In this document: one piece after another, positions 1 to 36,711 of the stretch
Layout: each line of letters opens with the position of its first letter
How positions within the stretch are numbered: position 1 is the stretch's first letter
Assembly: GCA_018064885.1 (NCBI GenBank)
Contig: JAGHUI010000079.1
Coordinates: 1-36,711, forward strand
DNA: 36,711 nucleotides
Source: Candidatus Minthosoma equi
GTDB taxonomy: Bacteria; Bacteroidota; Bacteroidia; Bacteroidales; Bacteroidaceae
Direction: 5' to 3'
Translations under genes and position numbers: made by a program
Notes under the pieces: generated by a model
Seen by the model: the letters and a program-made list of their open reading frames with translations, nothing else
What the model was told of the DNA's origin: nothing
The model's database searches: none

Positions 1-140
1 TGCGCCCACACAGGCTATTAAATACCAACGATTTCAAAGAACTATTATATTATGGCGTCTCGGACGCTGCGTGATTATTCAAATTTTTAACGAACTATTG
101 TAAAATAAAAGTTGACAAGCACGTCTTACAGACAATAGAT

Positions 141-677
141 TTGTTTATTAAAAAATTGGAAGAGGAACAAAAACCTCTTGATGAATTTATAAACTTATCC
201 TCTCAAGATGAGATACTGACGACGTTAATAGCAAGAGATGGAATAACAGGTGATGGAAGAGATATTGCAAAAGAGTTAGGCGTTAGTATTCCTTCTTCTA
301 TTTATACTGATACTGCATATAATTATGCTAGTTTCGTACAGAAAAAGAAAAGAAAGAACATTGTAATGATGGTTCCTAATCCATTTCTTTCAGATGATTA
401 TGTAACAGTACCAAATCCTCAATACAAAGGTGCAGGATATAAAGACTGGGAATGGATGTCACGCATTTCAGGACTTGAATATGTTTCCACTTCATATCCA
501 ATAGACGAAAGCTATTATAGACACAAACAATATCCTGACTATAAATTCTACTGGTCAAGTAAAGACCTTTTTTGTTGCGATAAAAATAATCAGCTTGTAG
601 CTGTAGAATCTGATTATCATTATGAGGATGAACGACAGGTTCAAATAGCTGTAATGCTCTCGGAAAGTGATGGGTGA
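141..677 (+). CDS. hypothetical protein, uncertain or missing 5' end
   Basis: I do not recognise this 178-aa protein. It is rich in Tyr, Asp and Lys, has no signal peptide or membrane segment, and its composition looks like real coding sequence. The start is doubtful: the only usable initiator is a TTG at 141, while the frame is open back to position 75, just after a stop at 72-74, with no ATG between. The N-terminus may therefore have been lost, or translation may begin at a non-ATG codon. The first 140 bases hold no recognisable gene; a small hairpin (GCGTC/GACGC) lies at about 56-68. A 9-bp inverted repeat follows the stop. It could be a remnant of an accessory gene. No function can be assigned. 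Confidence 0.45.
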   Translation: MFIKKLEEEQKPLDEFINLSSQDEILTTLIARDGITGDGRDIAKELGVSIPSSIYTDTAYNYASFVQKKKRKNIVMMVPNPFLSDDYVTVPNPQYKGAGYKDWEWMSRISGLEYVSTSYPIDESYYRHKQYPDYKFYWSSKDLFCCDKNNQLVAVESDYHYEDERQVQIAVMLSESDG

Positions 678-697
678 ATGAATTTGCAAAACATGAT

Positions 698-732
698 ACG
701 GTTCCGCTATCCACTTGGGGTAACGGAACCGT
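698..732 (+). terminator. 9-bp hairpin after the first gene
   Basis: ACGGTTCCG at 698-706 is exactly complementary to CGGAACCGT at 724-732, with a 17-nt loop. It lies 21 nt after the stop codon at 677. The following sequence is only mildly T-rich (GTTTGCTTCT), so it is either a weak terminator or another structured mRNA end. Confidence 0.4.
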
Positions 733-899
733 TTGCTTCTCTATCTCTCTTTTGTTCATATACCAGTGTTGTAACCTACGCATTTACACGATGAGCCCTC
801 CAAAAGACAATTTGGTATTAAATGACACATTTTTCTGAGTTTCCACGAAAAAAAAGATGAGAACAAGACAATAAATTTATAAAAAATGAGTTATTATAC

Positions 900-1844
900 A
901 TGATGACTAAGCGCTTGGCATTATTATCGGGGCTCTTGATGATGGTTGTGACCGTCGTGAGAGCTCAGTGGGATGTGCAGTTTTCTGACTACACAGCCCT
1001 TAAGTCGTTTTATAATCCTGCTGTGTCAGGAACCGACGGAATGCTGAGCGTGCAAGCTGCATATTCCATGCAGATGGTGGGATATGACGATGCTCCGCAG
1101 ACGATGTATGTGGCTGCCGACATGCCAGTGTATTTTCTCGGTCCGAGACATGGTGCTGGCGTGAGCTTCTTCAACGATAATGTCGGCATTTTTTCCACAA
1201 CAAAGATTTCGCTGCAATATGCTTGCAATGTGAAGATTGGCAGAAAAGGCAGGCTTGGCATTGGTGTGCAGGGAGGACTTATGACGGAGAAGATTGATCC
1301 TTCGGGAATGAAACTCGAAATGTCCAACGACCCGGCATTCCCTTCGTCCGCACAAGATGGCGACTGCGTGGATCTTGGCGCCGGCTTGTACTACTATCAT
1401 CCAAAGATGTGGCTGGGCATTTCTGGCCAGCACCTCTTGGAACCAACCATAGAAATTGGTGAAACCAACGAAGTTTCCATCTCAAGAATGTATTATTTGA
1501 TGGGTGGATGCAATATAAAAGTTAAAAATTCGTTATTTACTTTACAGCCCTCCTTTCTGGTGCAGTCAGATTTCACTTCATGGAGAGAGGACATCCAATG
1601 CAAGGCGCTGTATGAATATGACGGGAAATCGTTCTACGGCGGCTTAGGATACAGTCCAAGCACATCAGTAGCATTCCTCGCAGGAGGAATATTCCACGGA
1701 ATATGTGTGGGTTACAGCTACCAGATGTACACGGAAGGCGTGGGAATGCTGAATGGCAGCCACGAACTCGTAGTCGGTTACAAAACCGACCTCGACCTCT
1801 TCAAAAAAGGAAGAAACAGGCACAAGAGCGTGAGATGGCTGTAA
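900..1844 (+). CDS. porP: type IX secretion outer-membrane protein PorP/SprF family
   Basis: A 314-aa protein with a cleavable signal peptide (hydrophobic stretch to about residue 21, VRA-Q cleavage) followed by alternating beta-rich segments. The opening after the signal (WDVQFSDY, FYNPAVSGTDG) is characteristic of the PorP/SprF family. The length matches P. gingivalis PorP (about 313 aa). PorP sits in the outer membrane with the type IX machinery; related proteins help attach secreted adhesins to the surface. It is the first gene of a porP-K-L-M-N order identical to the P. gingivalis operon. Two consecutive ATG codons occur at 900 and 903; either could start it. No clear TAnnTTTG promoter is visible directly upstream. 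Confidence 0.93.
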   Translation: MMTKRLALLSGLLMMVVTVVRAQWDVQFSDYTALKSFYNPAVSGTDGMLSVQAAYSMQMVGYDDAPQTMYVAADMPVYFLGPRHGAGVSFFNDNVGIFSTTKISLQYACNVKIGRKGRLGIGVQGGLMTEKIDPSGMKLEMSNDPAFPSSAQDGDCVDLGAGLYYYHPKMWLGISGQHLLEPTIEIGETNEVSISRMYYLMGGCNIKVKNSLFTLQPSFLVQSDFTSWREDIQCKALYEYDGKSFYGGLGYSPSTSVAFLAGGIFHGICVGYSYQMYTEGVGMLNGSHELVVGYKTDLDLFKKGRNRHKSVRWL

Positions 1845-1849
1845 AAAAA

Positions 1850-1948
1850 CTCATTAGTCTCATAAGACTCATAGGTCCCATAAGCCCCATAAGACCCATA
1901 GGACCAATTAGACCAATCAGACCAATTAGACCAATTAGACTCATAAAA
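1850..1948 (+). repeat. tandem 9-bp repeat, 11 units, between porP and porK
   Basis: Eleven consecutive 9-bp units run from 1850 to 1948. The first six resemble CTCATAAGA or CCCATAAGA; the next four are CCAATTAGA or CCAATCAGA; the last is CTCATAAAA. The array starts 5 nt after the porP stop and ends 11 nt before the porK ATG. Because 9 is divisible by 3 it stays open in one frame and yields a spurious Pro-Ile-Arg repeat, which I do not regard as a gene. It may affect coupling between porP and the downstream genes or mRNA stability; that is inference. Confidence 0.9.
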
Positions 1949-1959
1949 AAATCACTTAT

Positions 1960-3396
1960 ATGAAGAAATTTGTTTTTGCTATATGTATGGCAGTCATTGC
2001 ATTGACTGTAGCATCTTGTTTCTCAAGCAAGGGAAACGCGAATGCTGCGGGCGGTGAGGTGACTGGTATTGGCGGTTCTTCAATTTCCGAGCCTGCCCCA
2101 TACGGCATGGTACTTGTTAAGCGTGGTAGCCTGAAGATGGGCTCTGAAAAGACCGACAGTCTTTGGGGAAAGGATGTGCCAACAAGGGACATCAGCGTTG
2201 ATGCTTTCTGGATGGACGAGAAGGAGGTGACAAACTCCATGTACCGCCAGTTCGTCTATTGGGTGCGCGACTCCATCATCCGTGAGCGCCTTGCAGACCC
2301 TAACTACGGCGACGACGAGAGCTATAAAGTAATGTATGACAAAGATGGAGAGGACTTGGAACATCCATACATCAACTGGAACAAATCTCTCCCACGCAAT
2401 CCAGACGAAGCTCAGGAGCGTGCTATTGAAAGCATCTATACAACTCATCCTGTGACAGGCGAAAAGATGCTAGATGTAAGCCAGTTGAACTATCGCTACG
2501 AGACTTTCGACTATGTCATGGCTGCTAAGCGCAAGTACCGTCTCAATCCAGAGGAGCGCAATCTCAACACCGACGTAACTGTCGATCCTAACGAAGTGGT
2601 AATGATCAGCAAGGACACAGCATACGTGGATGACGATGGCATCATTCATCGCGAGACAATCACTCGTCCGCTTTCTTCTATGTGGGATTTCGTTAATACA
2701 TATATAGTAAATGTGTATCCTGACACAACATGCTGGATCAACGACTTCCAGAATGCTGAGAACGAGGTTTACATGAGACTTTACTTCACTCACCAGAACT
2801 ACAACGAATATCCTGTAGTAGGCGTTAACTGGGAACAGGCAAACGCATTCTGCAACTGGCGTACAGACTTCCTCGTCAAGGGACTAGGTCCTCAGGCGAA
2901 GTTCGTTCAGCGCTACCGCCTGCCAACAGAGGCTGAATGGGAGTTTGCAGCCAGAGGCAAGGAGGGCAATGAATTGCCTTGGGCGCAGGAAGGCGTGGCA
3001 AGCGACAAGGGCTGCTATTATGCTAACTTCAAGCCAGACAGAGGCAACTACACAAAGGATGGCAACCTGATCACTTCAAAGACAGGCATTTACAGTGCCA
3101 ACTCCAACGGTCTTTACGATATGGCTGGCAATGTAGCAGAGTGGACAAGCACAGTATTCACCGAAGCTGGTGTGCTTGCAATGAGCGATATGAACCCAAC
3201 ACTCACCTACAATGCTGCAAAGGAAGATCCATACGCATTGAAGAAGAAGAGCGTGAGAGGCGGTTCATGGAAGGATCCTGAGAGCTTTATCAAGAGTGCA
3301 TGGCGCACAAGTGAATATCAGAATGTAGGACGTTCTTTCATCGGTTTCCGATGTGTCCGCTCACAGGTTGGAACAGCAACAAGAATTAAGAAATAA
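1960..3396 (+). CDS. porK: type IX secretion lipoprotein PorK/GldK
   Basis: A 478-aa lipoprotein: the signal peptide ends in a lipobox TVASC with Cys20 as the lipidated residue. The mature part is a formylglycine-generating-enzyme-like (SUMF1) fold, seen as GMVLVKRGSLKMGSE near residue 50, YRLPTEAEWEFAARG at about 321-336, and SVRGGSW...GFRCVR near 430-468. In type IX systems PorK forms, with PorN, the large periplasmic ring attached to the outer membrane; the fold is used structurally and not as a sulfatase activator. Length is close to P. gingivalis PorK (about 491 aa). It follows the tandem repeat and precedes porL by 12 nt, indicating one transcript. Confidence 0.95.
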   Translation: MKKFVFAICMAVIALTVASCFSSKGNANAAGGEVTGIGGSSISEPAPYGMVLVKRGSLKMGSEKTDSLWGKDVPTRDISVDAFWMDEKEVTNSMYRQFVYWVRDSIIRERLADPNYGDDESYKVMYDKDGEDLEHPYINWNKSLPRNPDEAQERAIESIYTTHPVTGEKMLDVSQLNYRYETFDYVMAAKRKYRLNPEERNLNTDVTVDPNEVVMISKDTAYVDDDGIIHRETITRPLSSMWDFVNTYIVNVYPDTTCWINDFQNAENEVYMRLYFTHQNYNEYPVVGVNWEQANAFCNWRTDFLVKGLGPQAKFVQRYRLPTEAEWEFAARGKEGNELPWAQEGVASDKGCYYANFKPDRGNYTKDGNLITSKTGIYSANSNGLYDMAGNVAEWTSTVFTEAGVLAMSDMNPTLTYNAAKEDPYALKKKSVRGGSWKDPESFIKSAWRTSEYQNVGRSFIGFRCVRSQVGTATRIKK

Positions 3397-3408
3397 ACTG
3401 ACAATATC

Positions 3409-4257
3409 ATGGCAAAACAACAATACAACGCTATTCAGCGTTTTCTCCGCACTAAGGCAGGTCAGACCTTCCTTAATTATGCTTACAGCTGGGGCGCTTC
3501 TGTCGTAATCGCTGGTGCCCTCTTCAAACTTACTCACTTGGATGGCGCCGACATCATGCTTTTCCTTGGCATGGGTACTGAGGTTATCGTGTTCTTCCTT
3601 GCAGGTTTCGAGCCTCAGGAGAGCATGGATGCTGCAGAGCTTGCTGAAGAGGAAGTAGAGAATGCACAGATCAGAGCTCAGGTTAGTGCTAATGCAGGAT
3701 TGAGCAATGAGGCTGCCGCTGCACTCGCAAATGCATCTATCAACGGTCCTGTTGTCATTGGCAACGGAGGCGGCGCTGGCATAAGCGAAAGCACGGCTGC
3801 TGCCTTGGCAAATGCTGCCGCAAATCTTGGAAACAGCAACAACGGCGAGCATGCTCCAGCAGAGCCAACGCCTGTAACGATAGTAAATGCAGAAGAGATG
3901 GCAGAGAAGATTTCTGCTTCACCTGTATTCAATTCTGCTCAGTACTACGGCATGACACCAGAGATGCAGGAGGCAACAAAGAACTATGTAACAGAACTCA
4001 CAGAGCTCACAGAAACTCTCCGTCAGGTGGCAGAGCAGTCAAAGAGACTCACTCGCGACTCAGAGGAAATGGAGAACATGAACCGCACTCTCACTGGCAT
4101 CAACCGCTTCTACGAGATTCAGCTTAAGAGCGTTGGCACTCAGTCAGCTACTATAGACGAGGTGAACGAGCAGACAAAACAGCTTGCAAGACAGCTCACA
4201 GAACTCAATGAGGTTTATGCGAAGATGGTAGAAGCTCTCAAACTGAAAATCAGCTAA
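3409..4257 (+). CDS. porL: type IX secretion inner-membrane motor protein PorL/GldL
   Basis: A 282-aa protein with two membrane helices at about residues 27-42 and 48-66, then a long cytoplasmic, helix-rich C-terminal part. Glu58 sits inside the second helix (GMGTEVIVFF), matching the membrane-embedded acidic residue proposed to couple proton flow to rotation in the GldL/PorL family. PorL and PorM together form the motor that powers type IX secretion. Ala/Asn-rich repeats (ALANA) occur at roughly 105-145, followed by coiled-coil-like sequence (TELTETLRQVAEQ). It is 12 nt after porK and 46 nt before porM; that spacer contains repeated GAGTTTTGAGT-like runs. Confidence 0.95.
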   Translation: MAKQQYNAIQRFLRTKAGQTFLNYAYSWGASVVIAGALFKLTHLDGADIMLFLGMGTEVIVFFLAGFEPQESMDAAELAEEEVENAQIRAQVSANAGLSNEAAAALANASINGPVVIGNGGGAGISESTAAALANAAANLGNSNNGEHAPAEPTPVTIVNAEEMAEKISASPVFNSAQYYGMTPEMQEATKNYVTELTELTETLRQVAEQSKRLTRDSEEMENMNRTLTGINRFYEIQLKSVGTQSATIDEVNEQTKQLARQLTELNEVYAKMVEALKLKIS

Positions 4258-4303
4258 GGAGTTTTGAGTTATTGGTTTTGAGTTTTAAAGTTCATAAGTT
4301 ATT

Positions 4304-5863
4304 ATGATTAGAAAGAAACTTAGTCCGCGTCAGAAGATGATCAACCTGATGTACGTTGTGCTCATGGCAATGCTGGCACTCAACGTATCGTCTGATGTGT
4401 TGGAAGGATTCTCGCTAGTGGACGAAGGTCTGACTCGTTCGAAGAACAATTCGAACGTGCAGAACGAACAGATATACAAGGAACTGGATGCTGCAATGAA
4501 GCAGAATCCGGAGAAGACGCGCCAGTGGTTCGAAAAGGCTCAACAGGTGCGCAAGATGAGCGATTCGCTCTACATGTTTGCCGAAGATCTCAAACTGCAG
4601 ATTGTTCGCGAAGCAGACGGAAAGGATGCCACGCTTGACAACATCGAAGGTCGTGACAACCTTGAGGCAGCCACTCATGTAATGCTTGCTCCTGCTGTCG
4701 GTCAAGGTGAAAAGCTTAAGAAAGCTATCGAAAGCTACCGAGATGGCATAACAAAGATGATTAATGATGAACAAAAGAAGAAAATCATCAGCGCAAACCT
4801 CTCAACAGAAGTTCCCCAGAAGGCTAAACTGATGGGAAAGAACTGGCAAGAGCACATGTTCGAAAACACTCCTGTCATTGCAGCAGTCACTCTGCTCACA
4901 AAGCTCCAGACAGATGTGCGTCAGGCGGAGGGCGAAATGCTTCATCAGCTTATCTCCAACATTGACGTGAAGGATGTTCGTGTGAATCAGATCAATGCCT
5001 ACGTTATCCCTAACGCTCAGACAGTTGTTAGAGGCGGCAAGTTCTCTGCACAGATCATCATGGCTGCTGTCGATACAACTCAGCGTCCAGAGATTTATGT
5101 TGGCAACACACTCCTGAAATCAGAGAATGGCCGCTACGAGACTGTATGCGGCAGCACAGGTGACTTCACTCTCAAGGGCTACCTCGTAATGAAGAACGGT
5201 AACGGTGAAACCATCCGCCGCGAATTCTCACAGCCATACACCGTTGTTGAACCATCAGCAACAGTATCTGCGACAATGATGAACATGCTTTACGCTGGTT
5301 ATCAGAACCCTATCAGCGTCAGCGTGCCTGGTGTGCCAATCAACAAGGTGAACCTTTCTATGACAAATGGAACGCTCACTAAGAAGGGCAATGGCGAATA
5401 CGTTGCTGTTCCTTCAAAGGTTGGAGAAGACGTTACATTCACAGTAACTGCTGAGAACGAAGGTCGTCAGCAAGAAATGGGCAAGTTCAGTTTCCATGTG
5501 AGAAAACTTCCTGACCCAACAGGTTACATACAATATACAGATGCTAAAGGCAACACAAGCCGCTTCAAGGGCGGTCGCATCAGCAAGCAAGCCCTCGTGT
5601 CAGCAGGAGGCATTGGAGCTGCCATCGATGACGGTCTGCTTGATATCGCTTTCCGCGTCACAGGCTTCACAACTATGTTCGTTGACAATATGGGTAATGT
5701 GGTTCCTGAAGCAAGCACATCTGCACAATTTACACAGAGCCAGCTTGGCAAGATTCGTTCATTGAACAGAGGAAAACTCTTTAACATCAGCAACATCCAA
5801 GTTGTTGGTCCTGATGGAATCCAGAGAACGCTTACAAGTCCAGTGGAAGTTATCATACAGTAA
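4304..5863 (+). CDS. porM: type IX secretion motor protein PorM/GldM
   Basis: A 519-aa protein with one N-terminal membrane helix (about residues 12-31, MINLMYVVLMAMLALNV), preceded by the family-typical RKKLSPRQKM, and a long periplasmic part. It is nearly the same size as P. gingivalis PorM (about 516 aa). The family forms a dimer spanning the periplasm in four domains and transmits torque from PorL to the PorK-PorN ring. The distal half is beta-rich (VSVPGVPINKVNLSMTNGTL), as expected. It precedes porN by 11 nt. No anomaly is seen. Confidence 0.95.
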   Translation: MIRKKLSPRQKMINLMYVVLMAMLALNVSSDVLEGFSLVDEGLTRSKNNSNVQNEQIYKELDAAMKQNPEKTRQWFEKAQQVRKMSDSLYMFAEDLKLQIVREADGKDATLDNIEGRDNLEAATHVMLAPAVGQGEKLKKAIESYRDGITKMINDEQKKKIISANLSTEVPQKAKLMGKNWQEHMFENTPVIAAVTLLTKLQTDVRQAEGEMLHQLISNIDVKDVRVNQINAYVIPNAQTVVRGGKFSAQIIMAAVDTTQRPEIYVGNTLLKSENGRYETVCGSTGDFTLKGYLVMKNGNGETIRREFSQPYTVVEPSATVSATMMNMLYAGYQNPISVSVPGVPINKVNLSMTNGTLTKKGNGEYVAVPSKVGEDVTFTVTAENEGRQQEMGKFSFHVRKLPDPTGYIQYTDAKGNTSRFKGGRISKQALVSAGGIGAAIDDGLLDIAFRVTGFTTMFVDNMGNVVPEASTSAQFTQSQLGKIRSLNRGKLFNISNIQVVGPDGIQRTLTSPVEVIIQ

Positions 5864-5874
5864 ATACAGTTCTT

Positions 5875-6975
5875 ATGAAAAGAATATCTCTCATATTATT
5901 CGCTCTCAGTGCATCAGTACTTACTATTGTTGCACAGCCACAGAAGAGCCGTTTACAGAACAACAGGAACAATGCTGCAACAAGCAAAGTCAACACAGAC
6001 CGTGCAAGCCTCATGTTCCCAACAGCAGTAGATGTTCCAGACGATCCTATCTGGCGTCGCGACATTTACCGTCAGCTTGATCTCACTCAAGATGAAAATG
6101 CAGCACTCTACTATCCTGTGCAGCCAGAGGGCAACGAAATGAGTCTCTTCACATTGCTCTTCAAGCTTCTCAATACGGGTAAGATACCTGCATACAAGGT
6201 GGATCTTAACACAGGCAGAGAGAACTTCGCCCAGAGCAACCGCTTGCATTTCAAAGATATGTTGGAAAACTACAGCATTTTCTATGAGGTGGAAGGCAAT
6301 AGCATCAAGGTTGCCGATGCCGACATTCCTTCAGCAGATGTCAAAACTTTCTATGTAAAAGAATCAAGCTATTACGATCAGAATACAGCCACTTACCATT
6401 CTCGCATTACTGCTATTTGTCCGCTCATAGACCTTAGCGGCGGATGGGATTTCGGTGCATCACAAAAGTCACCAATGTTCTGGGTGAAATACGATGACAT
6501 CAAGACATATCTCAGCAATCACATGGTAATGACTAGCAATGTAAACAACGCTGCCAAGATGTCTATGGACGATTTCTTCGCCACAAACCATTATAAGGGT
6601 GATATCTACATGACAACCAACATGCAGGGCAAGTCACTCCTTCAGATGACTCTTGACGATTCTGTAAAAACAGAAAAGCCAAAGGAACTAACTCCAACGC
6701 AGAAAGCACAGAACCGCATCGAGAAGGAAATGACAGACTTCGAGGAGCATATCTGGAAAGAACCAGTAGATTCACTTGAGCAAGCAAAGAAAGACTCCAT
6801 CGCCAATGCCAATGTCAAGGGAAAGAAAGCACCTAAGAACGGCGCCTCAGCATCATCAGCAAGATCAAGCCGCCGCAGTTCCGCATCAGGTGATAAAGAA
6901 AAGAAGTCAAGCAGCAACTCTGGCAATTCTAACAGCGGCTCACCAAGAGTGTCTGTTAGAAGGCAAAGACATTAA
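5875..6975 (+). CDS. porN: type IX secretion periplasmic ring protein PorN/GldN
   Basis: A 366-aa exported protein with a signal peptide (MKRISLILFALSASVLTIVA, cleaved before QPQKS). The conserved core runs to about residue 285, including DDPIWRRDIYRQLDL and the FWVKYDDIK region; it partners PorK in the periplasmic ring. The last 50 or so residues are an Ala/Ser/Lys/Arg-rich low-complexity tail ending in VRRQRH, probably disordered and strongly basic. It is the last gene of the operon: a strong terminator begins about 50 nt after the stop. Confidence 0.93.
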   Translation: MKRISLILFALSASVLTIVAQPQKSRLQNNRNNAATSKVNTDRASLMFPTAVDVPDDPIWRRDIYRQLDLTQDENAALYYPVQPEGNEMSLFTLLFKLLNTGKIPAYKVDLNTGRENFAQSNRLHFKDMLENYSIFYEVEGNSIKVADADIPSADVKTFYVKESSYYDQNTATYHSRITAICPLIDLSGGWDFGASQKSPMFWVKYDDIKTYLSNHMVMTSNVNNAAKMSMDDFFATNHYKGDIYMTTNMQGKSLLQMTLDDSVKTEKPKELTPTQKAQNRIEKEMTDFEEHIWKEPVDSLEQAKKDSIANANVKGKKAPKNGASASSARSSRRSSASGDKEKKSSSNSGNSNSGSPRVSVRRQRH

Positions 6976-7021
6976 AGGAGTTAAAAATTAAAAGCTAAGA
7001 GTTAAAAGTTAAGAAAACCAG

Positions 7022-7064
7022 ATAAAAAAGGTTCAGAGTCGTGTGACTTTGAACCTTTTTTTTT
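7022..7064 (+). terminator. Rho-independent terminator of the por operon
   Basis: The 13-nt arm at 7028-7040 pairs with 7045-7057 around a GTGT loop, with a single G-T wobble, and is followed by an uninterrupted T run to 7064. It lies downstream of porN. The T run also contributes the TTTG at 7062-7065 that serves as the -33 element for thrA. Confidence 0.93.
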
Positions 7065-7092
7065 GCCATTAATTGAATTTGTAGTAATTTTG
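7062..7092 (+). promoter_or_regulatory. thrA promoter (Bacteroidota type)
   Basis: TTTG at 7062-7065, a 19-nt spacer, then TAATTTTG at 7085-7092 match the Bacteroidota consensus exactly. Transcription would start near 7096, giving a leader of about 130 nt before thrA. The -33 element overlaps the last T residues of the preceding terminator. Confidence 0.8.
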
Positions 7093-7132
7093 CACTAATT
7101 TTCAAAGGTGTGCGCCAAGATTTGGGTGTTAC

Positions 7133-7195
7133 ATGTCAAGCAGATCTCGTCTTTCTGCCTACATCCTCGCAGTCTCCGCACATACTATTTTTTAA
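7133..7195 (+). CDS. possible 20-aa leader peptide of thrA
   Basis: An ATG-started 20-codon frame (MSSRSRLSAYILAVSAHTIF) lies inside the thrA leader, between the promoter and the GTG start of thrA. The last codons before its stop are Thr-Ile-Phe, followed by a very T/A-rich spacer of 33 nt. In enterobacteria the thr operon is attenuated by translation of a Thr/Ile-rich leader; here there is only one codon for Thr and two for Ile, so the analogy is weak. It could also be chance. The codons are not A/T-rich like the flanks, which makes the frame stand out. Confidence 0.35.
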   Translation: MSSRSRLSAYILAVSAHTIF

Positions 7196-7228
7196 TTTAA
7201 TTTTTAACTTTTAATTTTTAATTTCCTC

Positions 7229-9691
7229 GTGAAAGTATTAAAGTTTGGCGGAACATCCGTAGGTTCCGTAGAGAGTATTCTCAATCTGAAGAAAATTGTA
7301 GAGGCATGCGATGAGCCTGTAGTTGTTGTCGTTTCAGCTCTCGGTGGCATAACCGATAAGCTTATTAACACCAGTAAGCTTGCTGTCACCGGTGATCCAG
7401 CATACCTCACCTCATATACCGAAATGGTGGAGCGTCACCACCAGATGATTGACGCAATCATTTCCGATCCAGAAAAGAAAGCAAACCTCCTTGCAACAGT
7501 TGACGACCTTCTTGGTCAGCTCAAGAGCATCTATCAGGGTGTATTCCTTATTGGTGACCTCAGTGAGAAGACAAGCTGTGCCATCGTGTCATACGGCGAG
7601 CGCATCAGCAGCAACATTGTTGCAACACTCGTCAACGATGCTAAGTGGTACAATTCACTCGAATTCATAAAGACAAAGAATAAACAGGGTAAAAACCTGT
7701 TCAGCAATAGCATTTCGCTCCCTCTTATAAAGGAAGCTTTTGCCGACTTTGTTGCTGGCAAAGCAGACCATAGTGTTTGCCTTTGCGGAGGTTTCATTTC
7801 TACAGATAACATAACAGGAGAGGTTACAAACCTTGGTCGTGGCGGTTCCGACTACACTGCCGCAATCCTTGCAGCTGCACTCGATGCACGCGTCTTGGAA
7901 ATATGGACAGACGTTTCTGGTTTCATGACAGCAGACCCACGAGTTATCAGCAACGCCTACCCTATCGACAAACTTTCATACGTCGAAGCAACAGAGCTTT
8001 GCAACTTCGGAGCAAAGGTCGTTTATCCTCCAACAATCTATCCTGTCTGCATCAAGAACATCCCAATCCTCATAAAGAACACATTCCGTCCTGAGGATCC
8101 AGGCACAATCATCACAAACGACAGCGGTGATTCTGCTCGTGCTATCAAGGGTGTATCTTCTATCAACAACACATCCCTCATCACAGTCTGCGGACTTTCA
8201 ATGGTGGGTGTTGTCGGTGTCAATCAGCGCATTTTCTCTGCTCTTGCTGCCAACGGCATCAGCGTGTTTATGGTCAGTCAGGCTTCATCAGAGAACTCCA
8301 CATCTATCGGTGTGCGCAACGAAGATGCCGACGCAGCATGCGAGGTGCTCAATGCGGAATTTGCCAAGGAGATTGAGATGGGAGCCATGTACAACATGAA
8401 GTTGGAGCGCGACCTTGCTACAGTTGCCATCGTTGGTGAAAACATGAAGCACACTCCAGGTATTGCCGGAAAGCTGTTTGGCACACTCGGACGCAACGGT
8501 ATCAGCGTTATTGCTTGCGCTCAGGGAGCCAGCGAGACAAACATTTCCTTCGTTGTTGAGAGCAAGTCGCTACGCAAATCCCTAAATGTCATCCACGACA
8601 GTTTTTTTCTCTCTGAGTACCAGGTGCTCAACGTGTTTCTCTGCGGAGTAGGCACGGTGGGCGGCAGCCTTCTTGAGCAGATTGCCAATCAGCAGCAGAA
8701 GCTTATGGCAGAGCGCAACCTGAAGATCAACGTCGTTGGTGTCGCAACTGGCCACAATGCTATTTTCGATCGCAATGGCATAGATCTCAGCAACTTCGAT
8801 ATCGACGAATTCCGTACTCAGTTGAAGCAAGCAGAACCATCAGACATCAACCGCCTGAAAGAAGAAGTCATTGGAATGAACATCTTTAACAGTGTATTTG
8901 TTGACTGCACAGCCAGCAACGATGTTCCTGCACTCTATCACGACTTCCTCCTTAACAACATCTCGGTTGTCGCAGCTAATAAAGTTGCAGCATCAGGCGA
9001 CCTTGACAACTATCTGCTTCTCAAGGAAACAGCACGCAAACGCGGCGTCAAGTATCTTTTCGAGACAAACGTGGGTGCTGGATTGCCTATCATCAATACA
9101 ATAAACGACCTCATCAATTCTGGTGATAAGATTCTGAAGCTTGAGGCAGTGCTTAGTGGTACTCTCAACTATATTTTCAACACCATCTCTGCCAACATTC
9201 CTTTCTCCGAGACAGTTCGCCTTGCAAAGGAAGAAGGTTATGCAGAGCCAGACCCACGCATTGACCTCAGCGGCAAGGATGTTATTCGCAAGCTCGTTAT
9301 CCTCTCTCGCGAGGCTGGTTACAAGATGAGTCAGGAAGATGTTGCAAAGTCACTCTTCATTCCAAAATCGTTCTTTGAGGGTTCACTTGAAGACTTCTGG
9401 AAGAACCTTCCATCACTTGATGGCGACTTTGAGAAAGAGCGCAAGCAGGTAGAAGCAGACCACCAGCACTGGCGCTTCGTAGCAAAACTTGAAGATGGCA
9501 AGGGAAGCGTATCTCTTGAAAAGGTTGACGAGCATCATCCATTCTACGACCTTGAAGGCTCTAACAACATCATCCTCATCACAACAGAACGCTACAACCA
9601 GTACCCTATGCTCATTCAGGGTTATGGTGCAGGAGCGCAGGTTACAGCAGCTGGAGTGTTTGCAGATATTATGTCAATAGCGAATATTTAA
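7229..9691 (+). CDS. thrA: bifunctional aspartokinase / homoserine dehydrogenase I
   Basis: An 820-aa protein, the same length as E. coli ThrA. The aspartokinase domain begins with KFGGTSVGS (residues 4-12) and extends to about 290. Two ACT regulatory segments follow (about 315-455; NQRIFSALAANGISV and GIAGKLFGTLGRNGISV), the usual site of threonine feedback. The homoserine dehydrogenase part opens with the NAD(P)-binding GVGTVGGS near residue 470 and carries VLSGTLNYIFNT and GYAEPDPRIDLSGKD. It catalyses the first and third steps of threonine/methionine synthesis from aspartate. Translation starts at GTG 7229, which gives exactly the family N-terminus MKVLKFGGTS. The next gene starts 26 nt after the stop. 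Confidence 0.97.
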   Translation: MKVLKFGGTSVGSVESILNLKKIVEACDEPVVVVVSALGGITDKLINTSKLAVTGDPAYLTSYTEMVERHHQMIDAIISDPEKKANLLATVDDLLGQLKSIYQGVFLIGDLSEKTSCAIVSYGERISSNIVATLVNDAKWYNSLEFIKTKNKQGKNLFSNSISLPLIKEAFADFVAGKADHSVCLCGGFISTDNITGEVTNLGRGGSDYTAAILAAALDARVLEIWTDVSGFMTADPRVISNAYPIDKLSYVEATELCNFGAKVVYPPTIYPVCIKNIPILIKNTFRPEDPGTIITNDSGDSARAIKGVSSINNTSLITVCGLSMVGVVGVNQRIFSALAANGISVFMVSQASSENSTSIGVRNEDADAACEVLNAEFAKEIEMGAMYNMKLERDLATVAIVGENMKHTPGIAGKLFGTLGRNGISVIACAQGASETNISFVVESKSLRKSLNVIHDSFFLSEYQVLNVFLCGVGTVGGSLLEQIANQQQKLMAERNLKINVVGVATGHNAIFDRNGIDLSNFDIDEFRTQLKQAEPSDINRLKEEVIGMNIFNSVFVDCTASNDVPALYHDFLLNNISVVAANKVAASGDLDNYLLLKETARKRGVKYLFETNVGAGLPIINTINDLINSGDKILKLEAVLSGTLNYIFNTISANIPFSETVRLAKEEGYAEPDPRIDLSGKDVIRKLVILSREAGYKMSQEDVAKSLFIPKSFFEGSLEDFWKNLPSLDGDFEKERKQVEADHQHWRFVAKLEDGKGSVSLEKVDEHHPFYDLEGSNNIILITTERYNQYPMLIQGYGAGAQVTAAGVFADIMSIANI

Positions 9692-9717
9692 AGAGAGGTT
9701 AGGAGGGGGCTCAATTT

Positions 9718-10992
9718 ATGAAACATATAGTAATTCTTGGTGACGGCATGGCAGATTGGCATGTCGAATCACTTGGCAACAAGACGCTTTTGCAATACGC
9801 AAAAACGCCATATATGGATATGCTGGCAAAGGCTGGCAAAACAGGAATGCTGAAAACTGTTCAGGACGGCTTCCATCCAGGAAGCGAGGTTGCAAACAGC
9901 AGTATCCTTGGCTATGACCAGAATGAAGTGTATGAAGGACGCGGACCGCTCGAAGCAGCCAGCATCGGCGTGGAACTCGCTCCCGACGACATGGCCATTC
10001 GCTGCAACATCATCTGCATAGAGGGCGACCACATCAAGAACCATTCTTGCGGACGTCTCGAAACAGAAGAAGGCGACATCCTCATCAAATATCTTCAGGA
10101 ACATCTTGCCAACGATCCTGAAATCGTTGCTAAATACGGCAAGGACCGCGTACATTTCTATACAGGAGTACAGTATCGTCATCTTCTCGTAATAAAAGGA
10201 GGAGACAAGCGACTCATCTGCACGCCACCCCACGATGTTCCTCTCAAGCCTTGGAAGCCTCTTCTTGTCAAAGCAGAAGTGCCAGAGGCACAGCAGACAG
10301 CAGACCTCATCAATGATCTTATAATCAAGTCACAGCAGCTTCTCAATGCCCATCCTTTCAATGCTCAGCGCATAGCAGAAGGTAAAGATCCTGCTAACAG
10401 CATCTGGCCTTGGGCTGGAGGCTACCGTCCTCACATGATACCACTTACTACTACTTTCCCACAGATAAAGCGCGGCTCTGTAATCACAGCAGTTGACCTC
10501 ATCCGTGGTATTGGAAGCCTTGCAGGACTCCGAGTAATTGATGTTGAAGGCGCTACTGGACTTTATGATACGAACTATGAGGGAAAGGCACAAGCTGCTA
10601 TAGAAGCACTCAAGACAGATGACTTCGTATATCTTCACATCGAGGCAAGCGACGAGGCTGGACACGACGGCGATCTTGAGTTGAAGATTCAGACAATTGA
10701 GAATCTTGACAACCGATGCATCCGTCTCATATATGAAGAAGTAAAGAATTGGGGCGTACCAGGCACACCGACAGCCGACCTTGAGCCAGTTGCCATCGCC
10801 GTGCTACCTGACCATCCAACTCCCGTAGCTCATCGCACTCACACAAACGAGCCAATCCCATTCCTCATCTATGCTCCAGGCATCACTCCCGACTCCGTCC
10901 AGACTTTCGACGAGGAGAGCTGTAAGGCTGGTATCTATGGTAATTTGGAAAAGGATGGATTCATCCGCGCATTCATGAGCGAGCTCAACTGA
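9718..10992 (+). CDS. ApgM-type phosphoglycerate mutase-like protein, possible homoserine kinase
   Basis: A 424-aa member of the cofactor-independent phosphoglycerate mutase family of archaeal (ApgM) type, within the alkaline phosphatase superfamily. Visible features are GDGMAD with metal-ligand Asp9, EVANSSILGYD with probable nucleophile Ser62, HIEASDEAGHDGD, and the metal-binding DHPTPVAHRTHT. By sequence alone it would interconvert 2- and 3-phosphoglycerate. It is, however, 26 nt behind thrA and probably co-transcribed. My recollection is that ApgM-like proteins next to thr genes in Bacteroidota have been proposed to act as alternative homoserine kinases. No GHMP-type thrB and no thrC are in the window. 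The family is secure; the reaction is not. Confidence 0.85.
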   Translation: MKHIVILGDGMADWHVESLGNKTLLQYAKTPYMDMLAKAGKTGMLKTVQDGFHPGSEVANSSILGYDQNEVYEGRGPLEAASIGVELAPDDMAIRCNIICIEGDHIKNHSCGRLETEEGDILIKYLQEHLANDPEIVAKYGKDRVHFYTGVQYRHLLVIKGGDKRLICTPPHDVPLKPWKPLLVKAEVPEAQQTADLINDLIIKSQQLLNAHPFNAQRIAEGKDPANSIWPWAGGYRPHMIPLTTTFPQIKRGSVITAVDLIRGIGSLAGLRVIDVEGATGLYDTNYEGKAQAAIEALKTDDFVYLHIEASDEAGHDGDLELKIQTIENLDNRCIRLIYEEVKNWGVPGTPTADLEPVAIAVLPDHPTPVAHRTHTNEPIPFLIYAPGITPDSVQTFDEESCKAGIYGNLEKDGFIRAFMSELN

Positions 10993-11024
10993 TAACAGCC
11001 GTTATAATAAAGAAATATAGAAGG

Positions 11025-12512
11025 TTACACCTTCACCTTAAAAACCTTACCAGAGGTCTTGATAATATAGATTTTCTGGCGTGGAAGTTTTAAGGTGAGG
11101 GTGTTTTTATTTGCTCTTTGAGTTTCTATTAGTTCTCCATCGGTTGTGTAAACACAAACAACAGAATTGACAGGAATATTGCTGAGGGTTATGGCACCTT
11201 TTTCAATGCTTATAGTCACAGCAGAACTTGCAGGAACAAACACGCTTGAATGCATATCCATTTCCTTAATATTCACAAACTTGCTCCAAGCACCATGCGC
11301 TTTGTATGCCTCACCGCAATTTGCAGGCACATTCAGTATTGCATTTTCATAAACAGACGAATAGAATGCATCAGAAAATACAACAGGCGGACATGAAGCC
11401 TTGCAGCATATTTCCTCCAAAGCTTCGCAACCATCGAAGGAGCGGCTGAACAATGTTTTGCATGAAGATGGTAATGTCACTTTCTTAAGATTTGAGCAAA
11501 ACACAAACGCACATTTTGATACACTTTCACAAGATTCCGGGATGTCCACAGCCTGAAGACGGGTGCAACCGGCAAAGGCATGTTCTTCAATGCTCGTCAT
11601 GGAATTAGGAAAAGTGACAGATGTTATGTCTTGTAAATAAGTTCGTAATGCCGTAGTGCAGCCATCAGCATATATCAATTCCTTCACATTGGCACAACCG
11701 CCAAAAGCATTCTCGCCTATTCTCTTCATCGATTCTGGAATAACGACATATGTCAATCCGCCACACCCTTTGAACGCCTCGTCCTCAATGCTGCTGACAG
11801 AATTAGGCATGTTTAGCGATGTTATTCTAAAACAACCCTCAAACGCATGAGCTCCTATTCTCGTAATGGTCTCTGGGATGTTTATTGATGCAAGGCAAGA
11901 ACATCCGCTGAAAACATAATTTCCAACGCTTGTCATTGACTCAGGCAGATGACACTCTGTAAGTCTTTCGCAATTCTGGAAAGCATAATCTCCAATGCTT
12001 GTCACAGATTCTGGAATATAGAGAGAAGCCAGATTGCCGCAATTATAAAACGCATGATTTCCAATGCTCCTCAAAGAACCTGGAAGGGCTATGGATTGCA
12101 GTCCATGACATTCTGCAAAAGCCCAGCCTCCAATGCTCGTCACAGATTCTGGTATAGTGACAGACTCAAGGAGAGCGCAATTGGCAAAAGCAGCACCGCC
12201 AATAGCGACAACGGACTTTGGCAAAGTAATTGATGCCACATTACAGCATCCATAGAATGCGTTATCACAGATATTCGTGACACCCTCTGCAATTGACACT
12301 TTTTTTATTTCTGTTCTGTATTCATACCAAGGAACAAGGTATGAGAAATATTCTCCCATCGCACCACTGCCATCAAGCTTGAGAGTGAAGTCATCTTCAA
12401 GCACCCATGTGATATTGCCACCACATTTGCCGCTTGCAATTTCAGCCTTCAAAACTTTTGTATTCATAAGGCAAACGACAATAAGTAAGAATGAAAGGAT
12501 ACGCTGTCTCAT
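11025..12512 (-). CDS. BspA-like leucine-rich repeat surface protein with type IX sorting tail
   Basis: A 495-aa secreted protein. A signal peptide (to about residue 23, KVLKA) is followed by an N-terminal region with WVLEDDFTLKLDGSGAMGEY, then about eleven LRR_5/TpLRR repeats of around 23 residues (pattern SVTSIGDYAFQNCxxLxxxxLPES) between roughly 70 and 395. The last 75 residues form a beta-rich domain ending in IYIIKTSGKVFKVKV, which is typical of a type IX secretion C-terminal sorting domain. BspA-family proteins act in adhesion to host or bacterial partners. It is monocistronic on the minus strand, has its own promoter, and lies 4 kb from the machinery that would export it. A weak hairpin (GAAGGT/ACCTTC, 11020-11034) overlaps its stop codon. 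Confidence 0.92.
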   Translation of the reverse strand: MRQRILSFLLIVVCLMNTKVLKAEIASGKCGGNITWVLEDDFTLKLDGSGAMGEYFSYLVPWYEYRTEIKKVSIAEGVTNICDNAFYGCCNVASITLPKSVVAIGGAAFANCALLESVTIPESVTSIGGWAFAECHGLQSIALPGSLRSIGNHAFYNCGNLASLYIPESVTSIGDYAFQNCERLTECHLPESMTSVGNYVFSGCSCLASINIPETITRIGAHAFEGCFRITSLNMPNSVSSIEDEAFKGCGGLTYVVIPESMKRIGENAFGGCANVKELIYADGCTTALRTYLQDITSVTFPNSMTSIEEHAFAGCTRLQAVDIPESCESVSKCAFVFCSNLKKVTLPSSCKTLFSRSFDGCEALEEICCKASCPPVVFSDAFYSSVYENAILNVPANCGEAYKAHGAWSKFVNIKEMDMHSSVFVPASSAVTISIEKGAITLSNIPVNSVVCVYTTDGELIETQRANKNTLTLKLPRQKIYIIKTSGKVFKVKV

Positions 12513-12569
12513 AGTTATACATATTTAGATATAGTATTGCAATTGATGCTCGTTATAGCATTCTGCTTG

Positions 12570-12600
12570 CAAAAGTAATGATTATTTTTTTCATCACAAA
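12570..12600 (-). promoter_or_regulatory. promoter of the BspA-like gene
   Basis: On the minus strand TTTG (12600-12597), a 19-nt spacer and TACTTTTG (12577-12570) match the Bacteroidota promoter consensus. The predicted start near 12566 gives a leader of about 54 nt. Confidence 0.8.
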
Positions 12601-12630
12601 AAATAAAACGCCAAATATCTGCTCCATCAT

Positions 12631-12668
12631 AAAAAAACATTTCCACATCCTCACGGACATGGAAATGT
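12631..12668 (-). terminator. terminator of the candidate small RNA
   Basis: A 14-bp stem with two wobble pairs and a GTGA tetraloop is followed on the minus strand by seven T. The only thing upstream that it could terminate is the short transcript predicted from the promoter at 12785-12778; no protein gene precedes it on this strand for 770 nt. Confidence 0.82.
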
Positions 12669-12774
12669 GAAACCTTATTACTTAGAAAAAATATTCCCGG
12701 GTTATTTGCTTCGTTTTATGCTCACGCATTTCGTTGCGAAACTTAACCCACAAAAATCATTACAATTATTTCTT
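12631..12774 (-). ncRNA. candidate structured small RNA
   Basis: No open frame explains this stretch, yet the minus strand has a promoter, a structured body and a terminator. Reading 5' to 3' on the minus strand, GGGTTA (12749-12744) pairs with TAACCC (12704-12699); inside it GTTTCG (12742-12737) pairs with CGAAGC (12713-12708, one wobble); inside that ATGC-GTGA-GCAT (12729-12718) forms a GNRA-capped hairpin. After a linker, a 14-bp stem (12668-12655 with 12650-12637, two wobbles) is again capped by GTGA and followed by seven T. On the plus strand both loops would read TCAC and the T run would be an A run, so the minus strand is preferred. It lies between the BspA promoter and the repeat cluster. 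I cannot match it to a named RNA family. Confidence 0.68.
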
Positions 12775-12777
12775 TTG

Positions 12778-12808
12778 CAAAGTTAAGCATTCTTTTTCCG
12801 TACTAAAA
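12778..12808 (-). promoter_or_regulatory. promoter of the candidate small RNA
   Basis: TAACTTTG at 12785-12778 on the minus strand is a perfect -7 element. A 19-nt spacer separates it from TTTT (12808-12805), a three-of-four match to the -33 TTTG. Start predicted near 12774. Confidence 0.6.
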
Positions 12809-13109
12809 AGAAAAGCACGACTTAAAAGGGGATATTAGCACAATTTAACCTCTTTTAGATAATATCAAACAAGTTATCCGCATTTCTGCGTATTACTTAC
12901 TATAAGAATATCAACATTTTTCAGCATTATTAAAATTCTTATTAGCATAATTTTGCTACTAACCAGCATTATTTTTGCTTATCTTGCAATTTAGCAAAAG
13001 GAATCTACTCAGAACAACGCAGCACGATTCCCCAACATCATCATCCCCCTTCGCCCCGTATTGCCCATCTCCATTATTAGGCATTCACCTCGTCCAGTAC
13101 GAGGAATTC
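12809..13109. other. A/T-rich gene-free stretch
   Basis: No gene is supported here. There are two isolated plus-strand -7-like elements (TAATTTTG at 12948-12955 and TATTTTTG at 12970-12977) without a well-placed -33 partner, and repeated CAGCATTATT words at about 12922-12971. A short forward frame that runs into the adjoining repeats is judged non-coding. Confidence 0.5.
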
Positions 13110-13201
13110 ATCTACATTTCATTGTTTGAAACGTACATTTCATTGTTTGAAATATATGTTTCATTGTTTGAAATGTACGTTTCAAACAATGAAATGTAGA
13201 T
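13110..13201. repeat. 33-bp perfect inverted repeat containing 21-bp iterons
   Basis: Positions 13110-13142 and 13169-13201 are perfectly complementary over 33 bp, with a 26-nt centre. The element is itself built from three direct 21-bp units sharing TTTCATTGTTTGAAA (13115-13135, 13136-13156, 13157-13177) and one inverted unit (13178-13196). It could extrude a cruciform or form a long RNA hairpin. Open frames through it on either strand give short periodic peptides (such as ISNNEMYVSNNE) that look spurious. Confidence 0.9.
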
Positions 13202-13265
13202 AAACACGGGTAAAAAGAAGAGATAAACACGAGCGAGAAGATGAAGGAAATACGAGCATACAGAA

Positions 13266-13350
13266 CTCGCAATTAGCGAGACACAGGTTTCGCAAAGCCG
13301 AAACAAACACAGTTTGCATTGCGTTATACGTTGCATTGCAAACTACTTTT
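13266..13350 (+). other. run of three short hairpins, the last terminator-like
   Basis: Three inverted repeats follow one another: CTCGC/GCGAG (13266-13280), GTTTCG/CGAAAC (13287-13304) and a longer imperfect stem AGTTTGCA...TGCAAACT (13311-13344), which is followed by ACTTTTTAT. The last could terminate a forward transcript passing through the iteron element. No gene is assigned. Confidence 0.5.
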
Positions 13351-13468
13351 TATATGATCTGATGAAAAAAAGAAAGAAAAAAGTTTTGCTAATTATATAT
13401 AAATGTGTACATCAATAATGAGCCTTTGATTCCGACAATGCTAAGGGGCAAACAAAAGCGTAGTAAAG

Positions 13469-13510
13469 AAAAAAATACGGTACATGTTAAAGACTAAATA
13501 CACATACCGT
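13469..13510 (-). terminator. terminator of the PH-like gene
   Basis: ACGGTA and TACCGT (13510-13505 and 13482-13477, read on the minus strand) form the base of a stem-loop, followed on that strand by a run of seven T. It is about 45 nt beyond the stop of the PH-like gene. Confidence 0.6.
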
Positions 13511-13556
13511 GCTTACACCATACCACAAAAAGACACAGCAAAACATTGCCTACAAG

Positions 13557-14003
13557 TTACAACTCTTCAATCATGACAATCTTTTTATTCAATTTACAGG
13601 TCAATTTGATGAATCGCTTATTCTCTGCAGTACAGAACAGCAGGAAATTACCAATTTTTTTTTGACGAAAATATCCAAAATACCCAAAGAAACCGCCAGA
13701 ACCAAACAGACGAATCATATCATTCTCTTTCAGTTCTACTATTTCCATTTCATATTTAGAGAAAGGATAATTAACGCTAAAACATAACAATCTCAAATGT
13801 ATACCATTTTCACACTTGACATAGTACAAGGGAACAAAACATGCTGTTGCAATAAAAACAAACCAACACAAAACAACAACTACACCAGCCGCGCCAAACA
13901 TCGCTTCAACATAATACACATACCAAGTAACGCCCATCATGAGTAACACAGATGACAAACTAATAAACAAAACTTTCTTTGAATACTTAAATCTCTTTTT
14001 CAT
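13557..14003 (-). CDS. small membrane protein with bacterial PH-like domain
   Basis: A 148-aa protein with two membrane segments (about residues 11-29 and 38-60) and a soluble C-terminal half resembling bacterial PH domains; the glycine/aromatic stretch LFGSGGFFGYFGYF at about 99-112 followed by FLLFCTAENKRFIKL is the recognisable part. Such proteins are usually of unknown role at the cytoplasmic face of the membrane. It starts 2 nt after the stop of a 49-codon upstream gene and is likely translated together with it. A minus-strand terminator follows. The family assignment is by eye and moderate. Confidence 0.7.
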   Translation of the reverse strand: MKKRFKYSKKVLFISLSSVLLMMGVTWYVYYVEAMFGAAGVVVVLCWFVFIATACFVPLYYVKCENGIHLRLLCFSVNYPFSKYEMEIVELKENDMIRLFGSGGFFGYFGYFRQKKIGNFLLFCTAENKRFIKLTCKLNKKIVMIEEL

Positions 14004-14005
14004 AA

Positions 14006-14155
14006 TTATAAAATCAATGACGCATGTACTCTATTTTTACCACTACAATTATTATTTGCAGGCATTGTAAGATTAGTTGTATTCATTGCACCTGCAGAGA
14101 CCACAACATGCGACAATAAAATAGCACCAACTAATCTGTTCGTAATCATTCTCAT
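14006..14155 (-). CDS. small exported peptide (49 aa)
   Basis: A short gene reading MRMITNRLVGAILLSHVVVS then AGAMNTTNLTM and ending in HASLIL. The N-terminus looks like a signal peptide: two Arg, a hydrophobic core at about residues 8-20, and an A-x-A cleavage motif at AGA (21-23), leaving a mature peptide of about 26 residues with one Cys. It ends 2 nt before the ATG of the PH-like gene and has a plausible promoter 30 nt upstream of its start, so the pair forms a small operon. I do not recognise the peptide. Its divergent neighbour is a membrane TPR/HTH regulator, which invites the idea of a sensed peptide; this is only inference. Confidence 0.55.
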   Translation of the reverse strand: MRMITNRLVGAILLSHVVVSAGAMNTTNLTMPANNNCSGKNRVHASLIL

Positions 14156-14185
14156 TATTTTTATAATTTGTTGTTAAAATCGCTG

Positions 14186-14217
14186 CAAAATTACATGATT
14201 TGCCATTATTCGCCAAG
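14186..14217 (-). promoter_or_regulatory. promoter of the small-peptide/PH operon
   Basis: The minus strand has TAATTTTG (14193-14186), a perfect -7 element, with CTTG at 14217-14214 (20-nt spacer) or TTGG one base closer as a three-of-four or weaker -33 element. Confidence 0.6.
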
Positions 14218-14224
14218 AAAAACA

Positions 14225-14316
14225 TGTTCCAATGTGTTGCTTTTTTGTTCCAATGCGTACCACAAAAAAACTATACAAAAAGGATATTGTCGTATTGAAA
14301 AAAAACTATACAAAAA
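14225..14316 (+). promoter_or_regulatory. two pairs of direct repeats between divergent genes
   Basis: TGTTCCAATG occurs at 14225-14234 and again at 14246-14255, spaced 21 bp (two helical turns). Immediately beyond, an 18-nt sequence centred on CTATAC flanked by A runs occurs at 14264-14281 and 14299-14316, spaced 35 bp. Both pairs lie between the two divergent promoters, where operators would be expected. No known operator is recognised. Confidence 0.5.
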
Positions 14317-14347
14317 ACCTTTTTTTGCAATATTTATGTACAACTTC

Positions 14348-14379
14348 TTTTATTGATTAAGTAATAGTTAGTATCTTTG
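14348..14379 (+). promoter_or_regulatory. promoter of the TPR/HTH regulator
   Basis: TATCTTTG at 14372-14379 is a perfect -7 element, with TTTT at 14348-14351 and a 20-nt spacer as an imperfect -33. Transcription near 14383 would leave only about 11 nt before the ATG at 14394. Confidence 0.65.
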
Positions 14380-14393
14380 CATAAAAAAACAGC

Positions 14394-16013
14394 ATGTATA
14401 AATTCGCATTTTCAATATTGCTTTTATTGGTATCACTTTTTCTATCATGCAATTCTAATGAAGAAAACATCATTAAGGATTTGAATGCCTTTGTAAACAC
14501 GAATCCTCAAGAAGGATTGATACAAGTGGGCTCCTTTCAGGAAAAGCACTCAAATTTCAGCGATTACACAAAGAAGAAATTGGATCTTATTAGATACAAA
14601 GCGGAAGACAAATGCTACATCACACATGAGTCCGATTCTACCATCAAATCATTATGCGAGTATTTCAACAAATACGGCTCAGATAATGATAAAATGGAAG
14701 TTTATTATTACATGGGAAGCACATATCGTGACATGAATGATAATCCACAAAGTATAATATGGTATGACAAAGCAATATCTATAGCAGAAACTATAAGCCT
14801 CACTCACGAAGATTCAATTGTACTTGCTTACATTTATTCACAAAAAGCTGATTTATATTTCAGGATTAACTGTGAGAAAGACGCATATCTTAACATGAAA
14901 AAAAGCTACGATATGCAACAAGAATTAAACATCAGTAATATAGTAACTTACGAAAGCATGGGCAGAATGGCGGAATGCGTTGACAGCATTGACTTGACAA
15001 GCTTTCTGTATCAAAAAAGCGCACAAGAAATCTTGCAAAGCAACCAAACTGTAAACTATAGCGATTTTCTTGGTGAGCAATTGGCATTTTATGTCAATCA
15101 TGGCTATCAGACATCTGCAGAATGGACTGCAGGAATCTTACTATCTATTACAAACGACAACACACTTCCATCCAACGTGTATTCGGCTCTTGGTCTGTAC
15201 TTTGCGAAAATGAGAAAGGAAGATGAGCAATCCATAGATTATTATAAAATTGCGATGGAACATGACGAACGCATGGAGGCAAAAGCAGGACTTGCAAAAA
15301 AGATAGCTAACCATTACAAAAAAACAGGAAACATAACAGAAGCTACAAAATACGCTTTTCTTTACATAGATTTGATTGATTCCACAGAAATTCAAAACAT
15401 GTCAAGAAAAACAAAGGGTGAGGAAACGGTTCAGTATATGGCAGAACTTGAAATGGCACGACTTTACAAAAAAAATGCTGAGCAAGAGAAAGCCACAAAT
15501 ATATTGATTATTATTTCTTCAATATTCATAGCATCCACACTTACCACCATGCTGTTGATTTTCAAAATCAAAAGAGAAAAAAGGATACAAAAAGACTTAC
15601 AAAAAATAAAGGAGCAGAAAGAAAGAACAGAAAAAGACTATCAATTATTAGTAAAAAATGTTTCTGTCGATCAAAAACTGCGTGCTGAAAGTGCTATAGA
15701 AATAACATCATTAAAAAAACGTCTTGAAGAAACGAGTTACGACCCCAAGGAAAGAATAGACGAAGATTCCTGGGACTTGATATTCAATGCAGTTGACAAA
15801 CTCAATCCTGAGTTTAGAAGTCTGATTCTATCCTACAACAACACGTTGGAAAATGAAGATCTCATTATTTTATATCTTATGAAGATGGGATATAAACAAG
15901 CAGACATTGCAAGAATGACAAAAAAAGCGCGTTCTGTTATTAGCAGGAAATGTCAAAAGATTGAAACTCTTTTGGGAATGCCTATCAGCGATGTACTAAA
16001 AAAACATTTGTAA
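14394..16013 (+). CDS. membrane TPR protein with cytoplasmic HTH-like C-terminus
   Basis: A 539-aa protein. The N-terminus has a hydrophobic segment with a possible lipobox (LFLSC, Cys19). Residues about 60-350 contain helical pairs typical of tetratricopeptide repeats (MEVYYYMGSTYRDMNDNPQSI). A clear membrane helix lies at about 369-391, followed by a charged coiled coil (about 392-455) and a C-terminal helix-turn-helix-like region near 495-535 (MGYKQADIARMTKKARSVISRK). This topology, extracytoplasmic TPRs and an intracellular DNA-binding end, fits a one-component signal-transducing regulator of a kind common in Prevotella and Bacteroides. It is divergent from the small-peptide operon. The target is unknown. 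Confidence 0.8.
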   Translation: MYKFAFSILLLLVSLFLSCNSNEENIIKDLNAFVNTNPQEGLIQVGSFQEKHSNFSDYTKKKLDLIRYKAEDKCYITHESDSTIKSLCEYFNKYGSDNDKMEVYYYMGSTYRDMNDNPQSIIWYDKAISIAETISLTHEDSIVLAYIYSQKADLYFRINCEKDAYLNMKKSYDMQQELNISNIVTYESMGRMAECVDSIDLTSFLYQKSAQEILQSNQTVNYSDFLGEQLAFYVNHGYQTSAEWTAGILLSITNDNTLPSNVYSALGLYFAKMRKEDEQSIDYYKIAMEHDERMEAKAGLAKKIANHYKKTGNITEATKYAFLYIDLIDSTEIQNMSRKTKGEETVQYMAELEMARLYKKNAEQEKATNILIIISSIFIASTLTTMLLIFKIKREKRIQKDLQKIKEQKERTEKDYQLLVKNVSVDQKLRAESAIEITSLKKRLEETSYDPKERIDEDSWDLIFNAVDKLNPEFRSLILSYNNTLENEDLIILYLMKMGYKQADIARMTKKARSVISRKCQKIETLLGMPISDVLKKHL

Positions 16014-16065
16014 AAAGTATAACGAACAGCAGGAAGATGTTAGTCTTCCTGCTGTTCGTTATACT
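16011..16065 (-). terminator. perfect 22-bp terminator hairpin overlapping a coding end
   Basis: Positions 16016-16037 and 16044-16065 are perfectly complementary over 22 bp with a 6-nt loop, and on the minus strand the stem is followed by TTTTT (16015-16011). The first arm on that strand encodes the last residues of the acidic 107-aa protein (YNEQQE) and the TAA stop sits in the loop. It ends the dnaE-trxA transcript; on the plus strand there is no T run, so termination of the convergent TPR gene is less certain. Confidence 0.92.
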
Positions 16066-16363
16066 CAAGCTCTGCATCAATAATAAGCGTGAGAGCGTCA
16101 AGTTCGTATGGGCCCATACCCTCTTTTTTTGCTTTCTTTTGGATGTATTTGGCAATCTCTTCTGTGTCAATGTCAACACATCCGTCATCGTCGGCATTAG
16201 GACTGAGTTTGTCCACATATTCGAAAAACACGTCGATACAATAATAAATATCTTCTTCGGTGAATTTCTCCCTGTTCTCAGTTCCTATGTAGCTTTGGAT
16301 GAATGCAACCTCTGCGGCGTCCTCTTCGGCACCACGGAGGATTTCGTCATCGATATTACTCAT
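16040..16363 (-). CDS. conserved acidic small protein downstream of trxA
   Basis: A 107-aa, strongly acidic, soluble protein with no signal or membrane segment (motifs FTEEDIYYCIDVFFEYVDKL and CVDIDTEEIAKYI). I recognise it only as the kind of hypothetical protein found next to thioredoxin in Prevotella-like genomes. It starts 15 nt after the trxA stop and is the last gene of the dnaE-trxA unit. Its final codons form one arm of the terminator hairpin. Function unknown. Confidence 0.75.
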   Translation of the reverse strand: MSNIDDEILRGAEEDAAEVAFIQSYIGTENREKFTEEDIYYCIDVFFEYVDKLSPNADDDGCVDIDTEEIAKYIQKKAKKEGMGPYELDALTLIIDAELEYNEQQED

Positions 16364-16378
16364 AATAGTGCATGGACA

Positions 16379-16690
16379 TTAGAGCATAGCCTGAATCTTC
16401 TCTTCAAACTTGCTCTTAGCTGCTGCGCCGACAATCTTGTCAACAACCTGACCGTCTTTGATGAAGAGAACAGTTGGTACGTTGCGGATGCCGAACTCAG
16501 AAACGAGATCGTCAGCCTCATCTTCAATGTTCACTTTTCCTACTGTAACCTGACCGTCGTACTGTGCGGCAAGTTCTTCGATGATTGGACCAATCATTCT
16601 GCATGGTCCACACCATGTTGCCCAAAAGTCAAGAACTACTGGCTTACCCTGAGCGATTACTTCTTCGTAATTAGAATCGTTAATAACCAT
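16379..16690 (-). CDS. trxA: thioredoxin
   Basis: A 103-aa protein with the full thioredoxin fold and the active site WCGPC (Cys27 and Cys30) after VVLDFWAT, the cis-proline region NVPTVLF and the closing helix. It has no signal peptide and is therefore cytoplasmic, reducing protein disulfides with thioredoxin reductase. It lies 40 nt downstream of dnaE in the same direction; I see no separate promoter of the TAnnTTTG type in the gap, so it is probably co-transcribed. Confidence 0.96.
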   Translation of the reverse strand: MVINDSNYEEVIAQGKPVVLDFWATWCGPCRMIGPIIEELAAQYDGQVTVGKVNIEDEADDLVSEFGIRNVPTVLFIKDGQVVDKIVGAAAKSKFEEKIQAML

Positions 16691-16730
16691 AAGCTTGTAA
16701 GGTTTAATGATTAATAATTATATATATGTA

Positions 16731-19700
16731 TTAGTTGCTATCGTTTACCGTAATTTCCATCTCGTTGTCCTTCACATAATCGAGGAAGTGCTTTGTGGCA
16801 GATATGTGGATGATTTTAGACAGCAGAGAGACCTTCATATTGTCTTCTGCCTTGATGTTGAACGCAAGTTCTGACTTACCAGGGTTCTCTTTTGCCATCT
16901 CAACAATATCAGCAACGACTTCGGTGTTTAGCTTGTCTATCTCCGCATTGATTGTCACACGATTGATGAGCGAATCTTTCACTTCCGGAAGCAGCTCGAC
17001 AGATTTCACATTTATATTATACCTGCCTTGAACGTATCTGTGCGGTTCCACTTTTGCACGAATGAAAAGTGAGGCACCTTCCACGAAGAAATTGCGGTAA
17101 GTCATCCAATCTCTGCCGAACAATGGTATTTCACCTGCGCCATCATAGTCTTCAAGCTTTACGATGCCATAAGGTGTTCCATTCTTGCCTTCTCCTTGAC
17201 GAATCGCAGTAACAATGCCTCCAAGAGTCACCTCCTCCAGCTTGCACAGTTCGTCTTTCTGCTCCTCAAGCTGCTTTAAGCGGGTGTTACAAACATATTC
17301 GAGGATAACGGCATATTCGTCAAGCGGATGTGCCGAAAGGTAGATGCCCACAAGCTCGCGTTCTTTATTGAGGCGTTCAAGATTGCCCCATACAGGCACC
17401 GCCTTCGGCATTGCAGGATGAGTTACCGCCACTCCCATACTGCCAAAGAGTGATGTGCGTGCCTGGAACTGGTCTTGCTGATAGCTGTTTCCATATCTTA
17501 CAAGAACATCGAGGAATGTTTCCCCAGGCTTGATTCCTGGCGCAAAGAAAGTCTCGCGAGTGAAATCTGTGAATGTATCAAAGCCGCCAGCAACAATCAG
17601 GTTTTCAATATTTTTCTTGTTGCATTGAGCAAAGTTCACTCTTTCGAAGAAATCAAACACAGATGTGTAAGGTCCGTTCTGTTCTCGTTCTGTAACAATG
17701 GCATTCACGGCAGAGTCGCCCATGCCCTTGATGGCTGCAAGTCCGAAACGCACCTCACCCTTTTTGTTCACACCGAAGTTGTTAAACGATTCGTTCACAT
17801 CAGGTCCGAGACATGGAATGCCCAATGCCTTGCACTCATCCATGAGTTTGGTGATTTCTTTGATATCGCTCTTTCTGCGAGTCATGATAGCTGCCATAAA
17901 CTCAGCAGGATAGTGAGCCTTGAGGTATGCTGTCTGGTAAGCCACCCACGAATAGCATGCAGCATGAGACTTATTGAATGCGTATGATGCGAATTTCTCC
18001 CAGTCTGCCCATATCTTTTCAAGAATCTTCGGATCGTGGCCATTCTTCTGACCGCCTTCGATGAACTTTGGCTTCATCGCATCAACGATGTCTTTCTTCT
18101 TCTTACCCATTGCCTTACGCAAAGCGTCAGACTCACCTCGGGTGAAGTTTGCCAGCTGACGAGAAAGAAGCATGACTTGCTCCTGATAAACGGTAATGCC
18201 GTATGTGTCTTTGAGATAAGTCTCCATACAGTCAATATCGTATGTAATAGGCTCTCGTCCATTCTTACGCTCAATGAACGAAGGAATATAGTCCATTGGT
18301 CCCGGACGATAAAGAGCGTTCATCGCAATAAGGTCCTCAAATACAGTTGGATGCAGTTCTCGAAGGTATTTCTGCATACCTGCTGACTCAAACTGGAATG
18401 TACCGATAGTCTGACCTTTCTGATAGAGCTGGTAGGTCAGTTCATCGTCAATAGGAATATGGTCAAGGTCAATATCTACTCCATGAACAGCCTTAATGAT
18501 GCGGCATGCCTCTTTCTGCTCCGAGAGAGTTTTAAGTCCGAGGAAGTCCATCTTGATAAGTCCAGTGGATTCAATAACATGTCCATCATATTGAGTCACA
18601 GCTGTTTTTATGTCAGGGAAGTCTGGGTCATCTGCCGTTGACACAGGCACATGATCCGAAATCGGGTCACGGCAAATAATGAAACCGCAAGCGTGGATAC
18701 CTACGTTGCGAACGGTACCTTCAAGCTTCGTTGCATATTCCACAGTATCTCTCTCACTTTTATCCGTAGAAACAGAAGCATCGCGGAGTTCTGGAGTGCA
18801 TTTAAGATAATTCTTAAGTTTTGGTTTCATTCCGTCAGGAAGTCGGTCTGGCATAGCTTTGCACCAACCATTGACGACAGGAAGCGGAATGTTCTGCACT
18901 CTGGCAACATCCTTGATGGAGTTCTTTGCCGCCATCGTACCGTATGTAATAATATGAGCGCAGTTGGCATGTCCATACTTGTCCATCACCCAGTTAAGCA
19001 CCTTGCCTCGTCCGTCATCATCAAAGTCTGTATCAATATCAGGCAAAGAAATACGGTCTGGGTTGAGGAAACGCTCAAAAAGCAAATCATACTTCAGTGG
19101 ATCTATCTTTGTGATACCCAAGCAATACGCAACAACAGATCCTGCTGCAGAACCACGGCCAGGACCAACCCATACTCCAAGTTCGTCTCGTGCAGAGTTG
19201 ATGAAGTCCTGCACAATGAGGAAGTAACCAGGGAAACCCATGGTCTTCATAATGTGAAGCTCAAAGCGGATTCTATCCTCCACATCTGTTGGGATTCCAT
19301 AAGATCCTTTAATCAATGTGGCTGCCGTAAGATTGTCAGATTTTCCCGAACCATAGATTCGCTGCGCACCCTCATAAGCGAGCTTGGCAAGATAGTCCGC
19401 CTCGAACTTGATTCTGTATAATTTGTCGATTCCACCGAGCTTTTTAATCTTTTTGTCTCCCTCTTCTTGTGACAAAGGATTCTCTCCATTTTCATCAGAT
19501 GTGAACTCGGCATACAGTTCTTGCTCAGAAATCTTTTCACGCCATTGTTCCTCTGTTCCGAACTCCTCAGGTATAGGAAAGAATGGCATAATAGGATCGC
19601 TCTCAATATTGTAGGTTTCAACCTTATCAAGAATCTCAAGCGTATTGCTCAATGCCTCAGGAATATCGCTGAACACATCGTTCATCTCCTCTCGCGTCTT

Positions 19701-20540
19701 GAACCATTCTTGCTTAGAATACAGCATGTGGGCTTCGTCAATGCGCTTGCCGGTTGATAGACACAACAATCGTTCATGAGCCTCCGCATCGTCTTCATTT
19801 ACGAAGTGAGAGTCATTAGAGCATATAAGCTTGACATTATATTTCTTTGCAAACTCAATAAGGTAAGGCTCTATTGCTATCTGTTCTTTGTAGGTTTCTC
19901 TATTTGCATTGATGGCAGGATTCTTGACTTCATGGCGCATAAGCTCCATGTAGTAGTCGTCGCCAAAGGTATCTTTGTACCATTTAACCGCTTGTTCTGC
20001 CTTTTCCAACAGCTCTTCTTTAGAAAGCGGCTCGTTTGCAAACTTCTCCAAGCGTAAAGCCCTGCGAATCAATTCCTGAGGTTCGCCTGCAAGACAAGCA
20101 GAACAAACAATAAGGTCTTCATGAAACTCAGCCAAGTCCTTCTTGTCAGTTCGTGGACGAATATAGTTACCATCCACCCAAGCTCTTGACACTAAACGAA
20201 TAAGATTTCTGTAACCATTCTCATTTTTTGCCAGGACAATAAGGTGATTACCGCTACGGTCGCCCATAGCAGCAACCATATCCTCCTTGTTGCGGCGCGC
20301 AACGTACATTTCGCATCCAAAGATAGGCTTGAACGGTTCAAGCCCCTCCTTCTTCCTGCCTTTATTGACTTTGCTGCAATAATCAAAGAAATCTTTGATA
20401 CCAAACATATTGCCGTGGTCAGTAATTGCCATGCCTCTCATTCCGTTGGCAACAGCCTTGTCAACGAGCTCTTCAACCTTCGACATTCCGTCAAGGATAC
20501 TATAATGTGTATGTACGTGTAGATGTACGAAATCTTCCAT
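16731..20540 (-). CDS. dnaE: DNA polymerase III alpha subunit
   Basis: A 1269-aa replicative polymerase, longer than E. coli DnaE (1160 aa) as is usual in Bacteroidota. The PHP domain begins at once (FVHLHVHTHYSILDGMS). The polymerase core includes GPGRGSAAGSVVAYCLGI and the catalytic aspartates in LPDIDTDFDDDGRG at about residues 495-508. The thumb/fingers region carries YRPGPMDYIPSFIERKNG and SHAACYSWVAYQTAYLKAHYPAEF. An OB-fold lies near the C-terminus (EVTLGGIVTAIRQGEGKNG). The gene is complete with no intein. It starts the dnaE-trxA-acidic protein unit and is divergent from rpoN. Confidence 0.97.
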   Translation of the reverse strand: MEDFVHLHVHTHYSILDGMSKVEELVDKAVANGMRGMAITDHGNMFGIKDFFDYCSKVNKGRKKEGLEPFKPIFGCEMYVARRNKEDMVAAMGDRSGNHLIVLAKNENGYRNLIRLVSRAWVDGNYIRPRTDKKDLAEFHEDLIVCSACLAGEPQELIRRALRLEKFANEPLSKEELLEKAEQAVKWYKDTFGDDYYMELMRHEVKNPAINANRETYKEQIAIEPYLIEFAKKYNVKLICSNDSHFVNEDDAEAHERLLCLSTGKRIDEAHMLYSKQEWFKTREEMNDVFSDIPEALSNTLEILDKVETYNIESDPIMPFFPIPEEFGTEEQWREKISEQELYAEFTSDENGENPLSQEEGDKKIKKLGGIDKLYRIKFEADYLAKLAYEGAQRIYGSGKSDNLTAATLIKGSYGIPTDVEDRIRFELHIMKTMGFPGYFLIVQDFINSARDELGVWVGPGRGSAAGSVVAYCLGITKIDPLKYDLLFERFLNPDRISLPDIDTDFDDDGRGKVLNWVMDKYGHANCAHIITYGTMAAKNSIKDVARVQNIPLPVVNGWCKAMPDRLPDGMKPKLKNYLKCTPELRDASVSTDKSERDTVEYATKLEGTVRNVGIHACGFIICRDPISDHVPVSTADDPDFPDIKTAVTQYDGHVIESTGLIKMDFLGLKTLSEQKEACRIIKAVHGVDIDLDHIPIDDELTYQLYQKGQTIGTFQFESAGMQKYLRELHPTVFEDLIAMNALYRPGPMDYIPSFIERKNGREPITYDIDCMETYLKDTYGITVYQEQVMLLSRQLANFTRGESDALRKAMGKKKKDIVDAMKPKFIEGGQKNGHDPKILEKIWADWEKFASYAFNKSHAACYSWVAYQTAYLKAHYPAEFMAAIMTRRKSDIKEITKLMDECKALGIPCLGPDVNESFNNFGVNKKGEVRFGLAAIKGMGDSAVNAIVTEREQNGPYTSVFDFFERVNFAQCNKKNIENLIVAGGFDTFTDFTRETFFAPGIKPGETFLDVLVRYGNSYQQDQFQARTSLFGSMGVAVTHPAMPKAVPVWGNLERLNKERELVGIYLSAHPLDEYAVILEYVCNTRLKQLEEQKDELCKLEEVTLGGIVTAIRQGEGKNGTPYGIVKLEDYDGAGEIPLFGRDWMTYRNFFVEGASLFIRAKVEPHRYVQGRYNINVKSVELLPEVKDSLINRVTINAEIDKLNTEVVADIVEMAKENPGKSELAFNIKAEDNMKVSLLSKIIHISATKHFLDYVKDNEMEITVNDSN

Positions 20541-20557
20541 GGGAATTTATTTTGTTG

Positions 20558-20565
20558 CAAATTTA
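20558..20565 (-). promoter_or_regulatory. possible -7 element of dnaE
   Basis: TAAATTTG on the minus strand (20565-20558) matches TAnnTTTG and lies 17 nt from the dnaE start. No TTTG is found at the proper distance, so the assignment is tentative. Confidence 0.4.
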
Positions 20566-20584
20566 ATTATTTTTTTCTGAATGG

Positions 20585-20618
20585 TTTGCTGATTAATGCA
20601 TGTTTTTATATAACTTTG
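20585..20618 (+). promoter_or_regulatory. rpoN promoter
   Basis: TTTG at 20585-20588 and TAACTTTG at 20611-20618 are separated by 22 nt, slightly longer than the usual spacing. Predicted start near 20622, giving a leader of about 39 nt. Confidence 0.6.
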
Positions 20619-20660
20619 CATTAATTATTTAGATTATAATCGTTTTTTGCCCAGCATTCT

Positions 20661-22196
20661 ATGCCACAGGTCTTAACGCAAACTCAAACTCAGAAGACGG
20701 AACTACAACTCCGACTCTCTTTGCAACAGCTTCAATTGGTGAAGTTGTTGGAGATGCCTATTGCCGAGTTTGAACAGCAGATTAAGAAGGAAGTTGTAGA
20801 GAATCCTGCACTGGAGGAGGGGCATGGCTACGAGTCTGATGATCGAAATGAGAATGATGTTAATTCTACCGATGAAAACGACATAAACGACACAGGAATA
20901 GACGAATACAGCGAACCTGCTGATGACAATTTGAGAAAAGATATAGATGAGGAGCTTTCTTCCTACGGAGACAGCGATGACCTTCCTGTTTACAAAGTGA
21001 ACAATGGCACTCAGGAACGCGCGGACATTCCTCTTGGAGATACCGTTTCGTTCATCGAATATCTGGAAGATCAGATGATGAACTATGATTTGGACGAAAC
21101 TCAGCAGAAGGTGATGAAATATCTGATTGGTTCACTGGACAATCGCGGTTTCATTGAACGTCCTATTCCTGTCATTACCGACGAACTTTCGTTCAACGAA
21201 TATTTGGATGTTACAGAAGATGACGTATTAGACGTGATGCGAGTCTTGCAGAGCTTTGACCCTCCGGGCATTGGCGCAAGAAACACTCAGGAATGTCTGC
21301 TTTTGCAGATTGACAGACTGCTTAATGGCGATGAACCTATATCAGAACTTAAAGAGAAAATTCTCAATCTGGAAAGAACTGTCGTTGCAGACTACTATGA
21401 TCTTTTTCTAAATAAGAATAAAGAAAGGCTGAAGAGCAAACTGAAACTTTCAGAAGTACAGATTGAAGCTGTTTTTCAAGGAATAAAGAAACTCAACGTC
21501 AACCCTGGCTTTGCTTTGAGCGAGTCATCTTCTGACAGAGTGAGCACGCAAATACCCGATTTCATCGTAGAAACTGACCCTGATGGCGGTATTGAAATGC
21601 ACTTGAATAGTGGTGACATACCTCGCCTCCATGTTCGGCAGGATTACCTGGATCAGCTTAAAATGTTCCAGGCAAAGCCAAACAAGATGACAAGAAGCGA
21701 GAAGGAAGGCATGATGTACACTCGCCAGAAAGTTGAAGCGGCACAAATGTTCATAGAATCAGTGAAGCAGCGCAGACGCACTCTCTATGAGACGATGAAG
21801 GCTATCATTGAATTGCAACGCACATTTTTTATCACTAAGGACGAAAACGACAAGGTTCGCCTCGTATTGGAGGACGTTGCGAAGAAAGCCGGCTATGACG
21901 TTTCTACTGTTTCTCGCGTATGCAAGACAAAATGTGCGCAAGTAGATGGAAGAATCTTCCCACTGAGCGACTTCTTCAAGTTGACAAGAAAAAATGCAGA
22001 GGGAAATGAGGTTGATAGCAAGGTAGTTGGCGATTTGCTAATGTCCATAGTCAACAGCGAAGACAAGCAAAACCCATACACCGACGATAAAATAGTAGAA
22101 ATCATGAGTCGCAAGGGTGTAAAGCTTGCCCGAAGGACTGTAGCAAAATATAGACAGCAACTGGGTGTCCCATCCGTAACAAACAGAAAAGCGTAA
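20661..22196 (+). CDS. rpoN: RNA polymerase sigma-54 factor
   Basis: A 511-aa sigma-54. The Gln/Leu-rich activator-interacting region I is at the N-terminus (LQLRLSLQQLQLVKLLEMP), followed by an acidic linker (about 50-110), the core-binding region, and the C-terminal DNA-binding region with the diagnostic RpoN box ARRTVAKYR at about 489-497. It directs RNA polymerase to -24/-12 promoters and needs an ATPase activator. It is the first gene of a forward block; its TAA stop overlaps the next ATG (TAATG at 22194-22198). Confidence 0.97.
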   Translation: MPQVLTQTQTQKTELQLRLSLQQLQLVKLLEMPIAEFEQQIKKEVVENPALEEGHGYESDDRNENDVNSTDENDINDTGIDEYSEPADDNLRKDIDEELSSYGDSDDLPVYKVNNGTQERADIPLGDTVSFIEYLEDQMMNYDLDETQQKVMKYLIGSLDNRGFIERPIPVITDELSFNEYLDVTEDDVLDVMRVLQSFDPPGIGARNTQECLLLQIDRLLNGDEPISELKEKILNLERTVVADYYDLFLNKNKERLKSKLKLSEVQIEAVFQGIKKLNVNPGFALSESSSDRVSTQIPDFIVETDPDGGIEMHLNSGDIPRLHVRQDYLDQLKMFQAKPNKMTRSEKEGMMYTRQKVEAAQMFIESVKQRRRTLYETMKAIIELQRTFFITKDENDKVRLVLEDVAKKAGYDVSTVSRVCKTKCAQVDGRIFPLSDFFKLTRKNAEGNEVDSKVVGDLLMSIVNSEDKQNPYTDDKIVEIMSRKGVKLARRTVAKYRQQLGVPSVTNRKA

Positions 22197-22816
22197 TGGA
22201 AAAGAAACTGATACAAAGTGCAAAGATTCTTTCTTTGCTTTTCATGCCATTGTACGCCCCATTGTGGGTATTCTTTGGCCTGTTCTTTTTCAGCTACCTG
22301 CGCATGCTTCCTTGGGGATACAAGCTGTTCATCATTGGCATGGTCTATTTCTTTGCCGTCTTCGTTCCTACAATAGGAATTAACCTATTCCGAAAATTCA
22401 AGAAATGGACGCATCTGGAACTCAGTCACCGTGAGCACCGACACATGCCTTATATTGTGGCATTGCTGAGCTACGCCACATGCCTGGTTATCATGACAAA
22501 AATGAACACTGCGATGTTTTTCAGAGGCATCGTCATGGCTGCTCTCATATCACAAATTATATGCGTTACGCTCAACGCATGGTGGAAGGTCAGCACCCAT
22601 ATGGTAGGAATGGGCGGTCTTGTAGGGGCACTCAACGCTTTCAGCATATTGTTCTTCTACAATCCTGTTTGGCCTTTCTGCGGACTTCTTCTGCTTTCAG
22701 GTGCTTTGGGAACAAGCAGAATCATTCTTCGACAGCACTCATTGGCACAGGTGCTTGTGGGATTTGCCATAGGCTATGTATGTTCAATGGTATTCATATT
22801 AATATCGTGGATGTGA
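22196..22816 (+). CDS. PAP2-like membrane protein, divergent active site
   Basis: A 206-aa integral membrane protein with about six hydrophobic helices. STHMVGMGG at about 136-144 and SRIILRQHSLAQVLVG near 176-191 correspond to the second and third motifs of the PAP2 phosphatase superfamily (PSGH and SR-x5-H-x3-D). The final acidic residue of motif 3 is replaced by Gln, and motif 1 is not clear (HREHRHMPYI), so activity as a lipid phosphatase is uncertain. It is translationally coupled to rpoN through a TAATG overlap and is 44 nt ahead of purE. Confidence 0.75.
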   Translation: MEKKLIQSAKILSLLFMPLYAPLWVFFGLFFFSYLRMLPWGYKLFIIGMVYFFAVFVPTIGINLFRKFKKWTHLELSHREHRHMPYIVALLSYATCLVIMTKMNTAMFFRGIVMAALISQIICVTLNAWWKVSTHMVGMGGLVGALNAFSILFFYNPVWPFCGLLLLSGALGTSRIILRQHSLAQVLVGFAIGYVCSMVFILISWM

Positions 22817-22860
22817 TTCTTGACAACAACTAACTTGCAAATTAAAATTTATCAATCAAT

Positions 22861-23370
22861 ATGACACCAATCGTTTCAATTATCATGGGCAGCACTTCTG
22901 ATTTTCCTGTAATGGAAAAAGCTGCCAAGTTCTTCGATGAAATGGAGATTCCTTTCGAGATTAACGCTCTCAGTGCTCACCGCACACCAGATGCTGTGGA
23001 GACCTTTGCAAAAGGAGCAAAGGAAAGAGGAATTAAGGTTATTATTGCAGGAGCAGGAATGGCGGCAGCTCTTCCTGGAGTCATTGCAGCAAGCACTACA
23101 CTCCCTGTAATAGGCGTTCCAGTAAAGGGCAGCGTTCTTGATGGTGTTGATGCTGTATATTCCATGCTTCAGATGCCTCCTGGCATTCCTGTTGCAACCG
23201 TTGCAATCAACGGTGCTCTTAATGCAGGAATCCTTGCTGTTCAGATGCTTGCACTTTCTGACGAAGCTTTGGCGGAGAAGTTTGCTGCATATAAAGAGAA
23301 CCTTAAGAAAAAGATTGAAAAAGCTAATGCTGATTTGGCAGAGGTTAAATTTGCTTATAAGTGTAACTAA
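22861..23370 (+). CDS. purE: N5-carboxyaminoimidazole ribonucleotide mutase
   Basis: A 169-aa class I PurE. The signature GSTSDFPVMEKAA near the N-terminus, the INALSAHRTPD loop and the GVPVKG and MPPGIPVATVAING motifs are all present. It converts N5-CAIR to CAIR in purine synthesis; the partner PurK is not in the window. Its stop overlaps the ispG start (TAATG at 23368-23372), so the two are translated as a pair. Confidence 0.96.
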   Translation: MTPIVSIIMGSTSDFPVMEKAAKFFDEMEIPFEINALSAHRTPDAVETFAKGAKERGIKVIIAGAGMAAALPGVIAASTTLPVIGVPVKGSVLDGVDAVYSMLQMPPGIPVATVAINGALNAGILAVQMLALSDEALAEKFAAYKENLKKKIEKANADLAEVKFAYKCN

Positions 23371-24764
23371 TGTATAAGAGAAGATTATCTTCAGAGGTTA
23401 ACGTCGGTGGTTTGCTGTTGGGCGGAGAGAATCCAATCCGTATTCAGTCAATGGCAAACACTTCCACAATGGACACAGAAGGCTCTGTAGCTCAAGCTCT
23501 TCGCATTGTAGAAGCTGGCGGAGAGATTGTTCGTTTCACCACGCAAGGTCAGAGAGAGGCTCTTAATATGCAGAACATCAGCAAAGGCCTTCGCGACGCT
23601 GGTTGCAACGTGCCACTCGTGGCTGATGTCCATTTCAATGCTGCTGTTGCAGATACGGCTGCGGGCATTTGCGAAAAGGTGAGAGTGAATCCTGGCAACT
23701 ACGTTGATCCTGCTCGCACCTTTAAGAGTTTGGAATATACCGATGAAGAATATGCAGACGAGATAAAGAAGATTGAAGCCAAGTTTGTACCATTCCTCAA
23801 CATCTGCAAGGAACATCATACGGCTGTTCGCATCGGAGTGAATCATGGTTCACTTTCAGACAGAATCATGTCTCGCTATGGCGACACGCCTGCCGGAATG
23901 GTAGAGTCGTGCATGGAATTCCTTCGAATCTGCGTCAAAGAGCAATTCAAGGATGTTGTAATTTCCATTAAAGCTTCCAACTGCGTCGTCATGGTGACAA
24001 CTGTCCGTTTGCTTGTTGAGGAAATGAAGAAAGAGGGCATGGCATTCCCTTTGCATCTTGGTGTTACGGAAGCTGGCGAAGGTGAAGATGGACGAATCAA
24101 GAGTGCTGTTGGCATTGGCGCATTGCTCTGCGAAGGAATAGGAGACACAATCCGTGTCAGTTTGTCGGAAGCACCTGAGAACGAGATTCCTGTTGCAAAG
24201 AAACTTGTCGATTCCATCGAGGAATGTGCCGCTTTGAGAGAGAAAGCAAAGGCTTCTATTTCAAACGACACTGTTACCGTTGAATTTAGCGAAACAAACT
24301 GGGAAGACCTTCAGCTTAAGGCAGCAATGACAGCAGGCGCATTGTTCATTGACCATTTAGCACATAAACTTATAATTCTCAATGATGGTTTCCCTGAAGA
24401 CAAGCTCGTAGAACTGGCTGACAGCATATTGCAGGCTGCTCGCATTAAGTTTGTTAAAACAGAATACATCAGTTGTCCTGGCTGTGGCAGAACGCTTTAC
24501 AATCTTGAAGACACCATTGCAAGAATACGTGCTGCTGTCAGCGAAAAGGCGAAGACAGACATTCGTTTCAAAACTCTGAAAATCGGAATCATGGGATGCA
24601 TCGTAAACGGTCCTGGCGAAATGGCGGATGCAGATTACGGCTACGTTGGTGCAGGATTTGGCAAAATCAGCCTTTACAAGAACAAGCAATGCATTGAGAA
24701 GAACATTCCAGAAGCAGATGCCGTGGAAAGGCTTATCGCGTTTATTGAAAACGACATGAAATAG
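23370..24764 (+). CDS. ispG: 4-hydroxy-3-methylbut-2-en-1-yl diphosphate synthase
   Basis: A 464-aa IspG/GcpE of the MEP isoprenoid pathway. The N-terminal TIM barrel (RRLSSEVNVGGLLLGGENPIRI..., to about residue 265) is followed by an intermediate region of about 100 residues and the [4Fe-4S] domain with Cys369, Cys372 and Cys410 (ISCPGCGRTL; GIMGCIVNGPGEMADADYGYVG). The classic bacterial enzyme is shorter (roughly 360-420 aa), while many Bacteroidota carry a large inserted domain bringing it to about 600 aa. This copy is intermediate, suggesting a reduced insert. All iron-sulfur ligands are intact, so it should be active. Confidence 0.95.
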   Translation: MYKRRLSSEVNVGGLLLGGENPIRIQSMANTSTMDTEGSVAQALRIVEAGGEIVRFTTQGQREALNMQNISKGLRDAGCNVPLVADVHFNAAVADTAAGICEKVRVNPGNYVDPARTFKSLEYTDEEYADEIKKIEAKFVPFLNICKEHHTAVRIGVNHGSLSDRIMSRYGDTPAGMVESCMEFLRICVKEQFKDVVISIKASNCVVMVTTVRLLVEEMKKEGMAFPLHLGVTEAGEGEDGRIKSAVGIGALLCEGIGDTIRVSLSEAPENEIPVAKKLVDSIEECAALREKAKASISNDTVTVEFSETNWEDLQLKAAMTAGALFIDHLAHKLIILNDGFPEDKLVELADSILQAARIKFVKTEYISCPGCGRTLYNLEDTIARIRAAVSEKAKTDIRFKTLKIGIMGCIVNGPGEMADADYGYVGAGFGKISLYKNKQCIEKNIPEADAVERLIAFIENDMK

Positions 24765-24801
24765 TATAAACCAAAGTAAAAGCCGCTTATACATTCTATC
24801 T

Positions 24802-25353
24802 ATGACATTCAATCCAACAATTATCATTGCCGGAATCGCCATATTGTTATTAGTGGTAGTCTGGGCAACATACAACAGTCTTGTCATGCTCCGCAATAAA
24901 GTAAACGAAGCTTTTTCCACCATGGATGTGTTTCTTCAGAAACGCCATGACATCATCCCCAATCTTGTAGCTGTAGTGAAGGGATATGCAGAGTATGAGT
25001 CTGCCACATTGGAGAAAGTCACCAAACTTCGCAGCGAAGCACAGGGAGTTAACGACAAAGTTGATGGAGAAATACAGATTTCCGAGGCGTTAGGCAAAAT
25101 CATGATTGTCGCAGAAAACTATCCGCAATTGATGGCAAGCCAGCAATTCCTTGGCCTTCAAGACAAATTAGCAACAATCGAGGAAGACCTCGCCTTCTCA
25201 CGCCGTTATTACAACGGCAGCGTAAGAGAATACAACAACAAGTGCCAGATGTTCCCATTCAATCTAATTGCAGGCATTTTCGGATTTAAAGCAATGCACA
25301 TGTTTGAGGTTGAAAGTGTGGCTGCCAGGAAGAATGTGGAAGTGGACGTGTAA
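24802..25353 (+). CDS. LemA family protein
   Basis: A 183-aa protein with one N-terminal membrane helix (about residues 6-24) and a four-helix LemA domain, recognised by YNSLVMLRNKVNEAFSTMDV, LQKRHDIIPNLVAVVKGYAEYE and FSRRYYNGSVREYNNKCQMFP. The biochemical role of LemA proteins is not established. It sits between ispG (37 nt upstream) and coaX (50 nt downstream). Confidence 0.92.
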   Translation: MTFNPTIIIAGIAILLLVVVWATYNSLVMLRNKVNEAFSTMDVFLQKRHDIIPNLVAVVKGYAEYESATLEKVTKLRSEAQGVNDKVDGEIQISEALGKIMIVAENYPQLMASQQFLGLQDKLATIEEDLAFSRRYYNGSVREYNNKCQMFPFNLIAGIFGFKAMHMFEVESVAARKNVEVDV

Positions 25354-25403
25354 CGAAAACTAAAACAGAAAACCAAAAACCGATACTGAAAACAGAAAAA
25401 GTT

Positions 25404-26108
25404 ATGCATCTTCTCATTGACATAGGAAACACATCTGCCAAGTTAGCGGTGACAAACAGCGGTGAAATCGTTCATTTTGAGCGGCTAAGTGAATCATGGG
25501 GCAATGCCTTTACACGTTTGACAAAGGCATATTCCATTGATTCCATTCGTTTGTCAAGCGTTGCAGGCGAGGACGCAGAATTGGATGCCGCACTCAATTC
25601 TCTATCCGTTCCTGTACTACGTCTCACTTACGAAACACCATGCTGCATCAGCAATGTGCCTATAGGACTGGGAGCAGACAGATTAGCCGCAGACATTGGA
25701 GCCTATCAGCAATCACAGGGAAGGACAACCCTTGTAATAGATGCAGGAACATGCATAACGTATGACATCATTTCACGTGATGGAAGCATTATTGGCGGAG
25801 CTATTTCTCCAGGAGTTCAACTGCGCCTGAAAGCAATGCATGAGCATACTGCCCTGCTTCCTCTTTTTGAGGCAGAAGCGACAGCCCCTGTTGTCGGTAC
25901 AGACACAAAATCGGCAATGCTCTCTGCAGCTGTCAACGGTCCAAAATTCGAGATAGAAGGATACATACGCTTTTTGCAGAAACAATACCCTGATCTTTGC
26001 GTTTACATAACAGGAGGTAACAGTTTTGATTTCTCAGACGATATCACCTGTTCTATCGTCCACGATACCTATTTGGTACTTAAAGGACTTGATTTTATAC
26101 ATTTCTAA
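25404..26108 (+). CDS. coaX: type III pantothenate kinase
   Basis: A 234-aa CoaX. The phosphate-1 loop LLIDIGNTSAKLAV opens the protein; GLGADRLAADIGA, VIDAGTCITYD and ITGGNSFDF mark the remaining ASKHA-fold motifs. It phosphorylates pantothenate in the first step of coenzyme A synthesis and, unlike type I/II enzymes, is not feedback-inhibited by CoA. Last gene of the rpoN-to-coaX forward block. An A/T-only 10-bp hairpin (26118-26141) follows. Confidence 0.95.
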   Translation: MHLLIDIGNTSAKLAVTNSGEIVHFERLSESWGNAFTRLTKAYSIDSIRLSSVAGEDAELDAALNSLSVPVLRLTYETPCCISNVPIGLGADRLAADIGAYQQSQGRTTLVIDAGTCITYDIISRDGSIIGGAISPGVQLRLKAMHEHTALLPLFEAEATAPVVGTDTKSAMLSAAVNGPKFEIEGYIRFLQKQYPDLCVYITGGNSFDFSDDITCSIVHDTYLVLKGLDFIHF

Positions 26109-26117
26109 TAGAACAAT

Positions 26118-26141
26118 TAATAAAAAAGCAGTTTTTTATTA
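26118..26141 (+). terminator. A/T-rich hairpin after coaX
   Basis: TAATAAAAAA (26118-26127) is complementary to TTTTTTATTA (26132-26141) around a GCAG loop. The stem has no G-C pair, so termination would be weak. Confidence 0.35.
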
Positions 26142-26159
26142 GAAAAACAAGTGAAAAAT

Positions 26160-26190
26160 TTTGCAAAATGGCAAATATCTTTTACCTTTG
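26160..26190 (+). promoter_or_regulatory. promoter of the first TM2 gene
   Basis: TTTG at 26160-26163, a 19-nt spacer and TACCTTTG at 26183-26190 match the Bacteroidota consensus exactly. Predicted start near 26194, giving a leader of about 98 nt. Confidence 0.8.
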
Positions 26191-26291
26191 CAACAATTAT
26201 AAAGTAATTAAGCAGACAACAGCGGCTTGTCATGCAAACTCATAACCAATAGTTCTTAATGCCGCAGGGACTAAAAAAACAATTATTTCTT

Positions 26292-26510
26292 ATGAAGAAT
26301 AAGACAACTGCAGCTATCCTCGCTATCCTCCTCGGTAGCATTGGTGTTCACAAGTTCTATCTCGGCAACGCACTGCCAGGTATCGTTTACCTTCTTTTCT
26401 GCTGGACTGGTATTCCATCAATCCTCGCTCTTATCGAAGGTATCATCTACCTCACTGACTCTGAAGAAGCATTCCAGGCTCGCGTAGAGGCTAAGAAGTT
26501 CTTCATGTAA
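26292..26510 (+). CDS. TM2 domain protein
   Basis: A 72-aa protein beginning MKNKTTAAILAILLGSIGVHKFYLG, two membrane helices joined by a short loop, the TM2 domain. An upstream in-frame ATG at 26259 would add 11 residues (MPQGLKKQLFL), but the start at 26292 is preferred because the other TM2 protein in the window begins with the same MKNKTTAA. TM2 proteins have no firmly known function. The gene has its own promoter and terminator and so is monocistronic. Confidence 0.85.
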   Translation: MKNKTTAAILAILLGSIGVHKFYLGNALPGIVYLLFCWTGIPSILALIEGIIYLTDSEEAFQARVEAKKFFM

Positions 26511-26537
26511 TTTTGAGGCGCATTCAAAAAAAACAAG

Positions 26538-26566
26538 GACGGTTCTTTTGAGCCGTCTTTTTTTTT
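26538..26566 (+). terminator. Rho-independent terminator of the first TM2 gene
   Basis: An 8-bp stem (26538-26545 with 26550-26557, one wobble) with a TTTT loop is followed by nine T, 27 nt after the stop codon. Confidence 0.92.
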
Positions 26567-26576
26567 GCACTTATTT

Positions 26577-26650
26577 CTATGCTTCTAATATCTTCTCTCC
26601 GCATCAAATTCCTCTTGTGTAAGAATACCATCGTCATGTAGCCAAAGGAG
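26577..26650 (-). pseudogene. relic of a SHOCT tail duplicated from the neighbouring TM2 gene
   Basis: Read on the minus strand this segment encodes DDGILTQEEFDAE, the same short C-terminal SHOCT-like motif as the intact gene at 26832-27263, and the DNA matches the 3' end of that gene over about 70 nt. A 4-nt deletion within the AAAAAGAAG stretch shifts the frame, giving RRY-stop in place of KKKILDA. The 5' part of the gene is missing and is replaced by palindromic repeats. It is a decayed partial duplication, not a working gene. Confidence 0.75.
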
Positions 26651-26695
26651 ATATAGAAAGCAGTTCATCTGGCTGCACGTAATAAACGCAAAAGC

Positions 26696-26760
26696 GGTGT
26701 GACTCACACCACCTGCACAGGTATGACTCACACCACCTACATAGGTGTGAGTCACACCAC
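26696..26760. repeat. three 24-bp units with a palindromic core
   Basis: Units at 26696-26719, 26720-26743 and 26744-26760 (last one partial) each contain GGTGTGACTCACACC or a near copy, a palindrome with 7-bp arms. They are separated by CACCTGCACA-like spacers. They lie immediately upstream (on the minus strand) of the SHOCT relic. Confidence 0.88.
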
Positions 26761-26831
26761 TTTCAGCAAACAAAAAGCATATTGATAGCAAGTTCCCTCT
26801 TTTGATGGGAGCTGTGTTTGAGGAGTATTTC

Positions 26832-27263
26832 TTATGCGTCTAATATCTTCTTTTTCTCAGCATCGAACTCCTCTTGCGTAAGGATTCCATCATCAAGCAA
26901 TTTCTTCAAATCAGTTAATTGCTCTGCCTTTGAAGGCATGTCGGCTGGACTTGGTGCTGGAGTTGCAGGAGCAGAAGCTGCAGGTGGAGGTGGTACGGCA
27001 ATGAATTGTTGCTGAGCCACAGGACTTGCGCCTTTGTTGTACTTACGATCAAACTCCTCATCACTCATTGTGAGAAAGATAATGAATTCCACAAAATTAA
27101 TAAGTCCTATTATTGCTGTAGAAATTCCTAATGTAAAAACACCCACTAATAAGGAAACAAGCAAATATGTAATGCCGAGTCCAGCTTCGCCAAGATAAAA
27201 TCTATGAACACCGAATGGACCTAGGAAAAACGCTAAAAGAGCTGCAGTCGTTTTGTTTTTCAT
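26832..27263 (-). CDS. TM2 domain protein with SHOCT tail
   Basis: A 143-aa protein. Residues 1-65 form the TM2 part (MKNKTTAALLAFFLGPFGVHRFYLG, two membrane helices with a longer second segment). A Pro/Ala-rich linker (about 88-108, PPPPAASAPATPAPSPAD) leads to a C-terminal SHOCT motif, LKKLLDDGILTQEEFDAEKKKIL. The SHOCT motif is a short helical module often found at protein ends; its role is unclear. It has its own minus-strand promoter and is divergent from the NRPS-like gene. Confidence 0.88.
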   Translation of the reverse strand: MKNKTTAALLAFFLGPFGVHRFYLGEAGLGITYLLVSLLVGVFTLGISTAIIGLINFVEFIIFLTMSDEEFDRKYNKGASPVAQQQFIAVPPPPAASAPATPAPSPADMPSKAEQLTDLKKLLDDGILTQEEFDAEKKKILDA

Positions 27264-27300
27264 TTCAGTTATAGTTTACGTTTTAGTTTTAGTTATTTTG

Positions 27301-27331
27301 CAAATGTATGTATTTTTAGAAAAACAGCAAA
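27301..27331 (-). promoter_or_regulatory. promoter of the TM2-SHOCT gene
   Basis: On the minus strand TTTG (27331-27328), a 19-nt spacer and TACATTTG (27308-27301) match the consensus exactly. Predicted start near 27297. Confidence 0.8.
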
Positions 27332-27358
27332 GAAAACAATTGTTTTTTTCAGTTTTTC

Positions 27359-27389
27359 TTTGTTCATCTAAGTAAATGTTGTTACTTTG
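27359..27389 (+). promoter_or_regulatory. promoter of the NRPS-like gene
   Basis: TTTG at 27359-27362, a 19-nt spacer and TTACTTTG at 27382-27389 (one mismatch to TAnnTTTG). The predicted transcription start, near 27393, is only about 6 nt before the ATG at 27399, so the message would be almost leaderless. Confidence 0.65.
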
Positions 27390-27398
27390 TAAACACTG

Positions 27399-30300
27399 AT
27401 GCAGAATACACCGCAAACATACCCATTGACGAAGCCTCAGGTGGGCATATTTCTGTATTGTATGAGGAATCCCGATTCCACACAATACAACTTACCCATC
27501 ATGGTTGAACTTCCCTCTGACATAGATGCGGAACAGCTTTGTTGTGTCATTACTGGTAAATTCAGTTCGCAAAGTATGTTTTTCACGCGTTTCGTTATGG
27601 GAGAAAACGGCGAACCCCTCCAATATCTTTCAGAACGTAAAGAACTGAAAGTAGAAAGACTTGAGATGAGTGAGGAATACTTTGCCAAATACAAGAAAAA
27701 AGGAATGATTCGCCCTTTCAACCTTTTTGACGATGAGCCATTAGTTCGAATTGCTATATGTACCACGGAGAAATCTAAATACCTCATTACGGATGTGCAT
27801 CATATAATATGTGACGGCTGGTCATTGCACAATCTCTTCTCTATGTACTCCGAATTGTGTACGATGCACGATGTCACAATAAAAGACAACAAAAAAAGTG
27901 AGGAAGAATCATCTGCCATCCGAAAAAGATTCCAAGAAATATCTTTCGCAGATTTGAGCAAGCACATAGGCAGCCCAACAGGTCAACAGATAAGATGCTC
28001 AGAGATGCTGAATAAACGTGAGATTGACACTTGGTGCAAACAACGAGGAGTGCCTGCAAGCTGTTTCTTCATGGCAGCATTCTGCATCGTCCTATCACGA
28101 TTCACAAGATTGAACCGCATGGGATTCTACACCATGAGTCATGGACGTACAGACAGAAGTCTATGGAATGCCATGGGTATGTTTGTCAGATCCGTACCTA
28201 TGCTGGCTGAGATAAACTGGAAATCAGATTGCATAGCACTAATGAAAGCGCTTCACAGTGAGCACATCTCGACTCTCCGACACAGCGACGAATACACAAT
28301 GACAGAACTCTGTCAGGAGAGAGGCATGGATCCTGCCGTATATTTCAATTTCCTTGGCTGGGAACAGATGAGAGAACGCCTTGCATTGGCAAATGGTGTC
28401 GTGCTGCCAGCAGAACAGCCATGCCGTCCTTCCGTAGATGACAATTTAGGAGTAGAAATCTATCTTAATGGAGAGGATTATGAAATAAGATGCCAATCCA
28501 GCGAGGCTGTAAATCCCGAATCTGTTGTAAGGAATGTAGCACAAAGCATGAAATCCGTAGCTTTGTGGATGATGCAGCACGCAATGGAATCCATCAGTAA
28601 CGCTCCCGTTGTTTCTGACAGCGAAGCAAAGAAGTTAATGGCGATAGCACAAGGCGAACACATTGATTTCAATCCAGATGACACATTCTACTCTTTGTTC
28701 CACAAACAAGTCCTGTCAACTCCAGATGCTATAGCCATTGTTGATGCAGAAAGAAAACTTACATACGCAGAACTGGAGCAGGAGAGTGCCAATGCAGCAG
28801 ACAAACTTATTACAGATGAAATAAAGGCTGGAGATTGCATTTGTGTGCCAATGGATAGGAATGCAACATTCCTTATAAACGTCATTGCAGCAGAAAGAAT
28901 AGGAGCAACTGTTTCACTCGGTGGAATAGCAGGAAGAGGAGGCAGCAAAGACACATCTTATATCATCTACACATCAGGCTCTACAGGTTCGCCAAAAGGT
29001 GTTATGATATCTCACAAGGCAAAAGCAAACCTTATCCAATTTATTGCAAAAGAGTGGAAACTGACACCTCAAAGCCGAATCTGCTGCCATTCCGACTTTG
29101 CTTTCGATGCTTCCGTTGAAGATTTATTTCCTGTGCTGACTGTTGGTGGAACTCTATATATAATACCAGAGGATATCCGCAGAGACATTAACAAAATACA
29201 CGATTTCATCGTAGGAAATGGCATCACCGGCGGATGTTTCACCACACAATTCGGACAAATGCTCTTGCAGAGATATCCAGATCTTCCTATGGAATATCTT
29301 GTTGTTGGTGGTGAACGAATGACGATAGTACCTGAGTGCCATTGCCGGCTCATAAACACCTATGGTCCTACAGAGTTTACAGTCGATGCCACATATCATG
29401 TTATTGACAAGAATCGCAATTACGACACAATACCTATCGGTCGTCCTGTGGCAAACACTTCAGCATACGTGCTTGATGACTGCTTGCAACTATTGCCTCA
29501 AGGCATGGAAGGTGAACTTTGTCTTGCAGGAGTTCAGATGGCAAATGGTTATGTTGACGATGCAGAATTGACAAGCAAGAAGTTTGTTACCACACCTTTT
29601 GGCGTGAAAGTTTATAGAACTGGTGACCTTGTTCGCTGGAATGAGCATAAAGAACTGGAATTCATCGGAAGAATAGACTCCCAATTGAAAATTCGCGGGT
29701 TCCGAGTAGAACCTGCAGAGATTGAAGCGAAATTAGCAGAACTGCCTGGCGTAATGATGCAGACGGTGCAACCATTCTTCTCAGGAGGGGACATTCATTT
29801 GTGTGCATATTACGTTGCCGAAAAGAAAATAAGCACAAAAGAAATGAGGGCTTATCTTTCTGGCATTCTTGAAAATTACATGGTTCCTGCATGCTACATA
29901 CAATTGGAAGAAATGCCTCTGACATCAAGCGGGAAGATTGACAAGAAGCGCCTTCCTCGTCCTATGCTTGCAAGCGACACCGAATACATAGAACCTAAAG
30001 ATGGAGCTGAGAGTATAATCGCTAACGCATTCGGCAAAGTTCTTGGAATAGAAAACGTTGGCGCTAACGATGATTTCTTCAGCATTGGAGGCACCTCGCT
30101 CAATGCCATCGGCGTCGTTGTTGATGCAGAACGACAAGGCATAAACATTGTTTTGAACGATGTGTTCAAGCACAAAACACCAAGAGCTATTGCCATGAAC
30201 AATGGACCACACACAGCAAACCAGGAAGTTCCAACAAACAGTATCATAGAGCTTGACACACCGTTCCTTCTTCATAAACATATTATATTATTAGGAGCAA

Positions 30301-31349
30301 CGGGCTTCCTTGGAATACACATTCTGAATGAGTTGTTAATCTCTTCCGAATACCGCATAACCTGTCCTGTGAGAACAAAAGATGGAGTTGACGGGAAAAA
30401 TAGGCTGATCAACACTTACAGCTGGTATTTCGGCCAACAGATTGATCTACAGAAATTGCAGAATCGTCTTTTTATTATCAACAACGAGCAATGGATGGCA
30501 GATGCCGCCCTTCACGAACCTGCAACAATTATTAACTGCATGGGCAACGTGAAGCATTTCTCGTCTGACGACAGCATAATGGACACTAATGTGGAGAAGG
30601 TGAGACGGATTGTAGATTTCTGTATAAACACAGGCAGTAACCTTGTTCATGTATCTAGCATTAGCATTGCTGGTATCGCAGAAAAAAACAGGGTTAACGC
30701 AGGGCTTGTGCTGACAGAACACGATTACAGCATCGGGCAGAATGTGAACTTTAACGAATATGTTAAATCAAAGTTCATAGCTGAAGGTATAATTCTGGAT
30801 GCGATAAAGAAAAAGGCGCTGAATGCCAGAATTATGCGAGTTGGCAATCTGGGACCAAGAAGCAATGATGGCAAGTTTCAAATCAACCCGGAAAGCAACA
30901 CATTCTACTCTGCCATTCAAGCACTTGCCCTTCTTGGCTGCGTGCCAGAAAGCATGAGAGAGAGCGCCATTGACATTTCTCCTGTAGATGTTGCTGCCCA
31001 AGCCATTCTTGCTCTGATTCCACATTCAGGAAAAGAGGTTACATTCCATCCGTACAACAGCCGTCCTACTACTATCAGCTCCTTGATCAAGACATTGAAC
31101 AGCACAGGCATTGAATTATCCTTTGTTCCTGATTCCGAATTTGACAAAATGTTAGACCTCGCAAAACAGAATGCATCTCTAATCCATAAGCTGCACCCTT
31201 TGTTAGCATACCAATTAGGCGAATCCGAGATGCAAAGAGTGCCTTGCACAAACGAACACACAACCAAGGTACTGAAAGAGCATGACATGGAATGGCATGA
31301 TTCGCTTTTAAACGGTCTCTTGCCAAATGTTAGCGGAAAACTTGCATAA
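27399..31349 (+). CDS. single-module NRPS-like enzyme: condensation, adenylation, carrier, reductase
   Basis: A 1316-aa protein. Condensation domain about 1-420, with YPLTKPQVGIF at the start and the catalytic HHIICDG at 134-140. Adenylation domain about 435-870, with YIIYTSGSTGSPKG at 521-534, NTYGPTE, YRTGDLVRW, GRIDSQLKIRGFRVEP and the closing Lys in SGKIDKKRL; its A2 region is short by roughly 50 residues compared with GrsA. Carrier domain with DDFFSIGGTSL, phosphopantetheine Ser900. Reductase domain about 950-1316, with NADPH-binding GATGFLG at 966-972 and YVKSK (Tyr1121, Lys1125). This architecture should join an acyl group to one amino acid and release it reductively as an aldehyde or alcohol. 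There is no phosphopantetheinyl transferase nearby. Confidence 0.93.
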   Translation: MQNTPQTYPLTKPQVGIFLYCMRNPDSTQYNLPIMVELPSDIDAEQLCCVITGKFSSQSMFFTRFVMGENGEPLQYLSERKELKVERLEMSEEYFAKYKKKGMIRPFNLFDDEPLVRIAICTTEKSKYLITDVHHIICDGWSLHNLFSMYSELCTMHDVTIKDNKKSEEESSAIRKRFQEISFADLSKHIGSPTGQQIRCSEMLNKREIDTWCKQRGVPASCFFMAAFCIVLSRFTRLNRMGFYTMSHGRTDRSLWNAMGMFVRSVPMLAEINWKSDCIALMKALHSEHISTLRHSDEYTMTELCQERGMDPAVYFNFLGWEQMRERLALANGVVLPAEQPCRPSVDDNLGVEIYLNGEDYEIRCQSSEAVNPESVVRNVAQSMKSVALWMMQHAMESISNAPVVSDSEAKKLMAIAQGEHIDFNPDDTFYSLFHKQVLSTPDAIAIVDAERKLTYAELEQESANAADKLITDEIKAGDCICVPMDRNATFLINVIAAERIGATVSLGGIAGRGGSKDTSYIIYTSGSTGSPKGVMISHKAKANLIQFIAKEWKLTPQSRICCHSDFAFDASVEDLFPVLTVGGTLYIIPEDIRRDINKIHDFIVGNGITGGCFTTQFGQMLLQRYPDLPMEYLVVGGERMTIVPECHCRLINTYGPTEFTVDATYHVIDKNRNYDTIPIGRPVANTSAYVLDDCLQLLPQGMEGELCLAGVQMANGYVDDAELTSKKFVTTPFGVKVYRTGDLVRWNEHKELEFIGRIDSQLKIRGFRVEPAEIEAKLAELPGVMMQTVQPFFSGGDIHLCAYYVAEKKISTKEMRAYLSGILENYMVPACYIQLEEMPLTSSGKIDKKRLPRPMLASDTEYIEPKDGAESIIANAFGKVLGIENVGANDDFFSIGGTSLNAIGVVVDAERQGINIVLNDVFKHKTPRAIAMNNGPHTANQEVPTNSIIELDTPFLLHKHIILLGATGFLGIHILNELLISSEYRITCPVRTKDGVDGKNRLINTYSWYFGQQIDLQKLQNRLFIINNEQWMADAALHEPATIINCMGNVKHFSSDDSIMDTNVEKVRRIVDFCINTGSNLVHVSSISIAGIAEKNRVNAGLVLTEHDYSIGQNVNFNEYVKSKFIAEGIILDAIKKKALNARIMRVGNLGPRSNDGKFQINPESNTFYSAIQALALLGCVPESMRESAIDISPVDVAAQAILALIPHSGKEVTFHPYNSRPTTISSLIKTLNSTGIELSFVPDSEFDKMLDLAKQNASLIHKLHPLLAYQLGESEMQRVPCTNEHTTKVLKEHDMEWHDSLLNGLLPNVSGKLA

Positions 31350-31399
31350 TTCATGGAAAATCACGAATTTTGCATAAAATTCAACAAGCAACTAACTAT

Positions 31400-31473
31400 C
31401 GGGATGTAGCGCAGTTGGTTAGCGTACACGTCTGGGGGGCGTGTGGTCGCCAGTTCGAGTCTGGTCATCCCGA
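31400..31473 (+). tRNA. tRNA-Pro (GGG)
   Basis: A complete cloverleaf: acceptor arm CGGGATG/CATCCCG, D arm GCGC/GCGT, anticodon stem CACGT/GCGTG with loop CTGGGGG giving anticodon GGG, and T arm with TTCGAGT loop. The discriminator is A; CCA is not encoded. It is 50 nt after the NRPS-like gene. Confidence 0.96.
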
Positions 31474-31502
31474 CAACAAGCACAAGAGTCTGAAACACTT
31501 TT

Positions 31503-32396
31503 ATGAACAGATTTTTAGGACACATAGGAGCATTATTCGTGATGTTCGTGTGGGGCGCAACATTCGTCAACAGCAAAGTGCTTTTGACTAACGGGTTGCT
31601 ACCCGACGAGATATTTCTTCTCCGCTCACTCCAGGCATACATCATTCTCGCTATTATATATCACAAGAAATGGCTGGCAAACACATGGAAAGACGAACTC
31701 ATCTTCCTCGGATTAGGTGTATTTGGAGGCAGCTTGTATTTTCTCTCCGAAAATAGCGCATTGGAGTATGGCACAACCTCCAATGTCAGCATTCTTGTAG
31801 GCTCTACCCCATTGCTCACAGCCCTTCTAATAGGCAGTATATACAAATCGGAACGTCTCAGCTCCTTCCAATGCGCAGGTTCCGTAATAGCCTTCATAGG
31901 TATGACACTCGTTGTGCTTAATGGCCAGCTATTCCTCAAGCTAAATCCTCTTGGCGATGCGCTTGCTCTAGCTGCATCTGCCACATGGGCTGTATATTCG
32001 TTGCTTATGCGTTTCGTCTCTGGAAAATACAACGTTATTTTCATAACTCGCAAAGTGTTCTTCTATGGCCTGATAACCATATTGCCTGTGCTGATTATCA
32101 CTCATAACGAAATGCCACGCTTGGAGATTCTCACAGAGCCGATTATTTATTGCAATCTGCTTTTCCTTGGCGTTCTAGCAAGCAGCATCTGCTATCTTCT
32201 GTGGAATAAGGTTCTTCATGTAATCGGCACCATCCGCGCCACAAACTACATCTACCTCCAAAGCATAGTCACAATGGTCACAGCCAAGATTGTGCTTGAC
32301 GAAAAGATCACATGGATGGCTATACTCGGAGTCGTTGTCCTGATTTCAGGACTCGTCATGGTGCAGAAAAAGAAAAAGACAGGCGGTTATGTCTGA
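31503..32396 (+). CDS. EamA family (drug/metabolite transporter superfamily) permease
   Basis: A 297-aa protein with about ten membrane helices arranged as two EamA repeats; the N-terminus (GALFVMFVWGATFVNSK) and the second repeat (GDALALAASATWAVYSLLMRF) are typical, as is the closing GVVVLISGLVMVQKKKK. Substrates of such permeases range over amino acids and metabolites and cannot be inferred here. It starts 30 nt after the tRNA and has no obvious partner gene. Confidence 0.9.
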   Translation: MNRFLGHIGALFVMFVWGATFVNSKVLLTNGLLPDEIFLLRSLQAYIILAIIYHKKWLANTWKDELIFLGLGVFGGSLYFLSENSALEYGTTSNVSILVGSTPLLTALLIGSIYKSERLSSFQCAGSVIAFIGMTLVVLNGQLFLKLNPLGDALALAASATWAVYSLLMRFVSGKYNVIFITRKVFFYGLITILPVLIITHNEMPRLEILTEPIIYCNLLFLGVLASSICYLLWNKVLHVIGTIRATNYIYLQSIVTMVTAKIVLDEKITWMAILGVVVLISGLVMVQKKKKTGGYV

Positions 32397-32448
32397 GGTA
32401 TGCTTGCATGCTGGTTGCAAATATGAGCAACGGTAAAGCCATTGCTTC

Positions 32449-32868
32449 TCACCCCCTCCTTTCCCCAATAATCATGAATATCTCATCCTTCAGTTCATCT
32501 GGAACATTGATTGCTCTCAGCTGGAGGGAACGCACCCAGCCTGCCACTTCTTCTTCACGCATGGTGTACATGATGTCACGGAATTCCTCTATCTCTTCGG
32601 GCAGGTACTCGTCGTTTGCCACTCCACGGAAACGATCGAGTTCTTCATCGTTGTAGTATTCTATCTCACGGCTCACAGCTGCCAGGAGGCTGTCTTTCTC
32701 ACAGGTTTCGTGCTGACCGCAGCATTCCATATCCTCTATCTGCTTGATGCTGGGCAGCTCGGTGATTTCGCCTTTTGCCAACTGTTTCTTCAGTTTCTTT
32801 TCGCGAAAATAGCCTGCAACAAAGGCGATAATGCCTAATAGTACTATACCAAGAATAAGATAGATCAT
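32449..32868 (-). CDS. conserved small membrane-anchored protein coupled to aroA
   Basis: A 139-aa protein with one N-terminal membrane helix (about residues 3-20), a basic stretch (REKKLKKQLAKG), then a soluble part with a cysteine cluster MECCGQHETC (Cys49, Cys50, Cys56) and an acidic helical region. I know it only as a hypothetical protein found beside aroA in Bacteroidota. Its ATG overlaps the aroA stop in an ATGA (32868-32865), so the two are translationally coupled. The cysteines could bind a metal; this is not shown. Confidence 0.8.
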   Translation of the reverse strand: MIYLILGIVLLGIIAFVAGYFREKKLKKQLAKGEITELPSIKQIEDMECCGQHETCEKDSLLAAVSREIEYYNDEELDRFRGVANDEYLPEEIEEFRDIMYTMREEEVAGWVRSLQLRAINVPDELKDEIFMIIGERRG

Positions 32869-34106
32869 AATGAGAAACCTACTGATTTAAGATCGTTCCA
32901 GTAGTTAGGGTATGATTTTGATACTACTTCTGGATTGTTGATGTGGATGTTTCCTATTTTCAATGATGCAGGAGCAAATGCCATTGCCATTCGATGGTCT
33001 TCGTATGTGTCTATGGCAACTTCATTTGTAGCGCACTTGGCATCGTTGCTGGAATTCTGCATAGTGTAGATAAGTTCGCTATCGTTTCTATCCTCTATAA
33101 TGAAACCTAATTTTGCGAGTTCTGCCTTGAGGGCTTCTATGCGGTCGGTCTCTTTTATCTTCAAACTTTGCAAGCCTGTGAAATGGAATGGCACGCCAAG
33201 CATACAGCATGTAACGACAAATGTTTGGGCAAGGTCGGGCATTTCCACAAAGTCATATTCGAGACAGTCCACGCATTTACCATTCTTTTTCAAAACAACA
33301 TCATTGCCTGCATGGATTGTGCTTACACCAAGCTTCTCGAACAGCTCCGCTCCGTGACTGTCTCCTTGAAGGCTTTCGGCAAAGAGGCCTGGCAATGTGA
33401 CTTCTGCATCCTGATTAGGCGCGAGCGCTATCATTTCGTACCAATAGCTTGCTGCACTCCAATCGCTCTCTACAAAATATGGTTTCTTCTGGTATGGCTG
33501 AGGTTTAACAACAATTGTGCTGTCGCTCTCCCACTCTGCCTGCGCACCAAACTCTCTCATGATGCTAAGTGTCATATTTATGTATGGACGGCTTACAATA
33601 ATGTCTGTTAGAACAAGACGAAGACCGTTCTTTAGGCTTGGACCTATCATCAAGAGTGCTGATATGTATTGTGAGCTGACATTGCCCGGAAGGCTGATTT
33701 CGCCTCCTGCAAGGTCTGTATTTCCAGTTATCTTCAAAGGTGGAAACCCTTCTTTTTCCACATATTCCACTTCTGCACCAAGCATGCGCAATGCTTCCAC
33801 AAGAATGCCGATAGGACGATTCTTCATTCGCTCGGTTCCTGTGATAACATGTGTCCCCTCTGTCACAGCCAAAAGGGCAGAAGAAAAACGCATGGCTGTT
33901 CCTGCCGCACCTATATCTACTGTTTCAGGGCGATTGGATAGCCAGTTAATCATAACACGAGTATCATCACAGTCACTTACATTCTGTGGCAGTTCGGCAT
34001 TGCCTGCAAGCGCATTTATCACCAATGCGCGATTGCTTATACTCTTGGATGAAGGCAGCATCACCCTACCCTTTATTTCCTTTGGTGCTTGAACATTTAT
34101 CTGCAT
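32865..34106 (-). CDS. aroA: 3-phosphoshikimate 1-carboxyvinyltransferase (EPSP synthase)
   Basis: A 413-aa protein of the EPSP synthase family, slightly shorter than E. coli AroA (427 aa). LPSSKSISNRALVI (Lys21) is the shikimate-3-phosphate-binding stretch, IGAAGTAMRF the PEP-binding loop, GTERMKNRPI and YEDHRMAMAFAPASL further conserved segments. It makes 5-enolpyruvylshikimate-3-phosphate in aromatic amino acid synthesis. A -7 element (TATCTTTG) lies 18 nt upstream. Confidence 0.95.
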   Translation of the reverse strand: MQINVQAPKEIKGRVMLPSSKSISNRALVINALAGNAELPQNVSDCDDTRVMINWLSNRPETVDIGAAGTAMRFSSALLAVTEGTHVITGTERMKNRPIGILVEALRMLGAEVEYVEKEGFPPLKITGNTDLAGGEISLPGNVSSQYISALLMIGPSLKNGLRLVLTDIIVSRPYINMTLSIMREFGAQAEWESDSTIVVKPQPYQKKPYFVESDWSAASYWYEMIALAPNQDAEVTLPGLFAESLQGDSHGAELFEKLGVSTIHAGNDVVLKKNGKCVDCLEYDFVEMPDLAQTFVVTCCMLGVPFHFTGLQSLKIKETDRIEALKAELAKLGFIIEDRNDSELIYTMQNSSNDAKCATNEVAIDTYEDHRMAMAFAPASLKIGNIHINNPEVVSKSYPNYWNDLKSVGFSL

Positions 34107-34123
34107 AGAAACGAAATTTTCCG

Positions 34124-34131
34124 CAAAGATA
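34124..34131 (-). promoter_or_regulatory. -7 element of aroA
   Basis: TATCTTTG on the minus strand (34131-34124) matches TAnnTTTG. No good TTTG occurs 19-21 nt upstream, so the -33 element is weak or absent. Confidence 0.5.
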
Positions 34132-34154
34132 CTGCTTTTTTAATTAGAAACGTG

Positions 34155-34162
34155 TATATTTG
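34155..34162 (+). promoter_or_regulatory. -7 element of the DUF6359-like lipoprotein gene
   Basis: TATATTTG at 34155-34162 matches TAnnTTTG and lies 37 nt before the ATG. The -33 position does not match well. It is back-to-back with the aroA element 23 nt away. Confidence 0.5.
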
Positions 34163-34198
34163 CCGATAAATACAATACCAGACACCTAAAGATTCTTT

Positions 34199-35236
34199 AT
34201 GGCTAACATGAAAACTTATATACTGCTGCTATATGCCGTTGGACTTTTCGCATTGATTTCTTGTGAAAAGCTGGATTTCACAAAACCTTCTACAGGCTCG
34301 GAAATTATGGATAGCACCCACGTTGCTGAGATTGTTGTTCATGCAATTCCTGCGGATTCCGTAGTGGAAGCATTCGTTGGCAATGGCAATAAAACCATTC
34401 ATAATGCAAATGTCGTTGGGTATATTGTAGGGTATGTAAATGGAAGTTCCATGAAGTCATGTGTGTTTGAGGCAGGAGAGAATGCTAAAGAAACAAATAT
34501 CATTCTCGCATCAACTCCTGTTGAAACAAATTACGAAAGATGCATTCCTATTCAGCTTTCTAATTCCACAAACGCATGCAGTTCCGTTCGCAATGCTCTT
34601 AACCTTTTTTCCAATCCTAATATGCTTGGGAAAAAGGTTTGCCTGACTGGAGATGTTAGCACATACATGGGAACTGCGGGATTAACAGGCACAAAGAACT
34701 ACATTCTCTTGCCTGATGATTTCAATTACGATTCAGACACTATTCACACAGAAGAGAAAACAGACACAATTGTTAACAACAACGATGTGCCAACTGACAA
34801 CAAAGACATCATTGACTATGTGGATAACCATGGATATGATGAAACTAATCCTTTCTGTGTATATGACATCATCCATTACCTGCCTGTTTATCTTGAAAGC
34901 AAGGGCGGCATAGGAATACAAAATGTATTTACAAAAGGCTACATAGTTGGATTCATTAATGGAAATTCCATAAACAAAGCCATATTTGGAGCTATTGAAT
35001 GTACTGTTGAAACTAACATCCTTCTTGCAGACTCACCTGATGAAACGGATTATAATAAATGTATTGCCGTTCAATTAAGCACATCAAGTAATGATGCGAA
35101 GAATGTACGAGAGGCGCTTAATTTGAAGAATCATCCTGAGAACATAGGTAAATGTGTTATGCTATTTGGCAATGTGGAGAAATATATGGGACAGATGGGC
35201 ATTAAGAACACACGTTATTACGAATTCATCGAATAA
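34199..35236 (+). CDS. lipoprotein with two DUF6359-like domains
   Basis: A 345-aa lipoprotein (lipobox ALISC, Cys22 from the first ATG; a second ATG three codons later may be the true start). The mature part contains two copies of the same domain of about 110 residues: GYIVGYVNGSSMKSCVFEAGE...ETNIILAS...CIPIQL (about 70-175) and GYIVGFINGNSINKAIFGAIE...ETNILLAD...CIAVQL (about 240-343), separated by an acidic Asn/Asp/Thr-rich linker. Each copy ends in a GNVEKYMG-type stretch resembling an OB-like fold, and each looks like Bacteroidota DUF6359. Function unknown; probably at the cell surface or in the periplasm. Confidence 0.8.
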   Translation: MANMKTYILLLYAVGLFALISCEKLDFTKPSTGSEIMDSTHVAEIVVHAIPADSVVEAFVGNGNKTIHNANVVGYIVGYVNGSSMKSCVFEAGENAKETNIILASTPVETNYERCIPIQLSNSTNACSSVRNALNLFSNPNMLGKKVCLTGDVSTYMGTAGLTGTKNYILLPDDFNYDSDTIHTEEKTDTIVNNNDVPTDNKDIIDYVDNHGYDETNPFCVYDIIHYLPVYLESKGGIGIQNVFTKGYIVGFINGNSINKAIFGAIECTVETNILLADSPDETDYNKCIAVQLSTSSNDAKNVREALNLKNHPENIGKCVMLFGNVEKYMGQMGIKNTRYYEFIE

Positions 35237-35312
35237 CTTCAACCATCAATTCATCAAATAACATCACACAGATACTTTTCACTTTATAAAGATTCATAAA
35301 ACGACACTCTAT

Positions 35313-36569
35313 ATGGATAATAAATTTCAAACTCTCGGTAACGAGGAACTACTGAAATGTCACAAAACTGCTTTTCTTTGTTCTCATAAGGTACCTGACG
35401 AAACATTCAATGCCATAAAGAAATGGATAGATACTCTAAATTCCGAGAATTGTATAATTTGCGGATGCCTATCTGGCATAGAACGTTATGTGCTAAAACT
35501 GCTTGTTCAAAAGAACGTGAAAATCATTCTTGCTTGGTCAGAATCTATGCCCCAAAGAATCGAAGACCTGAGTCTTCGCTTGTCTGACATCATCCTTAGC
35601 CAATCCATGGGCGAAGGACGACTTCTTATTGTATCGCCAGTATTTAATAACGAAATACATGAAACATCAGGAATGACGGCAGATGCACGAAACAGGATGA
35701 TGATTGAAATGGCTAACCATATCGTTGTTGGCTATAGCATTCCAAGAGGCAAGGTTAGCCAACAATTATACGGAAGAAGAAACGTCACATATCTTCTTAA
35801 AGACGACATTAACAACTGTAACAAAAGCACCCTAAATGAAGGAAACAACAACAATGATGATAGCGCTACCTCTATGGGATGGGCTATTTATAAGTTTTTG
35901 AAAGAACATTATGATACAGCAGGATCATTAGAAGTAAGAAAAATGCTCTTTGACTACTTAAAACTGCAAGCACCTGCACCATCACAACTTCATACAAATA
36001 TTTTAATGCTCGTTGTAAAAAACTACGATATCTATCCAGATCTTAATTTCCCCGTTTTTTTCAAGATGTGGGGAATAAACAGTTTCCAAGATGAGGATTG
36101 GAAAGCCAAAAAAGTCAACGATCATTGGATCCCTTCAGTCGTTTCAAGGGTAATCTCTAAGCTTCAAAAAAGCAATGACAAAGAATTATGGCCTATTTTA
36201 GCAAAGAAAATATTACAGAAGAAGCATGACAGCCAGCTATGGCATGCTCTATCAGAATTGGACGAAATTCGTCAAAACAAGAATCTACGTTTTTCCATTC
36301 TTTGCAAAGCACTATCAGACAAACCTAATGATCCGAAAAAAGCATATTGGCATCTACAATTAGCAGAGCTACTGATCGAAGCAAATATGCATAATGAAGC
36401 TTTATGTGAGTTAAACATCTACAAAGAGAATATAAACAAACGCGGAAACGAACCTGCTTACAAATATAAAGTATTAACATCCAAGATTTCGCAAGGAACA
36501 GTACCATGTGAGAATAACACACTATTATATAATAAATATACTAGACTTGCAGAAGAATATATACAATAA
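35313..36569 (+). CDS. SLOG (DprA-like) domain fused to a TPR-like region
   Basis: A 418-aa soluble protein. Residues about 1-160 form a DprA/SLOG-type Rossmann domain: KTAFLCSHKVPDE, then IICGCLSGIERYVLKLL, a GRLLIVSPV strand, and TADARNRMMIEMANHIVVGY, equivalent to the DprA NR-x-I segment. Free-standing proteins of this kind are frequent in bacteria. Here it continues through an Asn-rich linker (about 168-185) into a helical region of about 230 residues (WAIYKFLKEH, FKMWGINSFQDEDW, PSVVSRVISKL, YWHLQLAELLIEANMHNEAL) that resembles the TPR module of TOTE conflict-system proteins. That last comparison is from memory. No nuclease or helicase is adjacent. Confidence 0.75.
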   Translation: MDNKFQTLGNEELLKCHKTAFLCSHKVPDETFNAIKKWIDTLNSENCIICGCLSGIERYVLKLLVQKNVKIILAWSESMPQRIEDLSLRLSDIILSQSMGEGRLLIVSPVFNNEIHETSGMTADARNRMMIEMANHIVVGYSIPRGKVSQQLYGRRNVTYLLKDDINNCNKSTLNEGNNNNDDSATSMGWAIYKFLKEHYDTAGSLEVRKMLFDYLKLQAPAPSQLHTNILMLVVKNYDIYPDLNFPVFFKMWGINSFQDEDWKAKKVNDHWIPSVVSRVISKLQKSNDKELWPILAKKILQKKHDSQLWHALSELDEIRQNKNLRFSILCKALSDKPNDPKKAYWHLQLAELLIEANMHNEALCELNIYKENINKRGNEPAYKYKVLTSKISQGTVPCENNTLLYNKYTRLAEEYIQ

Positions 36570-36607
36570 CATATCAATGATGTGCTCGTACATAACACAG
36601 TCGCAAA

Positions 36608-36646
36608 AACAAAAAAGCTCCCCCGAGAAAATCTCTCGGAGGAGCT
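36608..36646 (-). terminator. terminator of the rRNA operon
   Basis: A 12-bp G/C-rich stem (36646-36635 with 36627-36616 on the minus strand, one wobble) is followed by six T. It lies just beyond the 3' end of the 5S rRNA. Confidence 0.9.
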
Positions 36647-36649
36647 CTA

Positions 36650-36711
36650 AGTAGGCGGCGACCTACTCTCCCGCATTGCGGTGCAGTACCATCGGCGCGC
36701 CCGGGCTTAAC
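36650..36711 (-). rRNA. rrf: 5S ribosomal RNA, 3' part
   Basis: The minus strand reads GTTAAGCCCGGG, then a segment with GATGGTACTGCACC and GCGGGAGAGTAGGTCGCCGCC, the conserved 3' half of bacterial 5S rRNA. The gene runs off the window end, and its exact 3' boundary is uncertain by a few bases. It shows that an rRNA operon lies beyond the right edge, reading toward this window. Confidence 0.92.

Follow-up and report, generated by a model that had tools for sequence, protein, structure and literature searches.

AusA and the gut dipeptide-aldehyde synthetases carry two adenylation-thiolation (A-T) modules ahead of a terminal reductase (R), and the dipeptide aldehydes made by the gut enzymes have proteases as their targets. 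MxcG (NCBIfam NF038078) is the myxochelin synthetase, a single C-A-PCP-R protein that activates Lys. Myxochelin is built from aryl donors. In the excerpts of PMC12327764 that deal with ruminopeptin and related gut products, terminal reductive release gives aldehydes. PosA and the epsilon-poly-lysine synthetases offer a further comparison, and the pocket of PosA reads D-x-E-x-x-G-T-V-x-K (excerpts of PMC10522769). Smaller enzymes have been described as well, again as given in excerpts: the livipeptin synthetase, a small NRPS for a putative Arg-containing protease inhibitor that is a small peptide aldehyde (PMC10548850), and ATRed of Xenorhabdus, a minimal synthetase with a reductase at its end (PMC7586950).

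The window, by which we mean the whole 36,711-nucleotide stretch of DNA analyzed, encodes a single-module C-A-T-R synthetase. It resembles MxcG in its predicted reductive release and in length (the model has 1442 positions), and its A-to-R portion aligns with that model at 4e-101. However, it scores 339 bits where the MxcG cut-off is 2300, and its own genome has no match to isochorismatase (PF00857), which 12 of 14 control genomes matched. AusA is the best NCBIfam match by E-value (1.7e-167) and provides a close solved R domain, but the score is 559 bits against a cut-off of 2500, and the window synthetase has one module rather than two. It shares the PosA pocket pattern, whereas PosA and Pls have a membrane C-terminal part and polymerize and the window enzyme runs from T through R to its C terminus. 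Unlike the livipeptin synthetase, which lacks a C domain and needs a tRNA-utilizing L/F transferase, it has a C domain; ATRed is A-T-R without one, uses Phe, and yields pyrazines. Fungal Lps3 is no C-A-T-R precedent because its C domain lies between A-T and R (excerpt of PMC13278392). Among rumen NRPS clusters, some Prevotella biosynthetic gene clusters are expressed more in less feed-efficient steers, with no structure given (PMC8241843); this paper and PMC9248904 added little. Within the open-licence PMC literature, no paper contained the codes DAECVGTVDK, DAECCGTVDK, or DAEGTGVDDK, and no title among the matches listed concerned a stand-alone C-A-T-R enzyme from Prevotella.

Domain layout and relatives of the synthetase

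A stand-alone C-A-PCP-R enzyme had been predicted at 27399..31349, and the open reading frame, Pfam order, and motifs agree with it. Condensation, AMP-binding, PP-binding, and NAD_binding_4 follow one another, each above its cut-off, and the motifs HHIICDG, YTSGSTGSPKG, YGPTE, A10 (Lys846), GGTSL (Ser900), and GATGFLG were confirmed. A residue check also found the reductase residues Ser1087, Tyr1121, and Lys1125 in place. The features are as follows.

27399..31349, + strand: nonribosomal peptide synthetase of 1316 aa with a single C-A-T-R module (ORF call, Pfam)
27414..28673, + strand: initiating condensation (C) domain, residues 6-425 (Pfam, tree, clade profile)
27798..27818, + strand: C-domain catalytic motif HHIICDG, residues 134-140 (motif, residue check)
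28680..29996, + strand: adenylation (A) domain, residues 428-866, code DAECVGTVDK (Pfam, alignment, predicted model)
28908..28955, + strand: Gly-rich short linker between A2 and A3, residues 504-519, at a place where about 65 residues are found in most A domains (alignment, predicted model)
29106..29387, + strand: specificity-pocket region, residues 570-663, with D570, A571, E574, C613, V635, G637, T654, V662, and D663 (alignment, residue check)
29934-29936, + strand: code residue Lys846 (A10) (alignment, residue check)
30012..30203, + strand: thiolation (T) domain, residues 872-935, with Ser900 as the phosphopantetheine site (Pfam, residue check)
30270..31298, + strand: terminal NAD(P)H reductase (R) domain, residues 958-1300, with Ser1087, Tyr1121, and Lys1125 (Pfam, residue check)

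By domain order and motifs, the protein would be a reductively releasing NRPS, with adenylation, thioesterification, and release as predicted activities. The original description of a complete module stands for the four domains and their catalytic motifs but not for the length of the A domain, which is short by about 50 to 60 residues between A2 and A3. At columns invariant in 11 relatives, the synthetase keeps 76 of 78 in A, 11 of 11 in T, and 25 of 27 in R; its C domain, with 36 of 47 kept, is the least conserved C domain in the set.

This C domain clusters (SH-aLRT, 100) with those of 13 other stand-alone C-A-T-R proteins and with the first C domain of one long assembly line, a clade of 15 rows in a tree made by a quick method. 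Because these C domains come first in their proteins, the tree agrees with the starter C domain proposed earlier. Of 399 family genomes searched with a profile of the clade, 15 scored at least 510 bits, and the others among the matches listed reached at most 302 bits; the profile rows were drawn from 11 of the 15 high-scoring genomes, with none from the other 4. The window C domain, itself a profile row, scored 567 bits. Twelve stand-alone relatives (10 genomes and 2 MAG loci) have the code DAEC[VC]GTV[DN]K in common, variable at positions 5 and 9 alone, and in one of them, L085, the GATGxxG and TGDL motifs are unmatched by a simple pattern. A first scan of the genome contigs with P0001 found no relative, and a second, with A1, covered the best 80 matches. 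The window synthetase is a member of a small family of lone C-A-T-R enzymes, which was absent from the original prediction.

Pocket code and proposed pathway

Script-based alignment returned DAECVGTVDK, identical to the code previously aligned by hand. As a control for the script, we used the bacitracin modules of B. paralicheniformis loci L123 and L120. These gave DAWFLGNVVK, DAKDIGVVDK, DGFFLGVVYK, DAESIGSVCK, and DVGEIGSVD- (cut by the locus end), followed by DAFTVAAVCK, DSELTAEVCK, DLTKVGHIGK, and DLTKIGEVGK, in agreement with Leu-Glu-Ile-Lys-Orn and Phe-His-Asp-Asn, the residue order of bacitracin.

In PosA, a solved ornithine enzyme, the side-chain amine is bound by the Glu of position 3 together with the Thr of position 7, and a mutant at that Glu is dead, making the residue essential for Orn activation (excerpts of PMC10522769). 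The same excerpts report that Ala at position 2 accompanies Lys, that Arg is the substrate of Bdello_A (D S E C Y G G V T K), and, independently of the script control, that Glu sits at position 4 in the bacitracin Orn module. The amine-binding Glu of PosA supports the earlier claim that Glu at position 3 (239) points to a basic substrate. The companion claim for Asp at 331 fails as a diagnostic because the bacitracin Glu module has the same Asp. As for the proposed choice among Lys, Orn, and Arg, the basic class fits the code, and Lys fits at least as well as Arg. Taken together, the Glu at position 3 and the Ala at position 2 make Lys the likeliest predicted substrate, followed by Arg or Orn. 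That Glu and Asp line the pocket would follow from homology to PosA only.

The synthetase is the single C-domain gene in its genome, which has three PP-binding domains and one PPTase-superfamily match; the other carriers are an 82-aa free-standing frame and a PlsC fusion. One C-domain gene, no isochorismatase match, and three carrier domains suggest that the donor is probably fatty acyl. The assembly, 97.56% complete and split into 114 contigs, may lack a second carrier. An 840-aa AMP-binding protein on C68, considered as an amino acid donor, was rejected as it is actually an AMP-binding/PP-binding/acyltransferase fusion.

Computation shows directly the order of the domains, their catalytic residues, the code, the clade of the C domain, the short A domain, and the lack of other C domains in the assembly. 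We lean slightly toward a one-gene pathway that converts a fatty acid and a basic amino acid, likely Lys, to an N-acyl amino aldehyde. The genome's PPTase would arm the T domain, and the A domain, judged by its code, would activate L-Lys (Arg or Orn next) and load it. The initiating C domain would take a fatty acyl group from acyl-CoA or acyl-ACP and attach it to the alpha-amine, a step suggested by the C clade and the lack of other carriers, and the R domain, like its relatives, would use NAD(P)H to free the N-acyl amino aldehyde. This product could remain free, hydrate, cyclize, or undergo further reduction; the leupeptin-like trypsin inhibitor originally proposed is a guess. The A2-A3 stretch would have to be dispensable in this lineage. 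A one-gene family that acylates a basic amino acid directly would be easy to express and test.

Alternative readings and the shortened adenylation domain

The code shares 6 of 10 letters with the bacitracin Lys module and also 6 of 10 with the Glu module, DAKDIGVVDK, including Asp at position 9. An acidic or neutral substrate such as Glu or Gln, and hence a nonbasic product, is nevertheless quite unlikely, as Glu at position 3 would repel a carboxylate, the Glu module has Lys there, and PosA requires this Glu for Orn activation. An aminoacyl or peptidyl group could instead be donated in trans by another synthetase to give a di- or oligopeptide aldehyde. In G042 and G392, a sister C-A-T-R gene directly follows a two-module C-A-T-C-A-T-R gene (the T-domain profile missed some T domains in such two-module proteins). 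However, the window's own genome shows no second C domain, and its carriers are limited to the free-standing frame and the PlsC fusion, so we regard donation in trans as very improbable. With regard to release, the predicted terminal reductase was borne out, and its best matches are 6vtj (121 bits), the AusA R domain (99.5 to 100 bits), and that of MxaA (44.8 bits), placing it nearer AusA, although such similarity cannot fix the electron count of the reduction. R domains of the aldehyde-releasing and the alcohol-releasing kinds are both known, and the MxaA domain does match. An alcohol from four-electron reduction, or a cyclic imine, serving as a signal or lipid rather than as a protease-inhibiting aldehyde, is therefore a possibility to be taken seriously, if not the expected outcome given the better AusA and 6vtj matches.

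In place of the missing A2-A3 residues there is the Gly-rich linker. The stretch has 16 residues, whereas the median over 235 distinct A domains is 67; these counts vary with the alignment used. Nine of the 235 rows fall below 45, with the window entered twice; the others are 0 and 0 (frames starting at a locus end), 2 (the PlsC fusion), 18 (a frame starting at a contig end), 29 (L004), 30 (L038_4496), and 36 (L094). Because nearly all relatives retain the segment that is absent here, activity is not assured, and the synthetase may be inactive or decaying, its A domain disabled by this loss; the C domain also departs at 11 of 47 invariant columns. Against this, the frame is open across 1316 codons, 112 of 116 invariant A, T, and R columns are kept, and the catalytic residues are intact. 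The predicted A-domain model is confident (pLDDT, 90.8), its fold is otherwise normal, and its core superposes on LgrA 5jnf over 330 residues at 1.8 Å in VIA-align, which re-aligned Foldseek's best 1000 chains. Moreover, a second lineage, including L004, shortened the stretch independently (two changes on the tree), and its frames remain open in two genomes with 78% identity over 1347 columns. This lineage is an unclean witness for working short A domains because its A3 motif is altered (QRKA/QRKG in place of xPKG) and its A and R domains have diverged furthest in the set (L004 keeps 76 of 90 and 25 of 37 invariant columns). That divergence also counts on the side of decay. Overall, we consider a decaying synthetase rather unlikely.

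Returning to the N-acyl aldehyde pathway, we suggest only tentatively, and with more doubt than confidence, that a family of one-gene pathways lacking conserved neighbors in Prevotella-type Bacteroidota yields N-fatty-acyl lysinal- or argininal-type aldehydes that inhibit Lys/Arg-specific proteases of neighbors or host and that the window A domain is an active natural minimal A domain without A2-A3. If true, this would give Prevotella-type bacteria a part in controlling proteolysis of the trypsin-like or Lys/Arg-specific kind. The short A domain poses the separate question of which part of the adenylation fold is dispensable.

Genomic neighborhood

The relatives of the synthetase adjoin different genes. 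When 19 other window genes, a subset of the window ORFs, were compared with 13 C-A-T-R loci (tblastn, 1e-10, flanks of 0 to about 12 kb), there was no match; a conserved gene cluster was rejected, as no tested neighbor recurs beside the 13 relatives. The upstream CoaX, considered as a cofactor partner, did not recur in that comparison either. The EamA exporter at 31503 was rejected as a partner because it has no match in six other C-A-T-R genomes of the genus (G005, G009, G011, G019, G042, and G043); at 1e-50, it matches 12 of 45 same-genus genomes, its own included. A tRNA-Pro lies at 31400-31474 and is taken as incidental rather than as a clue to a tRNA donor.

Domain organization and constraint

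The analysis concerns one gene and its product:
27399-31349, + strand, C-A-T-R (condensation, adenylation, thiolation, reductase) synthetase gene, open frame of 1316 codons

Four Pfam models match the product with scores exceeding their cutoffs: Condensation, AMP-binding, PP-binding, and NAD_binding_4. The C domain has an intact HHIICDG motif; YTSGSTGSPKG, YGPTE, and Lys846 are intact in the A domain, Ser900 is present in the T domain, and GATGFLG and Ser1087/Tyr1121/Lys1125 are intact in the R domain. The window is an entire contig of a 3.51-Mb genome (114 contigs, 97.56% complete).

For a constraint test, each of 12 proteins was left out in turn and scored at the columns invariant in the other 11. 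The window protein keeps 76/78 such columns in A, 11/11 in T, and 25/27 in R, with 36/47 in C being the lowest C value of the 12 proteins. L004, the locus from genome G019, keeps 36/43 in C, 76/90 in A, 11/12 in T, and 25/37 in R, its A and R values being the lowest of the set. The A domain of the window protein is short by about 50 to 60 residues between motifs A2 and A3, and a second lineage (L004 and L094) is shortened in the same region. In the window alone, this gap may be an assembly deletion. In the second lineage, the A3 motif is altered (QRKA in L004, QRKG in L094). Both of its frames, however, are open throughout and 78% identical to each other, a sign that the short form is being maintained. 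At the outlier locus L085 (5956-10035), with Asn at position 9 of the specificity code, the C-A-T-R gene may be altered or decaying, because GATGxxG and TGDL were not found by simple pattern.

Specificity code and predicted substrate

The ten-letter A-domain code, extracted from an alignment of 276 A-domain rows from the loci gathered (duplicates and cut frames counted in), is DAECVGTVDK, the very letters of the original prediction, which had also read Glu at position 3 and Asp at position 9 as signs of a basic substrate (Lys, Orn, or Arg). As a control, the script read nine codes from Bacillus paralicheniformis loci L123 and L120, and their succession was consistent with the residue order of bacitracin. 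There, the Lys and His modules both carry Glu at position 3, and Asp occupies position 9 in the Glu and Orn modules alike, so the second sign is not diagnostic. Letter matching alone is indecisive, since the Lys and Glu modules each share 6/10 letters with the window.

The first sign is supported by the biochemistry of PosA, as described in PMC10522769. In this enzyme (D M E H N G T V S K), for which Orn is the preferred substrate, the side-chain amine is bonded by the position-3 Glu, whose mutation abolishes activity, with help from Thr at position 7 and Ser at position 9. Position 2 sets chain length: the PDAP/PDAB synthetase has Phe there, PosA has Met, and the poly-lysine synthetase has Ala. 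Arg is the substrate of Bdello_A (D S E C Y G G V T K), and in other Orn enzymes the acidic residue can occupy a different code position. This work is the strongest support for the predicted basic substrate, and read against it, Ala, Glu, Thr, and Asp at window positions 2, 3, 7, and 9 would rank Lys first, then Arg and Orn.

A family of stand-alone synthetases

In a tree of 83 C domains (quick method, LG+G4), the window C domain lies in a 15-row clade (SH-aLRT 100), together with those of 13 other C-A-T-R proteins and with the first C domain of a 5774-aa line in G307. A profile built from 12 clade C domains was run against 399 family genomes at 1e-60 and matched 56. The scores are split: 15 genomes reach at least 510.9 bits, G114 follows at 301.6, and the rest do not exceed 258.7. 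Eleven of these 15 had donated profile rows (G194, G335, G077, and G307 had not); G019, source of the twelfth row, falls outside the 56 and had probably not been drawn. The frames in the 15 high-scoring genomes comprise 12 of 1318 to 1465 aa, two of 464 and 484 aa, and one long line, with the architecture checked in all but G335 and G077.

At least 12 stand-alone relatives share the window's code if position 5 may be V or C and position 9 may be D or N; they lie in G019, G009, G011, G005, G043, G089, G194 (cut at a contig end), G231, G205, and G192 and at L085 and L094, the last two being Prevotella MAG loci from water buffalo omasum, which makes Prevotella a likely source for the window too. 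On sequence grounds, the window gene is a member of a family and not a singleton. G307 and G111 also have long assembly lines with modules that carry the family code, and a sister group of stand-alone C-A-T-R proteins has DAEGTGVDDK (G042, G392, L078).

In G042 and G392 (L037 6569-18277, L063 1499-13199), the DAEGTGVDDK gene directly follows a same-strand two-module C-A-T-C-A-T-R gene, and in G392 a SpoIIE/HATPase gene precedes the pair. The 5774-aa multimodular synthetase (L067/L162, contig C5 of G307) carries the family code in its second A domain; upstream lies a MatE protein with a fused histidine-kinase-like ATPase domain, and downstream lie ABC, MacB, HlyD, and outer-membrane efflux genes. 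Clostridia have stand-alone C-A-T-R genes at L098 5992-10350 (DFWNIGMVHK) and L103 5986-10212 (DLTKIGEVGK), with C domains in another clade.

Acyl donor, release, and genomic surroundings

The window's genome has one C-domain gene in its assembly and three PP-binding domains: a free-standing 82-aa frame on contig C8, presumably the fatty-acid ACP; the window T domain; and a fusion on contig C68. It has one PPTase-superfamily match (193 aa), and no isochorismatase was found in it by a search positive in 12/14 control genomes. From this inventory, we infer a fatty acyl donor for the C domain. The R domain scores higher against 6vtj (121 bits; of archaeal origin) and the AusA R domain (about 100) than against MxaA (44.8) and 8v1x (42.1), a nearness that points to two-electron release. 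The enzyme would work like MxcG, a C-A-PCP-R enzyme with Lys as substrate, but with a fatty donor where MxcG uses an aryl one.

The C68 fusion (L158 3730-6252) is 840 aa long, with AMP-binding, PP-binding, and PlsC-type acyltransferase domains; other genomes of the genus have A-T matches in frames of about that length. On the features tested, the window protein falls outside the MxcG, AusA/gut dipeptide aldehyde, and PosA families and the livipeptin family as described in PMC10548850.

Two genes lie just upstream of the synthetase gene:
26259-26510, + strand, TM2-domain gene
26832-27263, - strand, TM2-domain gene

They face each other, and one has a SHOCT domain. Other neighbors are LemA, CoaX, tRNA-Pro, EamA, and EPSP synthase. 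None of 19 window neighbor genes recurs at the loci of 13 C-A-T-R relatives (flanks of 0 to about 12 kb); a conserved partner gene is absent in the loci examined. The genes beside the relatives were grouped by BLAST, with Pfam run on one member per group. Three of L033 to L036 have, downstream of the C-A-T-R gene, a protein without a Pfam match (325 aa; L033 was the member scanned). In all four, which come from same-genus genomes, Pterin_bind, DAC (CdaA-type), and Mur-ligase-type genes stand in a row ahead of the C-A-T-R gene. The C-A-T-R genes of L064 to L066 adjoin an S13 peptidase, and that of L062 adjoins an RlmL-like methyltransferase.
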